This document shows, piece after piece, positions 1 through 64,000 of a stretch of DNA of 64,000 bases. The translations under genes were made by a program, and so were the position numbers. The notes under the pieces were generated by a model. The model ran no database searches and had not been told where the DNA came from. It saw nothing but the letters and a program-made list of their open reading frames with translations. Position 1 is the stretch's first letter, and every line of letters starts with the position of its first letter. The stretch lies in NCBI GenBank assembly GCA_001717545.1, contig CP017039.1, forward strand, positions 1,612,001 to 1,676,000, given 5' to 3'. The DNA comes from Anaerolineaceae bacterium oral taxon 439 (GTDB taxonomy: Bacteria > Chloroflexota > Anaerolineae > Anaerolineales > Anaerolineaceae).

Positions 1-596
1 TCGGTCAGATTCTTGACGATTCGCCGATCGAGGATCAGTGGCGGCGTTCGGCGCAGAGCTGCGAATGGCATACTGAAATGTACAGTTTGAAAAAAGCGTT
101 TTACGAATTGCCGCGGCTGTCGAGCCGGGCGATTCGCGCGGCTTACGAAATTATCAATACCTGCGTCAGCGAAGTTCGTTTATCGCAGCTGCTATCGATC
201 GAGCAGATGAGCGATTATGAGCGGCTGACGCTTTACCTGAAATCGAATTACGCAAAGGCGCTGAATGCGGAGACGATCGCCGGCGAGTTGTCGATGTCGA
301 AGAGCCGGCTGTACCGCGTCGTACAGGAAGCCGGCGGTGGGAAATCGCTGAATACATTAATTACGGAAGAGCGCGTTTATGCGGCGAAGCGGCTCCTGAA
401 AACCTCGTCCGCTCCGGTCCGGGAAATCGGCGCGCAGGTCGGTATTTTGGATTACAACTATTTTACGAAGCTGTTCCGGAGGTATACCGGCCGGACGCCA
501 CGGGATTATCGAGCGGAAAAAGTCCGCGTTTCCGCCGCGATCGGGCCGCTCGCGTCCGCGCGGCCTCTCGAAGAATCTGGAAGCAATTCCGGCTGA
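1..596 (+). CDS. AraC-type transcriptional regulator, 3' part (5' end outside window)
   Basis: The frame is open from the first bases of the window, so the ATG at 78 is probably internal and the true start lies upstream. The visible C-terminal part carries a typical AraC/XylS double helix-turn-helix: a first HTH around AETIAGELSMSKSRLYRVVQ and a second around VREIGAQVGILDYNYFTKLF, followed by the family signature FRRYTGRTPRDYR. AraC proteins activate promoters in response to a ligand bound by an N-terminal domain, which is not visible here, so the ligand is unknown. The gene reads toward nfnA, but a separate promoter lies between them. Family assignment is confident, target genes are not. Confidence 0.88.
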   Translation, partial: GQILDDSPIEDQWRRSAQSCEWHTEMYSLKKAFYELPRLSSRAIRAAYEIINTCVSEVRLSQLLSIEQMSDYERLTLYLKSNYAKALNAETIAGELSMSKSRLYRVVQEAGGGKSLNTLITEERVYAAKRLLKTSSAPVREIGAQVGILDYNYFTKLFRRYTGRTPRDYRAEKVRVSAAIGPLASARPLEESGSNSG

Positions 597-601
597 ATGC
601 G

Positions 602-629
602 TTGAAAAAAGGCGGATTTGCGGTATGAT
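602..629 (+). promoter_or_regulatory. Promoter of the nfnAB operon with a Rex-like half-site
   Basis: TTGAAA (602-607), a 16-nt spacer and TATGAT (624-629) form a good sigma-70-type promoter, leaving a leader of about 105 nt before the ATG at 742. Directly overlapping the last base of the -10 box is TTGTGAA (629-635), then AAGAA and GGTACAA; the first half equals the Rex half-site TTGTGAA while the second half matches only ACAA. Redox control by Rex is therefore only a possibility. Confidence 0.6.
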
Positions 630-741
630 TGTGAAAAGAAGGTACAAGGGATTGTGCAGTTGTTTTTGACTGCCTGAAAAAGAACGTCAGGGAAAAATTG
701 GGGAAACGGGCGAAAGCCTCGAAAAACGAAAGGGATTGCGC

Positions 742-1584
742 ATGTATAAAATTTTACGAAAGAAATCATTGAACCCGACTGTCACGCTGATGGAAGTGGA
801 GGCGCCGTTTGTCGCTCGAAAGGCGAAAGCCGGCCAGTTTATTATTTTTCGGGTCGACGCGTTCGGCGAACGCGTGCCATTGACGATCGCCGACGCTAAT
901 CCGGAAACGGGAAGCGTCACGATTATTTTCCAAATCGTCGGGGCGGCGACGCAGAAGCTGAACATGCTGAACGAGGGCGAGTTTATTCAGGATTTCGTCG
1001 GTCCGTTGGGCACGCCTTCGAAGGTTGAAGGTTTCAAGAAGGTTGCGGTCGTCGGCGGAGGCGTCGGCTCCGCGATCGCTTATCCGGTCGCGAAAGCGTT
1101 TCATAATGCCGGCGCAATCGTGCATACGATCGCGGGTTTTCGGAGTCAGGACCTGGTTATCTTAGAGGACGAATTCCGCGCGGTCAGCGAAAAAATGGTC
1201 CTGATGACCGATGATGGAAGTTACGGCGAGAAAGGGCTGGTGACCGACGCGCTGCGTTCGCTGATCGACGGCGGGGAAAATTACGAAGAGGTTGTCGCGA
1301 TCGGACCGTTGATCATGATGAAATTTGTTGCGAAGCTCACGAAAGAATACGGTATCCATACGGTCGTATCGATGAACCCGATTATGGTCGACGGAACCGG
1401 GATGTGCGGATGCTGCCGGCTGACGGTTGGCGGGAAGACGCTGTTTGCCTGCGTCGACGGTCCTGAATTCGACGCGCATCAGGTCGATTTCGACGAAGCG
1501 ATTTCGCGCTCCGGGATTTATAAAGGTTTTGAACGTCACGCGTACGAAGAATCCTGCAATCTCTTCAAACAGGAGGTTAAATAA
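742..1584 (+). CDS. nfnA: NfnA / sulfide dehydrogenase-type FAD and [2Fe-2S] subunit
   Basis: Small subunit of an NAD(P)-linked flavin enzyme of the ferredoxin-NADP reductase/dihydroorotate dehydrogenase electron-transfer family. It has an N-terminal FAD-binding beta-barrel, a nucleotide-binding region starting near VAVVGGGVGSAIAYPVAK, and a C-terminal [2Fe-2S] cysteine cluster MCGCCRLTVGG plus a later Cys in FACVDGPEF. The ATG at 742 is preceded by AAAGGG with good spacing; an upstream TTG at 736 is less likely. The NfnB-like gene starts 2 nt after the stop, so the pair is an operon. The family includes electron-bifurcating Nfn (NADH-dependent ferredoxin:NADP oxidoreductase) and SudB; sequence alone does not separate them. 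Confidence 0.88.
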   Translation: MYKILRKKSLNPTVTLMEVEAPFVARKAKAGQFIIFRVDAFGERVPLTIADANPETGSVTIIFQIVGAATQKLNMLNEGEFIQDFVGPLGTPSKVEGFKKVAVVGGGVGSAIAYPVAKAFHNAGAIVHTIAGFRSQDLVILEDEFRAVSEKMVLMTDDGSYGEKGLVTDALRSLIDGGENYEEVVAIGPLIMMKFVAKLTKEYGIHTVVSMNPIMVDGTGMCGCCRLTVGGKTLFACVDGPEFDAHQVDFDEAISRSGIYKGFERHAYEESCNLFKQEVK

Positions 1585-1586
1585 TC

Positions 1587-2987
1587 ATGGCTAACATGCG
1601 ACCAACCAAGAATGAAATGCCGGAGCAGCCGGCTCTCGTCCGCAACCATAATTTTAAAGAAGTGACGCTCGGTTATACGCCGGAGCTGGCGATCGACGAA
1701 GCGAAGCGCTGCCTGCAATGTAAACATCGTCCCTGCGTCGCCGGATGCCCCGTGAATATTAAGATCCCTGATTTTCTCAAGCTGATTACAGAAGGCGATT
1801 TCGAGGCCGCCTATCAGAAAATTTACGAGACGAACGGCCTGCCGGCGATTTCGGGGCGCGTCTGTCCGCAGGAATCGCAGTGCGAACAGCGCTGCGTCCG
1901 CGGGATCCGCGGCGAGCCGGTCGCGATCGGCCGGCTTGAACGGTTTGTCGCCGATTATCATAATAGCCTCCCGGAAGCGCCGGCGGAAAAACCGGTCCCG
2001 AATGGGCATAAGGTCGCGATCGTCGGTTCCGGCCCTGCCGGTCTGACCTGCGCGAGCGATCTGGCGAAAATGGGGTACGAGGTTACGATCTTTGAAGCGC
2101 TGCATTTAGCCGGCGGCGTTCTCGTTTACGGTATTCCTGAATTCCGTCTTCCGAAATCGATCGTTCAGCGCGAAATCGACCGGCTCGAAGCGATTGGCGT
2201 CAAGATCCATGTCAACGTTGTCGTCGGACGTTCGGTTTCGATCGACGACCTGATTTCCGACGGATACGAAGCCGTTTTCGTCGGCTCCGGCGCCGGGCTC
2301 CCGAAATTTATGAATATTCCGGGCGAGAACCTGAACGGGGTCTTCTCGGCGAACGAGTTCCTGACCCGCGTGAACCTGATGAAATCCTATCAGAACGATT
2401 CGGCGACCCCGATTGTGCATTCTAAGCGTGTCGCCGTCGTCGGCGGCGGGAACGTCGCGATGGACGCGGCGCGCTGCGCGAAGCGATTGGGCGCGGAGGA
2501 AGTGTATATCGTGTACCGCCGTTCGGAAGAGGAGCTTCCGGCGCGGATCGAAGAAGTTCATCACGCGAAAGAAGAGGAAATTATCTTCCGGACGCTCGTC
2601 AACCCGGTCGAGATTTTAGCCGATGAAAAACGGTTCGTCGCCGGGATGAAGGTTCAGCGGATGGCGTTGGGAGAGCCCGACGCGTCGGGACGCCGCCGTC
2701 CGGAGCCGATCCCGGGGTCTGAATATTTCCTGCCGGTCGATACGGTGATCATGTCGATCGGGACGACGCCGAACCCGTTGATCAAGATGACGACCGACGG
2801 GCTCGATACGCAGAAATGGGGCGGGATCATTATTAACGAAGAAAACGGTCAGACGTCCCGCCAGGAGGTTTTCGCCGGCGGCGACGCGGTTACCGGCGCG
2901 GCGACGGTCATTCTGGCGATGGGCGCGGGAAAGACAGCCGCCGAAGGAATCCATAAATTCATTACCGAAAAAGCGGCGAAAGCGTAA
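1587..2987 (+). CDS. nfnB: NfnB / GltD-type NADPH-binding flavoprotein subunit
   Basis: Large subunit partner of the preceding gene, 466 aa, the usual length for NfnB/SudA and homotetrameric GltA proteins. Two N-terminal [4Fe-4S] motifs are visible (AKRCLQCKHRPCVAGCPVNIKIP and the cysteines in GRVCPQESQCEQRCVRG), then an FAD Rossmann motif VAIVGSGPAGLTCA, an NAD(P) Rossmann motif VAVVGGGNVAMDAARCAKRLG and a C-terminal FAD-contact region IFAGGDAVTGAATV-like. Known role of the complex: electron transfer between NADH, NADPH and ferredoxin in anaerobes, or sulfide/polysulfide reduction. No separate ferredoxin gene lies nearby. A hairpin terminator follows. Confidence 0.88.
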   Translation: MANMRPTKNEMPEQPALVRNHNFKEVTLGYTPELAIDEAKRCLQCKHRPCVAGCPVNIKIPDFLKLITEGDFEAAYQKIYETNGLPAISGRVCPQESQCEQRCVRGIRGEPVAIGRLERFVADYHNSLPEAPAEKPVPNGHKVAIVGSGPAGLTCASDLAKMGYEVTIFEALHLAGGVLVYGIPEFRLPKSIVQREIDRLEAIGVKIHVNVVVGRSVSIDDLISDGYEAVFVGSGAGLPKFMNIPGENLNGVFSANEFLTRVNLMKSYQNDSATPIVHSKRVAVVGGGNVAMDAARCAKRLGAEEVYIVYRRSEEELPARIEEVHHAKEEEIIFRTLVNPVEILADEKRFVAGMKVQRMALGEPDASGRRRPEPIPGSEYFLPVDTVIMSIGTTPNPLIKMTTDGLDTQKWGGIIINEENGQTSRQEVFAGGDAVTGAATVILAMGAGKTAAEGIHKFITEKAAKA

Positions 2988-3021
2988 TTTGGTTCAACTC
3001 GGAGGCATCATTCGAAAATGG

Positions 3022-3053
3022 AGAGAGGCTGACGACCTGTCAGTCTCTTTTCT
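3022..3053 (+). terminator. Rho-independent terminator after nfnB
   Basis: AGAGGCTGAC (3024-3033) pairs with GTCAGTCTCT (3039-3048), allowing one G-T pair, across a 5-nt loop, and is followed by a T-rich stretch. It lies about 35 nt after the nfnB stop. Confidence 0.75.
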
Positions 3054-3233
3054 ATCCGCGGCTGCGCCAGGCGGGCGTTGACCGGAGGTCGGTTCATGGG
3101 GATATCTGTTCCTGGCCATCCTTCCCTTCATCTCCGCGCGGAACGAAGCGGATTTTCTGAAGGAATGCTATGATATAATTCTACGGAAATGTACATGGAT
3201 ACGTTTCAGGCGTTTGGATTGGAGTAGAAAATA

Positions 3234-4844
3234 ATGAATAATCAGTTTCAAATCAGAGTTCATTCAGGCGGTTTGCGCGGGCAGGCGTTCGTCGTCGACA
3301 AACCGGAATTCAAGATTGGGCGCGATCCGTCCTGTGATATTGCGCTGACCGAAACCGCGGTTTCCCGCGTTCACGCGATTATCTTTAATCAGGGCGTCAA
3401 CACGCTCGTTCTGGCAGATAATAATTCGACGAACGGAACGACGATTAATAATTTGCAGGTGACGTCTCCGGTTCAAATATCCGAAAACGACGTCATTATG
3501 CTGGGCGGAGAAGTCGCGCTGGCGGTCGAGCGGGTTCCCGCTGGTGTTAACGCCGGCGTCGACGGGGGGCAGCAGGCTCAGCCGCAGCCGATGAACGATA
3601 ACGCCGGCGCTGCGCCGGTTCCGCCGTTCGCCGCGCCGTACGACCCGAACCAGCCGCAGCACGGCCAGCCGGCGCCCGATCCTCTCGCGGCGCAGGGCGC
3701 AAATTATCCTTTCGTACAACCTCCGCTGGGCGCGTATCCGAATCCTTCGGCCCCAAATTATCATCCGGGGATGAATCCCGCGAATCCTTACGGGCAGGCC
3801 CCATACGGTCAGCCGCCCGCATCCGCTTATCCATATGCGCAGCCGGCCGCGAATCCATATGGGCCCCCCTCGGCGCCCGCCGGTTATCCGCAGCCGCAGC
3901 CTGAACCGGCGCCGCAGGGCATGAATCCGGACACGGTTCAGCCGAGTCTTCAGGAGCCGCAGGGCATGCCTGGGATGAGCGCGTTTCCAGCTCAGGAAGC
4001 TTTCACGAGCGGGACCAGCGCGCCGAACGGGGGAGCTGACCCGATGAATCCGATGGGCGCTCCTGCAATGGCCCCGTTCAGTCAGAGCGCCTATCCGCAG
4101 CCTCAGCCGGTTTCACAATACAGCGGTTATCAAGCCAACCCGTCGCAAAGCCTGGATCCAATGAACCCCTATGGACAGCCACAGCAGCCTGGACTTGATC
4201 CGAATAACCCGTATGGACAGCCACAGCAGAACCCCTACGCACAGGCGCAGCCGGGAATAGCGAACCCATACGCACAGGCGCAGCCGGGAATAGCGAACCC
4301 ATACGCACAGCCGCAGGCTCCGCAGGGTTTTGATCCGAATAACCCATATTCGCAGCAGAACCCCTACGCACAGGCGCAGCCGGGAATAGCGAACCCATAC
4401 GCGCAGCCGCAGGCTCCGCAGGGTTTTGATCCGAATAACCCATATTCGCAGCAGAACCCCTACGCACAGGCGCAGCCGGGAATGGCGAATCCATACGCGC
4501 AGCCGCAGGCTCCGCAGGGTTTTGACCCGAATAATCCGTATGCTCAGCCGCAGGCGGCTTACGGATATGGGCAGCAGCCCAATCCCTATGGCCAGAATCC
4601 ATACGGTCAGCAGCCGGGTTATGGTTACGCCGACCCGAATTACAATCCCGTCGATGACGAACAGGGCGCGGACGGGTTGAAGTCGAAAAAGACGCTGTTT
4701 ATTATTTTGGGGATCGTGTTAGCGGTGATCCTGATTATCGTTGCATTGATCGTTTATGTCGATGCGAATTATCTGTGGTGCGACTGGTTCTCGTTCCTGT
4801 GGAGCGCGGAGGCCTGCCAGAATTATCCGCCGGCCGTTCATTAG
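3234..4844 (+). CDS. FHA-domain protein with long Pro/Gln/Asn repeat region and C-terminal membrane segment
   Basis: 536 aa. Residues about 20-95 form a forkhead-associated domain with its hallmark residues (KIGRDPSCDIAL, SRVHAI, NNSTNGTTINN), which binds phosphothreonine peptides. Residues about 105-470 are low complexity, rich in NPY, AQPQ and GFDPNNPY. A single hydrophobic helix (about 486-509) follows a KSKK patch, and about 27 residues with two cysteines trail it. FHA proteins usually read out Ser/Thr kinase signalling; no kinase is in the window. A TATAAT box at 3174-3179 gives a leader of about 50 nt. The next gene begins a few bases downstream, suggesting co-transcription. Confidence 0.85.
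   Translation: MNNQFQIRVHSGGLRGQAFVVDKPEFKIGRDPSCDIALTETAVSRVHAIIFNQGVNTLVLADNNSTNGTTINNLQVTSPVQISENDVIMLGGEVALAVERVPAGVNAGVDGGQQAQPQPMNDNAGAAPVPPFAAPYDPNQPQHGQPAPDPLAAQGANYPFVQPPLGAYPNPSAPNYHPGMNPANPYGQAPYGQPPASAYPYAQPAANPYGPPSAPAGYPQPQPEPAPQGMNPDTVQPSLQEPQGMPGMSAFPAQEAFTSGTSAPNGGADPMNPMGAPAMAPFSQSAYPQPQPVSQYSGYQANPSQSLDPMNPYGQPQQPGLDPNNPYGQPQQNPYAQAQPGIANPYAQAQPGIANPYAQPQAPQGFDPNNPYSQQNPYAQAQPGIANPYAQPQAPQGFDPNNPYSQQNPYAQAQPGMANPYAQPQAPQGFDPNNPYAQPQAAYGYGQQPNPYGQNPYGQQPGYGYADPNYNPVDDEQGADGLKSKKTLFIILGIVLAVILIIVALIVYVDANYLWCDWFSFLWSAEACQNYPPAVH
4227..4547 (+). repeat. In-frame tandem repeat, 96-bp unit x3, inside the FHA gene
   Basis: Three units start at 4227, 4356 and 4452. Units 2 and 3 are 96 bp (32 codons, reading roughly QNPYAQAQPGIANPYAQ then PQAPQGFDPNNPYSQ). 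Unit 1 is 129 bp because a 33-bp segment encoding NPYAQAQPGIA is doubled. The copies are nearly identical at DNA level, implying recent slippage or recombination, and every length difference is a multiple of three. Confidence 0.9.
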
Positions 4845-4850
4845 GAGAAA

Positions 4851-5207
4851 ATGAAAATGATGATGCCCTCGAATTCAGAGCCGGAAGCAATCGCTCAGAC
4901 TGAGAACTTTGTGATCTGGATGGTTCAGGACGCTGACGGCGAACCGCTTTATCACCTGGATATTAACAATCTCGTCGTCCGGTTCTTTACGGAAGAATGG
5001 GACGAGTTTAAGACGTTCGCCGCGAAGTTCGCGAAAAATCCGAAGGCGGACGCCGATGGCGTTATTGCCGAGACGGAGGTTTACTACGCCGGTGTGGAAA
5101 CGTCCGAGGACGGCGATACGCTGTACACGATCGACGTGACCGGCGCGACGATTTATCTTTATGAAGAGGACTTCAGGGAGCTTTGCGAGCTGCTTCGCGA
5201 GCTGTAA
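4851..5207 (+). CDS. Small acidic protein of unknown function
   Basis: 118 aa, rich in Asp and Glu, with no signal peptide or membrane segment. The sequence alternates short beta-like stretches (NFVIWMVQDADGEPLYHLDI, TLYTIDVTGATIYLYEED), suggesting a small soluble beta-rich domain. The AGGAG that serves as ribosome binding site overlaps the stop of the FHA gene, so the two are co-transcribed and perhaps translationally coupled. Several in-frame ATGs follow each other (4851, 4857, 4860, 4863); 4857 has the best spacing to AGGAG. No family was recognised. Confidence 0.7.
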   Translation: MKMMMPSNSEPEAIAQTENFVIWMVQDADGEPLYHLDINNLVVRFFTEEWDEFKTFAAKFAKNPKADADGVIAETEVYYAGVETSEDGDTLYTIDVTGATIYLYEEDFRELCELLREL

Positions 5208-5226
5208 GTCTGAGTGATCCTTGGAA

Positions 5227-5276
5227 AAGGATTCGGGTTCGCCGATCGGGCGGGAGGCCGGATCCTTCTTTTATTT
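5227..5276 (+). terminator. Terminator after the FHA operon
   Basis: AAGGATTCGG (5227-5236) can pair with CCGGATCCTT (5258-5267) with one mismatch and is followed by CTTTTATTT. It lies between convergent genes. Confidence 0.6.
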
Positions 5277-5311
5277 CAGCCGGAGAGGGAACAGGAAGCG
5301 CGCCCGATCGA

Positions 5312-6154
5312 TCAAAAAAGAATTTTCGCCAGTTCCGCCCGGTAGGTTTCGCGGGTCGGATTGTCCGGCGGGAGCGTTTCCAGCAGCGCGACGACGAGCT
5401 TACGGGCCGCTCCGTTTCCGTACGCGCGATCCATTTTTAACAGTTCGAAGAGCGATTCGATTGCCAGCTCTTTTTTGCCCTGCGACAGGAAGCGGATCGA
5501 GGAGCAGAACTGCAGCCCTGCTTCGGTTCCTTCGTCGAACGTCAGCCGCCCTTCGTCAAACGCGGACATGATTTCCGCGAGCGGGAGAAGCCGTTCCGCC
5601 GCGGCGTAAAACGGGCTTGGCGGAAAGTCGTTTAGGAGACTGGCGGCGTTTCCCCAGCGGCGATCGTTCAGGTAGGCGACCGCCAGTCCGAATAAAGCGC
5701 GCGGATTTTCCGGGCGCTCGTCCAGGAATTCTTCATAAAGATTTTTGGCTTCAACGATGTCGCCGGAATTCAGGCTCGCTTCAGCTTTTTCGAGCGTCAG
5801 CGTCATCGGGTCGATCGCGTTGATCTGTTTCAGGGCGGTCAGGTAGACTGCGGTCGAATGCAGCCCGAGAATCTGGTTTTCGATTTGGCCCTGAAAAACG
5901 AACTTGACGCAGGGAACGCTGAACACGGCGAACTGCGACGTGACGACCGGGCTGGTTTCGATATTGACGAGCGCGAGTCGGACCGAACCGGCGATCCGAT
6001 CCATCAGGTCTTCGAGCGTCTTCTTTACTTTCAAGCTCTCTTTCGACCATGGAGCCCAGAACGCCATCATGACGATCGAGGAAACGGAAAAGTCGATGAC
6101 CTCCTCCTGTAAATTGAATTCGTCGATTTCGATAATATCGGGGCGCGCGGTCAT
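5312..6154 (-). CDS. Thioredoxin-fold plus TPR protein (CnoX/YbbN-like), redox cysteines replaced
   Basis: 280 aa. Residues about 10-105 look like a thioredoxin fold, but the expected WCxxC site reads FWAPWSKES, so both cysteines are serines (S37 and S40). Residues about 115-275 contain TPR-like helices (for example NLYEEFLDERPENPRALFGLAVAYLNDRRWGNAASLL). This architecture matches CnoX/YbbN chaperedoxins, which hold unfolded proteins and hand them to chaperonins; in E. coli one of the two cysteines is also missing. The start overlaps the stop of the preceding 139-aa gene by 4 nt, so they are translationally coupled. A holdase without disulfide chemistry is inferred. Confidence 0.82.
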   Translation of the reverse strand: MTARPDIIEIDEFNLQEEVIDFSVSSIVMMAFWAPWSKESLKVKKTLEDLMDRIAGSVRLALVNIETSPVVTSQFAVFSVPCVKFVFQGQIENQILGLHSTAVYLTALKQINAIDPMTLTLEKAEASLNSGDIVEAKNLYEEFLDERPENPRALFGLAVAYLNDRRWGNAASLLNDFPPSPFYAAAERLLPLAEIMSAFDEGRLTFDEGTEAGLQFCSSIRFLSQGKKELAIESLFELLKMDRAYGNGAARKLVVALLETLPPDNPTRETYRAELAKILF

Positions 6155-6570
6155 TCGTCCTCGCAGCTTTCCGATGGCGTATTGATATGGATGAGCTCGC
6201 CGTGTACGTTGACCACGAATTTATATCCCAGCATGCCGAACATTTTTAACGCGTCTTTGGGAATCCCGACGCGCATCAGTTCGTCAAGCTGGTTTCCGAA
6301 ATCTTTCATCGCTGACTTGATCATCGCGACCGTCAGCAGGTCGTCCTTCCCGATCATCTCGGCGGTCTTTGTCGACAGCAGGTCTTCATTTCCCTCGACG
6401 CCTTTCGTAAAGATTTCCCATATCTGACGATCAACGTCAGCCGAGGGTACGTAACGCCGGAAACCGTTATCGTCGACGATATAGAAGGATTCCTGTCCGA
6501 CGGTTTCGGTTTCGAGCGGCTGGTCGTTTTCGTCAAAAATCAAGCCCGGAAAAAGAGGATGCTGCGCCAT
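6151..6570 (-). CDS. Conserved-looking hypothetical protein, 139 aa
   Basis: A soluble, acidic protein with no recognised domain. It has a beta-like start (FYIVDDNGFRRYVPSADVDRQIWEIF), a helical middle (LLTVAMIKSAMKDFGNQLDELM) and a final stretch GYKFVVNVHGELIHIN. Its ATG has an AAGGAAA ribosome site. It sits between an amidase gene 14 nt upstream and the thioredoxin-like gene, which it overlaps by 4 nt; this tight three-gene operon suggests shared work at the envelope or in protein folding. Function unknown. Confidence 0.75.
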   Translation of the reverse strand: MAQHPLFPGLIFDENDQPLETETVGQESFYIVDDNGFRRYVPSADVDRQIWEIFTKGVEGNEDLLSTKTAEMIGKDDLLTVAMIKSAMKDFGNQLDELMRVGIPKDALKMFGMLGYKFVVNVHGELIHINTPSESCEDE

Positions 6571-6584
6571 GATTTTCCTTTCAT

Positions 6585-7406
6585 TTATGGCGTAATTCCG
6601 GAAATGCCCGGAAGAACGTAGCGGACGGCCGCCGGCGATTCGAAAAAATGCGTCGACAGCTCGTTTTGAATATAAACCTGTCCGGCTTGCGGCCGGGTCG
6701 ATTCGTTTCGCACGTAGCAGATCAGGCCGTCGGCAAGCCCGCGCGCGATCAGTTCGGTTTTCTCGGTCAGGAAGCGATAGTCGAGGTTCATGTAGCCGGT
6801 CTCGATCATCGCCGCCGTCGTGTAATCGTTAACCATGCTGTAGTCGTAGAAAATATCCGGATCGGAAATGATGATATTTCCTGCCGACGGTTGAGACGTG
6901 ATATGCGAAAAGCGGTCGTCGAGGCAGCTGAGGAGCTTTTGCGCTTCCGCCGGGTAAGCGACGGTTCCGATCGATGCGATTTTGTAGCCTGACGCGTTCC
7001 CGTTGATATATTCGCAGCCGTCGTTATGAACCGCGATCAGCGCGATCCCGACGTAATCGTTCAGCGCCGGATCGAACTCGCGGAGCAGGTCGGCCTGATA
7101 ACCGCGTTCGGTCAGGATATCGCGGAGGTATGTCGCGATGCGAAGATTGACGTCGACTTCCCGGAGGGAATTCAGTTCCGGCCCGCAAACATGCCCGGAA
7201 TCGAAACCCCAGTGGCCCGCAACGATCCCGATCCGGTTCCGTTCGTTGGGGAGCAGGGTCGGATGTACCGGCTGCGCGCCGGACGGTTCCCAGAGGAAAA
7301 TGAAATTCTGATTCCGGTCGGCGGAGAAAAACAGCAGGAACAGCGCGGCGAAAGCTGCCGTGCTGAGGATCATGAATATCGCCCTGAAAACCGAAATCCT
7401 TTTCAT
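6585..7406 (-). CDS. N-acetylmuramoyl-L-alanine amidase family protein (Amidase_3)
   Basis: 273 aa with an N-terminal hydrophobic helix (about residues 7-28), so the enzyme is exported or membrane-anchored. The zinc-site pattern of Amidase_3 can be followed: His in VAGHWGFDSG, Glu in SLREVDVNLRIA, His in IAVHNDGCEY and the catalytic Glu in AAMIETGYMN. These enzymes cut the amide bond between MurNAc and the stem peptide during wall turnover or cell separation. It is the first gene of a three-gene minus-strand operon. An AGTATA at 7423-7428 could be its -10 box on the minus strand. The 250 bp upstream hold no credible gene. Confidence 0.85.
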   Translation of the reverse strand: MKRISVFRAIFMILSTAAFAALFLLFFSADRNQNFIFLWEPSGAQPVHPTLLPNERNRIGIVAGHWGFDSGHVCGPELNSLREVDVNLRIATYLRDILTERGYQADLLREFDPALNDYVGIALIAVHNDGCEYINGNASGYKIASIGTVAYPAEAQKLLSCLDDRFSHITSQPSAGNIIISDPDIFYDYSMVNDYTTAAMIETGYMNLDYRFLTEKTELIARGLADGLICYVRNESTRPQAGQVYIQNELSTHFFESPAAVRYVLPGISGITP

Positions 7407-7657
7407 AGTCTCTTCCGCTTAAAGTATAAGCGATCTGTATCAGAAAATAATAAGTATTTTGCCTGGCTTCCTGCCGGGCCGCGTTTACCGTCATTCCGAA
7501 TTGGTTTTCGCTGAAACGGGTCCGCCCGCGCAGACGGATCGGCGCCGGGCTCTCCGTTTCGGAGGATTCCTCGACGCCGATCTGGTTCCCTGCAGGCAGG
7601 CGCAGGATTTAATTGATGAAGCGGTCTTTCCGGCGGAAACGGTTCAATCAGAGCTGG

Positions 7658-8305
7658 TCATGGCTCGGATACGGTAATCAGGCTAAGGTCGCCGAGCGCG
7701 TTCCCGTAGAACGCCGCCGCGAACGGAACCGTGAAAATAAACCCGATCATCAGGAACGATCCGCCCAGCGAGGCTATAAAGATCGCGAGAACCGATAAAA
7801 CGAAAAACGTCGCCAGCGTTTGCAGGTTCTGCGCAATCGACTTCAGGATATGGTTGACGCGGAAGAAGTCGGCGATCGTTTTTCGCTGATCATACGTGAT
7901 AATCAATATTGGGAGAATCAACAGCACGGCGAGAATGCCGACGGCGAATGAAATGTTCCGGATAAACGCGAGCAGGTTGAAAATCAGGGTCGCGAACCAG
8001 CCGATCTTCGTCCAATAGAAAAAGTTCGCTAAAAGGCCGATTGCTCCGGAGAGAATCAGGAACGGAATAAAATAAACCAGAACGCCGATCGCGAGCTTCA
8101 AGCCGTTAAGGAGGATTTTGGCCGTCGGGGTAAAAGGGAGCATGGCGCGTTTCGGCGTGTGGTTCAAGCTGTAAATCTCAAACAGCCAGCCGAGGAGGTA
8201 AATTTGCCCAAGGATCGGGATCAGCGTAATTAACCCGGTCAGAAGGATCGATTTCCACCAGCCTTTTTCCTGCCAGATCTCAGTGAAATATGATTTGATA
8301 TTCAT
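7658..8305 (-). CDS. DUF4013 membrane protein
   Basis: 215 aa, largely hydrophobic, with about five membrane segments and the DUF4013 opening pattern: a helix ending in LLTGLITLIPILGQIYLLGW, followed by short basic/acidic loops and repeated LPILIITYD-type segments. The function of the family is unknown. The ATG at 8305 has an AAAGGAAAA ribosome site. A paralog lies at 10179-11075 on the same strand, and a divergent DUF6311 gene starts 75 bp away, so the two share a promoter region. Confidence 0.8.
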   Translation of the reverse strand: MNIKSYFTEIWQEKGWWKSILLTGLITLIPILGQIYLLGWLFEIYSLNHTPKRAMLPFTPTAKILLNGLKLAIGVLVYFIPFLILSGAIGLLANFFYWTKIGWFATLIFNLLAFIRNISFAVGILAVLLILPILIITYDQRKTIADFFRVNHILKSIAQNLQTLATFFVLSVLAIFIASLGGSFLMIGFIFTVPFAAAFYGNALGDLSLITVSEP

Positions 8306-8364
8306 GAATTTTTCCTTTCCGAACGCAGTGAGTTGAAAAACAGGCGAACGATGAACGAATTAAT

Positions 8365-8379
8365 TATAATAGAAACGGC
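8365..8379 (+). promoter_or_regulatory. -10 box next to the start codon (likely leaderless)
   Basis: TATAAT at 8365-8370 is followed after only 9 nt by the ATG at 8380, with no Shine-Dalgarno sequence between them. A start site 6-8 nt after the -10 box would leave a leader of 1-3 nt. No strong -35 box is seen. Confidence 0.5.
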
Positions 8380-10020
8380 ATGAAAAAAAAGAGACTGACG
8401 ACCGCTGAATCGGGCTTAAATAAAGGTTTTTATCTGACTGTCGTTTGCTGCGCGCTGATGGGTGCGGCGCTGTTTTTTCTTCTTTTTGGCGGCGGGGTGC
8501 TGAATCCGACCGAGACGCGCTGGGTCCGTTTCGGCGGCGGCGATAACTTTCAGCATTATATCGGCTGGCGGTTTTATCGGAACGCGCCCTGGATTCGCTA
8601 CCTGACGTTTTATCGAAATTTAAATTATCCGATCGGGTCGACGACGGTTGCGACGGATTCGAATCCGTTGGCGGCGATGATCTTCAAGGTTTTCCGCTGG
8701 GCGCTTCCGAAGACATTTCAATATAACGGGATCTGGCTGCTGCTGTCGTTCGCGCTTTCGGGGTTTTTCGCGGGCTGTATCGGATATCGGCTGACGGGGC
8801 GAAGCTGGGGCGCGTTCCTGTTTACCGGATTTGCGCTTTCGAATCCGGTCCCGATCCAGCGGGCTCTGATCCATGATTCTCTGGCGGGGCACTGGCTGAT
8901 TTTGGCGGCGATCTGGCTGGCGCTGAACCGGCGGGACCGGCGGACGATTTACGCCTGGTTCGGGCTGATTTTCGCCGCTCTGGGGATCCATGTCTATTTT
9001 CTGCCGATGCTGCTGTTTATCCTGACGTTGGAGCTGATCGTCCTGATCGGCGAAAGGGCTTCATGGCGGTACGTTTGCGGTCTGGCGATCGGCTGCGCCG
9101 GGGCGGTGGGGCTTGGGTATGTTTTTTTTGGTTATGACTTGATCGACGCGGGAACGGCGAGTTTCGGCGAGTTGTCGCTGAACCTGAACGCGTTCTTTAA
9201 TCCGGACGGCGCGTCCCGAATCCTGCCGGCCCGGCCGACGTTTCCGCTCCAGTATGAAGGGTTCAATTACTGGGGCCTGGGCGTTTTGCTGCTGGCGGTT
9301 CTCTCGCTGGCGTTCACGGAGTTCAGCGCGTTCCGGCGTTGGGTCCCGCTGCTGGTTCCGACGTTGGGGCTGATTTTATTCGCGGCTTCGAATCGGATCG
9401 CGTTCGATCGGACTGTTCTCGTCGATATCCGGCTTCCGGCGCGGCTTGAGTCGGTTTTTTCGATTTTCCGTTCGTCTGGGCGGCTGGTCTGGCCGCTGTT
9501 TTATCTTTGCCTGATCTGGGTTTTCCGCGCATTAGCAGGAAGAGAGGACGGCGCGTCCGCCGGAAGAAGGCGGGCCATGGCGGGCTGGATTCTCCTGACC
9601 GCCGCGTTCGCGCTGCAGCTGTATGACCTGAGCGGGTTTTACCGCTCGGTATCCGACCGGGTTTGTCAGGTCATGACGAGCGAAGCGCCCGAGCGGATTG
9701 ACGCGGCGGCCTGGACAGAGGTTCTCGCGGCGGCGGATTCTTTGGAGCTGACGGACGGCCCGGCCGAGCTTAAAGATGCGTTCGCAATGTTGGCGGCCGA
9801 TTTGGGGCTGACGATTAACAAGGGCTCAGCCGCGCGCGGGGTGCGTCCGGTAGCAGGCGGCGACCTGGTTCCGGTCGAAACGCGGCTCGAAAGTGGCGAA
9901 TTTGAGGAGGGCGCAGTATATGTCCTGCTGAACGAGGCGGCGCGCGAATTGGCGCTGCAGCGTTATCCGGAAGCGTATCGCGCGATTGGGGAGATCGGAT
10001 ACCTGGATATTAACGAGTAG
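8380..10020 (+). CDS. DUF6311-type polytopic membrane protein (glycosyltransferase-like)
   Basis: 546 aa with about ten membrane helices. The first extracytoplasmic loop contains GGGDNFQHYIGWRFYRNAPW and the NLNYPIGSTTVATDSNPL stretch, characteristic of DUF6311 proteins, which resemble GT-C glycosyltransferases such as those for O-antigen or glycan modification. The C-terminal 130 residues are soluble. No nucleotide-sugar genes are adjacent, so the substrate cannot be guessed. The gene appears to be transcribed alone from a -10 box only 9 nt before the ATG and ends before a strong hairpin at 10084-10121. Confidence 0.72.
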   Translation: MKKKRLTTAESGLNKGFYLTVVCCALMGAALFFLLFGGGVLNPTETRWVRFGGGDNFQHYIGWRFYRNAPWIRYLTFYRNLNYPIGSTTVATDSNPLAAMIFKVFRWALPKTFQYNGIWLLLSFALSGFFAGCIGYRLTGRSWGAFLFTGFALSNPVPIQRALIHDSLAGHWLILAAIWLALNRRDRRTIYAWFGLIFAALGIHVYFLPMLLFILTLELIVLIGERASWRYVCGLAIGCAGAVGLGYVFFGYDLIDAGTASFGELSLNLNAFFNPDGASRILPARPTFPLQYEGFNYWGLGVLLLAVLSLAFTEFSAFRRWVPLLVPTLGLILFAASNRIAFDRTVLVDIRLPARLESVFSIFRSSGRLVWPLFYLCLIWVFRALAGREDGASAGRRRAMAGWILLTAAFALQLYDLSGFYRSVSDRVCQVMTSEAPERIDAAAWTEVLAAADSLELTDGPAELKDAFAMLAADLGLTINKGSAARGVRPVAGGDLVPVETRLESGEFEEGAVYVLLNEAARELALQRYPEAYRAIGEIGYLDINE

Positions 10021-10083
10021 TTATTCTGAATTGCGCGTAGTTGTTGCGGCGATATGAGTTTTATTACGGGCGGCGCTGAAAGC

Positions 10084-10121
10084 GAAAGGAGCGCTCTTGA
10101 ATAAAGAAGAGCGCTCCTTTC
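10084..10121. terminator. Strong bidirectional hairpin between convergent genes
   Basis: GAAAGGAGCGCTCTT (10084-10098) and AAGAGCGCTCCTTTC (10107-10121) form a perfect 15-bp stem with an 8-nt loop. It separates the plus-strand DUF6311 gene from the minus-strand DUF4013 gene. A T-run follows on the plus strand at 10131-10136. Confidence 0.8.
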
Positions 10122-10178
10122 AGCGGATCGTTTTTTCCTGCGTTTCGCAGCGAATCTCGATTTAAAAACGTGCGATTC

Positions 10179-11075
10179 TTATTCCTGTGGTTTTTCTTCC
10201 GAGCCGTCGGAATCAGCCTTCGGAGTGGCCGTGTCGACGATCTCGCTGGCCGCGGCGTCTTTGCCCTCGGAAATCGCTTCTCCGGCTTTTTCGACGATGT
10301 CGCCGGTCGTCCCGCGCATCGGCTCATGGTCAATTTCGACCGGGATCGTTACCGGCGTTGGCGGGACGACTGTGTCGGGCTTCGCGGACTGAGCCGGGCG
10401 GTTGAAGAACGATCCGGCGCTGGTTCCGGACGCGGGTCTGTTCTTGACTGTCAGGGACAGCTGCCCGAGCAGGGTTGCTAATCCTGCGGACGCGAGCGGC
10501 ATCGTGAAGAGAATTCCGACGCAGCAGACGATGAGTCCCAGGCACGCCAGCATGCTGTAAACGATCGACATGCCGATAACGATCAGGAATTCGCGCGGAT
10601 TGTTCCGAACCATGTTGAGGATCAGGTCAAAATCGAGACCGGCCGAGATCGTCCCGGTATCCATGATCCGAAGATATCCGGCGAACGACAGCGCGTAAAG
10701 CGCGACGATGACGACGATCATGATGATAAACAGGACGAGCATGAAAATCGAGCCGATGAAGTTCAGGAATCCGTTGTCGACGCCGAGAAGGACCGATCCG
10801 ATAAACATCATCGCAAATAAAACGATCGAGGGCAGGATCGAATAAATAATTTCCAAAACGGTATACCTGAACCCGTATTTCAGGAAGGTCCCGAAATCGA
10901 CGTCCGGAAGCGTTCCGCCTTTTCCGAGCTCCGTCCGCTTCGAAATTTCCATCATCCAGCCCCAGGCGTAAAGCTGACCGACGACCGGGATCAGGGAGAT
11001 CAACCCGACGATAAGCAGCTTGACGACCCAATCCTTATCTTCTTTTATAAAATCAAACGTTTTTGCGATGTCCAT
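10179..11075 (-). CDS. DUF4013 membrane protein with acidic C-terminal tail
   Basis: About 298 aa from the ATG at 11075, which has GGAGG at good spacing; a longer reading from 11132 is unlikely. The N-terminal half repeats the DUF4013 pattern (LIVGLISLIPVVGQLYAWGW) seen in the 7658-8305 paralog, with five or six membrane segments. The last 100 residues are hydrophilic, rich in Pro, Thr, Glu and Asp (SAKPDTVVPPTPV, IVDTATPKADSDGSEEKPQE), and probably disordered. Family function is unknown. The DarA pair lies 113 bp upstream on the same strand. Confidence 0.8.
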   Translation of the reverse strand: MDIAKTFDFIKEDKDWVVKLLIVGLISLIPVVGQLYAWGWMMEISKRTELGKGGTLPDVDFGTFLKYGFRYTVLEIIYSILPSIVLFAMMFIGSVLLGVDNGFLNFIGSIFMLVLFIIMIVVIVALYALSFAGYLRIMDTGTISAGLDFDLILNMVRNNPREFLIVIGMSIVYSMLACLGLIVCCVGILFTMPLASAGLATLLGQLSLTVKNRPASGTSAGSFFNRPAQSAKPDTVVPPTPVTIPVEIDHEPMRGTTGDIVEKAGEAISEGKDAAASEIVDTATPKADSDGSEEKPQE

Positions 11076-11188
11076 TTTTCCTCCATGTATGTTTTTGTAT
11101 TCGATACGGCGTTTTGTTCCGTTATCTATCATGTACGGTTCTTTTTCAGTTTCGGTTCAAACCGACGTTTTTTGCGGATTGGCGCCGA

Positions 11189-11449
11189 TTAAAAATGCAA
11201 AAATTTCGCGACGTTCAGGACGAATAAAACGCCTTTGGAATTTGAATCGCTGGCGTTGACGAGCGTCTTAAGCGTCTCGACCGCGTTATCGACCTGATCG
11301 TCTTCAACTCCGATCAGGAGCGTCGAATTTCCCCGGCGAAGAAAGCCGCCGGTGGACGCGATTCGCGTAACCCGGTAGCCCTGACCGGTCAACGCCAGCG
11401 ACGAATCGTCGGTAACGGTATCGGGAATAATAGCAATGATCAGTTTCAT
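11189..11449 (-). CDS. DarA-like cyclic-di-AMP receptor paralog lacking the long loop
   Basis: 86 aa. The first 60 residues match the DarA/PstA (DUF970, PII-like) family: KLIIAIIPDTVTDDSSLALT, GYRVTRIASTGGFLRRGNST, LLIGVEDDQVDNAVETLKTL. The end KGVLFVLNVAKFLHF corresponds to the final strand of the family (usually GATVFVLDVERF). The stretch normally between them, a long Pro/Val-rich loop, is reduced to a few residues. Known DarA proteins bind c-di-AMP as trimers. It follows a full-length paralog by 2 nt. Whether it still binds the nucleotide or forms mixed trimers is open. Confidence 0.8.
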   Translation of the reverse strand: MKLIIAIIPDTVTDDSSLALTGQGYRVTRIASTGGFLRRGNSTLLIGVEDDQVDNAVETLKTLVNASDSNSKGVLFVLNVAKFLHF

Positions 11450-11451
11450 GA

Positions 11452-11790
11452 TTACAGCTCCTCATAGCGGTCTATATCCAATTCGAAAACGGTTGCGCCT
11501 CCGACCGTTACCGGGGTCGGGGTTGCCAGTGGGATTGAAGCGGTTTCTAACGGTACGACGATATACTCGATGCGCTCTTTGCAGGTATTTTGCAGAATTC
11601 GTGTCGCCAGCTCGACTTTTTCTTCGTCGACGCGGATCAGGACGGTCGCGTTGCGTTTCCCAAGGAATCCGCCGATACTCGGAAGACGGTTGACTTCGAG
11701 ATTCGCTTCGGTCAGCGCGTCCGCGCAGCAATCCAGATCCTGGCTTTGAATAATTGCGAAAAGAATTTTCTGTTCGGGTGTGGCGTTCAT
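11452..11790 (-). CDS. DarA-like cyclic-di-AMP receptor
   Basis: 112 aa, the usual family length (about 109). Conserved landmarks: KILFAIIQSQDLDCCADALTE, LEVNRLPSIGGFLGKRNATV, LIRVDEEKVELATRIL, a CKERIEYIVVP stretch, a Pro/Thr-rich loop and the closing VGGATVFELDIDRYEEL. Family members bind cyclic-di-AMP, a messenger linked to wall and osmotic homeostasis in Gram-positives and relatives. The usual TGG of the TGGF motif is IGG here. It is the first gene of a pair with the shortened paralog downstream and may share its mRNA with the DUF4013 gene. A GGGAGAAAAAAAG ribosome site precedes the ATG. Confidence 0.85.
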   Translation of the reverse strand: MNATPEQKILFAIIQSQDLDCCADALTEANLEVNRLPSIGGFLGKRNATVLIRVDEEKVELATRILQNTCKERIEYIVVPLETASIPLATPTPVTVGGATVFELDIDRYEEL

Positions 11791-11924
11791 CTTTTTTTCT
11801 CCCGAGAATGCGTCTTGTTGTCAAGATTTTCTTTAATTCATTATACTTGATTTGACGGCTATCAGGCTGCGTTCGGAGACGCGGGCGTCAGCTTTTATGA
11901 ATTGTAATAGATTATAAAGGAAAC

Positions 11925-14846
11925 TTGGAAAAATTTATGGATCCTTCGAACGATTATCCCTCCTATTCAGCGGCTCCGCATCCCGCGGGAATCGCGCCGC
12001 AATCCGCTCCATCCGGCGCGCCCGTCGGTCAAAACGCGCAGGGCCGTCCCGGAAAACCGCGAAAAGCTGGCTGGCGGCGGGTCCTCCGTGGTTTCTTTTT
12101 CGTTCTATTATTCTTTTTCCTGTCTGGGGCCGGCGTCGGATTTTTTTATTACCTGCGGATTACCGCGTCGCTGCCCGGCGTTGACGACCTGCAGTCGTAC
12201 GCGTCGCAATTCGAAACGACACGGATTCTCGATCGCGACGGGAATTTGCTTTATGAGATTATTGATCCAAACGCGGGGCGGCGCGAATATATCAGGATCG
12301 ACGATATCTCGCCGTTCATGATCGCCGCGATTATCGCGACGGAGGACAAGGATTTTTATTCGCATCCGGGTTTTGATCTCGTTGCGATCGTCCGCGCCGC
12401 GATTCAGAACCTGAGCGCTGGGGAAACAGTATCCGGCGCGTCGACAATTACGCAGCAGTTAGCGCGGAACCTCCTTCTTGACGTGGGCGAACGGAATCAG
12501 CGGACGATCGAACGTAAGGTTAAGGAGATTATCCTTTCGGCGGAGATTACCCGCCGCTACAGTAAGGATCAAATTCTCGAACTCTACCTTAACGAGAGTT
12601 ATTTTGGGAATTTCGCATACGGGATCGAGGCGGCGTCGCAGACGTACTTCGGCGTTCCGGCGAAGTTCATGAATCTGGCTCAGGCGTCTTTCCTCGCCGG
12701 CCTTCCGCAGGCGCCGTCGATTTACGACGTGCATAACAATTATGAAGCGACGATGGCGCGGCAGAAAACGGTTATAACGCTGATGTATCTGGTCAGCCGT
12801 GAAAAGAACTGTATTGCGGTGGGGAACTCGAGTTCGCGTGTCTGCGTCCGGGAAACGGACGTTTCGGACGCGATCCGGGAGATTGAATCGACGAATTTTC
12901 GGGAAGCGACTTTCTCGATTACATATCCGCATTGGGTGACGCTGGTTCGCAGCCAGCTCGAAGAGACGTACGGGGCGCAGGCGTTATACCGCATGGGATT
13001 AACGGTCTATACGACGATCGATCCGGAGCTTCAGGAGTCGGCGCAGGAGATCGTTACGCGGCAGGTCGCGGGACTGGCGGCGAATAACGCGCATGGCGGC
13101 GCGCTGGTCGCGATAGAGGTTGAGACGGGCCAGATTGTGGCGATGGTTGGTTCGCCGGACTTTCACAGCGAAGAGAACAGCGGTCAGGTTAATATGGCGA
13201 CGGCGCCGCGTCAGCCCGGCAGTACGCTTAAACCGCTGATTTACGCGGCGGCTTTTGAAAAGGGCTGGACGCCGGCGACGCAGCTTTGGGACGTTCCGAC
13301 CGATTTTTCGCCGACGGGAAAGGCGGAGGACCTTCTCTATTCCGCTCCGTACTCGCCGGTCAATTATGACGGAAATTTTCATGGTCTGGTCCTGGTCCGC
13401 GATGCGCTCGCGAATTCGTATAATATCCCCGCGGTCAAGGCGCTCGAACGGGTCGGGATTTACGAGGACCCGGAGGATCCGAACCGGGAGGGGTTCGTCT
13501 CCTTTGCGCAGCGGTTCGGGCTGACCTCTCTCGATCGTCCGGGTTTCGGATTGTCGATTGCGCTGGGCGGCGCTGAGACGTCGCTGGTCGATATGACGGC
13601 GGCGTATAACGTTTTAGCGAATCAGGGCGTATACGTCAAGCCGCAGACGATCCTGCGGATCATCGATCAGAATGGCGTGACGGTTTTTGAAGCGGACCAG
13701 CCGGAACGTTTCTCGGTTCTGGCGGAGGAATACGCTTATCAGCTGACCTCGATCTTATCCGATCGGACGGCGCGCGCGCCGATGTTCGGGGCGTCGTCCA
13801 TGTTGGATTTGCCGTTCGAGGCGGCCGTGAAGACTGGAACGACGAACGATTTCCGGGATAACCTGACGCTCGGGTACACGCCGAAAATGACGGTTGGCGT
13901 CTGGGTTGGGAATCCGGATTATACGCCGATGATTTCAACGACCGGGGTCAGCGGCGCTGCGCCGATCTGGCATGAGTTCATGATTGGCGCGGAGGCGGCC
14001 TGGCCCGGCGGAATTTCAGGCGTTTTTCGCCGTCCGGCTGGGGTTGTCGATTATCAGGTCTGCGCGTTGTCGGGGACAGTTCCGTCGGAAAGCTGCGGCG
14101 CGCGGAAGCTGGAGCTTTTCGCCGTGTATCAGGCGCCGCTTCCGGCGTCAGAGGATCTGCTTCAGAAAACGTGGATCAATTCCTGGAATGGGCTGCGGGC
14201 GAACGAGTATTGCCCGGAGAATGCGAAGGAGGTCGAGACGCTGAACGTTCGCGACGAGGCGGCGCGGCGATGGATCCTGACGTCGGCGGCGGGGAACGCA
14301 TGGGCGAAACGGTACGGCCTGATCCGCGACGGTGAGCCGGTTTATTTTACTCCGACGGAGAGCTGCGCCCCGGGTCAGGGCGGGGCGTCTTTGGCGCTGA
14401 CGAATCTGAACGACGGAATGATTCTCAGCCAGGATTCCGTCGAAATTCAGGGCGTCTTTTCCGCGCCGGACGGTATCCGTATGGCTTCGATCGAGTTCGG
14501 ACGCGGCGTGGATCCGGGCGAATGGTACGTGGTTCAAAGCTGGAACGACCTGATGATCCAGTCGGTTCAGCCGTTAGCAACCTGGCATATTGCAGGGTTG
14601 GAAAATGGGGAATATACGGTGCGGTTGCTGGCGATGAATTCGAACGGGGGAACGGCGGAGACGCGGGCGCGCGTTCGAATCGATCGACCGCCGGCCGAGG
14701 TTATGGAAGAAATTCGTTTCTTTGAAACGCCGATTACGGTTTATCCAGCGGAGACGCCGTATCCGGATCCTTACGCGATCCCGACGCGCGATCCGAATCT
14801 GTATGATTCCCTGCCGACGGAGGACCCGGGCCTGATGCCTCCGTAG
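11925..14846 (+). CDS. Class A penicillin-binding protein (PBP1A family)
   Basis: 973 aa bifunctional peptidoglycan synthase. A cytoplasmic Pro/Gly-rich head of about 50 residues precedes one membrane helix (about 55-77). The GT51 glycosyltransferase domain shows ATEDKDFYSHPGFD (about 138-151), SGASTITQQLARNLLLD and YLNESYFGNFAYGIEAA. The transpeptidase domain has the serine motif QPGSTLKP (Ser about 433), SYN in ANSYNIPAVK and KTGTT (about 636). The last 250 residues include an Ig-like domain (NDGMILSQDSVEIQGVFSAP) and a Pro/Asp-rich tail. AAAGG at 11916-11920 fits a TTG start at 11925; the ATG at 11937 is an alternative. Transcribed alone, ending at a bidirectional terminator. Confidence 0.93.
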   Translation: MEKFMDPSNDYPSYSAAPHPAGIAPQSAPSGAPVGQNAQGRPGKPRKAGWRRVLRGFFFVLLFFFLSGAGVGFFYYLRITASLPGVDDLQSYASQFETTRILDRDGNLLYEIIDPNAGRREYIRIDDISPFMIAAIIATEDKDFYSHPGFDLVAIVRAAIQNLSAGETVSGASTITQQLARNLLLDVGERNQRTIERKVKEIILSAEITRRYSKDQILELYLNESYFGNFAYGIEAASQTYFGVPAKFMNLAQASFLAGLPQAPSIYDVHNNYEATMARQKTVITLMYLVSREKNCIAVGNSSSRVCVRETDVSDAIREIESTNFREATFSITYPHWVTLVRSQLEETYGAQALYRMGLTVYTTIDPELQESAQEIVTRQVAGLAANNAHGGALVAIEVETGQIVAMVGSPDFHSEENSGQVNMATAPRQPGSTLKPLIYAAAFEKGWTPATQLWDVPTDFSPTGKAEDLLYSAPYSPVNYDGNFHGLVLVRDALANSYNIPAVKALERVGIYEDPEDPNREGFVSFAQRFGLTSLDRPGFGLSIALGGAETSLVDMTAAYNVLANQGVYVKPQTILRIIDQNGVTVFEADQPERFSVLAEEYAYQLTSILSDRTARAPMFGASSMLDLPFEAAVKTGTTNDFRDNLTLGYTPKMTVGVWVGNPDYTPMISTTGVSGAAPIWHEFMIGAEAAWPGGISGVFRRPAGVVDYQVCALSGTVPSESCGARKLELFAVYQAPLPASEDLLQKTWINSWNGLRANEYCPENAKEVETLNVRDEAARRWILTSAAGNAWAKRYGLIRDGEPVYFTPTESCAPGQGGASLALTNLNDGMILSQDSVEIQGVFSAPDGIRMASIEFGRGVDPGEWYVVQSWNDLMIQSVQPLATWHIAGLENGEYTVRLLAMNSNGGTAETRARVRIDRPPAEVMEEIRFFETPITVYPAETPYPDPYAIPTRDPNLYDSLPTEDPGLMPP

Positions 14847-14873
14847 TCGGGGGTGGGTTGAAGAAGCGGTGTG

Positions 14874-14920
14874 CGTAAAAAAAGGGCGGGCCGTTAATCT
14901 GAGTCCGCCCTTTGATTGTT
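14874..14920. terminator. Bidirectional terminator between PBP and hydrolase genes
   Basis: AAAGGGCGG (14881-14889) pairs with CCGCCCTTT (14905-14913). The run of A residues before it gives a T-tract on the minus strand, so it serves best as terminator of the minus-strand hydrolase gene. Confidence 0.78.
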
Positions 14921-14927
14921 GCGGCTG

Positions 14928-15827
14928 CTATAAATTGGCGAAGAAATCCGCAACCGCGCTGGCGACCATATTTAAGATTTCGGTTTTATCGCTGTAGAAT
15001 CCGTAGCTATGACCGTCCTCCGGGATAACAACTCTCTGTGCGCCGAATTTTTCGGCAACAGTCTGACTGACGCTCGGGCTGACGGCTTCGTCGTCAACCG
15101 CGTAAACGACGAGCGACGGTCCGGCGTACTGATTCGCGGCCGCGTCGATCAGCGTATTTCCGGGATATTTCTCCAGATCCGCGAACCATTCTTTCGATAA
15201 TTGCTGTTCCTGCCCGTAGATTGTCGTGAAAGGCGCGTAACCTTCCGGCGAAGTGTTTGCGGTTTCTTTCAGGTCCTCCCATCCGTCTTCCCCACCGAAT
15301 AAATTTTTCAGGTCGTCTGTGTCCGCCGCGGGCGCGAGGAGCGCGGCGCCCAGAAAAATGTACGCTCTGTCGGCGATCAGCTCCAAAGCGATCCGGCCGC
15401 CCATGGAGTAGCCAAAAATTCCGATCGCATCGGGATTCGGGCTGTATGAATCCGTAACGAAATCCACCGCTGCGAGGACGTCCGCTTTCATATTCGACTG
15501 CGTATTCATCGCGAATTCTTCTTCTGATTCGCCGCAGCCGGGAAAGTCCATTCGGATCGAACCGATTCCACGCTCAGCCAGTTCCCGGGCGATAGCTGGG
15601 AATCCGATATTTTCGTCTTTATTTCCGCCGTGCCCATGCACGAGGACAACGAACTGCGACGCTTCACTTGTTGTTGGGAGCGTAACGACCGCTGGGACTG
15701 TGACGCCTCTTGACGGAAACGAAACGGCGGTTTCTTCATACGCGTTATCCTGCGGTGCGGGCGCGAATCCGCAGAAAACGGCGATCAGAACGAGAACGAT
15801 TAACGGAATAAGGGTTCTATTTTTCAT
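14928..15827 (-). CDS. Secreted alpha/beta hydrolase
   Basis: 299 aa with an N-terminal signal or anchor (KNRTLIPLIVLVLIAVFCGFAPA). The alpha/beta hydrolase core is clear: oxyanion-side VLVHGHGGNKDENIGF, RMDFPGCGESE, nucleophile elbow GIFGYSMGG (Ser), acid region VVYAVDDEAVS and histidine EDGHSYGFY. The catalytic triad is therefore complete. Enzymes of this type are esterases or acyl peptidases; the substrate cannot be deduced. A second secreted hydrolase with a similar plan is at 27810-28844. The gene stands alone between two terminator or intergenic regions. Confidence 0.85.
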   Translation of the reverse strand: MKNRTLIPLIVLVLIAVFCGFAPAPQDNAYEETAVSFPSRGVTVPAVVTLPTTSEASQFVVLVHGHGGNKDENIGFPAIARELAERGIGSIRMDFPGCGESEEEFAMNTQSNMKADVLAAVDFVTDSYSPNPDAIGIFGYSMGGRIALELIADRAYIFLGAALLAPAADTDDLKNLFGGEDGWEDLKETANTSPEGYAPFTTIYGQEQQLSKEWFADLEKYPGNTLIDAAANQYAGPSLVVYAVDDEAVSPSVSQTVAEKFGAQRVVIPEDGHSYGFYSDKTEILNMVASAVADFFANL

Positions 15828-15930
15828 ACAGAATATCCTTTCAAGAAATTCGCCTGCCCGGTTTCGGGGGCGAAAAGAGTTTTCGGCGGCACGATGAAGA
15901 TCAAAGTTGTGCTCTGAATTTCAGAGGCTG

Positions 15931-16680
15931 TTACTCGCCGACATACTGCGCTGTGCCGCAGTTGCGGATCTCGAGCTGCAAGATCGAATCGTCCAGCGTG
16001 AACGCGCCGCCGGAAGGGCCGATATAATTATTGAGGATCTGGTTATTATGATCGGTTAATTTCCAGTAGCATTTCTGATAAGCGTCGTCCTGTACGATCT
16101 GCCAGGTTCCGACGGCGATATCTTTCCCGACGAGATAGAATCCGTCTTTCTTATCCGCTTTCAGCTGGTCGGGATCCTTCGTCGCCGTGACGATTTGAAA
16201 AACCGTCTGCGGCTCCTGCGTCGGAGCGGGCGTATAGGTCGGGAGGGCTGTGTAGGTCGGATACGCGGTCTGCGTTGGCGGGGGCGTAGCTTTTTTTGTC
16301 GGCTGAACAGGCTTCACCGGCGTTTTCGTGGCCGTCGGAGCGAGGGTATAGGTTGGGTAAGCCGTATTTGTAGGAACGGATGTGTAGGTCGGATATGGCG
16401 TGTTCGTCGGATAAGCGGTTTGCGTGACGGGATGGGTGTAGGTCGGCTGCGGCGTGTACGTGTTTGCCGGCTGATTCGTGGGCGCCAACGTGTACGTCGG
16501 ATATGCGGTCTGCGTCGGGATTTTCTCGACGGTGGATCGGACCGATGTCTCGACGATTTGAAGGGTCAGTTTTTCATCCGGCGCGCATCCGGAGGTCAGC
16601 GCCCCGGCGAGGATCACGATCGTCAGGACCAGGACGGCGAAAGGTTTTTTTTGCAGAAGATGGCTGTAGTCGTACGTCAT
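15931..16680 (-). CDS. Lipoprotein with Thr-Pro-Tyr repeat linker and conserved C-terminal domain
   Basis: 249 aa. The N-terminus has a membrane segment ending in the lipobox LTSGC, so the mature protein is lipid-anchored. Residues about 50-150 consist of many copies of TAYPTYT-, TNTPYPT- and TYTLAPT-like units, probably a wall-spanning linker. The C-terminal 75 residues form a compact domain beginning GFYLVGKDIAVGTWQI with a Cys pair (CYWKL and RNCGT), similar in plan to domains of unknown function on actinobacterial and chloroflexal surface proteins. AGGAG precedes the ATG. Function unknown; surface binding is a guess. Confidence 0.82.
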   Translation of the reverse strand: MTYDYSHLLQKKPFAVLVLTIVILAGALTSGCAPDEKLTLQIVETSVRSTVEKIPTQTAYPTYTLAPTNQPANTYTPQPTYTHPVTQTAYPTNTPYPTYTSVPTNTAYPTYTLAPTATKTPVKPVQPTKKATPPPTQTAYPTYTALPTYTPAPTQEPQTVFQIVTATKDPDQLKADKKDGFYLVGKDIAVGTWQIVQDDAYQKCYWKLTDHNNQILNNYIGPSGGAFTLDDSILQLEIRNCGTAQYVGE

Positions 16681-16807
16681 GAATCAACTCCTAATTAAGA
16701 TGCACTGTAAAACATGGCTCGGTATGTCAGAGGTTTTTTTTATTATACCTTTTTTATGGGGGCTGACGTTTCGTCTCCGGGAAAAATTTTTAAAACGGCG
16801 GGGAATT

Positions 16808-16835
16808 TTGCAAAAATATCGGGATATGGTAGAAT
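16808..16835 (+). promoter_or_regulatory. Promoter of tRNA-Gly
   Basis: TTGCAA (16808-16813), a 16-nt spacer and TAGAAT (16830-16835) lie 36 nt before the mature tRNA start. Confidence 0.55.
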
Positions 16836-16871
16836 CAGGAGCGTCGTTGAGAAACTGTTTTGGGTCTTGAT

Positions 16872-16943
16872 GCGGGAGTAGCCAAGTGGTAAGGCATTAG
16901 CTTCCCAAGCTAACATTCGCGAGTTCGAGTCTCGTCTCCCGCT
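16872..16943 (+). tRNA. tRNA-Gly (anticodon CCC)
   Basis: Acceptor stem GCGGGAG (16872-16878) pairs with CTCCCGC (16936-16942). The anticodon stem TTAGC/GCTAA encloses TTCCCAA, so the anticodon is CCC. The T-arm carries GTTCGAGTC. A T-run (16944-16950) directly after it acts as terminator. CCA is not encoded. The AT-rich island starts just downstream. Confidence 0.93.
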
Positions 16944-17062
16944 CTTTTTTATTTAAATTACGGCTGTTTCAGGGCAAAAGAAAGAAAGTGTAAATGTCCT
17001 ATGGAACAGAAAAATGCCCAAAAACATATTAGCCTGACCGTATTATTGCTTATCTATCATTC

Positions 17063-17296
17063 GTGGATCGTATGGATTGTAACGGTGTCTCCACAATTGG
17101 AAAAAAATCGGACGCTCCCAGGGTTACCGCTAAAACATGGATTTGTATCGTTATCGCTTTGATCTATTTAATATCGCCGATAGACCTTATTCCCGGTTCT
17201 CTTCTTGATGACGGAATCGTGGCGATCGTGCTTTCTGTGATTGGAGGCCTGCCTCAAATTTGGGCCTATGAAATTCGGGAACGGTTAAAACAGTAA
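17063..17296 (+). CDS. DUF1232 (YkvA-like) small membrane protein
   Basis: About 77 aa. The second half contains the DUF1232 core (VIALIYLISPIDLIPGSLLDDGIVAIV), with one or two membrane-associated helices and the invariant SPIDLIP. Function of the family is unknown. The start is uncertain: GTG at 17063 or ATG at 17072, neither with a good ribosome site. It is the first gene after tRNA-Gly in an AT-richer stretch and may be imported. Confidence 0.65.
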   Translation: MDRMDCNGVSTIGKKSDAPRVTAKTWICIVIALIYLISPIDLIPGSLLDDGIVAIVLSVIGGLPQIWAYEIRERLKQ

Positions 17297-17435
17297 TCAT
17301 TAGTTGATAGCAGAATTAATACTTTTGAATATGATTGTAGCCCGCTGATTTTATTCTTGCAAAATACTTATACGCCATTGGTGAAAAAACTGATATACTA
17401 TTGTTTATGTCCACCTACGTATAGGGAGTTGATGT

Positions 17436-18560
17436 ATGAGTGAAAGTGAAATTATAAATATCAGCGGTAACGAATATCTGCAAATATTGGAGGCCAACGG
17501 TGATCTTTCAATAACGCCGCTGGACCCGAATGTAAACCTATCTGGCAATAACTTTACCAAGCTGTCATTATCCCCTGAAGAAAAAGGGCGACTTAACGCG
17601 CTGGCGGGCGAACTTCCTTCTATTGGGACCGCTTTAGCCAGTGCGCATGCCTGTGTTCTGACTTTTCCAAAAGGAATCGAAGGGATGTTGACGAAGCTTC
17701 GTCAAGGCGGCTATAGTACCATGATGAAGGCTGCTGACGGGCGGTTCACAAAAAGCGCTTCGATTCATCCGCTCGGGTCCTCGGTGATGGTTCCGTTGCT
17801 TGCGTTTGAGGCAATGGCGATTGCCTCCGGTCAATACTTTATGACCGAGATAAACCGTGATTTAAAGTTGATAAATTTGAAAATAGACAAGATTCTCGAT
17901 TTCCTGTATGGAGATAAAAAATCGGAATTACTTGCTGAAATATCCTTCGTTCAGAGCGTCCATAGGAACTTTCGCTCAATCATGGCTCATGAAGAACAGC
18001 GTTTGGCAGCGATCACAAATTTACAGGCCGCACGTAAAATTGCGATGAAGGACATCGAGTTTTATCTTTCCGACCTTGACGGAAAAACAGGTACAAACGC
18101 AAAAGACGTCGCCGAGTTCAAAAGTATTTCCGACGATGTTTTAAAAATTAAAGAAAGTCTTGAACTATCGATCCAACTCTATATTGCGGCTAACCTTGTC
18201 GAAATTCACGTCGCGCAAAACTATGACGAATCCTACCTGACAAACGTTAAAAATGAGACAGAATATTATTTGAATAAATGCAACGGCAGGATACTAAGCG
18301 ATATCAGTCGGATGCTCGGGTTACTTCGTGTCTTTGAGCAAAAGCCCGGACTGTTCAATCCTGTTGCAAAAGCTTTCTCAACAGAAAAACCAAACCTTCT
18401 TCCGTTGAACGAAAAATTCGAATCGATCGCCGCGACCCTGAGCAGCGGCGAAGAATCTGAAATGGCTAAAATATTGCGGTCATCGTTTAAGGTAATGACA
18501 AATAATAAACAATATTGCATGACAGGCGATGGGGACGTTTATTTAAAATTCTGCGATTGA
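17436..18560 (+). CDS. Unknown 374-aa protein with a central hydrophobic helix
   Basis: No family recognised. The start at 17436 has AGGGAG upstream. There is no signal peptide. Residues 1-60 are hydrophilic; 61-80 are mildly hydrophobic (PSIGTALASAHACVLTF); 114-136 form the most hydrophobic stretch (GSSVMVPLLAFEAMAIASGQ), immediately followed by a long amphipathic helix (FMTEINRDLKLINLKIDKIL). Residues about 165-345 are predominantly helical and charged. This layout, a soluble start, a hydrophobic hairpin-like core and long helices, could suit a membrane-associating helical bundle, but that is inference. It lies in an AT-rich island next to tRNA-Gly and ends before a strong hairpin. Confidence 0.72.
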   Translation: MSESEIINISGNEYLQILEANGDLSITPLDPNVNLSGNNFTKLSLSPEEKGRLNALAGELPSIGTALASAHACVLTFPKGIEGMLTKLRQGGYSTMMKAADGRFTKSASIHPLGSSVMVPLLAFEAMAIASGQYFMTEINRDLKLINLKIDKILDFLYGDKKSELLAEISFVQSVHRNFRSIMAHEEQRLAAITNLQAARKIAMKDIEFYLSDLDGKTGTNAKDVAEFKSISDDVLKIKESLELSIQLYIAANLVEIHVAQNYDESYLTNVKNETEYYLNKCNGRILSDISRMLGLLRVFEQKPGLFNPVAKAFSTEKPNLLPLNEKFESIAATLSSGEESEMAKILRSSFKVMTNNKQYCMTGDGDVYLKFCD

Positions 18561-18639
18561 GTTTTTGCCTATCACTGGATTGAATTTTAATCTGTTGAAT
18601 TTATAGTTATGCTTGCTTTGTGATAAAGCGAGATGAAAG

Positions 18640-18678
18640 TTTTCAAAACGGTGGACGCAAAGCCCACCGTTTTGAAAA
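18640..18678. terminator. Strong hairpin between convergent island genes
   Basis: TTTTCAAAACGGTGG (18640-18654) and CCACCGTTTTGAAAA (18664-18678) form a perfect 15-bp stem with a 9-nt loop, with T-rich sequence on both outer sides. The rest of the 18561-18795 interval holds nothing else recognisable. Confidence 0.78.
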
Positions 18679-18795
18679 TATTTTCAGTCAATTGCCGGCC
18701 TCGACTTTTGCTATCAGGACTTTCGGTTTTTTTAATACTGGCGCTCAAGGTCTAACCTATTTAACCATCTCTATATATCCAACTCTATTCTATGG

Positions 18796-19392
18796 TTAGT
18801 TGTAGCATCCATCAGTCCGGGTAAGTCCATTGCAGGCGAAAATCCTGAAATCTTGCCGCTCGATTTTTCTATAAAATATAAACACCTGAAATATTTTTTT
18901 CTTATCAGAAGGTACATTTTTCAAGGTGCTTCCCATAACCTGAAATGTATTGCAAAAGTCCGGATTATTAACAATATGCAAAAACTCATCAGCATTTTTG
19001 AAAATATAATCTCGGATTTTCTGTGTTGCATCTTTGAACATATCAGTAAATAATCCACCACCTAAAAACGACCGACTCCACGGTTGAATAGAAAGAAAAT
19101 ATCCTGTAGGAACAGGAAGTTTTCCTGCCGATGATATATGACATCTAAAAGTCGGGTTATATGGCGACTTGTCATGACTAAAACGCGTATCGCGCGTTAA
19201 TTTGAATGTAAGGTCTTTTGGATTGTTATGAAGTATGCTGTTATCAAATTTTCCGATTTCAAAAATGAGCATTTGTATAATTTCTTCAAACTCAATTTGT
19301 GCTGCCTTATTTTCTGCTTTATGTTTGTGATACCAGTCGCGATTATTGTTTTCCTCTAAATTTGATAAATATGAAAGTATTATGTCGTTCAT
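18796..19392 (-). pseudogene. DUF2461 family gene, probably frameshifted at its 3' end
   Basis: From the ATG at 19392 the protein begins like DUF2461/TIGR02453 proteins: NDIILSYLSNLEENNNRDWYHKHK, LTFKLTRDTRFSHDKSPYNP, CHISSAGKLPVPTGYFLSIQP, LGGGLFTDMFKDATQKIRDYI, FQVMGSTLKNVPSDKKK. Family members are about 220 aa and continue with a conserved lysine-rich block; here the last 25 residues do not fit and reading drifts after an A-rich stretch near 18890-18905, so a frameshift is likely. The function of DUF2461 is unknown. The gene lies in the AT-rich island downstream of further broken coding sequence. Confidence 0.6.
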
Positions 19393-19449
19393 GATTCCTC
19401 TTAAAAATTCTGTGCCTTGTGAATGGTTTTGACTGTAAAATTGTTTGAA

Positions 19450-19651
19450 TAATGGAATGGGCTGATACGGGAGGTTTGTGTTTGGGAAGTTGTTCAAATG
19501 TATCAGACAGCGCTTCTATCTTCTCCATTTCCTCTGTATATGTATCTAATGTTTTCTTATCAAGTGTTTCTAATTGCAAATATTTCAGTTTCTTGGGGGT
19601 TAATCTGTTTTGCGATTTCCTCAGTCAAATCACCGATTCTCCCAGCTTCAG
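19450..19651 (-). pseudogene. Gene remnant with frameshift at a G5/C5 run
   Basis: On the minus strand a coding-like stretch runs from just after the M20 gene stop (VTEAGRIGDLTEEIAKQINP) to about 19598. If the run of five G at 19595-19599 had one base fewer, it would continue as KKLKYLQLETLDKKTLDTY, TEEMEKIEALSDTFEQLPKH. The two parts have similar composition. No start codon or known family was found, so this looks like a decayed fragment. It could also reflect a sequencing error in the homopolymer. Confidence 0.4.
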
Positions 19652-20836
19652 TTACCGCATGAGCGCCAGGTCCGACTTCAGGAAATCGGATATGATCCGG
19701 ACCTGCGCCAACGTTCCGGACGGCAGCGCGTCTTCAATGATATCGAATTTGGGATGGTGATTCGCGTAGACAGGACCCTCGACTGGCAGTCCGCCGCTCA
19801 GGAACAGGAAGCAGCATGGAAATTCGCGGCAGTAGAAGGCGAAATCTTCGCTTCCAAGCATGGGCTTCGCGTCGACGACATGATCCTCCCCCAACGCGTC
19901 GATACAGACTTTTTTCGCAAAAGCCGACAGCGCGGGATCGTTGATCATCATGTCGACGCTATATTCATAGTTCATTTCGAACGACGCGCCATTCGCGTCA
20001 CAGATCGATTTCACAATCGTTTCAACGCGTTTCCGGATTAACGCGCGCGTATCGGGATGAATCGTGCGAACGTTTCCACGGATTTCGGCGGTGTCCGGAA
20101 TGATATTATTCGCGTTTCCAGCGTGGATCGCGCCGACGGAGACGACGGCGGTCTCGTCCGGGGAGACGTTTCTCGAAACGATCGTATTCAGCGCCAAAAC
20201 GATTTCAGCGCCGACGAGAATTGGATCGACGCCGACGTGCGGCGTTGAGCTATGCGCGCCATGCCCAAAGATTTTTAAATCGAACTTATCCGAATTCGAC
20301 GAAGCGTGTCCGCCCGGGACGATTCCGATCCCGCCGGGAACTTGATTGGGGAAAATATGCATTCCGAATCCAGCGTCGATGCCTTTCAGCGCGCCGGATG
20401 CGACGATCTCTTCCGCGCCGGAAGGCGTGACCTCTTCGGCATGCTGGAAGAGGAGCTTGACCGTTCCGTCGAATTCGCCGCGGAGCTGCGTCAGGACTTC
20501 CGCCGTACCTAGCAGCATTGCCGCATGGGTATCATGGCCGCAGGCGTGCATGACGCCGGGGTTGACTGAGCGAAACGGTAATCCGGTTTCTTCTTCGATT
20601 GGGAGCGCATCGATATCGGCGCGGAAGAGGACCGTCTTTCCGGGGCTGGCTCCGTTAATCGTAGCGATCAGGCTCGTCGGCGTGGGGCTCACGATCTCGT
20701 CGACGCCGATTTTTTCGAGTTGAGCGCGGATATAGGCCGCCGTTTCTTTTTCCTGATGCGAAAGTTCAGGGTGTTGATGAATATGCCGCCGCCATTCAAG
20801 AATATGGCTGGTCGGGATGATAGTTTGAAGATTCAT
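19652..20836 (-). CDS. M20 family metallo-amidohydrolase (N-acyl amino acid / hippurate hydrolase type)
   Basis: 394 aa cytoplasmic enzyme, usual length for the family. Metal-site and dimer-domain landmarks: FRADIDALPIEEETGLPF, MHACGHDTHAAMLLG, LFQHAEEVTPSGAEEIVASG, a lid-domain stretch FGHGAHSSTPHVGVDPI and the closing MLGSEDFAFY. These enzymes remove acyl groups from amino acids or peptides (ama, hipO, yhaA and related types). The ATG at 20836 has GGAGAA in front. It stands alone on the minus strand and faces the divergent peptide-binding protein gene 152 bp away; peptide scavenging may link them. Confidence 0.88.
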   Translation of the reverse strand: MNLQTIIPTSHILEWRRHIHQHPELSHQEKETAAYIRAQLEKIGVDEIVSPTPTSLIATINGASPGKTVLFRADIDALPIEEETGLPFRSVNPGVMHACGHDTHAAMLLGTAEVLTQLRGEFDGTVKLLFQHAEEVTPSGAEEIVASGALKGIDAGFGMHIFPNQVPGGIGIVPGGHASSNSDKFDLKIFGHGAHSSTPHVGVDPILVGAEIVLALNTIVSRNVSPDETAVVSVGAIHAGNANNIIPDTAEIRGNVRTIHPDTRALIRKRVETIVKSICDANGASFEMNYEYSVDMMINDPALSAFAKKVCIDALGEDHVVDAKPMLGSEDFAFYCREFPCCFLFLSGGLPVEGPVYANHHPKFDIIEDALPSGTLAQVRIISDFLKSDLALMR

Positions 20837-20954
20837 GAAGTTCTCCTTCGTTCTGCCATAATGTGGAGTAAATAGTACTCGTGTTTTCGAAAAAAAGCTA
20901 CGGTTTCGTTATGTGGTCGCCTGTTTTGCTGTGATGGAATACAGGTTTAAAGAA

Positions 20955-20982
20955 TTGATTTTTTAACGGTTGCCGCTAAAAT
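20955..20982 (+). promoter_or_regulatory. Promoter reading directly into a start codon (leaderless)
   Basis: TTGATT (20955-20960), a 16-nt spacer and TAAAAT (20977-20982) are followed after only 6 nt by the ATG at 20989. There is no room for a Shine-Dalgarno sequence after the expected transcription start, so the mRNA is probably leaderless. Confidence 0.65.
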
Positions 20983-20988
20983 TGTAGT

Positions 20989-22659
20989 ATGAGAAAAATA
21001 CGATGGCAGCTGGTAATTATCTTTTTGACCGGATTGGTGGTCGGGATTTTATTGTTAAGCGATTCGAATACCGTGCCGGTGAATACGTTTGAGTCTGAAC
21101 CGACGATCGGCGGAATCTACACGGAAGGGCTCGTCGGCAGCGTTCAGCGAATCAATCCGCTGCTTTCCTTTTATAACGAGGCCGATCTCGACCTGACCCG
21201 CCTGATTTACAGCGGGTTAATCAAATTCGACAGGCAGGGGCTTCCGGTCGGCGACCTGGCGAGCAACTGGGCGATCTCGTACGACGGGACGCTCTATAAT
21301 TTCGCGATCGACAAGGACGCCAGATGGCAGGATGGGCAGCCGGTGATTGCGGACGACGTCGTATTTACGTTTGAGATGCTGAAACAGGGGGTTGGGTACG
21401 TCCCGGACGACCTGATCGAATTCTGGAACAGTATTCAGGTTCGTACGATCGACGATAAAACGGTGCAATTCGAATTGACCGCAGCCTTCGCCCCGTTTCT
21501 GGATTACCTGTCGATCGGGATCCTGCCCCGGCATATCTGGAATAACCTGACGTTTGCCCAGATGGTCGATTCGAAGATGAATATTCAGCCGTTGGGCTCC
21601 GGTCCGTTTCGGTTGGATAAGCTCGTATTGGATGGCGGTCATATTACCGGCGTCAATCTCGTTTCAAATCCGCTTTATTACGGCGAGCGGCCGTATCTGG
21701 AAGCGATTCATTTCGTTTTTTATGACGATTCGATCCTGGCGTTCCAGGCGTATCAGATGGGGCTTGTCGACGGCGTCAGCCTGATTTCCGGCGAAACGCT
21801 CCAGCCGGCGCTGACCGAGGCGAATCTGAACCTGTATACCGCGCGGCTGCCGATTTTATCGATGGTCTTCTTTAATCTGGATAATAACGACGTCCCATTC
21901 TTTCAGGACCAGAAAGTTCGGCGCGGGCTTTTCGCTGGGTTGAATCGGGAGCGGATTATCGCTGATCTATTACAAGGTCAGGCGATTCAGGCGCATGGGC
22001 CAATCCTGGCGGGGAACTGGGCGTATTACGCCGATCTCCCCAAAACGGAATTCGATCAGTATAAAGCGGTCGAAACCTTAAAAGAAGCCGGATACGTTAT
22101 TGCCAATGAACAGGATTTAGTCCGGTCGAAAGAAGGGCGAACGCTGAATTTTACAATGCTCTACCCTGACGACGATCAGCATCGTCAGATCGCTGAAGCG
22201 ATTCAACGGAACTGGGCGGAGATTAACGTTCTGGTCAACCTGGAGGCCGTCCCTTATGATGAACTCGTTAACGTTCGTCTTCAGGATCGGCGCTATGAGG
22301 CGGCGTTCGTCGAATTGAATTTATCCGATCTTCCCGATCCCGATCCCTACCCGTTCTGGGACCAGACGCAAATTTCAAGCGGTCAGAATTATACGCAGTG
22401 GAACAACAAGGTTATCAGCCGGTACCTGGAATCCGCGCGCGTTGAAACGGATTTAGAGGAACGGAAGCGGCTCTATCGGAATTTTCAGGTCCTTTTTGCG
22501 GAAGAGCTGCCGGCGCTGCCGCTGTATAATCCGGTTTATAATTTCGCCGTCAGTTCCAACGTTCAAGGCGTTTCGGTTGGCCCCATGTATCAGACGGCGG
22601 ATCGGTTCTCTGGGATCCGAAGCTGGTTCATGGTTTTGAAAACAAAAGTGAACGATTAG
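20989..22659 (+). CDS. Extracellular solute-binding protein family 5 (peptide/oligopeptide type)
   Basis: 556 aa. The N-terminus is an uncleaved-looking membrane helix (QLVIIFLTGLVVGILLLS) without a lipobox cysteine. The remainder follows the SBP_bac_5 pattern: YSGLIKFDRQGLPVGDLASN, WQDGQPVIADDVVFTFEML, RRGLFAGLNRERIIADLL and LFAEELPALPLYNPVYNF. Proteins of this family deliver oligopeptides, nickel or sugars to ABC importers. No permease or ATPase gene adjoins it, so it is an orphan receptor and its partner must be elsewhere. The promoter layout indicates a leaderless message. Confidence 0.88.
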   Translation: MRKIRWQLVIIFLTGLVVGILLLSDSNTVPVNTFESEPTIGGIYTEGLVGSVQRINPLLSFYNEADLDLTRLIYSGLIKFDRQGLPVGDLASNWAISYDGTLYNFAIDKDARWQDGQPVIADDVVFTFEMLKQGVGYVPDDLIEFWNSIQVRTIDDKTVQFELTAAFAPFLDYLSIGILPRHIWNNLTFAQMVDSKMNIQPLGSGPFRLDKLVLDGGHITGVNLVSNPLYYGERPYLEAIHFVFYDDSILAFQAYQMGLVDGVSLISGETLQPALTEANLNLYTARLPILSMVFFNLDNNDVPFFQDQKVRRGLFAGLNRERIIADLLQGQAIQAHGPILAGNWAYYADLPKTEFDQYKAVETLKEAGYVIANEQDLVRSKEGRTLNFTMLYPDDDQHRQIAEAIQRNWAEINVLVNLEAVPYDELVNVRLQDRRYEAAFVELNLSDLPDPDPYPFWDQTQISSGQNYTQWNNKVISRYLESARVETDLEERKRLYRNFQVLFAEELPALPLYNPVYNFAVSSNVQGVSVGPMYQTADRFSGIRSWFMVLKTKVND

Positions 22660-22689
22660 GTTTTCCGATACGACGTTCGTGGAGACGCG

Positions 22690-23409
22690 ATGTTGGGGAC
22701 GGTTCTGAATAGTATTTCGATTATCCTCGGATCTTTCATCGGCGTCTTTTTCGGATCGAAGTTTTCCGGTTCCCTCCGCGATACCTTTTACGCGATTTTA
22801 GGGACGTTCGCGATCTTCATGGGAATCGGGATGTTCCTTGAATCGGAGAATGCGATTGTATGCCTAACGAGCCTCGTTCTTGGTACGTTTATCGGAGAAG
22901 TCACGCGTCTTGAGGAGAAGGTCGAATCGGCCGGCGCGCGCGTTATCGCGTTTTCGGCGCGCTTTTATGGCGTGACGCGTCAGGAGGAATCGGATCGGCA
23001 GCGCATGATTAAGGGGTTTGTAACGGCTTCTCTCTTCTTCGTGACCGGACCGATCGGAATTCTCGGCGCGTTTCAAAGCGGGTTGAGCGGCGATCTCGAT
23101 TTGCTGATGATGAAGTCGCTGCTGGATGGAATAACGGCGATTGTCTTTGCATCGGTCATGGGAATCGGCGTCGCTTTTTCGGCGCTCGCCGTATTGGTCT
23201 ATCAGGGTTTCCTGACGCTTTTTTCGCGTCCGTTTCATGCGTTTCTGTCCGACGCGATGATTTCAGAGATGACCGGGACCGGCGGGATACTCTTAGGCAT
23301 GATCGGGATTTCTTCGCTGTTGGGGCTAAAAAAGATTCGCGCGTCCTCCGCGATTCCGGCGATTTTCCTGGCTCCGCTGATGATGTGGTTCGTTGAAAGA
23401 TTCGCGTAG
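22690..23409 (+). CDS. DUF554 integral membrane protein (YdfK/YqgA-like)
   Basis: 239 aa with about six or seven membrane segments. It opens with the family signature LGTVLNSISIILGSFIGVFFGSKF and continues with IMFLES-like, LVLGTFIGE, TASLFFVTGPIGILGAFQSG and LLDGITAIVFASVMGIGVAFSA stretches typical of DUF554. Function of the family is not established. It begins 30 nt after the solute-binding protein gene and may be co-transcribed with it. The following 176 bp (23410-23585) hold low-complexity sequence but no clear gene. Confidence 0.85.
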   Translation: MLGTVLNSISIILGSFIGVFFGSKFSGSLRDTFYAILGTFAIFMGIGMFLESENAIVCLTSLVLGTFIGEVTRLEEKVESAGARVIAFSARFYGVTRQEESDRQRMIKGFVTASLFFVTGPIGILGAFQSGLSGDLDLLMMKSLLDGITAIVFASVMGIGVAFSALAVLVYQGFLTLFSRPFHAFLSDAMISEMTGTGGILLGMIGISSLLGLKKIRASSAIPAIFLAPLMMWFVERFA

Positions 23410-23585
23410 CCTTTTTTTTGCCTGTCAGGCCGGTTGTCCGGTTTGCCTGCTGTTTTCCGGTTGTCCTGTTCTTGGACCGGTCCCGTTGGGCCGACTTTTT
23501 GATGATCCTGATCGGTTACCGGGCGACGCGGAAGGAGACGTTCGGCCAAGGCGTGAAGATTGACGAATCTTTCCCGGATTTGATT

Positions 23586-24443
23586 TCAGACATGCGCTGC
23601 GTATAGCCGCCACGATTCGGATTCTTCGATAAATCCGAGTTTTTTGTACATTCGCACGGCTGCGGTATTTTTTTCGTAGGTGTTCACGGTGAAAATATCG
23701 ATTTCATGAGAAAACTCATCGACAAATCGGCGGATCATCTTCGTTCCGAGCCCCATCCCGCGCATTTCGGGGATCAGCGCGACGCGGTCGATATGCATCG
23801 AAAATTCATCGCGCGTCGCGAGCAGGTAAGCCGCGGCTTCTCCTGAGTCTCGGGCAGCGAGGATTCGAACGATGGACGCGGCGTTCAACGCCAGGTCAAA
23901 TTCGAACGGCGTCAGGCGCCAGATCGGCGGAAATGACCTGTCGATCGCGTGAAGACGACGCGATTCGGTTCGGCGATCCGGAGCGCAGGGACGGTATTCG
24001 AGCGGGCCGAAGTCCGTTCCCGACCGATCTTCCGGTTGGGCCTGACTCCTGTAAAGCGTGATCAGGCGGTCGATCGGGCGGAACGGAAGCGTTCGCAGCA
24101 GTATGTCAATTAGAAAGTTCTGTCGGCGTGGAAGGATCAGGCATTCCCGGATTCCAAGCGCGCGGCAGGCGTCGCGGATCGTCAGGACTTCCGCGGCGGT
24201 CACGAGGCCAGGCCCGGGCGCGGCCGCGAATTCGATCCAGGCGGCGGTTTCTGTAACCTGCTTCAATCCGAAGGTGAAAGGGACGGTTCGGTTCCGCTCG
24301 GATTCGGGCGCTTCCGCCTGGTAGCAGCGGCATTCAAAGATATAGTCGTTGGCCCGGTGCCAACCCGGATGAAAGTAGGCTTCGTCAGGATCGTTAAAAA
24401 GACCCGCCGGATCAAAATTTTCCGGCGAGCAGCTTCTGAGCAT
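23586..24443 (-). CDS. GNAT family N-acetyltransferase
   Basis: 285 aa. The C-terminal part shows the GNAT acetyl-CoA motif VALIPEMRGMGLGTKMIRRF and the closing strand NTYEKNTAAVRMYKKLGFIEESESW. The N-terminal 140 residues resemble a degenerate second GNAT-like half, as in tandem GNAT proteins. The substrate is unknown. The gene is 33 nt downstream of parB on the same strand, so it is probably the last gene of the parAB operon, a place where chromosome-partition loci often carry unrelated genes. Confidence 0.82.
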   Translation of the reverse strand: MLRSCSPENFDPAGLFNDPDEAYFHPGWHRANDYIFECRCYQAEAPESERNRTVPFTFGLKQVTETAAWIEFAAAPGPGLVTAAEVLTIRDACRALGIRECLILPRRQNFLIDILLRTLPFRPIDRLITLYRSQAQPEDRSGTDFGPLEYRPCAPDRRTESRRLHAIDRSFPPIWRLTPFEFDLALNAASIVRILAARDSGEAAAYLLATRDEFSMHIDRVALIPEMRGMGLGTKMIRRFVDEFSHEIDIFTVNTYEKNTAAVRMYKKLGFIEESESWRLYAAHV

Positions 24444-24476
24444 TGGATGGATAAAAGGAAAATCGCGCCGCCGATC

Positions 24477-25358
24477 TCAGCGGAACGTCGAAAACCGTTC
24501 GATCAGGTCATTCAATTCATCGTTGGAATAATAATGAATATGGATCGTCCCGCCATTTTTCCCGGGGTGCAGCGTGACGCGCGTACCGACGGAATGCATC
24601 AGCGCTTCTTCGATCGATCTGATTTCCGGCGAAACCTGATTCGATTTTTTTGCGGCCGGGGATTCTTCGGATTGGCCGGAAAGCTTGCGAACGAACGCTT
24701 CGGTCTGCCGGACGTTCAGGCCCTGCGTCAGGATCGCCTGCAATGTGGTGACTTGCGCCTGTTCGGTTCCACAGCCCAGCAATGCGCGCGCGTGGCCTTC
24801 GCTGATCGCGCCGGAGCGGAGCGCGCGCAATACAATTTCCGGAAGCTTCAGGAGCCGGAGCGTGTTCGTGACCGACGAGCGGTTTTTCCCGACGCGTTTA
24901 GCGATTTCCTCATGCGTCAGGCCGAAATTTTCTTCAAGGCTCCGATAGGCCTCGGCGGTCTCGATCGGCGACAGGTCAGCGCGCTGAACATTTTCGATCA
25001 GCGCGAGTTCAAGGCGTTCCTGATCCGAAGCCGTTCGAACGATCGCGGGGACCATCTGCAGCCCGGCGAGTTCGGCGGCGCGCAGGCGGCGTTCGCCGGC
25101 GATCAGGAAGTACTTTTTCGTTTCGTTGTCAATCGTCAGGATCAGCGGCTGGATGATACCATGCGCAAGGATCGATTCGCTCAGGTCTTTCAGCTCTTCC
25201 TCGTTGAATGCGGTCCGCGGCTGACGGGGGTTGGGCTGAATATCGGAAATCGCGACGGAAAGGACTACTTCGTCCGACGCTGGCCGTGTTTCGTTCTCGA
25301 TCGTCGGAATTAACGCGCCTAAACCGCGTCCTAACCCTACTCTTTTTTGTGCGCTCAT
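24477..25358 (-). CDS. parB: Chromosome-partitioning protein ParB
   Basis: 293 aa, usual ParB/Spo0J length. N-terminal basic segment KRVGLGRGLGALIPT; the CTPase/ParB-N region with IQPNPRQPRTAFNEEELKDL and the arginine patch GERRLRAAELAGL; the central helix-turn-helix LTHEEIAKRVGKNRSSVTNTLRLLKLP; and a C-terminal dimerisation helix. ParB binds parS, spreads as a CTP-dependent clamp and works with ParA to segregate origins. A GGGAGGGGGG ribosome site precedes the ATG. parA lies 47 nt upstream in the same operon. No convincing parS (TGTTTCACGTGAAACA) was found in the window. Confidence 0.95.
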   Translation of the reverse strand: MSAQKRVGLGRGLGALIPTIENETRPASDEVVLSVAISDIQPNPRQPRTAFNEEELKDLSESILAHGIIQPLILTIDNETKKYFLIAGERRLRAAELAGLQMVPAIVRTASDQERLELALIENVQRADLSPIETAEAYRSLEENFGLTHEEIAKRVGKNRSSVTNTLRLLKLPEIVLRALRSGAISEGHARALLGCGTEQAQVTTLQAILTQGLNVRQTEAFVRKLSGQSEESPAAKKSNQVSPEIRSIEEALMHSVGTRVTLHPGKNGGTIHIHYYSNDELNDLIERFSTFR

Positions 25359-25405
25359 GTTTAATGACCCCCCTCCCTGTTTGAAATGAATATCATTGAT
25401 ACCAT

Positions 25406-26173
25406 TTAGTTTTTCTGATCCTGCCCGATAATTTCTTTAGCTAAGCTTTCGTACGCTTTGCTGGCGTTGCTGTCTTTGGAATAGTAGTTAATCGGCTGAC
25501 CGAACGAAGGCGCTTCCGCCAGTCGGATAGATCGCGGGATAATCGAGTTGAAGACTTTATCCGGGTAGAACTGCCGAACTTCGTTGACGACGTCGATCGC
25601 CAGCCGTGTCCGCCCGTCGAACATGGTCAATACGACGCCGCGAACGCGGACGTACGGGAAGGATCGCTGGACTTTAAGGATGGTCGAGTATAGCTGCGAA
25701 AGGCCTTCGAGCGCAAGATATTCGCATTGCACCGGGATAATAACGCCGTCTTTAGAGGCGACGAGCGCGTTGATCGTCAGCAGGCTCAGCGAAGGCGGGC
25801 AGTCGATCAGGATATAGTCGTAATTCTCCTGGACGGCGGTCAGCGCGTTTTTCAAGATCGATTCGCGGTTATCGAAATCGCTCAGCTCGATCTCAGCGCC
25901 GGAAAGGTCCGGCGACGCCGGTAAAATCGAAAGCTTGAATTCATCGTTGTAAACGATATTCGGCGCGATCGTCGTCGCTCCGATCAGGACCTGGTATGAA
26001 CCGTTTTTGATCGTACTTTTATCGATTCCGATCGAAGCGGTCGCGTTCGCCTGCGGATCCATGTCGACGACCAGAACGCGCATACCCTGTTCGGATAAAG
26101 CGGAACCTAAACTGACCGCTGTCGTCGTTTTCCCAACGCCGCCTTTTTGATTAATCAGAGCGTAGATTTTCAT
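25406..26173 (-). CDS. parA: Chromosome-partitioning ATPase ParA (Soj)
   Basis: 255 aa, with the deviant Walker A KGGVGKTTTAVSLG at residues 10-23, the switch region DMDPQANATASIGID and the Walker B-like YDYILIDCPPSLSLLTINAL. ParA forms ATP-bound dimers on DNA that pull ParB-parS complexes apart. First gene of parA-parB-GNAT. The small size without an N-terminal DNA-binding domain indicates the chromosomal type. A zinc-ribbon gene ends 37 nt upstream on the same strand and may be co-transcribed. Confidence 0.95.
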   Translation of the reverse strand: MKIYALINQKGGVGKTTTAVSLGSALSEQGMRVLVVDMDPQANATASIGIDKSTIKNGSYQVLIGATTIAPNIVYNDEFKLSILPASPDLSGAEIELSDFDNRESILKNALTAVQENYDYILIDCPPSLSLLTINALVASKDGVIIPVQCEYLALEGLSQLYSTILKVQRSFPYVRVRGVVLTMFDGRTRLAIDVVNEVRQFYPDKVFNSIIPRSIRLAEAPSFGQPINYYSKDSNASKAYESLAKEIIGQDQKN

Positions 26174-26209
26174 AAAAAAAATTCCCTTCGGTAAAGACCT
26201 TTTTCTTCT

Positions 26210-26668
26210 CTAAGAACGACCGGTATCGGCTTGCGGTTTATGCTGAGGCGCGCCGCAGTATGGGCAAAGCGTCCAAGGTAATTCTAAAACCTCTTCGCAT
26301 TTTACGCATTTCTTCATTAACTTCGTGTGGCAGGCCGGGCAAAGAATCCATTTTGATTGGATCTCCCGCCCGCAGCCGGGGCATTTCGGGCGCCGTTCGA
26401 TTTCCTGGATCAGCGTTTCTTCTTCAAGCGCGCTGAGATATTTTTCCTCGATCGTCTGAGCTGGGCGAAGGAGGAGGTAAAGGATAACGCCGAAGAACGG
26501 AAGCGCGAGAGCGATCAGGCCCGCTAAAATAACGATCAGCGGGTCTCTCGAACGCGAACGGATGTCCCGTAAAACCCAAAACGTTATCCCGAGCCAGAGC
26601 GCCGCTGAAAACGCGCTGAGAACCGCGATCGCAATGACGGAAAGGTTTGATAAAAGGTTTGCGTCCAA
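26210..26668 (-). CDS. Membrane protein with double zinc ribbon
   Basis: 152 aa. Two membrane helices (about 8-30 and 42-65, the second ending LPFFGVILYLLLRPAQT) resemble a PLDc_N/phospholipase-nuclease-type hairpin. The C-terminal half holds two zinc ribbons: CPGCGREIQSKWILCPACH and CVKCEEVLELPWTLCPYCG. Such proteins are usually uncharacterised. The only start consistent with the reading frame is TTG at 26668, preceded by AAAGGA. A TATAAT box on the minus strand at about 26702-26707 is the likely promoter. It is the gene before parA on the same strand. Confidence 0.78.
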   Translation of the reverse strand: MDANLLSNLSVIAIAVLSAFSAALWLGITFWVLRDIRSRSRDPLIVILAGLIALALPFFGVILYLLLRPAQTIEEKYLSALEEETLIQEIERRPKCPGCGREIQSKWILCPACHTKLMKKCVKCEEVLELPWTLCPYCGAPQHKPQADTGRS

Positions 26669-26822
26669 CTCGTCCTTTCAGCTCCACGTTTAACGTGTGA
26701 ATTATAGCATGGATTTTATCATGCGGTTCGGTCGTGATTATTGATGAAAAACTAAGAATAATGCCCAAAATTCCGCTATAATTAGAAAACGATTTTGAGG
26801 TGCGCAGGATGGGCGAAGGACC

Positions 26823-27542
26823 ATGGCTTTTGATTCGGATGATTGCGAAAAGATAACGACGGCGTTTCGTATTAAGGAGATGCCGCGGACGGACCGTCCT
26901 CGGGAGCGAATTATCCTGGCGGGGGCTGGATCGCTGACGAATTATGAACTGCTGGCAGTGTTGCTGAAAACGGGGACGTCCGGTATGGGTGTTCTTGAAT
27001 TTGCGGAGATGATCCTGAGGCGGTTCGGCGGATTAAGTGGGCTGGATCGCGTCACGTTTGATCAGCTTCGGCAGGTCAAGGGGATTGGCGAGGCGAAGGC
27101 CGCGGAGCTGATCGCGGCGATTGAATTTGGGAAACGGATTCATGAAGCGACAGCGAACCGTGAATCGCGGCAGATTCGCTCTGCGGAGGATGTTTATGAG
27201 CTGGTTTGCGCGAAAATGCGGTCGCTGGATCATGAAGAGCTTTGGGTTATCAATGTAGATTCGAAAAATCGGGTTCTTGCGATCGATCAGTTGTATAAAG
27301 GATCGGTCAACGCTTCGACGATTCGGATCGCCGAGGTTTTTCAGGGCGCGGTCAGCCGGAAGGCGATGGGGATTATCCTGGTTCATAATCATCCCAGCGG
27401 CGATCCGACGCCGAGCGATCTCGATTTTGTCGTCACGCGCAATGTTAAAGAAGCAGGCCGGATTCTCGAAATTGCGCTGTTGGATCATGTCGTAATCGGG
27501 GCGGGCGATTATCGGTCGATTTTTGACCTGACGGCGGATTGA
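26823..27542 (+). CDS. radC: RadC family protein (JAMM/MPN+ domain)
   Basis: 239 aa. The N-terminus carries the RadC helix-hairpin-helix-like region (PRTDRPRERIILAGAGSLTNYELLAVLLKTG, FDQLRQVKGIGEAKAAELIA). The C-terminal JAMM metalloprotease-like core is complete: HEELWVINVDSKNRV, then LVHNHPSGDPTPSDLDF. RadC was named for DNA repair, but a direct role is disputed; the JAMM fold suggests a metal-dependent hydrolase. TATAAT at 26777-26782 is the likely -10 box. It ends shortly before tRNA-Met. Confidence 0.92.
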   Translation: MAFDSDDCEKITTAFRIKEMPRTDRPRERIILAGAGSLTNYELLAVLLKTGTSGMGVLEFAEMILRRFGGLSGLDRVTFDQLRQVKGIGEAKAAELIAAIEFGKRIHEATANRESRQIRSAEDVYELVCAKMRSLDHEELWVINVDSKNRVLAIDQLYKGSVNASTIRIAEVFQGAVSRKAMGIILVHNHPSGDPTPSDLDFVVTRNVKEAGRILEIALLDHVVIGAGDYRSIFDLTAD

Positions 27543-27603
27543 TAAGTTTCGGCTGCCCTGCTGCGCATAGCCGTTTGGGAAAATGCGCTGCTGGAAAGGC
27601 TAT

Positions 27604-27632
27604 TTGACAAATGGATTGGGCTATAGTATGAT
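27604..27632 (+). promoter_or_regulatory. Promoter of tRNA-Met
   Basis: Consensus TTGACA (27604-27609), a 17-nt spacer and TATGAT (27627-27632), 12 nt before the mature tRNA. Confidence 0.8.
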
Positions 27633-27644
27633 ATTGCAGTTCAT

Positions 27645-27716
27645 GGCGAGGTAGCTCAGTGGCAGAGCAGGGGACTCATAAGCCCTTTGTCGTGGGTTCG
27701 ACTCCCACCCTCGCCA
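27645..27716 (+). tRNA. tRNA with CAT anticodon (elongator Met, or Ile2)
   Basis: Acceptor GGCGAGG (27645-27651) pairs with CCTCGCC (27709-27715), discriminator A. Anticodon loop CTCATAA gives CAT. The G1-C72 acceptor pair and lack of the GGG/CCC anticodon-stem triplet argue against initiator tRNA. Elongator Met and lysidine-modified Ile2 cannot be separated by eye. Confidence 0.92.
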
Positions 27717-27727
27717 CAAATGATATA

Positions 27728-27758
27728 GAAAAAATCCGGATTAAATCCGGTTTTTTTC
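27728..27758 (+). terminator. Terminator of tRNA-Met
   Basis: GAAAAAATCCGG pairs with CCGGTTTTTTTC (one T-T mismatch) around a 7-nt loop, with the T-run as tail. Confidence 0.82.
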
Positions 27759-27809
27759 TATGGACTGCATGCGCGATGATGCGCAGGTATTTCAGTTTTA
27801 CGTTGGCGA

Positions 27810-28844
27810 TCAGGGTGCGTATTTAACATGCGAATCGAAGAATTGGATCGTCCGGCGCATGGCGACAGCGAAATTGTTACTGATATTATGGTCGTCATTT
27901 TCATAAATATAGAATTCATAAGGAATTCTCATCTCCTTGAATTCGCCGGCTAAGATCTCGGACCAGGCGAGCGGGACGACGGGATCCCCTCGCGCGTGGT
28001 GCAGCTGGACCTGTCCTGAAATTTCCGAGAGATAGGCGTTCGGCGAGACCGAGGCCCAGAATGCCGGGTTTTCCTCAATCGTCCCGTAACGCTGCGACGC
28101 TGCTTCGTACCACGAGTTGAAGCTGTTAGCCCAGGATTGGCCTTCGCGAGAGAGTTGAACCCTGCTGTGAATCCGGTGCCACCTGGCGATGATATCCGGA
28201 TAGGGGGAGACGACTCCCGCCCAGATGACGCCGGCCCTGATGTCCTTGCTGACGGTCATGGCGCGGAGCGTGATCTGTCCGCCCATCGAATGACCCCACA
28301 TGCCGATTCGATTCGGGTCCGCGTCTGGATAAGCTTTAAGCGCGGCGACAGCGTTCAGTGTGTCGATTGTGTAGCCGGGATCGCCGTAGCCGCCGCCGGA
28401 AGCAGGCTCGCCTTCGGAGCTGCCGTGGCCGCGATAGTCCGGTTTAAAAACGATGTAGCCGGCGAGCGTGAGCGACTCGACATATCGGACGTAGCGTTCA
28501 GTCGTCCGATATTCGCTTGGGGCAATATATCCATGATTAAATACGATAATGGGCCAGCCGTGCGCTGGTTTTTCGCCGACCGGTACGGACATGAGCGCGT
28601 CAATCTTATTTCCATCCGATTGATAAGAAGCGACGTATTGATTGTAGTAAAGACCAGCAACAACGGTGGATTCGATCGTGATACCGCTCCCTGGATATAC
28701 GGCGCGGCGCATTTCGCTGATCTGGAGCGGGTTTGGCTCGGTTGAGAAGGTTTGCGTAGACTGCGAATAGAGCGGAGTGCCGCTGACGAAAAGGGCAAGA
28801 AGCAGAACGCAGAAATAAATCAGGCTGCTGCGCTTTAATGGCAT
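27810..28844 (-). CDS. Secreted alpha/beta hydrolase (dienelactone hydrolase / S9-like)
   Basis: 344 aa with a signal peptide (RSSLIYFCVLLLALFVSGTPLYSQ). Catalytic landmarks: PIIVFNHGYIAPSEYR, KPDYRGHGSSEGEPASGGGY, nucleophile GMWGHSMGGQ, Asp in HHARGDPVVPLAW and His in ENDDHNISNN. The fold resembles prolyl-oligopeptidase-type or dienelactone-hydrolase-type serine hydrolases; the natural substrate is unknown. Together with the hydrolase at 14928-15827 it suggests extracellular degradation of esters or peptides. It stands alone, convergent to radC and tRNA-Met. Confidence 0.85.
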   Translation of the reverse strand: MPLKRSSLIYFCVLLLALFVSGTPLYSQSTQTFSTEPNPLQISEMRRAVYPGSGITIESTVVAGLYYNQYVASYQSDGNKIDALMSVPVGEKPAHGWPIIVFNHGYIAPSEYRTTERYVRYVESLTLAGYIVFKPDYRGHGSSEGEPASGGGYGDPGYTIDTLNAVAALKAYPDADPNRIGMWGHSMGGQITLRAMTVSKDIRAGVIWAGVVSPYPDIIARWHRIHSRVQLSREGQSWANSFNSWYEAASQRYGTIEENPAFWASVSPNAYLSEISGQVQLHHARGDPVVPLAWSEILAGEFKEMRIPYEFYIYENDDHNISNNFAVAMRRTIQFFDSHVKYAP

Positions 28845-29320
28845 AGAGGCTCCTTAAAGATGAAGAAATCCAGGATCCCGCCGACGATCGGGATCTGTGA
28901 TCCGAAGGATTCGGCATGTGTATACCGGCGCCTATTATTATACTCGTGTTTGTTCAGCTAACTTGATTTGGATCTGTGGCTTGACTGACGATGAAAGGTT
29001 TTTCTCGATTTTGGCGGGGCGCGCCGGATTCTGAAGATAGGCCTTTATTGTGTGTGAAGCGGGGTTGACGCTGTAATTTCTATCTTCGCGTCCTGCGATG
29101 GGGCGGCCGTTGGAGAAGGACATCTGTTTCTTTCTTTATCAGGAAAGTAAAGATGAAATGAAAGGCGGGTTCGAAAAAAGTGCATTATACTCTGTAGTCT
29201 AAGCTTTTTAAGCGGAGCTGTATTCTAAATAATGTAAGTATGAATGACGCATGGCATTAGCTGCATGAGAGTTATAGGATCATATTTTGTCTCTTTTTTT
29301 TTGAGGGGGGAGTTAATCGT
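28845..29320. other. Intergenic region, 476 bp, upstream of the ROK regulator
   Basis: No gene could be supported: the only ORF of note (28938-29123, minus) lacks coding character. AT content rises from about 29.15 kb onward, marking the left edge of the sugar cassette. TATACT at 29186-29191 could be a -10 box, and a strong GAGGGGGGAG ribosome site lies at 29303-29312 just before the ROK gene. Confidence 0.55.
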
Positions 29321-30559
29321 ATGATGAAAAATAAATTTGACAATAATCTTATTTCAAAAATGAATCGAAGGCTTATCCTGGATTTGATTCGACGGAATGG
29401 ACCGATAAATCGGGCGGAGGTAGCGCATGTTACCGGATTAAGCATCCCTACTGTGATGAAGATTACTGACGAATTGAGCAGAATAAATTTAATTCGTGTG
29501 ATTGGAAAACGTAAATCGATTGGGGGCAAGCGGCCGGAGCTCTATGAGTTTATACCTAATTCATTCTGCACGATTGGGTTAGATATAGGGCGAAATAAGA
29601 TCCGCGCTCTTGTGATGGATATGTCTGCAAAAATTATTGCGAAGAAAGAAATCAGAACAGAAGAAACACATCCTGAGAGTGAACTTATTGAACGATTAAT
29701 TGTCTTAGTAAAGGAGTTAATTGCCGAGAGCAGTTTGAATGAGAACGAAATCCTGGGATTGGGAATCGGCATGCCCGGGCTGTTGGATACGGAAGCTGGC
29801 GTCGTTTTATTTTCTCCTGACTTTAATTGGGAGCATATCCCGCTGATTGAAAAATTTGAGGAGGAGTTTTCGTTCAGAACGGTTCTTGAGAATTCCAATC
29901 GAACGTTGGCGTTAGGCGAGCATTGGTTTGGCGCGGGGACTGACTCTAACGATCTGATCTGTGTGAATTTAGGATATGGAATCGGTGCGGGAATTATTGA
30001 GAACGGCGAAATCATTCAAGGCTCCAGCGGCAGTAATGGTGAATTTGGACATATCATTTTGGATAAAAATGGTCCGATCTGTAGCTGTGGAAACCGCGGC
30101 TGTTTGGAAGCTATCTCTTCCGGATATGCAATCGCGAATCAAATCAAGTATATGGTGGAACAGGGAACCAGTTCCATTGTGACAGAAATGTGCTGTGGTG
30201 ACTTATCGAGGATTGACGCTAAACTGGTTTTTAAGGCAGCTTTTTTGGATGATGAACTTTGCAAAAAGGTAATTAATAATGCTGTTGAATATATTGGGAT
30301 CGGAATTGCAGCATTAATCAACTTATTTGATCCTGAACAGATTATCCTCTCGGGAGGAATAACAAAATCCAGCGAAACGTTTAAAGAGAATCTCGAAATT
30401 ATTATTCAGAATAATCAAATGCGATTTGCAGGGAGAAAAGTACAGATTAAATATGGCAAGCTGGGAGATAACGCGTCAGCTATCGGTGCGGCGACGCTCC
30501 TTATTAAACAGTTGATTGATAATGGTGGATTTATTGATTCCCTTGATATACCATTGTAA
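29321..30559 (+). CDS. ROK family transcriptional repressor (XylR/NagC type)
   Basis: 412 aa. N-terminal winged helix (residues about 10-75): RRLILDLIRRNGPINRAEVA, HVTGLSIPTVMKITDELSR, GKRKSIGGKRPELYEF. The ROK domain follows with the ATP-like motif GLDIGRNKIRALVMDM, GIGMPGLLDTEAGVV, and the zinc motif GEFGHIILDKNGPICSCGNRGC. ROK repressors release DNA when a sugar binds the ROK domain. It is divergent from nothing but directly precedes the ABC cassette, and an inverted repeat very like known XylR operators overlaps the cassette promoter. The inducer is probably the transported sugar. Confidence 0.9.
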   Translation: MMKNKFDNNLISKMNRRLILDLIRRNGPINRAEVAHVTGLSIPTVMKITDELSRINLIRVIGKRKSIGGKRPELYEFIPNSFCTIGLDIGRNKIRALVMDMSAKIIAKKEIRTEETHPESELIERLIVLVKELIAESSLNENEILGLGIGMPGLLDTEAGVVLFSPDFNWEHIPLIEKFEEEFSFRTVLENSNRTLALGEHWFGAGTDSNDLICVNLGYGIGAGIIENGEIIQGSSGSNGEFGHIILDKNGPICSCGNRGCLEAISSGYAIANQIKYMVEQGTSSIVTEMCCGDLSRIDAKLVFKAAFLDDELCKKVINNAVEYIGIGIAALINLFDPEQIILSGGITKSSETFKENLEIIIQNNQMRFAGRKVQIKYGKLGDNASAIGAATLLIKQLIDNGGFIDSLDIPL

Positions 30560-30621
30560 ATGGTACTTTTATCATAGGATCTAAATGACAAATGCCTGTT
30601 TTCTCTTTTCCCCTTTCCCAT

Positions 30622-30645
30622 TATACTTAGTTTACTTAACTAAGT
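30622..30645 (+). promoter_or_regulatory. -10 box and ROK/XylR-type operator before ABC cassette 1
   Basis: TATACT (30622-30627) overlaps a perfect inverted repeat ACTTAGTT (30625-30632), N5, AACTAAGT (30638-30645). Firmicute XylR operators have TTAGTTTG and CAAACTAA-type arms, so the outer TTAGTT/AACTAA arms agree. The position over the transcription start is typical of repression by the ROK protein encoded just upstream. Confidence 0.7.
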
Positions 30646-30682
30646 TCAACTGATGCGGCTCAAACTACCAAAGGCGGATATT

Positions 30683-32182
30683 ATGAGTCAAAGTATATTA
30701 ATAGAGGTTGACAATATTACAAAATGTTTCCCTGGAACAATTGCGTTGGATCATGTTCATTTCAAAGTGAGGAAGGGATCTGTCCATGCAATATGCGGCG
30801 AAAATGGGGCTGGAAAATCAACGCTGATGAATATCATTGGCGGTGTATTTCTGCCGACGGAAGGAACCATTTTTTTTGAGGGAAATCAGGTAAGTATTCG
30901 ACGTCCAAAAGACGCGCAGGATCTGGGAATCAGCTTTGTTCATCAGGAACTGATTTTATGTGAGGAGCTCACCATTGCGGAAAATATCTTTATCGGCCGA
31001 CTTCCTAAAAGGTATTTAGCTGTCGATTATGTGAAGTTATTTGATCAGGCAAATCGTGTATTGGAACGATTCTCGGTTCCATTTACATCTGAAAGAATCG
31101 TTTCTTCGTTAAACGTTTCAGAAAAACAGATTGTTGAGATAGCCAAAGCTATATCGCTTAAATCTAAGTTGTTGATTCTGGATGAACCGACTTCTTCTTT
31201 GTCTGAGAAAGAAACTAAAAAGTTATTTGATATTATTCGGAGTCTTAAGGAGGAAGGACTCAGTATTTTATATATTAGCCACAGAATGGCTGAAATTTTC
31301 GAAATATGCGATCGTGTAACGATTTTACGGGATGGGAAGATTGTGAAGGAGAAGAATATCTCTGATACATGTCCTGATGAGGTTATTCAATGCATGGTCG
31401 GGCGGGCTCTGACAGATATGTATCCCGAAAAGAATATCAACAGTGGAGAAGAGCTCTTACGGGTTGAGAATCTTTCTAACGACGGCTTTTTTTCTAATAT
31501 AAGCTTTCGGCTATTCAAGGGCGAGATTTTGGGCTTTGCGGGGTTAGTCGGCGCAGGGCGGAGTGAGATTATGCGCTCGCTTTGCAGTATCGACAGCAAA
31601 ACCTCGGGATCCGTTTTTTTAAATCAAGAGAGTATTTCCTTTGAAAGGTATTGTGATTGTATTAGAAATGGAATTGTTTATTTGACCGAGGACCGGAAAT
31701 CAGAGGGGCTTTTTCTTGAAATGAGCGTTAAGAATAATATTAGCGTTGTCGATCTTAAAAATATTTCTGACGACTTGATTATTCGTAAACGAAAAGAGGA
31801 TTTATTAACCGCTGCGTATTGCTCAAAATTGGGAATTAAGACAGCTTCTATTGACTCGAAAGCCTCAAGTTTAAGCGGCGGTAATCAGCAAAAAGTGGTG
31901 ATTTCCAAATGGTTAGCAGTAAATCCAAAAATTATTATTTTAGATGAACCAACTCGTGGGATCGATGTGGGCGCTAAATCAGAGATTCATAAACTCCTTA
32001 GAGAGTTGGCTTCGGCCGGTATTGGAATCATCATTATTTCATCCGAACTGCCTGAGGTGATTGGCCTGTGTGATCGAGTTATTGTCATTCATGAAGGAAG
32101 GATTTCAGGTCAACTTTTATCCAACCAGTTTTCTGAGGAGTCTATATTGCGATTAGCATCTGGAGAGATCTCAATTAAATAA
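30683..32182 (+). CDS. Sugar ABC transporter ATP-binding protein (RbsA/MglA type)
   Basis: 499 aa from the ATG at 30683, preceded by AAAGGCGG; an upstream ATG at 30653 lies too near the promoter. Two fused ATPase domains: the first with GENGAGKSTLMNIIGG, the D-loop region LLILDEPTSSLSEKE and LYISHRMAEIFEICD; the second with the degenerate Walker A GLVGAGRSEIMRS, signature LSGGNQQKVVISKWL and Walker B IIILDEPTRGIDVGAKSE. This double-domain plan with an active C-terminal signature defines the carbohydrate uptake class CUT2. It energises import with the permease and binding protein that follow. Codon use is AT-richer than in the flanking housekeeping genes. Confidence 0.93.
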   Translation: MSQSILIEVDNITKCFPGTIALDHVHFKVRKGSVHAICGENGAGKSTLMNIIGGVFLPTEGTIFFEGNQVSIRRPKDAQDLGISFVHQELILCEELTIAENIFIGRLPKRYLAVDYVKLFDQANRVLERFSVPFTSERIVSSLNVSEKQIVEIAKAISLKSKLLILDEPTSSLSEKETKKLFDIIRSLKEEGLSILYISHRMAEIFEICDRVTILRDGKIVKEKNISDTCPDEVIQCMVGRALTDMYPEKNINSGEELLRVENLSNDGFFSNISFRLFKGEILGFAGLVGAGRSEIMRSLCSIDSKTSGSVFLNQESISFERYCDCIRNGIVYLTEDRKSEGLFLEMSVKNNISVVDLKNISDDLIIRKRKEDLLTAAYCSKLGIKTASIDSKASSLSGGNQQKVVISKWLAVNPKIIILDEPTRGIDVGAKSEIHKLLRELASAGIGIIIISSELPEVIGLCDRVIVIHEGRISGQLLSNQFSEESILRLASGEISIK

Positions 32183-32196
32183 GGAGCGGGTATTCC

Positions 32197-33147
32197 ATGA
32201 AATCTATGATAAAGAAGTTGACAGCTAAGCGTGAGGCAAGTGTTGCTTTAATTACGGTTTTGGCTGCGTTGATCACCGGTTTATTCCAACCCAAATTTTT
32301 TAGTATCAGCAATCTACGGTCGCTTGCGATAGGGCTCTCGACGGATGGAATCCTTGCAATCGCGCTGACGATTGTTCTTGTCCTCGGCGGTATTGAGCTT
32401 TCGGTGGGGTCTGTTATGGCTCTTTCTTGCGTGTTGGTCGGTTGGACGTTCTTAATAACGGATAATATTCTTTTTGGAATAATTGCTTCTCTTACCGTCG
32501 GAATTGGAATCGGTTTGTTTAATGGTTTGATGATCAGTAAATTAGATTTGCCTCCTTTTATTGTGACGCTTGGGATGCAGAGCCTAGCAAAAGGAGCGGC
32601 TTATATTTTTACGGAAGGTTCCCCTCTAAGTATGGGCGGTCTTCCTCAGTGGTTCAGGACGCTTGGGCGAGGATCTGTATTTAATATTCCGATTATTTTT
32701 ATTATCTTTATGGTTCTGGCTGTGATTTTTGATCTTTTAATGAAAAATATCACTACATTCCGAATGATTTTTTATGTTGGAAGCAATGAAAACGCGGCAA
32801 AGCTTTCCGGTATTAACGTTTCTGAAGTGAAGGTTGGTGTGTACATGCTTTCCGCTTTACTCGCAACGCTCACAGGAATTCTAAGCTTGTCCCGATTTAA
32901 TGTCGCGACGCCGACGCTTGGCACGATGGCTGAAACGCGTGCTATTTCTGCTGCAGTTATTGGCGGAACGAGTATGGCTGGTGGGGTTGGAACTGTTGTG
33001 GGTACTGTTCTCGGTGTCGTTTTATTAAACATAATTAATAATGCACTTGTAATGCTGAACGTATCGGTTTATTGGCAGGATTTCGTGACTGGCGCAATTC
33101 TTATCCTTGCGGTAACGCTCGATTATGTCTCTCATAGAAAAAAATAG
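32197..33147 (+). CDS. Sugar ABC transporter permease (RbsC type)
   Basis: 316 aa with eight to ten membrane helices. Family marks: LTIVLVLGGIELSVGSVMALSC, GLFNGLMISKLDLPPFIVTLGMQ, the coupling region NENAAKLSGINVSEVKVGVYML, and TRAISAAVIGGTSMAGGVGTV. It forms the membrane channel of a CUT2 importer. The gene starts 14 nt after the ATPase gene with an AAGGAG ribosome site, and the binding-protein gene follows. Confidence 0.93.
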   Translation: MKSMIKKLTAKREASVALITVLAALITGLFQPKFFSISNLRSLAIGLSTDGILAIALTIVLVLGGIELSVGSVMALSCVLVGWTFLITDNILFGIIASLTVGIGIGLFNGLMISKLDLPPFIVTLGMQSLAKGAAYIFTEGSPLSMGGLPQWFRTLGRGSVFNIPIIFIIFMVLAVIFDLLMKNITTFRMIFYVGSNENAAKLSGINVSEVKVGVYMLSALLATLTGILSLSRFNVATPTLGTMAETRAISAAVIGGTSMAGGVGTVVGTVLGVVLLNIINNALVMLNVSVYWQDFVTGAILILAVTLDYVSHRKK

Positions 33148-33204
33148 TTTATTCGTGGAATAATGCCGAAATTCTTCGGCAGGTAAATAAAATAAGGAGT
33201 TGTG

Positions 33205-34158
33205 ATGAAAAGAAATGTATATTTGTCGGTTGTTATCTTAGCTACAATGTTGCTTGTCATGATTGCGCCGGTTTTAGCTCAAGAGAGCGTTCTTACCGGG
33301 GCTCCGGATGAGGAATACTACATGATTTCATTTTTGTCCGGAATCGATTATTGGAAGACCTGCTTTCAGGGTTTCGAAGATTCCGCCAGGAATCACGGTG
33401 TGAAGGTTTTTTATACGGGCGATGCCAGCGCTGACGTTGCTAAGCAGGTCTCAGTCTTTGAACAAGTAGTCGCGAAGAACCCGAAGGGGATTGCCGTTAC
33501 CTGCGTTAATGCTGATGCGCTGGTTGATCCGATTAATGATGCAATTTCAAAGGGGATTCAAGTTGTTACCTTTGATTCAGATTCCCCGAACAGTCAACGC
33601 GCTTCGTATCTTTCGACAGGGAACGAAGCCGTTGGCGCTCGGGCAGCTCATTATTTCGCCGATATAGTTCCTGATGGGAAAATCGCGCTGCTCTATACAG
33701 TTGGTGCTGAAAATTCGGAAGCAAGGGTTGACGGGTTTGAGAATGAAATTGTGGCCGCAGGATTGAATATAGAGGTCGCAGCAAAAGTTAATGATAAGGG
33801 GGATCAGATCGAAGCTACGAAAAATATGGCCGCTGCTCTGCAGGCGGACCCGTCGATTAACGCCGTTTTCTGTATGGATGGGGTCGCCGGTGTGGCTGGC
33901 CCTACGGCTGTCATGGAGGCTGGTCGGGACGATATAAAGGTTGTTGCTTTCGATACGGATTCTGCAGTGCTGGATATGGTAAAAAATGGCGAGATTATGG
34001 CTACGGTTGCGCAAGGTACATATTCTATGGGGTATTGGTCTATGGAGTTCTTGTTTAGTTTAGCGCATGACTTGTCAAAATCGGCGCTGCCAACTTTCGT
34101 TGATACCGGCGTCACTTTTGTCGAATCCGACACGGTCGATCGTTACTATGTAAGATAA
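33205..34158 (+). CDS. Sugar-binding protein of ABC cassette 1 (RbsB-like)
   Basis: About 317 aa; the ATG at 33205 fits AAGGAG better than the GTG at 33202. A Sec signal peptide (LSVVILATMLLVMIAPVLAQ) has no lipobox cysteine, unlike the cassette 2 receptor. The mature part is of the periplasmic-binding type 4 family: YYMISFLSGIDYWKTCFQGFED, AVTCVNADALVDPINDAISKGI, VVTFDSDSPNSQRASYLSTGN, and IKVVAFDTDSAVLDMVKNGEI. These match ribose/galactose/autoinducer-like receptors; the exact ligand is open. Last gene before a strong terminator. Confidence 0.9.
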   Translation: MKRNVYLSVVILATMLLVMIAPVLAQESVLTGAPDEEYYMISFLSGIDYWKTCFQGFEDSARNHGVKVFYTGDASADVAKQVSVFEQVVAKNPKGIAVTCVNADALVDPINDAISKGIQVVTFDSDSPNSQRASYLSTGNEAVGARAAHYFADIVPDGKIALLYTVGAENSEARVDGFENEIVAAGLNIEVAAKVNDKGDQIEATKNMAAALQADPSINAVFCMDGVAGVAGPTAVMEAGRDDIKVVAFDTDSAVLDMVKNGEIMATVAQGTYSMGYWSMEFLFSLAHDLSKSALPTFVDTGVTFVESDTVDRYYVR

Positions 34159-34170
34159 TAAAATCTGAAC

Positions 34171-34208
34171 GAGGATGCCCTGTCGCAGGCGACGAAAGGG
34201 GCATCCTC
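34171..34208 (+). terminator. Terminator after ABC cassette 1
   Basis: GAGGATGCCC (34171-34180) pairs with GGGCATCCTC (34199-34208); a T-run follows at 34216-34220. Confidence 0.8.
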
Positions 34209-34268
34209 GAATGAATTTTTCGGAGATGCTAAATTTATAAGAATGATGATTGGATTACGGGATAAGTT

Positions 34269-35438
34269 ATGATTAATAATTTTTTGTATGAGCAGACGAC
34301 TAAAATTCTTTTTGGCGTTGGAACCTTCAATCGCATTGGAATCGAAACGGCGAAATTTGGCAGGCGCGTTTTGCTGGTTACTGAATCGGATAAGCCGCCT
34401 CTCGCGGTCGTTTATGATAAAGCTGAAGCACTATTGAAAAAAGAAAACTTGGAAGTTTTTCGATTTACAGGCGTGATCCCGAACCCAACAACTGAAAGTA
34501 TTAACCTGGGGACAGAAATCGCGCGAAAACAGAAAATTGACGTCGTCGTAGGAATTGGCGGCGGCTCTGCATTGGATACGGCCAAAGCGATAGCTGTGTC
34601 CGCAGTAAATGAGGGGCAAGCATGGGATTTTCTTTTTTATAAGAAACCTCAGCCGCAGCGGACATTGCCGACAATTGCCGTCACGACGACTTCTGGTACG
34701 GGTTCGCAAGTAACTCAGGTTGCAGTGATGACCGAAACCGTGACAAGGACAAAAAGCGCAATCTACAATAATCTTATTTTTCCCAAAGCTGCTGTGATCG
34801 ATCCAGAACTAATGGCGACAATTCCCGCGCATATTACTGCGTCTACCGGTTTTGACGCTTTCGCTCATTCTTTTGAGAGTTATTTAAATATAAATAGTTC
34901 CGTTTACACAGATATGGTTGCGTTAGAAGGCATCAAAAACTGTGTAAAGTTTTTAGAGCGTGCTGTTAACCATGGGGACGATCTCGACGCTCGAACAGGC
35001 ATGGCTTGGGCCGATCTTTGCGGCGGACTTGCTATTGCGAACGCAGGCGTTACATTGCCGCATGGTATTGGTATGACGATAAGCGGATACTGCCCGCATA
35101 TTATGCATGGCGAAAGTCTTGCGTTAACCTACCCGTCTTTTACCCGGTTTACGTTTCCTTACGCGGTTCAAAAATTTGCACAGGTCGCAAGGTTATTTAA
35201 TCCGGGTTATTCGTCTGAAACGGATTTGAAAGCTGCAGAACTGTGCTGTGAGGAAATTGATATTTTTCTGAAAAAAATTGGCATGTGGCTGGGATTCAAA
35301 GAATTTGGTGTTGATCGACATACGCTTCGGGAGATCGCAAACCGGAGTCACGATTTACCGGATTATAAAGCAAATCCGGTGATCGCTGACATCGACGAAA
35401 TCTATCGTCAGCTTCAAGTGGGCCTCGATCGTACGTAA
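34269..35438 (+). CDS. Iron-containing alcohol dehydrogenase
   Basis: 389 aa, the usual length of group III Fe-ADHs. NAD(P) motif VVGIGGGSALDTAKAIAV, TTTSGTGSQVTQVAVM, then the metal ligands: Asp in PELMATIPAHITASTGFDAFAH, with His in the same stretch, and His residues in GVTLPHGIGMTISGYCPHIMHG. Members oxidise or reduce small alcohols, diols, glycerol or lactaldehyde. It follows cassette 1 after a terminator, on the same strand, and probably acts on the imported substrate or its fermentation products. Confidence 0.9.
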   Translation: MINNFLYEQTTKILFGVGTFNRIGIETAKFGRRVLLVTESDKPPLAVVYDKAEALLKKENLEVFRFTGVIPNPTTESINLGTEIARKQKIDVVVGIGGGSALDTAKAIAVSAVNEGQAWDFLFYKKPQPQRTLPTIAVTTTSGTGSQVTQVAVMTETVTRTKSAIYNNLIFPKAAVIDPELMATIPAHITASTGFDAFAHSFESYLNINSSVYTDMVALEGIKNCVKFLERAVNHGDDLDARTGMAWADLCGGLAIANAGVTLPHGIGMTISGYCPHIMHGESLALTYPSFTRFTFPYAVQKFAQVARLFNPGYSSETDLKAAELCCEEIDIFLKKIGMWLGFKEFGVDRHTLREIANRSHDLPDYKANPVIADIDEIYRQLQVGLDRT

Positions 35439-35445
35439 AAAATGC

Positions 35446-35465
35446 GCATCCGTCTTGGCGGATGC
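35446..35465 (-). terminator. Terminator of ABC cassette 2 (minus strand)
   Basis: GCATCCG (35446-35452) and CGGATGC (35459-35465) form a stem; the A-run at 35437-35442 is a T-tract on the minus strand. Confidence 0.7.
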
Positions 35466-35535
35466 ACAACAACAGGTTGCGGACACTGGTCGTTTTCCGC
35501 AGACGGCTCAGGCGTGGCGAAGCCTGGCAATAAAC

Positions 35536-35561
35536 GAACCGCGGACATCCGTCCGCGGTTC
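35536..35561. terminator. Perfect hairpin between convergent cassettes
   Basis: GAACCGCGGAC (35536-35546) and GTCCGCGGTTC (35551-35561) form an 11-bp stem with a 4-nt loop, between the Fe-ADH gene and the convergent binding-protein gene. Confidence 0.7.
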
Positions 35562-35595
35562 GCATTCGGCTCAAAAAACAGGATTGAACTTAGGT

Positions 35596-36618
35596 TTATT
35601 TCAGGTACTGATCGACGTTATCCTTTGTGACCAGGACGAACGGGATCACCGGCGCTTTATCGAATTCGCGCCCTTCAATCGCCGCTTTAATAACGTCGAT
35701 CCCGGCGGCGAGCTGTCCCACGCCGTCCTGAAGGACGGTCGCGCCTAATTCGCCGTTCTTGACCATCTGAAGCGGGTTCTGGTTGCCGTCGACGCCGACG
35801 CAGACGATATCGCTGCGCCCGGCATCGTTCGCGGCACGCTGCGCAGCGGAGGACATATCATCGTTATCCGCGATAACGGCGACGAGCTCTTCGCCATACT
35901 GGGCGATCGCGTCGGTCGTCGCGTTGGCGGCCTTATCGCCGGACCACTGCGTATCGGGTTCGCCGACCATCTCGAATTCCGGATGCTTCTCCATGACTTC
36001 CATGATCCCCTGTCCGCGTTCGATCTGCGCAGAGTTGCCGAGAATACCGGTGCAGTGAATATATTTTCCGCCGTTCGGGACGTTCTTGATGACCCAGTCC
36101 GCCAGCATGCGGCCGGCCTCAACGTCGTTCGAACCGCAATAAGCGATCGCTTTTTCGTCGGTGCTGACGGTTTTGGAATTGACGACGATAACCTTGACGC
36201 CCTGATCGACGAGCTTCGTGACCGCCGGGTCGGAAGCTTCGGATTCGGCCGGGAGGATGATCACGTAATCGGCGCCCTTGGTGATGCATTCGTCCGCGCG
36301 GTCGATCTGCTTATTCGGGTCGGTTTCGCCGTCTAAAACGCCGGTCCAGTCGTCAATCACGCCGTCTTTTTTCATCTGCTCGATCGTCGTTTCAGCGTAA
36401 GCGTTGATCGGCGCATGGAACGGGTCGGTCAGGTTCTTCGAAATATAGCCGACGACAATCTTGCCGTCGCCGTTGACGTCGCCCGGCTTGGCCGCGGGGC
36501 CGGCGTCAGAGCTCGCCGGGGCCGAATCCCCGGCGGGTTTTTCGCCCTTCCCGCCGCAGGCGGCCAGGCTGAGCGCCAGAACTAATACGAGTAAAATACC
36601 GATGAACTTCTTGAACAT
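35596..36618 (-). CDS. Sugar-binding lipoprotein of ABC cassette 2 (RbsB-like)
   Basis: 340 aa. A signal peptide with lipobox (LVLALSLAACGGKG) is followed by a Ser/Ala/Pro linker and a type 4 periplasmic-binding domain: KIVVGYISKNLTDPFHAPIN, ADYVIILPAESEASDPAVTKL, GVKVIVVNSKTVSTDEKAIAYC, and DIVCVGVDGNQNPLQMVKNGEL. The ligand is probably a pentose, hexose or polyol. In this cassette the receptor gene comes last, after the ATPase and permease genes, as in cassette 1. The two receptors are diverged paralogs, so different ligands are likely. Confidence 0.9.
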   Translation of the reverse strand: MFKKFIGILLVLVLALSLAACGGKGEKPAGDSAPASSDAGPAAKPGDVNGDGKIVVGYISKNLTDPFHAPINAYAETTIEQMKKDGVIDDWTGVLDGETDPNKQIDRADECITKGADYVIILPAESEASDPAVTKLVDQGVKVIVVNSKTVSTDEKAIAYCGSNDVEAGRMLADWVIKNVPNGGKYIHCTGILGNSAQIERGQGIMEVMEKHPEFEMVGEPDTQWSGDKAANATTDAIAQYGEELVAVIADNDDMSSAAQRAANDAGRSDIVCVGVDGNQNPLQMVKNGELGATVLQDGVGQLAAGIDVIKAAIEGREFDKAPVIPFVLVTKDNVDQYLK

Positions 36619-36638
36619 ATGATTTGTACCTTTCTGGT

Positions 36639-37613
36639 TTATTGATTCTTTTTATTCATCAGCATGTCTAACAGCACGGCTCCGACGATGACGCTGCCTT
36701 TGACGATCGACTGATAGTAGGACGAAACGCCGATCAGGTTCATGCCGTTATAGATAAAGCCGATGATAAAAATTCCCATTAAGACGCCGGGAATCGTCGC
36801 GATCCCGCCGGCGAAGGATGTCCCGCCGAGAACGCAGGCAGCAACAGCGTCAGTTTCGTAGCCAATTCCAATATTGGACTGGGCGGATCCGGTTTTCGCC
36901 GTAAAGATAATCGCCGCGATCCCGGCGAGAAGTCCGCTGACCGTGTACACGCCGACTTTTGTCTTGAATTCGCTGACGCCGGAAGCGATCGCCGCGTTGA
37001 CGTTCCCGCCGACGGCGAAAATATAACGCCCGAAAACGGTCCAATGCATCAGCAGGTAGACGATGATTGTAACAACGAAAAGCATGACAATCGGGACCGG
37101 GATACCGAAGAGTTTATTCGAATAGATTCCCTTAAAAGCGTCGCTGGTTAATGAAATGGCTTTCCCGGAGCTGATAACCTGCGACAGTCCGCGAATGATC
37201 AACTGTGTTGACAGGGTGACGACGAACGGGAACATGTTGAACTTCGCGATCAGGATCCCGTTCAGGCAGCCGAACGCGGTAGAGACCAGCAGCGCGATAA
37301 AACATGCCAGCCAGATATTCATGTTCATGTTTGTGATCGTCTGTCCCAGGACGCAGCTCGTCAGCGCCAGCTGCGCGCCGACCGATAAATCGATCCCGCC
37401 GGTTGTAATCGCCAGGCACATACCGTAGGCGATCATGCCGTTAATCGAAACCTGCGCTGCGACGTTGATGAAATTGACTTTCGTCGCGAACCTTGGCTCC
37501 ATGATCCCGATTCCGATCATCATAATCAGCAGGACGGCGCCGATCCCGTAATTCCCCATGAAACGCCGAAACGCATCGTTATTCTTTTTTACCAATGTGT
37601 TTTTTTCTGTCAT
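36639..37613 (-). CDS. Sugar ABC transporter permease of cassette 2 (RbsC type)
   Basis: 324 aa from the ATG at 37613, which begins MTEKNTLVKKN; a longer open frame to 37904 overlaps the ATPase gene and is not credible. About ten membrane helices. Family marks: MCLAITTGGIDLSVGAQLALTS, GCLNGILIAKFNMFPFVVTL, VNAAIASGVSEFKTKVGVYT and VAACVLGGTSFAGGIATIPGV. It starts 5 nt after the ATPase stop, so translation is probably coupled. Confidence 0.92.
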   Translation of the reverse strand: MTEKNTLVKKNNDAFRRFMGNYGIGAVLLIMMIGIGIMEPRFATKVNFINVAAQVSINGMIAYGMCLAITTGGIDLSVGAQLALTSCVLGQTITNMNMNIWLACFIALLVSTAFGCLNGILIAKFNMFPFVVTLSTQLIIRGLSQVISSGKAISLTSDAFKGIYSNKLFGIPVPIVMLFVVTIIVYLLMHWTVFGRYIFAVGGNVNAAIASGVSEFKTKVGVYTVSGLLAGIAAIIFTAKTGSAQSNIGIGYETDAVAACVLGGTSFAGGIATIPGVLMGIFIIGFIYNGMNLIGVSSYYQSIVKGSVIVGAVLLDMLMNKKNQ

Positions 37614-37618
37614 TTGCT

Positions 37619-39139
37619 TTACCCCGCAACGTCTCCAAAAGCCTTCGCTAAAATATCTTTTTCTGTAACTGATTCGGAAAGAATATCCGATCGGGAAACT
37701 TCGCCGCTGATCCGACCCTCGTGATAGACGAGAACGCGGTCGCTCATGCTCATGACCTCCGGGAGCTCCGATGAGATCATGATAACCGCCATCCCTTTCG
37801 CCGCAAACTGGCACATCAGCGCATGGATTTCGGCCTTCGCCCCGACGTCGACGCCGCGGGTCGGCTCGTCCAGGATTAGCAGCTTCGGATTCGCCATGAT
37901 CCATTTCGAGATTACGACTTTCTGCTGGTTCCCGCCGCTGAGCGAATAGGCGGTGTGCTCGATACTGGCTGCCTTAACCGTCAGCCGCTTCGCGACGTCT
38001 TCGCATTCGCGTTTTTCGCGTACCTGGTCGATGAGCAGGCCGCGCTGATGTTTCGGGAGGTTTGGAAGCGAAATATTTTCGCGCAGCGATCGGAGAAGGC
38101 AGAGCCCGTAGTTCTTGCGGTCCTCGTTGACCATGCAGATTCCTTTCGCGATCGCGTCGGAAGGCGATTTAATCCGGATTTCCTTCCCGTCCAGATACAT
38201 CTTCCCGGATTCCAGCGGATCGAGCCCAAAAATAGCCCGCATCGTTTCGCTTCGTCCCGACCCAACCAGTCCGGCGATGCCTAAAATCTCGCCGGCATGA
38301 ACTTTAAAGTTGACGTCTGAGAAGCCTTTGCCGCTGAGATCCTTCGCTTCAAAAACGACATTCCCGATTTCACAGTCGGCCTTTGGAAAAATGTTTTCTA
38401 CTTTTCGCCCGACCATCATCGCGATCAGGTCATGCTTCGTAACTTCGGCGAGTGGACGCGAATCGATAAACATACCGTCGCGGAAAACGGATACCTGATC
38501 GCAGATATCAAAAATCTCATTCATCCGGTGCGAAATGTAGATGATTGCGACGCCTTTGGCCCGGAGGTTTTTGATGACGCGGAAAAGATGGTCGGTTTCT
38601 TCGCTGTCCAGCGAGGATGTCGGCTCGTCCATGATAATCAGGCGCGCGTCGGAGGAAACGGCTTTGATAATCTCGATCATCTGGACCTGAGCCAGCGTCA
38701 ATTCCTTAATCAGCGTCGTAGCTTGATAGGGAAAATCAAATTGCCGAAGGATTTCGTTTGCCCGATCGTTCTGTTTCCGTTTGTTCAGGAAAATTCCGCC
38801 AACCGTGTCTTCGCGCTTCAGGAAGATATTTTCCGCGATGGAAAGATGCGGTTCGGGGTTGAGCTCCTGATGAATCATGGCGATTCCCGCTTTAATCGCG
38901 TCGACCGGGCCCTTCGCCTGATAAGGTTTTCCCTCGAAGAACATCTCGCCCTTATCCTGCTTGTACAGTCCGATCACGATTTTCATCAGCGTCGATTTAC
39001 CCGCTCCGTTCTCGCCCATTAACGCATGAACCTCGCCGGGGCGGACTTGCAGCTGTACGTCTTTAAGCGCCTGCGTTCCGCCGAACGCTTTGCTGATGCC
39101 TTTGCAGTTGAGAATGAATTCCTGTTCGTTTACCGCCAA
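37619..39139 (-). CDS. Sugar ABC transporter ATP-binding protein of cassette 2 (RbsA/MglA type)
   Basis: 506 aa, two ATPase domains as in cassette 1: GENGAGKSTLMKIVIGLY and LIIMDEPTSSLDSEETDHLF in the first; GLVGSGRSETMRAIFGLDP, LSGGNQQKVVISKWIMANP and LLILDEPTRGVDVGAKAEIH in the second. First gene of the minus-strand operon, with a GGAGGGCGC-type ribosome site. Its composition is GC-richer than that of cassette 1, so the two cassettes have different histories even though the gene order is the same. Confidence 0.93.
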   Translation of the reverse strand: MAVNEQEFILNCKGISKAFGGTQALKDVQLQVRPGEVHALMGENGAGKSTLMKIVIGLYKQDKGEMFFEGKPYQAKGPVDAIKAGIAMIHQELNPEPHLSIAENIFLKREDTVGGIFLNKRKQNDRANEILRQFDFPYQATTLIKELTLAQVQMIEIIKAVSSDARLIIMDEPTSSLDSEETDHLFRVIKNLRAKGVAIIYISHRMNEIFDICDQVSVFRDGMFIDSRPLAEVTKHDLIAMMVGRKVENIFPKADCEIGNVVFEAKDLSGKGFSDVNFKVHAGEILGIAGLVGSGRSETMRAIFGLDPLESGKMYLDGKEIRIKSPSDAIAKGICMVNEDRKNYGLCLLRSLRENISLPNLPKHQRGLLIDQVREKRECEDVAKRLTVKAASIEHTAYSLSGGNQQKVVISKWIMANPKLLILDEPTRGVDVGAKAEIHALMCQFAAKGMAVIMISSELPEVMSMSDRVLVYHEGRISGEVSRSDILSESVTEKDILAKAFGDVAG

Positions 39140-39609
39140 CTTGCGCCCTCCTTCATGTTTGAACGTCTAAAATCGCTGGCGCGCAGGTATATTTTCTTTG
39201 AATCTGAACGCCTCTGCGCGCCGAATAGGTTTGAGAAAACGTTTCCTTAGTTTTCGCGAACGCTTTTCTGATCGTGTTTTCTTTCGCTCCTGTCCTTTCG
39301 GCTATGGTATTCTTTTCCTGTACGCAAAAATCTAACACTTGCACGGGGTGCTTATTTCGCTGCGTTCAACTTACGTATATTCTTTTTGAAAACTCTAAGC
39401 TTAAGTTTAGGGCCTAACTGCAGGTTTGTCAAGGTTGAATTTATCTTCAATTTGAATATTTTTATAAGATGTAAAATGGTAAAATATATCTTTTTGTATG
39501 TTTCGCTGGCGGGTGGTGAACTCCGTCTCTTTGCATTTCCGGCGGCGATGGGTATACTAAGCGTATCAACGCTGGGAATGACGATCCCGCGACCAGAAAG
39601 GAATTGCCC
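39140..39609. promoter_or_regulatory. Divergent regulatory region with two candidate operators
   Basis: 470 bp between the cassette 2 ATPase gene (minus) and the PfkB gene (plus); no gene seen. CTAAGCTTAAGTTTAG (39395-39410) is a 16-bp palindrome with one mismatched pair. GAAAACGTTTCC (39235-39246) has the AAACGTTT core usual for LacI-family operators. The centre is AT-rich. TATACT at 39553-39558 is a possible -10 box for the PfkB gene. No regulator gene for these sites is adjacent. Confidence 0.5.
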
Positions 39610-40794
39610 ATGCGAAGCTCTGAATTTCCTGAAACGTCTCTGGCGGAGCCGTCTGGCGATGTGGAAAACCCGACGGGAGCGATCGACGCCGTCGTTGCCG
39701 GATTGATCTGCCTGGACTTCACCCCGGTCTTCGATCATCCGCCGATCAGCCGGATGTCAGAGATTTTTCGCCCCGCCAGTACGGTAATCGTCAGGCAGGC
39801 GGTTATGAATCCAGGCGGCTGCGTTTCGAATACAGGGCTGGCCATGTCCCATTTCGGCGCGAAAACCGCGCTGGTCGCGAAGATCGGGAAAGACGCGTTC
39901 GGCGATCGGATTTTCAACCATATCGCGCGGTACACATCGACGGACTATTTGCTGTATTCGGAAGAGGGCACGGCGTATTCGGTCGTTCTCGCGCCGCCTG
40001 GGATCGACCGCATGTTTCTGCACTGCCCCGCGGGGAACGATACTTTTTCCGCGGACGATATTGATTACAGTCTGGTATCCCGGGCCAGGCTTTTTCATTT
40101 CGGTTATCCGACGATTATGAAACGGATGTATGAGCAGGGCGGCGAAGAATTGACGCGCATGTACGCTCGGGTGAAAGCGCTTGGCGTTACGACGTCGCTT
40201 GACAGCTGTGGAATTGATCCGCTGTCGCCGGTTGGGCGGATTAACTGGGAATTGATCTTAGAGCGAACGATCCCGTTCGTTGATATTTTCATGCCGAGCG
40301 CGGAAGAGCTCTGTTACATGCTTGACCGGGAGCGCCTGAGGGACTGGAAAGAGCGCGCCGGAGGCGGGGACGTCTGTACGATCCTTGAAGAAGGCGACGT
40401 CCGGACGCTGGCGGCGCGGCTGCTTGCGTTGGGCGCCGGGGTTGTTTGCGTGAAATGCGGCGCGTGCGGATATTACGTCGCGGCCGGGACGGAAGAGCGG
40501 CTGGCGTCGGTTGGAAAAGAGCTCGCCGCGACGCTGCGGCCTTGGAATGGCCTGCGGCATTTTGAAGCCAGCTACAAGCCGGATCGCGTGCTGTCTTCGC
40601 TGGGCGCGGGAGATGTCAGCATTGCAGCGTTCCTGACGTCTCTGCTTGACGGATGCGATTGGCGGACTTGCGTTCGCCGCGCGGTAGCGGCCGGAGCTGC
40701 CTGCGTCGAGTCATACTCGGTATTGGACGGGCTCCCGACGCTGGCGGCGTTGGAAGACCGAATCGCGGCGGGTTGGGAAAAGAACGACGTCTGA
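39610..40794 (+). CDS. PfkB family carbohydrate kinase
   Basis: 394 aa, longer than most PfkB kinases (about 310) because of inserts near residues 230-300. The ATG at 39610 has AAAGGA at good spacing; a TTG at 39604 is less likely. Family marks: NPGGCVSNTGLAMSHFGAKTA, LVAKIGKDAFGDRIFN near the start, and the C-terminal anion-hole and catalytic base motif SSLGAGDVSIAAFLTSLL (Asp in GAGD). PfkB kinases phosphorylate sugars, nucleosides or polyols with ATP. It diverges from cassette 2 and faces the SDR gene, so a role in trapping the imported sugar is probable; the substrate is unknown. Confidence 0.87.
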   Translation: MRSSEFPETSLAEPSGDVENPTGAIDAVVAGLICLDFTPVFDHPPISRMSEIFRPASTVIVRQAVMNPGGCVSNTGLAMSHFGAKTALVAKIGKDAFGDRIFNHIARYTSTDYLLYSEEGTAYSVVLAPPGIDRMFLHCPAGNDTFSADDIDYSLVSRARLFHFGYPTIMKRMYEQGGEELTRMYARVKALGVTTSLDSCGIDPLSPVGRINWELILERTIPFVDIFMPSAEELCYMLDRERLRDWKERAGGGDVCTILEEGDVRTLAARLLALGAGVVCVKCGACGYYVAAGTEERLASVGKELAATLRPWNGLRHFEASYKPDRVLSSLGAGDVSIAAFLTSLLDGCDWRTCVRRAVAAGAACVESYSVLDGLPTLAALEDRIAAGWEKNDV

Positions 40795-40829
40795 ATAAAT
40801 CCGCGATTCGGTCGGAACCTTGAAAATCG

Positions 40830-41597
40830 TCAGACGCAGGTGTAGCAGCCGTCGACGATAACGTCGCTTCCGCTCGTATATCCCGAAGCCGGACTCGCCA
40901 GGTACAGGACCGGCGGAATGAGTTCTTCCGGATTTCCCATTCGGTGCATCGGGATCAGCGGCATCCAGGCGTCTTTGAGCTCCTGCGGCGTATCGACGGA
41001 CATCGGCGTCGCGATATAGCCGGGGCTGAGGCTGTTGACGCGGACGCCGCTTTCCGCCCATTCGGCCGCCAGCGAGCGCGTCATGTGGATCACGGCGGCT
41101 TTGGAAGCATTATAGGAGCACTGCCATTGCGGCACGTTGCAGATTGACCCGGACATCGACGCCATATTGATGATACTGCCTTTAATGCCGTTGTCGATCA
41201 TGATTTTTCCCGCCGCGCGGCACATGATAAATTCGCCGGTCAGGTTGCAGTCGACTACCTGACGGAATTCTTCGATCGTCGCTTCGAACGTTCCCTGATG
41301 CATGCAGATCCCTGCGTTGTTGAATACGACGTCGATCGATCCCGATCGTTTCATGATCTCGGCGAGCGCCTTATCGACGTCCGATTCGACCGTCACGTCG
41401 CAACGAAGATCGTAGGCTTTCCCGCCGATCTCTTCGATCTTTTTGACCGTTTCGCCGGCGCCGCTTCGGCTTAGAATAACGATTTCAGCGCCGGCCCTGG
41501 CCAGGCCGATTGCGACGATTTGCCCGATTCCTCGTCCGCCGCCGGTAACGACGGCGACTTTCCCGGCTAATCCGAATAACTCATCTAAATAGGACAT
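40830..41597 (-). CDS. Short-chain dehydrogenase/reductase (SDR)
   Basis: 255 aa classical SDR. NAD(P) motif VTGGGRGIGQIVAIGLARAG, NNAG in DVVFNNAGICMHQGTF, the catalytic Ser in INMASMSGSI and YxxxK in CSYNASKAAVIH, and a closing GYTSGSDVIVDGCYTCV. Many homologs oxidise polyols or sugars (gluconate 5-dehydrogenase, arabitol or sorbose dehydrogenases). It is 36 nt downstream of the MDR gene in the same operon, next to ABC cassette 2, so a polyol or sugar-acid pathway is the best inference. Confidence 0.9.
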   Translation of the reverse strand: MSYLDELFGLAGKVAVVTGGGRGIGQIVAIGLARAGAEIVILSRSGAGETVKKIEEIGGKAYDLRCDVTVESDVDKALAEIMKRSGSIDVVFNNAGICMHQGTFEATIEEFRQVVDCNLTGEFIMCRAAGKIMIDNGIKGSIINMASMSGSICNVPQWQCSYNASKAAVIHMTRSLAAEWAESGVRVNSLSPGYIATPMSVDTPQELKDAWMPLIPMHRMGNPEELIPPVLYLASPASGYTSGSDVIVDGCYTCV

Positions 41598-41633
41598 TCA
41601 TGAACCTTTCTGTTTTCCGGAATCCGTCCGAGG

Positions 41634-42659
41634 TTATTCCTGAACGTTGATAATAACTTTCAGGGTTGAATCCCGGTTCTCATCGATAAATTGATACGCG
41701 TCCGCGAATCGCTGGAACGGGTAAGTCTTCGATACCAGCGGCATCAGGCTGACTTTTTTCGCTTCGACAAGCTCGATCGCGGTAAGGTAATCCTCGCGCC
41801 GATACATCATGCTGGAATTGATATCCAGCTCATGATCATTGGCGACCGCCAGATCGACCGTCGCCATCGAGGCGAAAACGGCGACCAGAATAATGACGCT
41901 GCCTTTTCGGGCGTAGCGGATCGCCTGACCCATCGTTTCGTTGTTCCCGGCGCAGTCGTAAATCACGTCGGCTTTATCCGGCCCATAGGCTTTCGCGATC
42001 GCGTCGCCGAGGTTCTCGACGCCGGTATTGACGCAGTGATCCACGCCGCATTCGGCGGCTTTCCGCAGCCGGAAAGTGCTGATATCGGTGATCATGACCT
42101 CCGCCGCGCCCAGTCCTTTGGCCGTCTGGGCGACGAGATTCCCGATCGGACCCGCGCCTAAAACGACGATCTTCTTCCCGGTCACGTCGCCCGCCTGCCG
42201 GATTGCATGGACGGCGACCGCCAACGGCTCAATCATCGCCCCTTCAACCAGGCTCACGCCGTCGGGAAGCGCGACAGCTTTTTCGGCTTCCGTTGCGAAG
42301 AATTGCGACGCCATGCCGGTCGTCTGGAATCCCATGACTTTAAGCTCTTCGCATAGGTTATATTTCCCGTTGCGGCAGGGGTAACATTTTCCGCAGACGA
42401 CCTGCGGTTGGACGGTTACTTTCTGGCCGGGCTTGAAATCCGCGACGTCAGCGCCGACCGCGACGATTTCGCCCGAGACTTCGTGCCCCTGCGTAACCGG
42501 GTAAGAGGTGAACGGGTGCTTTCCGTGGTTGACGTGGATATCCGAACCGCAGATTCCAATATGCATCATTTTAATCAAGACCTGATTTGCGTTGATCTCA
42601 GGAACCGGGATTTCGCGGAACTCGATTTTTCCCGGAGCCGTCATAACTTGCTGAAGCAT
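41634..42659 (-). CDS. Zinc-dependent medium-chain alcohol/polyol dehydrogenase (MDR)
   Basis: 341 aa. Catalytic zinc site with GICGSDIHVNHGKHPF and TQGHEVSGEIVAVG; the structural zinc loop CGKCYPCRNGKYNLC has all four cysteines; the Rossmann motif VVLGAGPIGNLVAQTAKGLG follows. The family includes sorbitol, xylitol and threonine dehydrogenases. First gene of an operon with the SDR. The upstream 281 bp (42660-42940) separate it from the divergent DUF4143 ATPase gene. With the SDR, the Fe-ADH, the PfkB kinase and two importers it forms a polyol or sugar catabolic cluster. Confidence 0.9.
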   Translation of the reverse strand: MLQQVMTAPGKIEFREIPVPEINANQVLIKMMHIGICGSDIHVNHGKHPFTSYPVTQGHEVSGEIVAVGADVADFKPGQKVTVQPQVVCGKCYPCRNGKYNLCEELKVMGFQTTGMASQFFATEAEKAVALPDGVSLVEGAMIEPLAVAVHAIRQAGDVTGKKIVVLGAGPIGNLVAQTAKGLGAAEVMITDISTFRLRKAAECGVDHCVNTGVENLGDAIAKAYGPDKADVIYDCAGNNETMGQAIRYARKGSVIILVAVFASMATVDLAVANDHELDINSSMMYRREDYLTAIELVEAKKVSLMPLVSKTYPFQRFADAYQFIDENRDSTLKVIINVQE

Positions 42660-42902
42660 GTGATTTCCTTCCTTTCTTAATCTGTATAGAGTATTAAATG
42701 AATTCGGAGCGCGGTCAGGCTGAGCCGCGAAACGGTTTGACCCGACGGAACCGGCGCTTTTCGTTTTGGGGAACGTCGAACAAGTTCATTATATTTAGGT
42801 TCCGACGGCGTGTCAATCCGCGCGCGGGCGACGGCCGGACGGACGCTCGGGTTCCGTTTTTACAGGAGCCGCACGCAAAAATCAATAAAAACGTGATAAA
42901 AA

Positions 42903-42928
42903 TCACGGAATTCTTTATAATTCCGTGA
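42903..42928 (+). promoter_or_regulatory. Inverted repeat enclosing a -10 box
   Basis: TCACGGAATT (42903-42912), N6, AATTCCGTGA (42919-42928) is a perfect 10-bp inverted repeat. TATAAT (42916-42921) lies in its centre, and the ribosome site and ATG (42941) of the ATPase gene follow within 13 nt. A repressor bound here would block the promoter. Confidence 0.6.
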
Positions 42929-42940
42929 CAGGAGAGAGTT

Positions 42941-44284
42941 ATGGAGCGATCGATTTTAAGGGATTTAAAAAACTGGAAGACTTCGCCATATCGGAAGCCG
43001 CTGCTTCTGACCGGGATCCGTCAGGTTGGGAAGACCTGGCTGCTTAAAGAGTTTGGCCGACGTTCGTATGAAAACGTTGCGTATTTTAACTTTGATGAGC
43101 ACGAGGAATATCAGCAGTTCTTTGAAACGACGAAAGATGCGGACCGAATTCTGCAGAACCTGCGGATGATCAGCGGGCAGGAAATCGTTCCTGAAAGGAC
43201 GCTCGTTGTTTTTGATGAAATTCAGGAATGTTCGAATGCGATTAATGCGTTAAAGTATTTTTGCGAAAACGCTCCGACGGTTCATGTCGCCTGCGCAGGT
43301 TCGCTTTCAGGCGTCGCTTTAGCGAGACCGTCTTCGTTTCCGGTCGGGAAGGTTTCCTTCCTGCATGTTCCGCCGATGACATTTTCGGAGTTTTTACTGG
43401 CGAATCAGGACCTGTCGCTTGCGGCGTATGTGGACATGGTTGAAGAGCTTGAGCCGATTCCGGACGCATTTTATAATCCGTTGGTCGAGAAATTGAAAAT
43501 GTACTACGTTACCGGCGGAATGCCTGAGCCGGTACTGATGTGGACCCGGGAGAAATCGGTGGGCGCGATGCAGGCTGCGTTATCCGGAATTCTCAGCGCT
43601 TATGAACGCGATTTCGCGAAATATCCTGAGGTTAAGGAGTATCCGAAGATTTCGCTCGTTTGGAAATCGATCCCATCACAATTAGCGCGGGAGAACAGGA
43701 AATTCTTATATCAGGTCGTTAAGGATGGCGCGCGTGCCAGAGAATACGAGAGCGCGATTCAGTGGCTGACGGACGCGGGTCTGGCGATTAAAATATTCCG
43801 CAGCGCTGCGCCTGGGCTGCCGATTTCTGCGTATGACGATCTTTCTTCCTTCAAGATATACTTACCGGACGTCGGGCTCCTTCGGCGTATGGCTCATCTC
43901 GCGCCGTCCGCGTTCGGAGAAGGGAACCGGCTTTTTACCGAATTTAAAGGCGCGCTGACGGAAAATTACGTGCTTCAGTCGCTGATGAATCAGTTTGAAG
44001 TCGTGCCGCGTTACTGGTCGCAGGCGAATCCGCCATATGAGGTTGATTTTCTGATTCAGCGTGAGAACGATGTTATTCCGGTGGAGGTTAAAGCTGAAAG
44101 GAACCTGCGGAGTCGAAGCCTGAAAAAATATAAGGAGCTGTTCGGAGATCAGGTCAGGCTTCGCGTTCGTTTTTCGTTGGAGAATCTAAAACTTGATGAC
44201 GATTTGCTGAATATCCCGTTGTTCATGGCGGATCAGGCGGATCGGTTGATCGGGTTGGCGCTGCAAGTGGCCCCGAAGCGATAA
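42941..44284 (+). CDS. AAA_14/DUF4143 ATP-binding protein
   Basis: 447 aa. N-terminal ATPase domain with Walker A LTGIRQVGKTWLLKEF, a Walker B-type LVVFDEIQECSNAI and sensor-like VACAGSLSGVAL; the C-terminal DUF4143 part contains KIYLPDVGLLRRM and the nuclease-like strand YEVDFLIQRENDVIPVEVKAE. The end resembles the core of PD-(D/E)xK nucleases (D in EVDF, ExK in VEVKAE), which has been noted for the family. Such genes are common in many copies in anaerobes and their role is unknown. The promoter lies inside a perfect inverted repeat, implying repression. Confidence 0.88.
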   Translation: MERSILRDLKNWKTSPYRKPLLLTGIRQVGKTWLLKEFGRRSYENVAYFNFDEHEEYQQFFETTKDADRILQNLRMISGQEIVPERTLVVFDEIQECSNAINALKYFCENAPTVHVACAGSLSGVALARPSSFPVGKVSFLHVPPMTFSEFLLANQDLSLAAYVDMVEELEPIPDAFYNPLVEKLKMYYVTGGMPEPVLMWTREKSVGAMQAALSGILSAYERDFAKYPEVKEYPKISLVWKSIPSQLARENRKFLYQVVKDGARAREYESAIQWLTDAGLAIKIFRSAAPGLPISAYDDLSSFKIYLPDVGLLRRMAHLAPSAFGEGNRLFTEFKGALTENYVLQSLMNQFEVVPRYWSQANPPYEVDFLIQRENDVIPVEVKAERNLRSRSLKKYKELFGDQVRLRVRFSLENLKLDDDLLNIPLFMADQADRLIGLALQVAPKR

Positions 44285-44306
44285 AAAAAACGCTCAAAAA
44301 TGAGCG
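44283..44306 (-). terminator. Terminator of tRNA-Glu (and of the ATPase gene)
   Basis: CGCTCA (44291-44296) and TGAGCG (44301-44306) pair; the eight-A run at 44283-44290 gives a T-tract on the minus strand. Confidence 0.75.
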
Positions 44307-44315
44307 ATTCTGATG

Positions 44316-44388
44316 CACCTCCAGGGAGATTCGAACTCCCGTTTTAACCTTGAAAGGGTTGCGTCCTGGTCCCCTAGACGATGGAGGC
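44316..44388 (-). tRNA. tRNA-Glu (anticodon TTC)
   Basis: Read on the minus strand: acceptor GCCTCCA, D-arm GTCTAGGGG...AGGAC, anticodon loop CTTTCAA (TTC), T-arm GGGAGTTCGAATCTCCC. The 3' acceptor strand TGGAGGT makes a G-U first pair and the discriminator is G. CCA is not encoded. Confidence 0.92.
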
Positions 44389-44437
44389 GTATGGTGCGGC
44401 GGGCTTTTTTCGTGCCTTACGCTGAATAACGGACTGT

Positions 44438-44466
44438 ATTTTAGCAGTGCTTCCGAGCGCTGTCAA
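44438..44466 (-). promoter_or_regulatory. Promoter of tRNA-Glu
   Basis: On the minus strand: TTGACA (44466-44461), a 17-nt spacer, TAAAAT (44443-44438), about 50 nt before the mature tRNA. Confidence 0.75.
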
Positions 44467-44543
44467 GCGATCGCTGAAATCTTATGATTCTCGCGTTCGT
44501 TGTATCAGTTGAAATGTCAGTTGTCAAAGTAAATGCACCCTGG

Positions 44544-45278
44544 TCAGCCATGCAGGATCAGGATGAATTCGGCTTTACGGTTCTGAACTTTGGCATGGAT
44601 CGAAGCGACGGTCCCGGTCAGGATTGTTTCATCCGGCTGCGTCAGGTTCATTGCCAGCGTCGCCAGACGGTTCTTTCCGAACGTCGCGCCGACGGCTTTC
44701 AGGATCGCGGCCATCCGGTACGGCGTATCCATCAGGATAACCGGAACCCGGAGAAGGTTCAGCCGTTTTAACTCGGCGTTTCGTTCCCGATCGGCGCGCG
44801 GGAGGAATCCGGCGAAGTAGAATTTCTTCAGCTGCGCCGGGGTAACCGAGAGCGCCGCCATGAGCGACGAAACGCCCGGGACCGGGACGACGCGGAAGCC
44901 GGCGTCGCTGATGACTTTAACGAGCTGGGCGCCCGGGTCGGAGAAAAGCGGCGTCCCGCAGTCGGAAACGAGCGCGAGACTGGCGCCGTTCGCGATTTTC
45001 AGCAGGCATTGATCGAGCTGCTCGCTTTCGTTATGCTCGTTGAGCGTCAGGATTTCTTTCGGCTCGATTCCCAGCTTTTTTAACAGCCGCATCCCATTGC
45101 GGAATTCTTCGCAGACGAGAACGTCGGCGTCGCGGATGACGTTTATCGCGCGCAGCGTAAAATCGTCGGGGTTCCCGATCGGGGTCGATACGACGTACAG
45201 CGCGGACGGGAGCCGGCGCGGGGCGGACGTTTTATCCGGTTCGAGCGGAGAAAGGCCAGAAAGTGTGTGATGAACCAT
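44544..45278 (-). CDS. rsmI: 16S rRNA 2'-O-ribose C1402 methyltransferase RsmI
   Basis: 244 aa, shorter than the usual 275-290 because the C-terminal extension is missing. The tetrapyrrole-methylase fold is clear: LYVVSTPIGNPDDFTLRAI, DADVLVCEEF, TLNEHNESEQ, LALVSDCGTPLFSDPGAQLV, VVPVPGVSSLMAALSV and FYFAGFLPR. RsmI methylates the ribose of C1402 in 16S rRNA using S-adenosylmethionine, tuning the decoding centre. It diverges from murJ across a 67-bp gap. The usual DT(R/H) motif after CE reads FRN here (VCEEFRNGMRLL). Confidence 0.88.
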   Translation of the reverse strand: MVHHTLSGLSPLEPDKTSAPRRLPSALYVVSTPIGNPDDFTLRAINVIRDADVLVCEEFRNGMRLLKKLGIEPKEILTLNEHNESEQLDQCLLKIANGASLALVSDCGTPLFSDPGAQLVKVISDAGFRVVPVPGVSSLMAALSVTPAQLKKFYFAGFLPRADRERNAELKRLNLLRVPVILMDTPYRMAAILKAVGATFGKNRLATLAMNLTQPDETILTGTVASIHAKVQNRKAEFILILHG

Positions 45279-45333
45279 GCGGCTATTTTATCATTTTTAT
45301 TGCCCGTTTCGAATTTCCCGCGTTGAGTTCGGA

Positions 45334-45345
45334 TAAAATTTGTGC
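45334..45345 (+). promoter_or_regulatory. -10 box 6 nt before the murJ start (likely leaderless)
   Basis: TAAAAT (45334-45339) is separated from the ATG at 45346 by only 6 nt, and no Shine-Dalgarno sequence is present. The -35 region is weak. Confidence 0.45.
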
Positions 45346-46992
45346 ATGAAGCTTTCATCCCTCTCGAAAACGTCCCTGCTGCTGGTGGTCTGCTTTGCGG
45401 CGGATAAGGTGCTGGCGATCCTGCGGCAGCTGATCATCGCGCGGCAGTTTGGCCTGTCGGACGAGCTTGACATCTTCAATATCGCGAATAACCTGCCGGA
45501 TATGCTGTTTATATTGATCAGTGGCGGAGCGATGGCGATGGTCGTGATTCCCGTTCTGACTGACGTGATTGAAAAGAAGACGATCGCGGACAGCTGGCGC
45601 GTTTTTTCGACGATTCTGAACCTGACGTTCGCCGTGTCGTTCGTCCTGGCGGCGCTGATTTGGATTTTCGCCGAACCGATCGTGACTTCGGAATTCGGGA
45701 TCGCGCCCGGGTTTGGGCCAGAGTCGCGAACGAGCGTCATCCGCTTGATGCGGCTGAACCTGATTTCGACGCTGATTTTTTCGGTGAGCGGGCTGTTCAT
45801 GGGCGCGCTTCAGGCGAACCGCCGCTTTCTTCTTCCGGCGATCGCGCCGCTTTTCTATAACATCGGTCAGATTTTCGGTGCGGTTGTCCTCGCCCCTGAA
45901 ACCGGGCTTTCGATGGGGAGCGTCTCGCTTCCGGCGCTCGGGCTGGGGATCGTCGGGCTGGCTTACGGGGTGATTATCGGCGCTGCGATGTATTTTCTGA
46001 TCCAGCTGCCGGGGCTGCTGCGCCTGGGGTTCCGCTGGTCGCCGCGTTTCGAGCTGAGCGATGAAAACGTCCGGCGCATGCTCCGGATTCTCGTTCCGCG
46101 CGTCCTGACGGTTTTCTTCGTTCAGCTGATCTTCATCTTTCGCGATAACTTCGCTTCCCGGCTCCAACCGGGCGCGGTCTCGGCGCTTTCGTATAGTTAC
46201 ATGTTCCAGCAGCTGCCGGAGACGCTGGTCGGGACGGCTTTGGGAACCGCGCTGCTCCCGTCGCTGTCCTTATTTATCACGGAACGGGACGCTGAGCGAT
46301 TCGCGGCTGCGTTTTCGAAGACGGTCCGGCTCATTATTGCGCTGACGTTCGGGATCGCCGTGATCATGAGCGTCGGGCTGGCTCCGATCGTCGCGTTCGC
46401 GCTGAAATCAGACGGGGAGACGACCGGGATGTTCATGCGGACGCTGGCGGGCTTTCTGGCTGGACTGACGGGGCACTGCCTTCTTGAGGTCGCGAACCGT
46501 TCGTTCTACGCGCAGCAGGACGCGGCGTCGCCGTTTTTCGCGACCGTCCTGAATTTCGGACTGTTTATCGGCTTTGGCTGTCTTCTTTCGCGGACGATCG
46601 GCGTCGCGGGGATCAGTTTTTCCGATTCACTGTCGTTTACGGTTCAGGCGCTTGTCCTGATTATCTGGCTCCGTGTCGATCCGTCCGAGCGGAGCCGCCG
46701 TCTTGCGCGGCTGAATCCATTCCGGTTCCTGAATCGCGGCGCCGACGGCCCCGGATCGGTTTCGGTTCGCGTTGAACGGTCGGGAGAGACGATCCTCCGT
46801 TCGGGGCTGGGAGCGCTCTTCGCCGGGGCGCTTCTCTGGGTTTTTCTCGCGCATGGCGGGATGGTTCTTTCAAGTCTGAATTTGGGCGGCGACATGCTAA
46901 ATCTGGTAAAATCGGTTTTGGGAATGACGGGCGCGCTCGTCGTTTATGCGCTCTTTATCCTTCCCGAATTGAGATTTTTGAAGACACTGTAA
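45346..46992 (+). CDS. murJ: Lipid II flippase MurJ (MviN)
   Basis: 548 aa with about 14 membrane helices. Typical MurJ features: KTSLLLVVCFAADKVLAILRQ, LIIARQFGLSDELDIFNIANNLPD, LISGGAMAMVVIPVLT, SALSYSYMFQQLPETLVGTALG, TALLPSLS, GLTGHCLLEVANRSFYAQQDAA. MurJ moves lipid II across the membrane for peptidoglycan synthesis. A hydrophilic insert of about 50 residues (SRRLARLNPFRFLNRGADGP) sits before the last helices. The ATG at 45346 is favoured over a TTG at 45340. It may be co-transcribed with the following gene. Confidence 0.9.
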   Translation: MKLSSLSKTSLLLVVCFAADKVLAILRQLIIARQFGLSDELDIFNIANNLPDMLFILISGGAMAMVVIPVLTDVIEKKTIADSWRVFSTILNLTFAVSFVLAALIWIFAEPIVTSEFGIAPGFGPESRTSVIRLMRLNLISTLIFSVSGLFMGALQANRRFLLPAIAPLFYNIGQIFGAVVLAPETGLSMGSVSLPALGLGIVGLAYGVIIGAAMYFLIQLPGLLRLGFRWSPRFELSDENVRRMLRILVPRVLTVFFVQLIFIFRDNFASRLQPGAVSALSYSYMFQQLPETLVGTALGTALLPSLSLFITERDAERFAAAFSKTVRLIIALTFGIAVIMSVGLAPIVAFALKSDGETTGMFMRTLAGFLAGLTGHCLLEVANRSFYAQQDAASPFFATVLNFGLFIGFGCLLSRTIGVAGISFSDSLSFTVQALVLIIWLRVDPSERSRRLARLNPFRFLNRGADGPGSVSVRVERSGETILRSGLGALFAGALLWVFLAHGGMVLSSLNLGGDMLNLVKSVLGMTGALVVYALFILPELRFLKTL

Positions 46993-47045
46993 TGAATTTC
47001 GAGGCGCGATCCTTGAAAAACGGATAGAAAGACAGGACGAAAACG

Positions 47046-48419
47046 ATGAATGAAAATCAATCGAATCAGCTTCCAAACGCAGGGATGACGCCGAATCCGG
47101 GCCAACCCTATCCTCAGGGAACGAATCCCGGACAGGGATATTATCCAGGCGCGCAGCCGCCCTATCCGCAGCCGCAAGGCGGCGCCGTCCGCCCAGGCTA
47201 TCCTCCTCAGGGCGCCCCCAATTATCGGGCTCCGCAAAGCGGGCAGAATCCGCCTTCTCCCCGACCGCAGCCGGGCGCGGTTCCGCCGCAGCCTCATCCG
47301 GGCGTTAAGGCGCCGGGCGCGCGGCAGCAGAAAGCGCCGAAACCGAAGAAGCCGCGCGGCGACGCGTTTGGACGATGGGTCTTGTTGGGTATTTTAATTT
47401 TCCTGCTCCTGATCTCCGGCGGAGCGGTTCTCGGCTATAACACGGCGATCAGCGCGCGTCAGGCGGAGGAAAACAGGCAGAAAATTCAAGCTGCGTCGCA
47501 GCAGTATCAATTAGCGCTTCAGGATATTGCGAACGAGAAGTACGAAAACGCCAGCAAGCGTCTGGAATGGGTCATCGGCGTCGATCCGAATTACCCCGGA
47601 GCGAGCGAGAAATTCATGGAGGTGCAGGTCGCGCTCTTCCCGAAGGCGACGCCTACGCCGATGATGACGTTTACGCCTGAGCCGACGGCGACGCCGGATC
47701 TCCGCGGCGAAGCCGACATGCTCAATTCGGCCCGTTCGCTGATGGCCGCGAAGGACTGGAAGGGGGCGATCGATTCGCTGAACGCGCTTCGCGATAAGAA
47801 TCTGGAATTCGAATCGCTGACGGTCGACGGAATGTATTATATTTCGTTGCGCTACCTCGGGATCCAGGAGATCGGCGACGGGTACCTCGAACCGGGGATT
47901 TATAAGATTACGCTGGCGGAGGCGTTTGGTCCGATCGATTTCGAGGCGAATAATTCGCGGCTGGCGGCGCGGAGCTATCTTGCCGGCGCGGGCTTCTGGG
48001 AAATCAACTGGGAAAAGGCGCTGAATTATTACTCAAACGCGTATCAGTCGAACCCTTACATGTACGATCGGAGTTCGGGAAAAACGGCGCAGCAGCGCTA
48101 CGTCGAAGCGTCCTATCGCTACGCGGACCAGATTATTGAGACGAACGAGAGCGGTTCGGACGCGTACTGCTCGGCGCGGGACTATTACGTTCAGAGCCTT
48201 TCTATTTCGCTGGATGACGCGGTCGCGGCGACGGCTACCGCGGTTCAGCTGGCCTGCGAACCGCCGACGGCGATTCCGGACGTTCCGTCCGCTCCTCCGG
48301 AAATGATCGAGACGCCGACGCTTCTCGGAGAAGCTCCGGCCGAAGTTCCGACGGAAGAACCGATCATTCCGCCTGCGCCGGAGGTTCCGACGGCTGAAGC
48401 CGCGCCGATCGCGCCGTAA
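47046..48419 (+). CDS. Membrane protein with Pro-rich head and TPR-like extracellular domain
   Basis: 457 aa. Residues 1-110 are rich in Pro, Gln, Gly and Tyr (GQGYYPGAQPPYPQPQG) and probably cytoplasmic; one membrane helix spans about 115-138 (WVLLGILIFLLLISGGAVLG). The outside part starts with TPR-like helices (QAASQQYQLALQDIANEKYENASKRLEWVIGV), has a Thr/Pro linker (ATPTPMMTFTPEPTATP), a second helical repeat region and a Pro/Glu/Ala tail. The same head-helix-tail plan occurs in the FHA protein at 3234-4844 and the PBP. No enzymatic domain was seen; a scaffold role is inferred. Confidence 0.78.
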   Translation: MNENQSNQLPNAGMTPNPGQPYPQGTNPGQGYYPGAQPPYPQPQGGAVRPGYPPQGAPNYRAPQSGQNPPSPRPQPGAVPPQPHPGVKAPGARQQKAPKPKKPRGDAFGRWVLLGILIFLLLISGGAVLGYNTAISARQAEENRQKIQAASQQYQLALQDIANEKYENASKRLEWVIGVDPNYPGASEKFMEVQVALFPKATPTPMMTFTPEPTATPDLRGEADMLNSARSLMAAKDWKGAIDSLNALRDKNLEFESLTVDGMYYISLRYLGIQEIGDGYLEPGIYKITLAEAFGPIDFEANNSRLAARSYLAGAGFWEINWEKALNYYSNAYQSNPYMYDRSSGKTAQQRYVEASYRYADQIIETNESGSDAYCSARDYYVQSLSISLDDAVAATATAVQLACEPPTAIPDVPSAPPEMIETPTLLGEAPAEVPTEEPIIPPAPEVPTAEAAPIAP

Positions 48420-48504
48420 ACGGAAGGTGGCGGGGGGTAAGCCAATCCGGGTTATTCTTTCTTTGGAGTGGTGAACCCAGCGTTAATATTTTGCGCATGA
48501 AAAT

Positions 48505-48557
48505 CGGCGCGGAAGCGCTTGCGGCCTGGATTGGCCAACGGCTTCCGCGCTGTTTTT
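48505..48557. terminator. Terminator between convergent genes
   Basis: GCGCGGAAGC (48507-48516) and GCTTCCGCGC (48541-48550) form a stem, with an inner GGCC/GGCC pair, and TTTTT follows at 48552-48556. Confidence 0.78.
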
Positions 48558-48631
48558 GCGTATATGCTGCGAAGGCGGGCCCGACTGCGCCACGATTTAT
48601 ATCGGGATCGGGCCCGGAAGGCCGTCGCGGG

Positions 48632-49930
48632 TCAGGCGATTTTTCCGCTCAGGTCGTAATCCAGCGCGCTGTGGACCCTGACCGGGACGATATCCCCGAT
48701 TTCGGCGACGCCTTCGGCGAAGACGAAGCCGTCGATCTCCGGCGCGTCGCGATATGAACGCCCCACGTACATGCCGCGCTCCTTCCCCTCGATCAGGGCG
48801 TCGATCGTCTTTCCGACGAACGCACGGTTGATCTTGCGGCTGATTTTCTGCTGAACGGACATGAGCTGATCCGCGCGCGCCTGTTTGACGTCCGCAGGGA
48901 CATCGTCGGGAAGCGCGGCGCTCGGCGTTCCCGCTTCCTGATAATACGGGAAAACGCCGACGCGGTCGAATTGCATTTCTTCGATAAAATCGAGAAGCGT
49001 TTTGAACGAGGCGTCGGTCTCGCCCGGGAAGCCGGTAATAAACGTTGAGCGGATCGCGATCCCCGGGACGCGCGTCCGCAGCTTTTCAACCGTCCGCCGG
49101 ACCCACTCGACGTCGTCGGGCCGGTTCATCGCTTTCAGTATTCTGGGGTCGGCATGCTGGAGCGGGATATCCAGGTATGGGAGCAGGCGTTCGTTTTCCG
49201 CCATTAAATCGATCAGGCGGTCGGACACGATCCCCGGAAAGGCGTAAAGAATTCGGATCCAGGAAACGGCGGGCGCGGCGGCGCTGATTCTTTCGATCAG
49301 GCCCGGAAGCGCGTCGCTTTCGCCGCGGTCGCGTCCGTACGCGGTCGAATCCTGCGCGATGAGGATGATTTCACGGGTCCCGGCTTTTTCGAGTTCCCGC
49401 GCGTCGCGGCAGATTTCAGCGACGGACCGGCTCTGCCATTTTCCTTTGATTAATGGAATCGCGCAGAACGCGCAGTTCCGCGAACAGCCGTCGGCAATTT
49501 TCAGGTAAGCGGAGGGACCCTGCGGCGCGACGGCGGCTTCCGGGATATCCCCCGGCGTTTTTTTCAGCGTCAGGCTCCGATCGAGCGATCCGACCAGCGT
49601 CAGGATATTCCGGAGCGAACGCGTCCCGAGGATCCCGTCGACGCCGGGGCAGCGTACCCGGATTTCGTCGCTGAATTTCTCCGCCATGCAGCCGACCGCG
49701 AGGAGGAACTGGCCCCGTTTCCGGATCCCGTCGAGCTCGTTCAGCGATTTGACCGCCTCGTCGCGCGCGGGCTTAATAAAGCCACAGGTGTTGACGATCA
49801 GGAACTGCGCTTTTTGGGGGTTGACTTCGAATTGAAAGCCTGCCCGGATCAGGATTTGGGCCATGACGTTCGAGTCGACGGTATTTTTTGCGCAGCCTAA
49901 AGAGTAGAGATAGAAGGTTTTCTTTTGCAT
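48632..49930 (-). CDS. rimO: Ribosomal protein S12 methylthiotransferase RimO
   Basis: 432 aa radical-SAM enzyme. N-terminal UPF0004 domain with its cluster cysteines in YLYSLGCAKNTVDSNVM, LIVNTCGFIKPARDEAV and AVGCMAEKF; the radical-SAM motif CSRNCAFCAIPLIKG (CxxxCxxC); and a C-terminal TRAM domain with IDALIEGKERGMYVGRSYRD. RimO adds a methylthio group to an aspartate of ribosomal protein S12. The PVI-type stretch is replaced by AIPLIKG, as in RimO and not in MiaB (which has C-x-x-C and VPYTRG), which supports the assignment. A CCGGAGAC ribosome site precedes the ATG. It is 31 nt downstream of the RodZ-like gene. Confidence 0.93.
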   Translation of the reverse strand: MQKKTFYLYSLGCAKNTVDSNVMAQILIRAGFQFEVNPQKAQFLIVNTCGFIKPARDEAVKSLNELDGIRKRGQFLLAVGCMAEKFSDEIRVRCPGVDGILGTRSLRNILTLVGSLDRSLTLKKTPGDIPEAAVAPQGPSAYLKIADGCSRNCAFCAIPLIKGKWQSRSVAEICRDARELEKAGTREIILIAQDSTAYGRDRGESDALPGLIERISAAAPAVSWIRILYAFPGIVSDRLIDLMAENERLLPYLDIPLQHADPRILKAMNRPDDVEWVRRTVEKLRTRVPGIAIRSTFITGFPGETDASFKTLLDFIEEMQFDRVGVFPYYQEAGTPSAALPDDVPADVKQARADQLMSVQQKISRKINRAFVGKTIDALIEGKERGMYVGRSYRDAPEIDGFVFAEGVAEIGDIVPVRVHSALDYDLSGKIA

Positions 49931-49961
49931 AGTCTCCGGAATTTCCTGTGGTTAAGAGGAG

Positions 49962-51359
49962 CTAAGGTATATACGGCGTAATCGTCGCGGTGGGCGTCGA
50001 GGCGTTGGACGGGGCAGTGGCCGTCGGTTCGATCGTCGCGGTCGGCGTCGGCGAAAGCGCGGGCGTCGACGTTTGGATATAGCCTTCGGAAAAAGCGATC
50101 TTCTTGACTTCGGCGTATCCGCCGAGCGAGCCTAAATTCCGATTGTTATACTGGATCCGGAGCGCGGAAGCGTTTCCGGTTTCGACTTCGACGACCTGGT
50201 TCCCACTGAACGAGTAGGTCATGGCCGGTTCAGTCCGTCCGACGAAGACGACGGTTCCGTCGGACGTTACTTTCAGGAACGCGCGCTGGTTGCTCTCGAT
50301 CAGGATTTGGATCGCGCCGTCAAGCGGGGCGAGCGTCGGCGTATCCGTAAGAAGCGGCTCGACGTCTTCGGCTCCGTCCAGATCGCTGACGCCGACGAAC
50401 GATTCCGGTTCGGGCAGGTTCTCGTCGATCAGCGCGCCCGAATTCAACGCTTCAGCAGTCGGGATCGCGGTCGGAGGAGGCGGCGTCGCGGTCGCGGCGA
50501 CGATCCCGGTCTGCGCCAGCTGAACGTACGCCTGGACCTCGGTCTCTTTCAGCGCTTCTTTCTCGCGGTAAGCCGGGATCGTGATCAGGCTGTAAATCGC
50601 GAGGAAAAAGACGGCGAGGATAACGGTCGCCCCGATAAAGAGGTCCGGGGTAAAAAAGCGCGAGAGTCTCCCGGCTTTCCGGACCTGAGGCGTTTTTTTG
50701 ACGTTCTTTGTGGGAAAAATCCGGGCGGCGGACTGGAGCTGGAGCGCGTTAGCGAACTGGATCATGACGGCTTCGGTATCCAGGTTCAGGAAATTCGCGT
50801 AGCTATTCAAGATGCCGCGCGCCTGAACCGAAGATTCAAGTTCGCTGAATTTCCCCTCTTCGAGACGTTCGAGGTAATCGGCGCGAACGTTGGTATAGGC
50901 TTCGGCGTCTTCCCGCGTCAGCCCGAGCAGCTCACGCCGTTCCCGCAGCTGTTCGCCGATCTGATCGTAGATCGATTGCGCGGGCGAGACCGGCTCGGCG
51001 GACGGAACGGGACGCTGACTTTCGTCTGGTTTTTTCCTGAGCTTCTTCCAGATCGCGCCGGGCCGCTTTGGTGCGTTTGGGGAGGAGCCCGGCGCGTCTT
51101 CGCTTCCCGTGGACGGCGTTTCGTTCGGAAGCGGCGAATCCCAGATCGCGAGGACGCTTTCCGGATCGAGTTTCAGGTAATGCGCGAACATGCGGACGAA
51201 TCCCCGCCCCTGAACCGGAGAGGGCAGGATTTCCGATCGCCCGTTTTCGATCGCCTGAAGGTAGGTGACGCGGATATGCAGGTCGCTTGAAACCTTTTCC
51301 AAACGGATTCCCTGCCGTTCGCGCGCGTCACGGATCATTTTCCCCGCGTCTTTAAACAT
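49962..51359 (-). CDS. RodZ-like membrane protein with two N-terminal HTH domains
   Basis: 465 aa. Two related HTH_25 domains: residues about 7-66 (MIRDARERQGIRLEKVSSDL, TYLQAIENGRSEILPSPVQG) and about 130-200 (QLRERRELLGLTREDAEAY, DYLERLEEGKFSELESSVQA). One membrane helix (about 240-262), a low-complexity segment, a DUF4115 domain (VEVETGNASALRIQYNNRNLG) and a Thr/Pro tail follow. RodZ links MreB filaments to the membrane and normally has one HTH. TATAAT on the minus strand (51372-51367) is only 7 nt from the ATG at 51359, again suggesting a leaderless message. rimO follows on the same strand. Confidence 0.82.
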   Translation of the reverse strand: MFKDAGKMIRDARERQGIRLEKVSSDLHIRVTYLQAIENGRSEILPSPVQGRGFVRMFAHYLKLDPESVLAIWDSPLPNETPSTGSEDAPGSSPNAPKRPGAIWKKLRKKPDESQRPVPSAEPVSPAQSIYDQIGEQLRERRELLGLTREDAEAYTNVRADYLERLEEGKFSELESSVQARGILNSYANFLNLDTEAVMIQFANALQLQSAARIFPTKNVKKTPQVRKAGRLSRFFTPDLFIGATVILAVFFLAIYSLITIPAYREKEALKETEVQAYVQLAQTGIVAATATPPPPTAIPTAEALNSGALIDENLPEPESFVGVSDLDGAEDVEPLLTDTPTLAPLDGAIQILIESNQRAFLKVTSDGTVVFVGRTEPAMTYSFSGNQVVEVETGNASALRIQYNNRNLGSLGGYAEVKKIAFSEGYIQTSTPALSPTPTATIEPTATAPSNASTPTATITPYIP

Positions 51360-51372
51360 ATACAAAATTATA
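51360..51372 (-). promoter_or_regulatory. -10 box 7 nt before the RodZ-like start (likely leaderless)
   Basis: On the minus strand TATAAT occupies 51372-51367 and the ATG begins at 51359, leaving 7 nt and no Shine-Dalgarno sequence. Confidence 0.45.
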
Positions 51373-51498
51373 AAAGGTCAGCGCGAAAAAAGGCGGCTGC
51401 GGCTCGCGATTCAGGGACGGCGCTTAAAAACGACGAGCGCCGTTACGACGCCCGCGTTTGCCTGTAAATTGGATTTGATTCCGGAGGGGTTCGGTTCG

Positions 51499-52035
51499 TT
51501 ATTCGGCGTTTCCGGCGGCTTCGGATTCGATTTCCGTTTCCGCTTCGGCTTCCGGCGTTTCCTCTTCGAGCTCCTGGAAAACGACTTTTTCGCCTTCGCG
51601 ATGGATCAGGACGCGAACGGTCGGCGTGATATCCGCGGTCAGCCGGACGACGACCGTATGCTCTCCGAGCGTTCGGATCGGGGCGACTTCGAGGCTATGG
51701 CGATTGATATCGCAGGAAGCGAGGCGGTTGATTTCGTCGACGATCATTTGCGACGTGATCGAGCCGTAAAGCTTCCCGGTCTCACCGGCTTTCATCGGGA
51801 ACGCGATCCGCAGGCCCTGGATCCGGTCGGACAGCGTCTGCATTTCGCCTTTGAGCTGTTCCCGGAGGACGTTCGCGTTCGCGCGGATCGTTTCCGCCTG
51901 ATTGACGGCGGACGGCGTAGCGAGCGTTGCGTAGCCTTGCGGGATAAGGAAGTTGCGCGCGTATCCGTCGGCAACTTTTTTGATGTCGCCGGCATGACCC
52001 AGCTTATAGACATCTTTCAACAATAAAATTTTCAT
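51499..52035 (-). CDS. rplI: Ribosomal protein L9
   Basis: 178 aa; most bacterial L9 proteins are about 148, the extra length being a Glu-rich C-terminal tail (EEETPEAEAETEIESEAAGN). The N-terminal domain is highly typical: MKILLLKDVYKLGHAGDIKK, VADGYARNFLIPQGYATLAT. A long connecting helix and a C-terminal domain (KLYGSITSQMIVDEINRL, HTVVVRLTADITPTVRVLI) follow. L9 binds 23S rRNA at the base of the L1 stalk. It stands alone here, not with rpsF, ssb or rpsR as in many bacteria. The acidic tail is unusual. Confidence 0.94.
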   Translation of the reverse strand: MKILLLKDVYKLGHAGDIKKVADGYARNFLIPQGYATLATPSAVNQAETIRANANVLREQLKGEMQTLSDRIQGLRIAFPMKAGETGKLYGSITSQMIVDEINRLASCDINRHSLEVAPIRTLGEHTVVVRLTADITPTVRVLIHREGEKVVFQELEEETPEAEAETEIESEAAGNAE

Positions 52036-52300
52036 ACGTTCAAGCCCTTTCGGTTAAATAAATCAATACTGGCGAAGGGTACAACGCCAATATATAATTC
52101 TATCAAAAATTCGATTCTCAGGGCGATTTCCGGGTTCAGTCCGTTATTCGGGCTGGGCTTCGGATCGGTGGACATAATTATAATTTATATTGGTTTGGCA
52201 GAAGGGATCCGGTGATTCTTAGATAAGTTTATGATAGCTGTTCGAAAGATCGGACGGGATCTGATATAAAAAGCGCATAGGCATGCGAAGGAGCGGAAAG

Positions 52301-53083
52301 ATGAGAGAAGATCAAGCGAACGGACGCAGGGGGATGGAGATGGAGGTAAAAAAGCTATTGCAGGCTGCACGGCAGCAAACGACAGGGCTGAAACGAAAGA
52401 AGGTGTGGCTGTTTGGCGCGCTTGCGGCGATCGTGAGAATCACGGCGGCGGGGATGGCGCAGGCCGAAATCCGGGATTCTTACGTGGACGTACAGGTGGG
52501 GGACATTATTGAGTTCGGGTCGTACGAGCAGGACAACGATTCTTCGAATGGATCCGAACCGATTAAGTGGCGGGTACTGGAGGTGAGCGACGGGAGCGCG
52601 CTGGTGGTCAGCGAGTATGCGCTGGACGTGAAGGTTTATAATGAGGCATATGAATCGGTAACGTGGGAAACGTGTAAGCTGCGGGCGTGGCTGAACGAAG
52701 AATTTTACGATACGGCGTTTGGGATGGAGGAAAAGGCGCTGATCGCGATGACAAAGGTTGGGAACGAGGATCATCCGATGTATGGGACGAACGGTGGGAA
52801 AGATACGGAGGATTGGGTTTTCCTGCTGAGTATCGGGGAGGCGGAGAGGTATTTTGAAGACGACGAGGATCGGAGGACTTTTCCGACGGAGTATGCGATT
52901 GCGCGGGATGCGTATGTGTATAGCGACTTGGGAACCGTGTGGTGGTGGCTTCGTTCGCCGGGTTATCATGGCAGGAGCGCTGCGGAAGTTAGCTCGTTCG
53001 GCGCGCTCATCTATAATGGCGCCAGTGTCTATAACTATAAGGACGGCGTCCGTCCCGCTTTAAGAATCGAAATCGTGCCTTAG
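52301..53083 (+). CDS. DUF6273 protein (exported, C-type-lectin-like end)
   Basis: 260 aa from the ATG at 52301, which has AAGGAG at 52288-52293; an ATG at 52283 precedes that site. A basic N-terminus and one hydrophobic segment (VWLFGALAAIVRITAAGMAQA) suggest export or anchoring. The rest fits DUF6273: IIEFGSYEQDNDSSNGSEPI, KWRVLEVSDGSALVVSEYAL, WETCKLRAWLNEEFYDTAFG, WWWLRSPGYHGRSAAEVSS, and NYKDGVRPALRIEIV. The end resembles formylglycine-generating/C-type-lectin-like folds. Function unknown. It is monocistronic upstream of the ATP synthase genes. Confidence 0.8.
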   Translation: MREDQANGRRGMEMEVKKLLQAARQQTTGLKRKKVWLFGALAAIVRITAAGMAQAEIRDSYVDVQVGDIIEFGSYEQDNDSSNGSEPIKWRVLEVSDGSALVVSEYALDVKVYNEAYESVTWETCKLRAWLNEEFYDTAFGMEEKALIAMTKVGNEDHPMYGTNGGKDTEDWVFLLSIGEAERYFEDDEDRRTFPTEYAIARDAYVYSDLGTVWWWLRSPGYHGRSAAEVSSFGALIYNGASVYNYKDGVRPALRIEIVP

Positions 53084-53247
53084 CCGATCTGCACCGTGGA
53101 AGGACGAATGGTTTGCAGATAAAAAAATAAATCTAATTGCTTTGCGCGGGCATCTGCCCTCCGGCCTCTTCACATCCGGAACGGGCCCTCCCCGCCCGCC
53201 TCATCACCGTTTTTGGCTCGCCTATGGAAAAAAACGTCGGATAATCC

Positions 53248-53253
53248 TATAAT
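53248..53253 (+). promoter_or_regulatory. Probable -10 box of the atpAGDC operon
   Basis: TATAAT at 53248-53253 lies 33 nt before the atpA start; no good -35 box at standard distance was seen. Confidence 0.45.
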
Positions 53254-53286
53254 AATGAGGAAATTGCGCTTGCGCTGATAGGATGG

Positions 53287-54960
53287 ATGCGAGGAATGGC
53301 AACTGTTGATTTCCAGAATATAACGAACGAAATCTTTCAAAAGGTTCAATCGTTCGAACCCAGCTATGAGATCGCCGATATCGGGATCGTCAGCGAAGTC
53401 GGCGAAGGGATCGCGCGCGTTCGCGGCTTAGATAACGTCGGGAGCCAGGAGCTCGTCGAGTTTGAAACCGGAGCGGTCGGGATCGCGTTTACGCTGGAGC
53501 AGGGGCACGTCGGCGTCATTATTTTGGGGAACTATTTGTCAATTAAGCCCGGGATGGTCGTCAAGCAGCTGAACCGGATCGCGTCGGTTCCGGTCGGCGT
53601 GCGCTTCCTCGGTCGGGTTATTAATCCGCTTGGCGAGCCGATCGACGGGAAAGGCTCGATTCAGTCGGAAGCGTTTTATCCGATCGAGCGTCCCGCCCCC
53701 GAAATTAATCAGCGGGCGAACGTCGATACCCCGCTTCAGACTGGAATTAAAGCGATCGACGCGATGATCCCGATTGGCCGGGGCCAGCGCGAGCTGATTA
53801 TCGGCGATCGCCAGACGGGAAAGACGGCGATCGCGATCGATACGATCCTGAATCAACGTGATTCCGGCGTGAAATGCATTTACGTTGCTATCGGACAGAA
53901 GAAGTCTTCGATCGCGCAGATTATCGCCAGGCTGACCGAGCATAACGCGCTGGCGCATACGATTATTATCGTCGCCGGCGCGGACGACAACGCCGCGATG
54001 CAGTATATTGCGCCGTACGCGGGCTGCGCGATGAGCGAATATTTCATGGATCAGGGCGAGGACGTTCTGGTGATCTATGACGATCTGACGAAGCATGCCT
54101 GGGCGTACCGTCAGCTGTCGCTCCTTCTCCGCCGTCCGCCCGGGCGCGAGGCTTATCCGGGCGATCTCTTCTATCTTCATTCCCGCCTGCTCGAACGGTC
54201 GGCGAGAATGGCGAAGGAGTACGTTTTCGTCCCGGCTTCGTTCGCAGAAAAAACGGCGGAACGGAGCGACGCGGTCGACGGCGCCGTCTATCGCGGACCA
54301 ATGGCTCGGAAGGAGATCGAGGCGGCGTACGAAGCCATGACGGATCGGGAGGCGCTGAAAATCGCGCCGGTCAGCCGGACCGGCGGAAGCTCGACCGCGT
54401 TCCCGATTATTGAAACGCAGCTCGGCGACGTCTCGGCGTTCGTTCCAACGAACGTTATTTCGATTACCGACGGGCAGATTTATCTCGAAGCGGGGCTTTT
54501 CAACGCCGGGATCCGGCCGGCGATTAACGTTGGGATTTCGGTTTCCCGGGTCGGCGGCTCGGCCCAGAGTCCGGCGATCCGCAGCGTTGCCGGAAGCTTG
54601 AGGCTGGACATGGCGGCTTATCATGAAATTTCGTCGTTTTCGCAGTACGGCTCGGATATTGATCCGCTGACGAAGAAGCAGCTGGATCGCGGCGAACGGC
54701 TCCAGGAGCTCCTGAAGCAGCCGCAGTATGCGCCGTATTCGCTGGGCGACGAGTATATGGTTCTGTTCGCCGGGCTGAACGGATATCTGGCGAACGTTCC
54801 GGTCCGGCGGGTTCTGGACTGGTCGCGGCAGTTCCTTACCTTCATGCATACGTCGTATTCCTCGATCGGGTACCGGATTTCCGCGACCGGAAAGGTGGAC
54901 GACGTTTTGAAGAACCGGCTGGTAACCGCGTTGTCGCAGTTCGAAATGATCTACAAATAG
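53287..54960 (+). CDS. atpA: F1Fo ATP synthase subunit alpha
   Basis: 557 aa, about 50 longer than usual. Landmarks: beta-barrel start EIADIGIVSEVGEGIARVRG, GRVINPLGEPIDGKG, Walker A GDRQTGKTAIAID (about 173-185), LVIYDDLTKHAWAYRQLSLL, and the arginine-finger region SVSRVGGSAQ. Between LLERSARM and GGSSTAFPIIETQ (residues about 309-362) an extra segment of about 50 residues appears (VPASFAEKTAERSDAV, YRGPMARKEIEAAYEA). Alpha alternates with beta in the F1 head. Starts at 53287 or 53296 are both possible. It is the first gene of atpA-atpG-atpD-atpC; the delta and Fo genes are not upstream. Confidence 0.95.
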   Translation: MRGMATVDFQNITNEIFQKVQSFEPSYEIADIGIVSEVGEGIARVRGLDNVGSQELVEFETGAVGIAFTLEQGHVGVIILGNYLSIKPGMVVKQLNRIASVPVGVRFLGRVINPLGEPIDGKGSIQSEAFYPIERPAPEINQRANVDTPLQTGIKAIDAMIPIGRGQRELIIGDRQTGKTAIAIDTILNQRDSGVKCIYVAIGQKKSSIAQIIARLTEHNALAHTIIIVAGADDNAAMQYIAPYAGCAMSEYFMDQGEDVLVIYDDLTKHAWAYRQLSLLLRRPPGREAYPGDLFYLHSRLLERSARMAKEYVFVPASFAEKTAERSDAVDGAVYRGPMARKEIEAAYEAMTDREALKIAPVSRTGGSSTAFPIIETQLGDVSAFVPTNVISITDGQIYLEAGLFNAGIRPAINVGISVSRVGGSAQSPAIRSVAGSLRLDMAAYHEISSFSQYGSDIDPLTKKQLDRGERLQELLKQPQYAPYSLGDEYMVLFAGLNGYLANVPVRRVLDWSRQFLTFMHTSYSSIGYRISATGKVDDVLKNRLVTALSQFEMIYK

Positions 54961-54972
54961 GGCGGCAGACGC

Positions 54973-55863
54973 ATGTCATCGTTAGCGGCGATTAAGGAAC
55001 GGATTCAATCGGTTGAAGGCATCGGGCAGCTGACCCGGGCGCTTCAGGCGGTTTCTTCCAGTCAGGTCCGCCAGTTCCGCCTTTTAGCCGAGGAAACGAA
55101 TCCTTATATTGGGATGATCCGCGAGGTCATCGGCGACGTCTATAACGAACGCGAGTTTTACGATGAATTTCCGGCGTTGAGCGATCCGGACGATTCGCTT
55201 CCGGTATTGATCATTTTCGTCAGCGCGGATCGCGGTTTAGCCGGAGGATATCCGGCGAACGTTTTCCAGGCGTTGACGCAGCTCGAACGGCAGATCCCGA
55301 AGCCGAAAAAGTATGTTTCGGTCGGGAAACGGGGACGGGAGATGCTGCTTCGGCGGAAGCGCGACCTGGTCGCTGACTTCAGCCAGCTTTCCAGCGCGCA
55401 TAGCTTCTACGATGTATCGACGCTGGCGGAGATGGTCTCCCGCGCGTTTCAGGCGCGCGAATACGGTGAAGTCTACCTAGTATATACCGAGTATGTGTCG
55501 ATGGGGAAGCTGACCCCGCGCTCGAAACGGCTGCTGCCGCTGATGGACCTGTTGAAAGAGGGCGGCGAGGCGGGAGCGGAGAAAGCGAAGGAGGCGCGCG
55601 GCGGATGTATTTTTGACGGCGATCCGCAGGAATTCGTTTTTTCGATGATGCGCCGCTGTATCCGGATGACGCTGTTCAACGCGTTTGTTTCGGCGAAAGC
55701 CTGCGAGCATACGGCGCGCATGCTGGCGATGAACCAGGCGACGGAAAATACGAAGAAGCTATTGGGCGATCTGACGTTGGAGTTTAATAACGTGCGTCAG
55801 CAATCCATCACGAACAGTATTTTAGATATCGTGACCGGGTCGAGCGCGATGATGAAGGACTGA
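54973..55863 (+). CDS. atpG: F1Fo ATP synthase subunit gamma
   Basis: 296 aa, usual length. The central-stalk helices are recognisable at both ends: N-terminal LAAIKERIQSVEGIGQLTRAL and C-terminal ACEHTARMLAMNQATENTKKLL, TLEFNNVRQQSITNSILDIV. The middle has the Rossmann-like part FVSADRGLAGGYPANVF. The N-terminal helix is divergent: the usual AAAKLRR stretch reads VSSSQVRQFR. Gamma rotates in the alpha3beta3 head to couple proton flow to ATP formation. The gene starts 12 nt after atpA. Confidence 0.92.
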   Translation: MSSLAAIKERIQSVEGIGQLTRALQAVSSSQVRQFRLLAEETNPYIGMIREVIGDVYNEREFYDEFPALSDPDDSLPVLIIFVSADRGLAGGYPANVFQALTQLERQIPKPKKYVSVGKRGREMLLRRKRDLVADFSQLSSAHSFYDVSTLAEMVSRAFQAREYGEVYLVYTEYVSMGKLTPRSKRLLPLMDLLKEGGEAGAEKAKEARGGCIFDGDPQEFVFSMMRRCIRMTLFNAFVSAKACEHTARMLAMNQATENTKKLLGDLTLEFNNVRQQSITNSILDIVTGSSAMMKD

Positions 55864-57743
<1,880 letters not shown>

Positions 57744-57802
57744 ACTTTTCGTTTATCATTAGATCAATCAAATCCGCGGCGAAACGAGGCAACCTACGGA
57801 CG

Positions 57803-58810
57803 ATGGCATTTCTATCACGTGAATTAGGGATCGATTTAGGAACGATGAACCTTGTTATCATCGAAGGGCGTCAGCTGTTGCTGCAGGAGCCGACAATCGC
57901 GGCGATTATTATTGAAGAATTGAAAATGGTCGAATGGGGCCAGGCGGCGAAAGACATGCTGGGACGCGTTCCGGACAGTATCGAGGTCGTTCAGCCGCTC
58001 CGGAACGGCGTTATCGCCGAATATGAAATTACCGAAAACCTGCTCCGGTTCGCGATTCAGAAGGTCTGCGGGACGATGCTCGTGTTCCGGCCGCGGATCC
58101 TGATTACGATCCCCTGCGGGATTACCAGCGTCGAACGCCGCGCGGTGCATGAAGTTGGACTGGGAACGAGCAGCCGCGAAGTATTTCTCATGGAACAGCC
58201 GTTGGCCGCGGCGATCGGGGTCGATCTTCCGATTTCGACGCCGTCGGGGAACATGATTATTTGTCTGGGCGGCGGACTGACCCAGGCGGCGGTCCTGGCG
58301 ATGAACAGCGTCGTCACGTCCGAAACGAGTCAGGTCGCCGGCCTCCGGCTTGACGAGGCGATTCAGGGGTACGTCCGGAAGAAGTATGGGATTATTATCG
58401 GCCAGCCGACCGCGGAGCAGATTAAAATTCGAATTGGCTCCGCCGTGCAGGTCGAGCAGCCGCAATCGATGGAAATTCAGGGGCAGGACCAGGTAACCGG
58501 CCTGCCGAAACCGGTGCTGCTGACGACGGACGACGTGGTCGACGCGCTGCATGATCCGCTGGAGGAGATTGCCGGCACGGCGCGGAAGGTCCTCGAGAAG
58601 ACGCCGCCGGAGCTGATTTCGGATATTATTGACCGCGGCGTCGCGCTTTGCGGCGGGACGAGCCTGCTGCGCGGGATCGATAAGTACCTGACGAAGACGC
58701 TGGGAATCCCGGCGTATATGGTCGACGAACCGACGATCTGCACTGCGTTAGGCGCGTCCAGGGCGATTTCGATGCGCGAAGTGTATCGGCGATCGATTAT
58801 TCAGGGTTAA
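57803..58810 (+). CDS. mreB: MreB-like actin homolog with altered phosphate-2 motif
   Basis: 335 aa, usual length. Phosphate-1 motif GIDLGTMNLVII (residues 9-20), AVHEVGLGTSSREVFLMEQP, GLRLDEAIQGYVRKKYGIII, GQPTAEQIKIRIGSAVQ and the adenosine motif LCGGTSLLRGIDKYL are all MreB-like. The phosphate-2 motif, normally VDIGGGTTEVAV with a catalytic Asp, reads ICLGGGLTQAAV (residues 153-164), and the preceding IEEP is MEQP. Nucleotide hydrolysis may therefore be weak or lost. MreB guides wall synthesis in rods. No mreC or mreD follows, and Rex is convergent. The symbol is by family only. Confidence 0.82.
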   Translation: MAFLSRELGIDLGTMNLVIIEGRQLLLQEPTIAAIIIEELKMVEWGQAAKDMLGRVPDSIEVVQPLRNGVIAEYEITENLLRFAIQKVCGTMLVFRPRILITIPCGITSVERRAVHEVGLGTSSREVFLMEQPLAAAIGVDLPISTPSGNMIICLGGGLTQAAVLAMNSVVTSETSQVAGLRLDEAIQGYVRKKYGIIIGQPTAEQIKIRIGSAVQVEQPQSMEIQGQDQVTGLPKPVLLTTDDVVDALHDPLEEIAGTARKVLEKTPPELISDIIDRGVALCGGTSLLRGIDKYLTKTLGIPAYMVDEPTICTALGASRAISMREVYRRSIIQG

Positions 58811-58876
58811 GTGAGCGCTGGACGCTTGCAGGGCGCATGCTGCTGTACTTTTTTCGGAAGTGAACTAATAACTTCT

Positions 58877-59497
58877 CTAAAGGTAGAACGTCATGTGCTG
58901 CAGCGCGCTAATCGGATCGATATACCGGACCTGGACGTCCTGGGGAACGACGAGATTCTGCGGCGCGTAGGTTAAGATTCCGCGGACGCCATATTCGATC
59001 ATCTGGTTGGCGACGGACTGCGCTTCGCTTCCGGGAACGGCGAGAAGGGCGAGGCGGATTTCGTATTTACGGATAAACGCCTCGGCCTCATCCATCGAAC
59101 GGATCGGAACGCCATGAACTTCTCTTCCGATCAGGTTCGGATCAATATCGAAGACCGATACGATCCGGAATCCAGAATCCGGCGTATTGTAATAGTTCAG
59201 GACGCCATGGCCGACGTTCCCGAAGCCAATCAGAACCATTTCCCATGTCCGGTCGACCTGCAGGATTTCTTCAAGCTGCCGGATCAGGTAATCGATATCA
59301 TAGCCTTTCCCCTGTTTCCCGAATTCGCCGAATTGGGAAAGGTCCTTTCGGACCTGCGGCGCGGTGTATCCGAAGATTTCGGCTAATTCTTTGGAAATAA
59401 TCGTGTTTCGCGTCGCCTGAAGCTGCTTGAGCGTCCGGAGGTAATACGGAAGACGGCTGATCACGATGTCGGAGGCGATTCGTTCGTTTTTTGGCAT
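58877..59497 (-). CDS. rex: Redox-sensing transcriptional repressor Rex
   Basis: 206 aa from the ATG at 59497 (MPKNERIASDIVISRL); a longer frame to 59677 overlaps the neighbour and is not credible. N-terminal winged helix VISRLPYYLRTLKQL, KELAEIFGYTAPQVRKDLSQFG; Rossmann fold with VLIGFGNVGHGVLNYY, VSVFDIDPNLIGREVHGVPI, and the domain-swap helix at the end. Rex senses the NADH/NAD+ ratio and represses fermentation and respiration genes at TTGTGAA-N4-TTCACAA sites. It is the second gene of an apparent operon with a metallopeptidase gene (14 nt gap). A half-site match lies before nfnA. Confidence 0.92.
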   Translation of the reverse strand: MPKNERIASDIVISRLPYYLRTLKQLQATRNTIISKELAEIFGYTAPQVRKDLSQFGEFGKQGKGYDIDYLIRQLEEILQVDRTWEMVLIGFGNVGHGVLNYYNTPDSGFRIVSVFDIDPNLIGREVHGVPIRSMDEAEAFIRKYEIRLALLAVPGSEAQSVANQMIEYGVRGILTYAPQNLVVPQDVQVRYIDPISALQHMTFYL

Positions 59498-59511
59498 GTG
59501 TTTCTGCCTTT

Positions 59512-60216
59512 TTAATACCTTCGCCGGCGATTTCCGCCGCTCAGGATACTGGAATAGTAAAGGAGCGTGGCGATCGATTGAAGCGCGGCGGCGATATACG
59601 TCAGCGCGGCTGCGTCGAGGACGGTGGCAATGCCTTTCTGTTCTTCTGCGGTGAAGACGCCGGTATTCGCAGCCCATTTTTTCGCGCGGTTCGAAGCGTC
59701 AAATTCGACCGGCAGCGTGATCAGCGTGAAGACGGTCGTCAGCGAAAAAAGAATAATCCCGACCCAGGCGATCGTGATCCCGAAGTTCCCGACGAGAGAG
59801 GAAAGCGCGAGCCCGCCGATGAATAACAGGATCCCCAGATTCGAGCCGATTCCGACGACTGGGACGATCCGCGACCGGAGTGTCAGCCATGGATAAGCAG
59901 CCGCATGCTGATAGGCGTGTCCCGCTTCATGGCAGGCGACGCCGACCGAAGCGACGCTGGCGGAATCATAGACGCCCTGGCTGAGCCTGAGAACGCGTTT
60001 CGTCGGGTCATAATGATCCGTGAGGGTTCCTTCGACGCGCTCGATCTGAACGTTTTGGAGCCCCGCCTGATCCAGCATTTTGCGCGCGGCTTGCGCTCCG
60101 CTCATGCCGTACTGCGTCGGGACGGCGGAATATTTACTGTAGGCGGAGCGGATACGGGACTGCGCCCAGAGTCCGAGGATCATGGGGATGATTACGAACA
60201 GGAAATAGGTTTGCAT
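59512..60216 (-). CDS. Neutral zinc metallopeptidase (YugP-like)
   Basis: 234 aa membrane protein. It has an N-terminal helix, then SKYSAVPTQYGMSGAQAARK, the zinc-site HExxH in VACHEAGHAYQHAAAYPWL and RSRIVPVVGIGSNLGILLF, followed by three more hydrophobic segments, which is the YugP/Zn_peptidase_2 plan. The third zinc ligand (Glu or Asp) cannot be assigned by eye. Physiological substrates are unknown. It precedes rex by 14 nt. The upstream 276 bp (60217-60493) hold a TATAAT-like box (TATATAATTAG, about 60414) reading toward the next gene. Confidence 0.87.
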   Translation of the reverse strand: MQTYFLFVIIPMILGLWAQSRIRSAYSKYSAVPTQYGMSGAQAARKMLDQAGLQNVQIERVEGTLTDHYDPTKRVLRLSQGVYDSASVASVGVACHEAGHAYQHAAAYPWLTLRSRIVPVVGIGSNLGILLFIGGLALSSLVGNFGITIAWVGIILFSLTTVFTLITLPVEFDASNRAKKWAANTGVFTAEEQKGIATVLDAAALTYIAAALQSIATLLYYSSILSGGNRRRRY

Positions 60217-60493
60217 GCTGCCTCTTTTCGGTTGACGCGAGGATTCCCCGCGTTTTTTCTTTCAGGCTTCCATAAATTCTGGAAGGCGAAGTAACTGCAT
60301 TGAAAGATTTTAGCATAAGTTCGCCGGATGTTTTCGGGTTTCTGCGCTGATTTTCTGACCCGGATGAGGACGGGATGGGTCCGTTTTGAAGATACCCTTC
60401 CCTGGTCATAAGTTGTATATAATTAGGGGGGTAACGGATTCCGGACGCGTTTCGGGCTATTTCAGAGATAAAAGCGAAAGTTGGGCGATAAGT

Positions 60494-62536
60494 ATGGATC
60501 CTAAGTCGTTTCAGGAATGTCATATCGGGCTGGCAAGGCGGGTCCTTCCGTGCTTAATGTTTTTGTTGATTCTGGCTGTCGGTTTGATCGTATATGATGA
60601 TTATGGAATCCCGTATGACGACGTTCAGGAACGGCGAACGACTTTAGTCAATTTGAAATATATACTGCGGTCGGCTGCGCCTTCGCTTTCGCTGCCGGCG
60701 GAGCTTGAATCCGCTCAGGATCTTCTGCAATGGGGCGACCGGTATTATGGCGTTGCAGCGCAATTGCCGACGGCGATCGTCGAATATATTTTCGGTTTCT
60801 CGTTCAGTTGGCGCCGGATTTTCATGCTTCGGCACTTTTGGACCTTCCTTCAATTTTTCACGGCGCTGATTTTTTTCTTTTTGATCCTTCGGCGCAGGTT
60901 CAGATCGACGTTTTTAGCGATGGCAGGCGTTCTATGCCTGTGGCTCAGTCCTCGAATTTTCGCTGACGCATTTTATAATATCAAGGACATCCCCTTTCTT
61001 TCGTGGGTCATCATTGCGAGTTATTTTATGTTCCTTCGAATAGAGAACAGTTCGAAAAGCGCATTGGCGCTCTTTGCGTTCTTCTCGGCGATAGCAACGA
61101 ATACCCGTGTCGTCGGAGGTATTTTGCTGTTGCTGGGCTTTGTCGTCCTCGTTATTGAATTTATCCGGAAACGCCGTCCGGTCAGGTCTTTTTTGTTTGA
61201 TTGCCTGATTTTATTTTTGGTGTATGGCGTGGGCTGGGTCCTGATTTCTCCGGTCGCCTGGAGTGATCCGATTGGCGCAATGATTCAAACGCTTCGATAT
61301 TTCTCTGCGCATCCGCATCCTTTAGCTGAACTGTACTTTGGAACCGTATTGACTTCAAAACCGCTCCCATGGCATTATTTGCCTGTCTGGATTGGAATTA
61401 CGACGCCGATCCTGATTGTTGTCAGCTTTGTTATCGGGGCGGGTATTTTTACGCGGCGCTTAATGCTGCGGCGCGGACGTGAGAGCGCGTTTGAGCTGCA
61501 GCTGATGGATGGATACGCTGCCGCGTTGGTAGTACTGCCGGTTCTTTCCGCGATTCTATTAAATTCGACGCTGTATAATGGATGGCGTCATTTTTACTTC
61601 GTGTATCCATGGATTATTTTTATCTCGGCTATCTGTGTGGATTGGTTGCTTCGAATGGATCGACGGATGGCCCGATCCGCGGCGACAGCGATCGTTATTC
61701 TTGGGATCGGCTGGCTCGCCGGGTGGAACCTGCGCTTCCATCCGTATCAGTACGTTTACTTTGGAGGTTTCCTCGCTGAAAGCCAGCGAGAAGATTTTGA
61801 GAACGATTATTGGGGCGTTTCGGGGCGACGGACGTTAGAAAAGATCATCGAGACGGATTCTGATTCCCGGGTTGCCGTGTCGACGATTGGCGTTCGGTTG
61901 GATCTTGCAATTCTTTTTTTTCCGGAACAGGAAGCTGAAAGGATCTACCTGGTTGATTGGAACGACGATTATTCAGAAAAGGATTATCTTGCTATTGGAT
62001 ATTCCTCGAAAGAATATAATCTGTTTGGAAAAAGCTGCGTCTTTCGATCTGACTTCCAGTTCCCGGCTTACGAGCGGGTCGACCTGTTAATGGTGGACAG
62101 ACTGCCGATCGTGGGGCTCTACAAGCGGATCACGAACCGATATTTGGGGATCGAAAAGATATCGGCCGCTTCCGACGAAGAAAAGGCTGGGGAAGCGATT
62201 CCGGCGTTGACGGATTGGGACCGGACGACGGAATGGAGCTATGACGAAACGGCGAACGCGAAGAAAATTTCACTGCTGATCGAGTTGCGAGAACCCCAAT
62301 CTATTTCCGGGGTGACGCTGCGGACGGTTATCCAGCGGCATGGGGTCCCGGCGAAGGTGGTTATCTCGACGTCCATGGATGGCTCGGCGTATCGACCGGT
62401 GACGCTGACGGATACGAGCTATGCGGAGTTCTTCTTTGAACCGGTCGAGGCGCGGTACGTTCGGATCGAAGGCGCTGAAGCGGGGACGGATTGGCGCCTG
62501 AGCGAAGTGCAGCTTTGGGCTGGGACGCTTGATTAG
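60494..62536 (+). CDS. Polytopic glycosyltransferase-like protein with C-terminal discoidin-type domain
   Basis: About 680 aa from the ATG at 60494, downstream of the TATATAAT box; an ATG at 60386 lies upstream of it and is unlikely. About 11 membrane helices follow a GT39/ArnT-like plan: IVYDDYGIPYDDVQERRTT, LWLSPRIFADAFYNIKDIPF, NTRVVGGILLLLGF, the PW..LPVWIGITTP stretch and NGWRHFYFVYPWI. The soluble end contains a beta-sandwich resembling F5/8 type C domains (LREPQSISGVTLRTV, YVRIEGAEAGTDWRLSEVQL). Predicted to move sugar from a lipid carrier to proteins or glycans outside. A paralog follows 15 nt later. Confidence 0.78.
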   Translation: MDPKSFQECHIGLARRVLPCLMFLLILAVGLIVYDDYGIPYDDVQERRTTLVNLKYILRSAAPSLSLPAELESAQDLLQWGDRYYGVAAQLPTAIVEYIFGFSFSWRRIFMLRHFWTFLQFFTALIFFFLILRRRFRSTFLAMAGVLCLWLSPRIFADAFYNIKDIPFLSWVIIASYFMFLRIENSSKSALALFAFFSAIATNTRVVGGILLLLGFVVLVIEFIRKRRPVRSFLFDCLILFLVYGVGWVLISPVAWSDPIGAMIQTLRYFSAHPHPLAELYFGTVLTSKPLPWHYLPVWIGITTPILIVVSFVIGAGIFTRRLMLRRGRESAFELQLMDGYAAALVVLPVLSAILLNSTLYNGWRHFYFVYPWIIFISAICVDWLLRMDRRMARSAATAIVILGIGWLAGWNLRFHPYQYVYFGGFLAESQREDFENDYWGVSGRRTLEKIIETDSDSRVAVSTIGVRLDLAILFFPEQEAERIYLVDWNDDYSEKDYLAIGYSSKEYNLFGKSCVFRSDFQFPAYERVDLLMVDRLPIVGLYKRITNRYLGIEKISAASDEEKAGEAIPALTDWDRTTEWSYDETANAKKISLLIELREPQSISGVTLRTVIQRHGVPAKVVISTSMDGSAYRPVTLTDTSYAEFFFEPVEARYVRIEGAEAGTDWRLSEVQLWAGTLD

Positions 62537-62551
62537 AATGGATATGCTGGC

Positions 62552-64000
62552 ATGACGAACTTGAATGATTTTTTGAAGCGTTCCTGGAAAACGATTGTTA
62601 TTGTGTTTGTTTTCGCGGGAATTCTTCTGATCGGATTGGTCATTTATGATGATTATGGTATAGCGTATGACGAAACGATCGAGCGGACAACGACTTTTGT
62701 AAACTTGAAGTATATTCTCGAAACGATTCATCCGCAAATCCGGCTCCCGGAGGTATTTGACGAGATTCCTGATTTGGCTGAATGGAAGGATCGGTATTAC
62801 GGCGTCGCGGTTCAGCTTCCGGCTGCAATGATCGAATGGATGACTGGTTTTAAATTCAGCCAATTTACGATTTATAGAATCAGGCACCTGTGGATTTTCC
62901 TGCAATTTTATGCTGCATTGATTTTTTTCTTTCTCTTGTTGCGAAGACGTTTCGCCTCTGTCCGGACCGCGATAATCGGCGTTCTTTTGCTATGGTTGAG
63001 TCCGCGAATTTTCAGTGACGCTTTCTATAATATTAAAGACCTTCCGTTTTTATCCTGGATCGTTATTTCGTTGTACTTCATGTTCCGCTGGCTTGAAAAT
63101 CGTTTGAGAAGGTATTTGATTCTTTTCTCGATCGTCTCTGCTGTAGCGATTAATATTCGAATTGTCGGGGGAATGCTGATTGCGGTAGCTGTCGGAATTC
63201 TGATCAGCCAGCTTTTGCGAAAGGAAAAATTACCGAAGACAGTTGTTGCGGAGGCTCTGACTATTTTTTTTGTTTCGGCGGCTGTTTGGATCTTGATTAC
63301 CCCGTTAGCCTGGAAGAATCCGATCCTCGTTTTGGGGGATACGTTGCGGACGTTTTCATCATATCCCCACTATACTCGCGAACTATATTTTGGGAAGCGT
63401 TATTTAAACACACAGCTTCCCTGGCATTATCTTCCGATTTGGATTGGGATTACGACGCCTGTCCTCGTTATTTTCAGCTTTTTGGCTTGTTTGTTGTGGG
63501 AAACTGGAACCTTTGTCTGGCGCTTTTTCAACGGTGATAAGCCCCGAAATATAGCGGGTTCGACGATTCAAAAAAGTTTTGATCGCGGCATTTTGGCGCT
63601 TATTTTTATCCCGATTCTTTTCACGATACTATTTCATTCACCGATATATAACGGATGGCGACACTTTTATTTTGCTTATCCCTGGATTGTTTATTTTGCG
63701 GTTGATTGGATAGATCGTTTATCAAAGTCAAGATTTAGTTTTGTCAGGGCTGCTATTTTTAGTTTGGTTGGGATGAGCCTGATTTATAATGCATCTTGGA
63801 TTATTCGCGTTCATCCTTATCAATTTATCTATTTCAATGAAGTATTCCCGCGGAATATTCGGACGGGGTTTGAAAAGGATTACTAGTGCGTCTCTTGTCG
63901 GGATTTATTGCGGCAGCTTCTTGATCAGGACTCTAACCTGAGAATCGGTATTGATGCCTGGGGAATGATCCTTTCGCAGAGTTTTGATGGGCTACGAACG
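62552..64000 (+). pseudogene. Paralogous glycosyltransferase-like gene interrupted by in-frame TAG (runs off the window)
   Basis: Reads as a 444-aa protein to a TAG at 63884-63886 and stays open in the same frame to the window end. The sequence follows the 60494-62536 paralog closely: IYDDYGIAYDETIERTTTFV, LWLSPRIFSDAFYNIKDLPF, NIRIVGGMLIAVAV, IGITTPVLVIF, NGWRHFYFAYPWI. At the stop the paralog has FENDYWGVSGRRTLEKI; this copy has FEKDY, TAG, CVSCRDLLRQLLDQD. A TGG-to-TAG change at the Trp codon thus explains the interruption. The C-terminal part lies outside the window. The gene is AT-richer than most neighbours. Confidence 0.75.

Follow-up and report, generated by a model that had tools for sequence, protein, structure and literature searches.

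XylR operators have been described in Bacillus, Priestia, Caldicellulosiruptor and Paenibacillus. XylR-type sites lie between xylA and a ROK gene in the records of B. velezensis (TTAGTTTGTTGCCTAAACAAACTAA) and P. megaterium (TTAGTTTGTTGGACCAATAAACTAA), and the Caldicellulosiruptor site ATTAGTTTGTTTAATAAACAAACTAAG was used for binding assays (PMC12285236). The site of P. polymyxa, ACTTAGTTTAAGCAATAGACAAAGT, starts with ACTTAGTTT, and its ACTTNG/CNAAGT edges are reported to matter for binding (PMC9104551). In T. maritima, a cluster of xylR, adhB and xyl transporter genes is described, whose XylR responds in vitro also to glucose above 0.2 mM (PMC3750489).

A different arrangement is found in Clostridium thermocellum, where consecutive locus tags denote a Zn-ADH (Cthe_0388), a PfkB fructokinase (Cthe_0389), a ROK protein (Cthe_0390, = Clo1313_1831), nbdA (Cthe_0391), msdA (Cthe_0392), cbpA (Cthe_0393) and an Fe-ADH (Cthe_0394) (PMC8303734, PMC3492117). 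CbpA belongs to transporter A, described as the sole glucose transporter of this bacterium; it bound glucose, no other sugar reported as tested there, xylose included, gave a ligand in calorimetry or crystals, and liganded crystals were obtained only with sugars that bound (PMC9601137). Deletion of the ROK gene resulted in immediate growth on glucose and derepression of the fructokinase, and in five glucose-evolved isolates ISCth1 had inserted downstream of the ROK gene at a distance of 137 bp, an insertion for which the authors suggested transcriptional interference (PMC8091016). In the parts of the published literature that were searched, including the DAP-seq paper PMC8457756, no operator of Clo1313_1831 was found.

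The window, i.e., the whole 64-kb stretch of DNA analysed, belongs to a single-contig genome of 2,945,494 bases and contains a ROK gene followed by sugar transporter genes (Table 1). An earlier note on this DNA had described a perfect inverted repeat with an N5 spacer between repressor and transporter, overlapping TATACT, and all three of these statements hold. The repeat reads ACTTAGTTTACTTAACTAAGT; its arms of eight bases each (30625-30632 and 30638-30645) are perfect, three bases are common to the repeat and TATACT, and the whole element lies between the ROK stop at 30559 and the transporter start at 30683 or 30653.

Table 1. Features of the ROK-transporter cassette, with window positions and the basis of each assignment.
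Feature	Position	Strand	Basis or remark
ROK-family repressor, HTH + ROK domain, 412 aa	29321-30559	+	Pfam
TATACT, possible -10 of cassette promoter	30622-30627	+	read from sequence
Inverted repeat ACTTAGTT-TACTT-AACTAAGT	30625-30645	.	putative ROK operator
AAAGGCGG, likely ribosome-binding site for start 30683	30670-30677	+	sequence; inference
CUT2-type sugar ABC ATPase	30683-32182 (ORF opens 30653)	+	RbsA/AraG/XylG-type models; ABC_tran
CUT2-type sugar ABC permease	32197-33147	+	BPD_transp_2; AraH/RbsC-type models below cut-off
Sugar-binding protein, CbpA-like	33202-34158	+	best PDB match CbpA
Iron-containing alcohol dehydrogenase	34269-35438	+	Fe-ADH, ADH_Fe_C

Symmetry and sequence of the repeat differ in how unusual they are. 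With one matching pair out of the two inside the arms, 9 of 10 pairs in 21 bp are complementary. When the 123-base gap between ROK gene and transporter was shuffled 2000 times by dinucleotides, 21 shuffles reached this value and 48 reached an 8-base arm; ten centres in 64 kb show symmetry as good. By itself, the symmetry is moderately unusual (p about 0.01-0.02). The specific sequence is rare. Allowing up to three mismatches, the pattern occurs at one place in the window (shuffle mean 0.07), and the genome holds a single exact copy, the sole other place having three mismatches and lying at the 3' end of a gene; the reversed pattern, used as a control, occurs at 15 places. The half-site ACTTAGTTT is not enriched in the window (eight places with at most one mismatch, 6.4 expected), and no second site was found before the ROK gene.

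The cassette promoter itself is a putative one, since none of the + strand promoters predicted by the scan uses TATACT, and no good -35 was seen for it. A promoter-like match on the minus strand over the repeat (30649-30620) was dropped; the region had 12 such matches, with 15.1 expected. Position 30683, behind AAAGGCGG, appears to be a better start of the ATPase than the opening of the frame at 30653. None of the RbsA/AraG/XylG-type models reaches its curated cut-off for the ATPase among the best 25 of 193 matches.

The regulator carries the N-terminal winged HTH and the ROK domain that characterize ROK-family transcriptional repressors, with Pfam matches to ROK (1.1e-69) and HTH_24 both over cut-off. 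Ser takes the place of the catalytic Asp of the glucokinase ENDAN motif (ENSN), and the phosphate-1 motif has degenerated to DIGRNK; both changes would fit a sugar sensor without kinase activity. The ExGH and CxCGxxGC zinc motifs are retained. A search of genome contigs with the window ROK brought up a single relative, which is a ROK gene from Gilliamella. In a tree of 31 ROK proteins, the window ROK falls outside both XylR-type groups. Constraining it to XylR-type groups cost 16-32 log units (p-AU 0.036, 0.0016 and 0.001) in AU tests in which the protein is a long branch and the groups were named after the tree had been seen: placement with the Bacillota XylRs is disfavoured (0.036), and placement with the xylose-type ROK clade of the family Anaerolineaceae is rejected (0.0016). 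Due to the long branch, and to a placement that varies between this tree and a FastTree of 47 sequences, our claim is limited to a protein that is not clearly XylR.

The distribution of related sites was studied in 147 genomes of the family. The hexamer pair TTAGTT-N5-AACTAA occurs at 18 places in 16 of them, fewer than its reversed control pattern, and is not enriched. Only two of the 15 other places for which loci were available adjoin a ROK gene, while MarR-like genes, judged by eye, stand beside at least two; hence, the hexamer pair is not ROK-specific. In two family genomes (L079 6132-6156 and L080 7263-7287) it precedes two further ROK genes, closely related and different from that of the window, that adjoin apparent ECF-type transporter genes.

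A longer motif was derived, without the window, from the upstream regions of 18 ROK genes forming one Anaerolineaceae clade (L079, L097, L100, L102, L106, L128-L137, L140, L141, L145). These were picked from 46 ROK genes on the basis of the tree, leaving out the long-branched neighbour L143, after a scan with the window-type pattern had shown similar sites there. The motif search, which always gives one site per gene and was run without a shuffled control, returned 14 distinct palindromic sites of 26-34 bits each, several members being near-identical loci of different genomes. The sites end between 18 bp before and 1 bp past the estimated start, and their consensus is about TTACTTTATTCANTGAATAAAGTAA. 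The dyad geometry ACTT-nn-TT-N5-AA-nn-AAGT is common to this motif and the window repeat. Differences concern the inner bases, mostly CATT, AATT or TATT in the clade and AGTT in the window, and the position, which is directly before the ROK gene in the clade but after it in the window. With the clade matrix, the window repeat is the top-scoring 25-mer of the 64 kb at 14.3 bits, a score matched by 16 of 5000 shuffles of the gap. In a leave-one-out test the clade members reach 26-33 bits, so the window repeat is not a member of the clade motif; 109 kb of genomic sequence from outside the window also hold one place with 14.3 bits, and the matrix alone is therefore no proof. When the motif search was run with four other ROKs and the window gap itself, the sites were scattered over distances of 21 to 85 bp upstream of the starts. 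Both clade loci that were annotated adjoin a GH31 gene, and in the one locus examined further, a GH15-like gene and the gene of a CUT1-type binding protein are also present. GH31 enzymes are alpha-glucosidases but also alpha-xylosidases, and for this reason the neighbours point only weakly to alpha-glucans.

The repeat is most likely the operator of the adjacent ROK repressor. The proposal that it covers the transporter promoter is supported, though not proven, by the single genomic site, its position and its likeness to ROK-promoter motifs. The earlier note went further and called the repeat XylR-like, with xylose or a related sugar as inducer; a XylR as the regulator, with the repeat as its operator and xylose as its inducer, is a reading that we consider improbable. 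XylR operators do resemble the window repeat in having a ROK regulator, an A/T-rich dyad and the TTAGTT hexamer with its AACTAA partner; TATACT likewise precedes the B. velezensis site, and both the half-site with which the P. polymyxa site starts and that site's binding-relevant edges recur in the window repeat (PMC9104551). The T. maritima cluster could likewise speak for such a regulator, as it joins xylR to transporter and adhB genes and its XylR responds to glucose as well (PMC3750489). The arms match known XylR sites in this hexamer, but not in its position relative to the dyad: the known operators are 25-bp sites in which TTAG and its partner stand 4-8 bp wider apart, with TTAG-N17-CTAA in Bacillus and Caldicellulosiruptor and, as described in PMC9104551, TTAG-N13-CAAA in P. 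polymyxa, compared to TTAG-N9-CTAA in the window. A matrix of eight XylR-type sites, whose members score 22-35 bits, places the repeat at rank 35 in 64 kb with 1.9 bits. The repeat does not conform to TTAGTTTGTT-N5-AACAAACTAA or to the Paenibacillus/Clostridium variants, and the whole genome contains no canonical XylR site at up to three mismatches. In the family, 5 of the 7 loci of the xylose-type ROK clade, in which the tree does not place the window ROK, carry an intergenic 25-bp site with 1-4 mismatches to the canonical one (L091 1, L105 2, L094 3, L098 3, L096 4; the remaining two are L108 with 6 and L104 with 7). These were found by pattern scan, whereas the motif search upstream of the same seven genes gave stretches about 150-230 bp upstream and no XylR-like sites. 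As 4-mismatch matches were also seen within a gene (L093) and at two ROKs outside this clade (L100, L106), four mismatches mean little. The records of B. velezensis and P. megaterium show xylA/xylB next to the XylR site; here, xylA (875341) and xylB (876660) belong to a cluster (875-878 kb) that continues with a ChvE/GguAB-type transporter and is about 765 kb away from the repeat. The 16-kb xylAB stretch contains neither an exact CTTAGTT or AACTAAG nor the operator repeat, and with xylAB in another cluster and the operator present once in the genome, control of these genes by the repeat is not indicated. An imperfect palindrome upstream of xylA, AAAATCACCTTGAAAATGTGATTTT (L119 7221-7245, genome about 875.2 kb), is possibly an operator of the xylose cluster. 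The TTAGTT hexamer by itself does not identify XylR, and xylose as the inducer is not supported, given the ROK tree, the distant xylAB genes and a binding protein resembling CbpA, for which xylose is reported to have given no ligand (PMC9601137).

The binding protein also bears on whether a ROK operator at this place might answer to a pentose such as L-arabinose or to another monosaccharide, which we regard as unlikely. An arabinose-binding protein is its second-best PDB match (E 1.9e-70), but CbpA is much closer (E 1.8e-98), with 165 of 284 aligned residues identical (58%). Residues F47, W54 and D229 of CbpA, which are named in PMC9601137, have identical counterparts in the window protein in an alignment read by eye, and the segment around D229 (CMDGVAG) follows CbpA (CVDGVAG) and not the arabinose protein (ATEANGG). 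By analogy to CbpA, the inducer is probably a hexose rather than a pentose. There is very little probability that the repeat is bound by a regulator of another kind, of MarR or TetR type, or that it represents a chance symmetry in an AT-rich gap. The MarR-like neighbours seen by eye in the family, the modest p-value of the symmetry and the lack of half-site enrichment would fit that case; the adjacent ROK gene, the single genomic copy and the first rank with a ROK-promoter motif derived without the window argue against it.

The five cassette genes (29321-35438) form an AT-rich island. Their GC content ranges from 0.395 to 0.475 and their GC3 from 0.38 to 0.47, compared to 0.505-0.60 and 0.58-0.76, respectively, in the 13 flanking genes measured. 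In a search of 400 Chloroflexota genomes including its own, with at most five candidates scored per genome, none of the 399 others yielded a match to the binding protein at E <= 1e-50, and within the 147 family genomes one other match reaches 1e-40, with 34% identity. Given this composition and the lack of such matches in other Chloroflexota, the simplest reading is that the cassette was probably acquired horizontally. No donor was seen. Viral contigs gave no matches to the binding protein and the ATPase, and the best relative of the binding protein among the 20 matches listed from plasmid records has about 32% identity. A second CUT2 cassette in the window, with a PfkB-type kinase, an SDR and a Zn-ADH (35596-39139 on the minus strand, 39604-40794 on the plus strand, 40830-42659 on the minus strand), has resident-like composition and lacks the operator repeat.

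Our findings favour, as the likely overall reading, an operator at which the upstream ROK protein controls an acquired operon for a CbpA-type monosaccharide transporter, with glucose or a related hexose as inducer. In the proposed switch, a ROK dimer would occupy the two ACTTAGTT half-sites over the -10/start region when no inducer is present and prevent transcription of the operon that encodes ATPase, permease, binding protein and Fe-ADH. Once imported, the sugar, for which glucose or a close hexose is the most likely candidate, would bind the ROK domain, and the sugar-bound protein would release the DNA, such that the transporter is made. Fructose may also act as inducer, because the C. thermocellum ROK affects the fructokinase too; no such gene adjoins the window ROK. 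The switch would thus be a fairly ordinary one whose sugar was probably misnamed in the xylose reading, and the likely inducer moves from xylose to a hexose.

In gene content and order (ROK, ATPase, permease, binding protein and Fe-ADH), the window corresponds to Cthe_0390-0394, as judged by consecutive locus tags (PMC8303734, PMC3492117), and its binding protein is CbpA-like; the five genes may be viewed as a self-contained CbpA-type cassette. In both organisms the ROK gene lies upstream of the transporter genes. The host differs, being a member of the Chloroflexota here, and the window ROK lacks the PfkB fructokinase and Zn-ADH neighbours that the ROK gene has on its upstream side in C. thermocellum; PfkB-type and Zn-ADH genes of resident-like composition lie 4-7 kb past the cassette. 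Based on gene order and the likeness to CbpA, the window ROK and Clo1313_1831 may be counterparts, and the repeat would be a candidate operator for a type of repressor that limits the use of glucose and fructose in a cellulose-fermenting bacterium. By their coordinates, the ISCth1 insertions appear to lie in the gap between the ROK gene and nbdA. It is a possible, if doubtful, extension that the window repeat is the first operator to be located for ROK repressors of the CbpA-linked type, that C. thermocellum has the same dyad between its ROK gene and nbdA, and that ISCth1 breaks operator control there instead of acting by transcriptional interference.

Follow-up and report, generated by a model that had tools for sequence, protein, structure and literature searches.

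Glycosyltransferases of the GT-C class use polyprenyl-phosphate-linked sugars, and the GT-C/GT39-like proteins (ArnT, PMT, OST STT3, and ALG9) consist of a multi-helix membrane core and an extracytoplasmic C-terminal domain, an arrangement that they share with the products of the two tandem genes described here (genes A and B of Anaerolineaceae bacterium oral taxon 439, a member of the Flexilinea group). Nonsense-type pseudogenes among tandem paralogs carry a single in-frame stop at a conserved residue in a frame that is otherwise intact, which is also the form of gene B. Gene conversion between tandem paralogs is a known process, and its marks (i.e., identical 3′ tracts in divergent genes, with a sharp border between the two) are the same in genes A and B and in their relatives. 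The window analyzed is a stretch of 64,000 nucleotides (G000:C1:1612001-1676000) from a genome assembled as a single 2,945,494-bp contig, in which the continuation past the window end can be read. We conclude that gene B is probably a young pseudogene, formed by a recent nonsense mutation.

Two tandem glycosyltransferase genes and an in-frame amber codon

Gene A (60491-62536, plus strand) is, as judged from the open reading frame list, Pfam, AlphaFold2, and Foldseek, an intact GT-C glycosyltransferase gene that encodes 681 residues, with a C-terminal F5/8 type C domain and a TAG stop. The AlphaFold2 model of its product (pLDDT 80.8, pTM 0.82) has a polytopic membrane core with the GT-C fold, and Foldseek matches it to ArnT (5ezm, E 1.3e-6), yeast OST (8age), ALG9 (9s6u), and Pmt4 (9i5k). 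The Pfam family PMT_2 agrees with these matches, scoring below its cut-off in gene A (E 6.9e-5) and above it in gene B as translated (E 1.3e-6); an NCBIfam search gave no match. The two genes are 47% identical over the core, and an acidic motif (DDYG...DE) is present after the first membrane helix, with columns G31, D37, G39, and D43 invariant in 22 sequences. By these marks, genes A and B encode GT-C glycosyltransferases and putative users of polyprenyl-phosphate sugars. They differ from ArnT, PMT, OST STT3, and ALG9 in that identity to these proteins is just 10-14% and in having an F5/8C (CBM32-like) domain at the C terminus. In gene A this domain scores above the gathering cut-off of PF00754 (E 1.2e-9, 38.8 bits, cut-off 28.2) and gives profile matches to the clostridial CBM32 structures 2j7m and 2j1a. 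The fusion partner of the CBM32/F5-F8 type C module is here a membrane glycosyltransferase instead of a glycoside hydrolase; carbohydrate binding is predicted.

Gene B lies downstream of gene A in tandem. Its ATG at 62552 shares one frame with a TAG at 63884-63886, so that the gene as translated (62552-63886, plus strand; open reading frame list, Pfam, alignment, and AlphaFold2) encodes a 444-residue membrane core that closes soon after the last membrane helix. The amber codon occupies a near-invariant Trp column equivalent to W441 of gene A, which comes after that helix (residues 392-416 in gene A). Past the amber codon the frame is open to the window end (63887-64000), as the initial annotation had stated, and continues beyond it for 247 codons in total, ending with a TGA at L003:2629-2631 (64628-64630 in window numbering); the remaining two frames over this stretch contain 10 and 15 stops. 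The same annotation had asked whether the continuation holds a discoidin-type end, and it does: PF00754 is matched there with E 6.8e-10 and 39.6 bits (cut-off 28.2), again an F5/8C, CBM32-like discoidin domain.

To place the stop within the family we used two alignments. In the wider one, 132 of the 141 rows with a residue at this position have Trp (the others being Tyr in six, Leu in two, and Gly in one), the rows including overlapping copies of the same gene; in the other, made up of 20 paralogs of this genus, all intact rows have Trp. The placement of an in-frame TAG at a conserved Trp of the second paralog is thereby confirmed, and a single-base change at the Trp codon is well supported. 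Relatives that end naturally at this codon had been named as one observation that would overturn the reading, and no other member of the 141-row alignment has a stop in the column. A TAA that had been reported in one F. flocculi hit falls outside the gene, whose reading frame runs uninterrupted through 662 codons. The Cys residues at +1 and +4 after the gene B stop occupy variable columns. Downstream of the Trp, a domain of ~100 residues is kept in every aligned relative, including those that lack the discoidin domain. Gene B therefore carries an in-frame stop at a position that is a sense codon in its relatives, and TAG acts as a stop in this genome.

Recoding, error, or truncation

That TAG is a working stop is indicated by several observations. 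Release factor RF1 is found in the genome (490.6 bits against a curated cut-off of 423.25), none of the 48 tRNAs (found with Rfam, anticodons assigned by ARAGORN) carries the UAG-reading anticodon CUA, and, besides gene B, 13 open reading frames in the window end in TAG. The initial annotation had taken TAG to be a normal stop on the example of a DUF6311 gene; the generalization holds, a DUF6311 gene ending in TAG was not confirmed, and the TAG-terminated genes include atpA, a rex-like gene, DUF554 and DUF6273 genes, and gene A. In atpA the Pfam domain reaches nearly to the end of the protein. Programmed readthrough or recoding of the gene B UAG would account for the open frame beyond the stop, and the TAG that closes gene A shares its frame with the gene B start codon, an agreement that is meaningless, as no suppressor is present. 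Against RF1, the lack of a suppressor among the 48 tRNAs, and the many conserved genes that end in TAG, recoding is highly improbable and can be regarded as largely refuted, in line with the earlier rejection of a general recoding.

A sequencing or assembly error, with a sense codon in the chromosome and an intact gene B, is harder to set aside. The amber codon is known from a single assembly of the species, it is a single-base difference, and the remainder of the frame is unbroken and shows no decay. The change also produces a CTAG, a tetranucleotide that is avoided in the window (5 observed versus 28 expected from trinucleotide counts); the amber codon with its preceding base is one of these five, and each of the 13 other TAG stops is preceded by a base other than C. 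The rarity of CTAG fits a young mutation and an error equally well, and a base-calling mistake would look identical to a true mutation. A 317-bp exact repeat at the locus could have caused a mis-assembly, though it lies ~370 bp downstream of the stop, and the amber codon itself is outside it. The genome is one contig with 99.89% completeness, and the amber site is not in a homopolymer. Taken as a whole we consider an error somewhat unlikely, and we infer that the stop is a true and recent mutation.

How recent it may be can be judged from the sequence after the stop. Gene B has no frameshifts and no further stops there, and its post-Trp conservation is near that of the intact gene A (0.83 versus 1.05 bits per column, with 8 and 7, respectively, of 13 conserved residues), which implies that decay has hardly begun. 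The earlier suggestion of a freshly inactivated gene is favored by this intact downstream frame; the slightly lower score of gene B relative to gene A is a point against it. On the proposed reading, a recent nonsense mutation would have struck the conserved Trp with which the extracytoplasmic domain begins, translation would halt past the last membrane helix, and the product would be a membrane core minus its C-terminal (extracytoplasmic) domains that is probably inactive. Loss of function is suggested by the alignments, in which all relatives have the post-Trp domain.

A second point against a recent inactivation is that the core and its acidic motif are complete, and a truncated active enzyme is conceivable. 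The 444-residue core might work alone or in partnership with a C-terminal fragment translated on its own: the stop falls 3′ of the last membrane helix, so the entire membrane core is retained, and some relatives do without the discoidin domain. The ~100-residue domain after the Trp is nevertheless retained by all aligned relatives, with or without discoidin. We found no convincing in-frame restart near the stop: the nearest candidate is a TTG eight codons on, preceded by a GGA alone, and an ATG 27 codons past the stop has no such site. A restart just 3′ of the stop was therefore rejected, the signals being weak, and a fragment made from it would presumably be without an export signal. A functional truncation or split gene is accordingly quite unlikely, and a recent nonsense mutation that inactivates gene B is the reading we retain. 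The amber codon, taken alone, is an ordinary nonsense change.

Shared 3′ ends and possibly exchanged cores

Near its 3′ end gene A contains a 317-bp segment (62208-62524, plus strand) that recurs unchanged at the 3′ end of gene B, where the second copy lies beyond the window (G000:C1:1676254-1676570, i.e., L003:2255-2571). Outside the repeat the two genes are ~50% identical, and identity then switches abruptly to 100%. The GC content at third codon positions (GC3) of the repeat is 0.72, like that of most genes in the window (about 0.6-0.75), and that of the cores before the Trp is 0.55 and 0.46. Gene conversion between A and B is suggested by the identity switch and not by conflicting trees, the core and C-terminal trees of the pair being in agreement. 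The copies form a direct repeat with a spacing of 2,046 bp, and recombination between them would delete 2,046 bp comprising most of gene B, amber codon included. The initial annotation had also considered a phase-variable codon, for which no mechanism is visible: the site has no simple repeat, and genes A and B are too dissimilar locally for easy repair of the amber codon by conversion to be likely. Elsewhere in the window, GC3 falls to 0.38-0.47 in a block of genes at 29321-35438, compared with about 0.7 on either side, and the block is possibly a foreign island.

Common 3′ ends on different catalytic cores are found in a further three gene pairs of the genus. Two tandem paralogs of Flexilinea flocculi (G009; L036:1983-3968 and L036:4037-6016) are 97-100% identical over the last ~240 codons and ~52% identical before them. 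Between G009 and the genome of a second Flexilinea species, G010, two loci with matching neighbor genes (L045:1429-3426 versus L048:1943-3925, and L042:3303-4955 versus L041:1546-3291) have 3′ ends that are 89-98% similar and catalytic cores that are ~45-65% identical, the pattern that an exchange of the core would leave. The core tree rejects the groupings G009_1+G009_2 (AU p 3.2e-5) and G009_d+G010_d (p 1.3e-6), p values that are descriptive since the two pairs were chosen after their identity profiles had been viewed; the C-terminal tree supports both groupings at 99-100. Both marks of gene conversion (a sharp switch in identity and a conflict between trees) are thus found in the family, the tree conflict coming from these two pairs and not from genes A and B. 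As far as can be read from sequence comparison, gene conversion or core exchange seems to have recurred in the Flexilinea-group glycosyltransferases; a literature search for comparable conversion of glycosyltransferase genes found nothing relevant.

As to the wider distribution of the family, a member beside a zinc peptidase gene was seen in G000 and G001 only, and the search for a plasmid home gave one distant hit only. Tandem and longer (800+ residue) relatives are present in Lachnospiraceae MAGs (L133, L134, L136-L138, L140, L143, and L145), which suggests transfer between Chloroflexota and Firmicutes.

One may speculate that the Flexilinea arrays are a diversification system, in which recombination swaps the catalytic membrane cores while the CBM32-like 3′ ends stay constant, and in which broken copies, gene B among them, survive as silent donors or as units that recombination between direct repeats could delete; we regard this as unlikely. 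If the amber codon is real and polymorphic, it would mark a probable surface-glycan gene under loss in one lineage. Catalytic cores exchanged against shared 3′ binding domains would suggest a means of glycan variation in a Chloroflexota genus that has received little study, and it is the recurrent sharing of ends, rather than an ordinary amber codon, that is the part worth following. Compared with ordinary nonsense pseudogenes, gene B differs in nothing but its identical 3′ repeat. Compared with gene conversion generally, the shared part is here repeatedly the C-terminal domain region, and the cores differ at syntenic loci across species.
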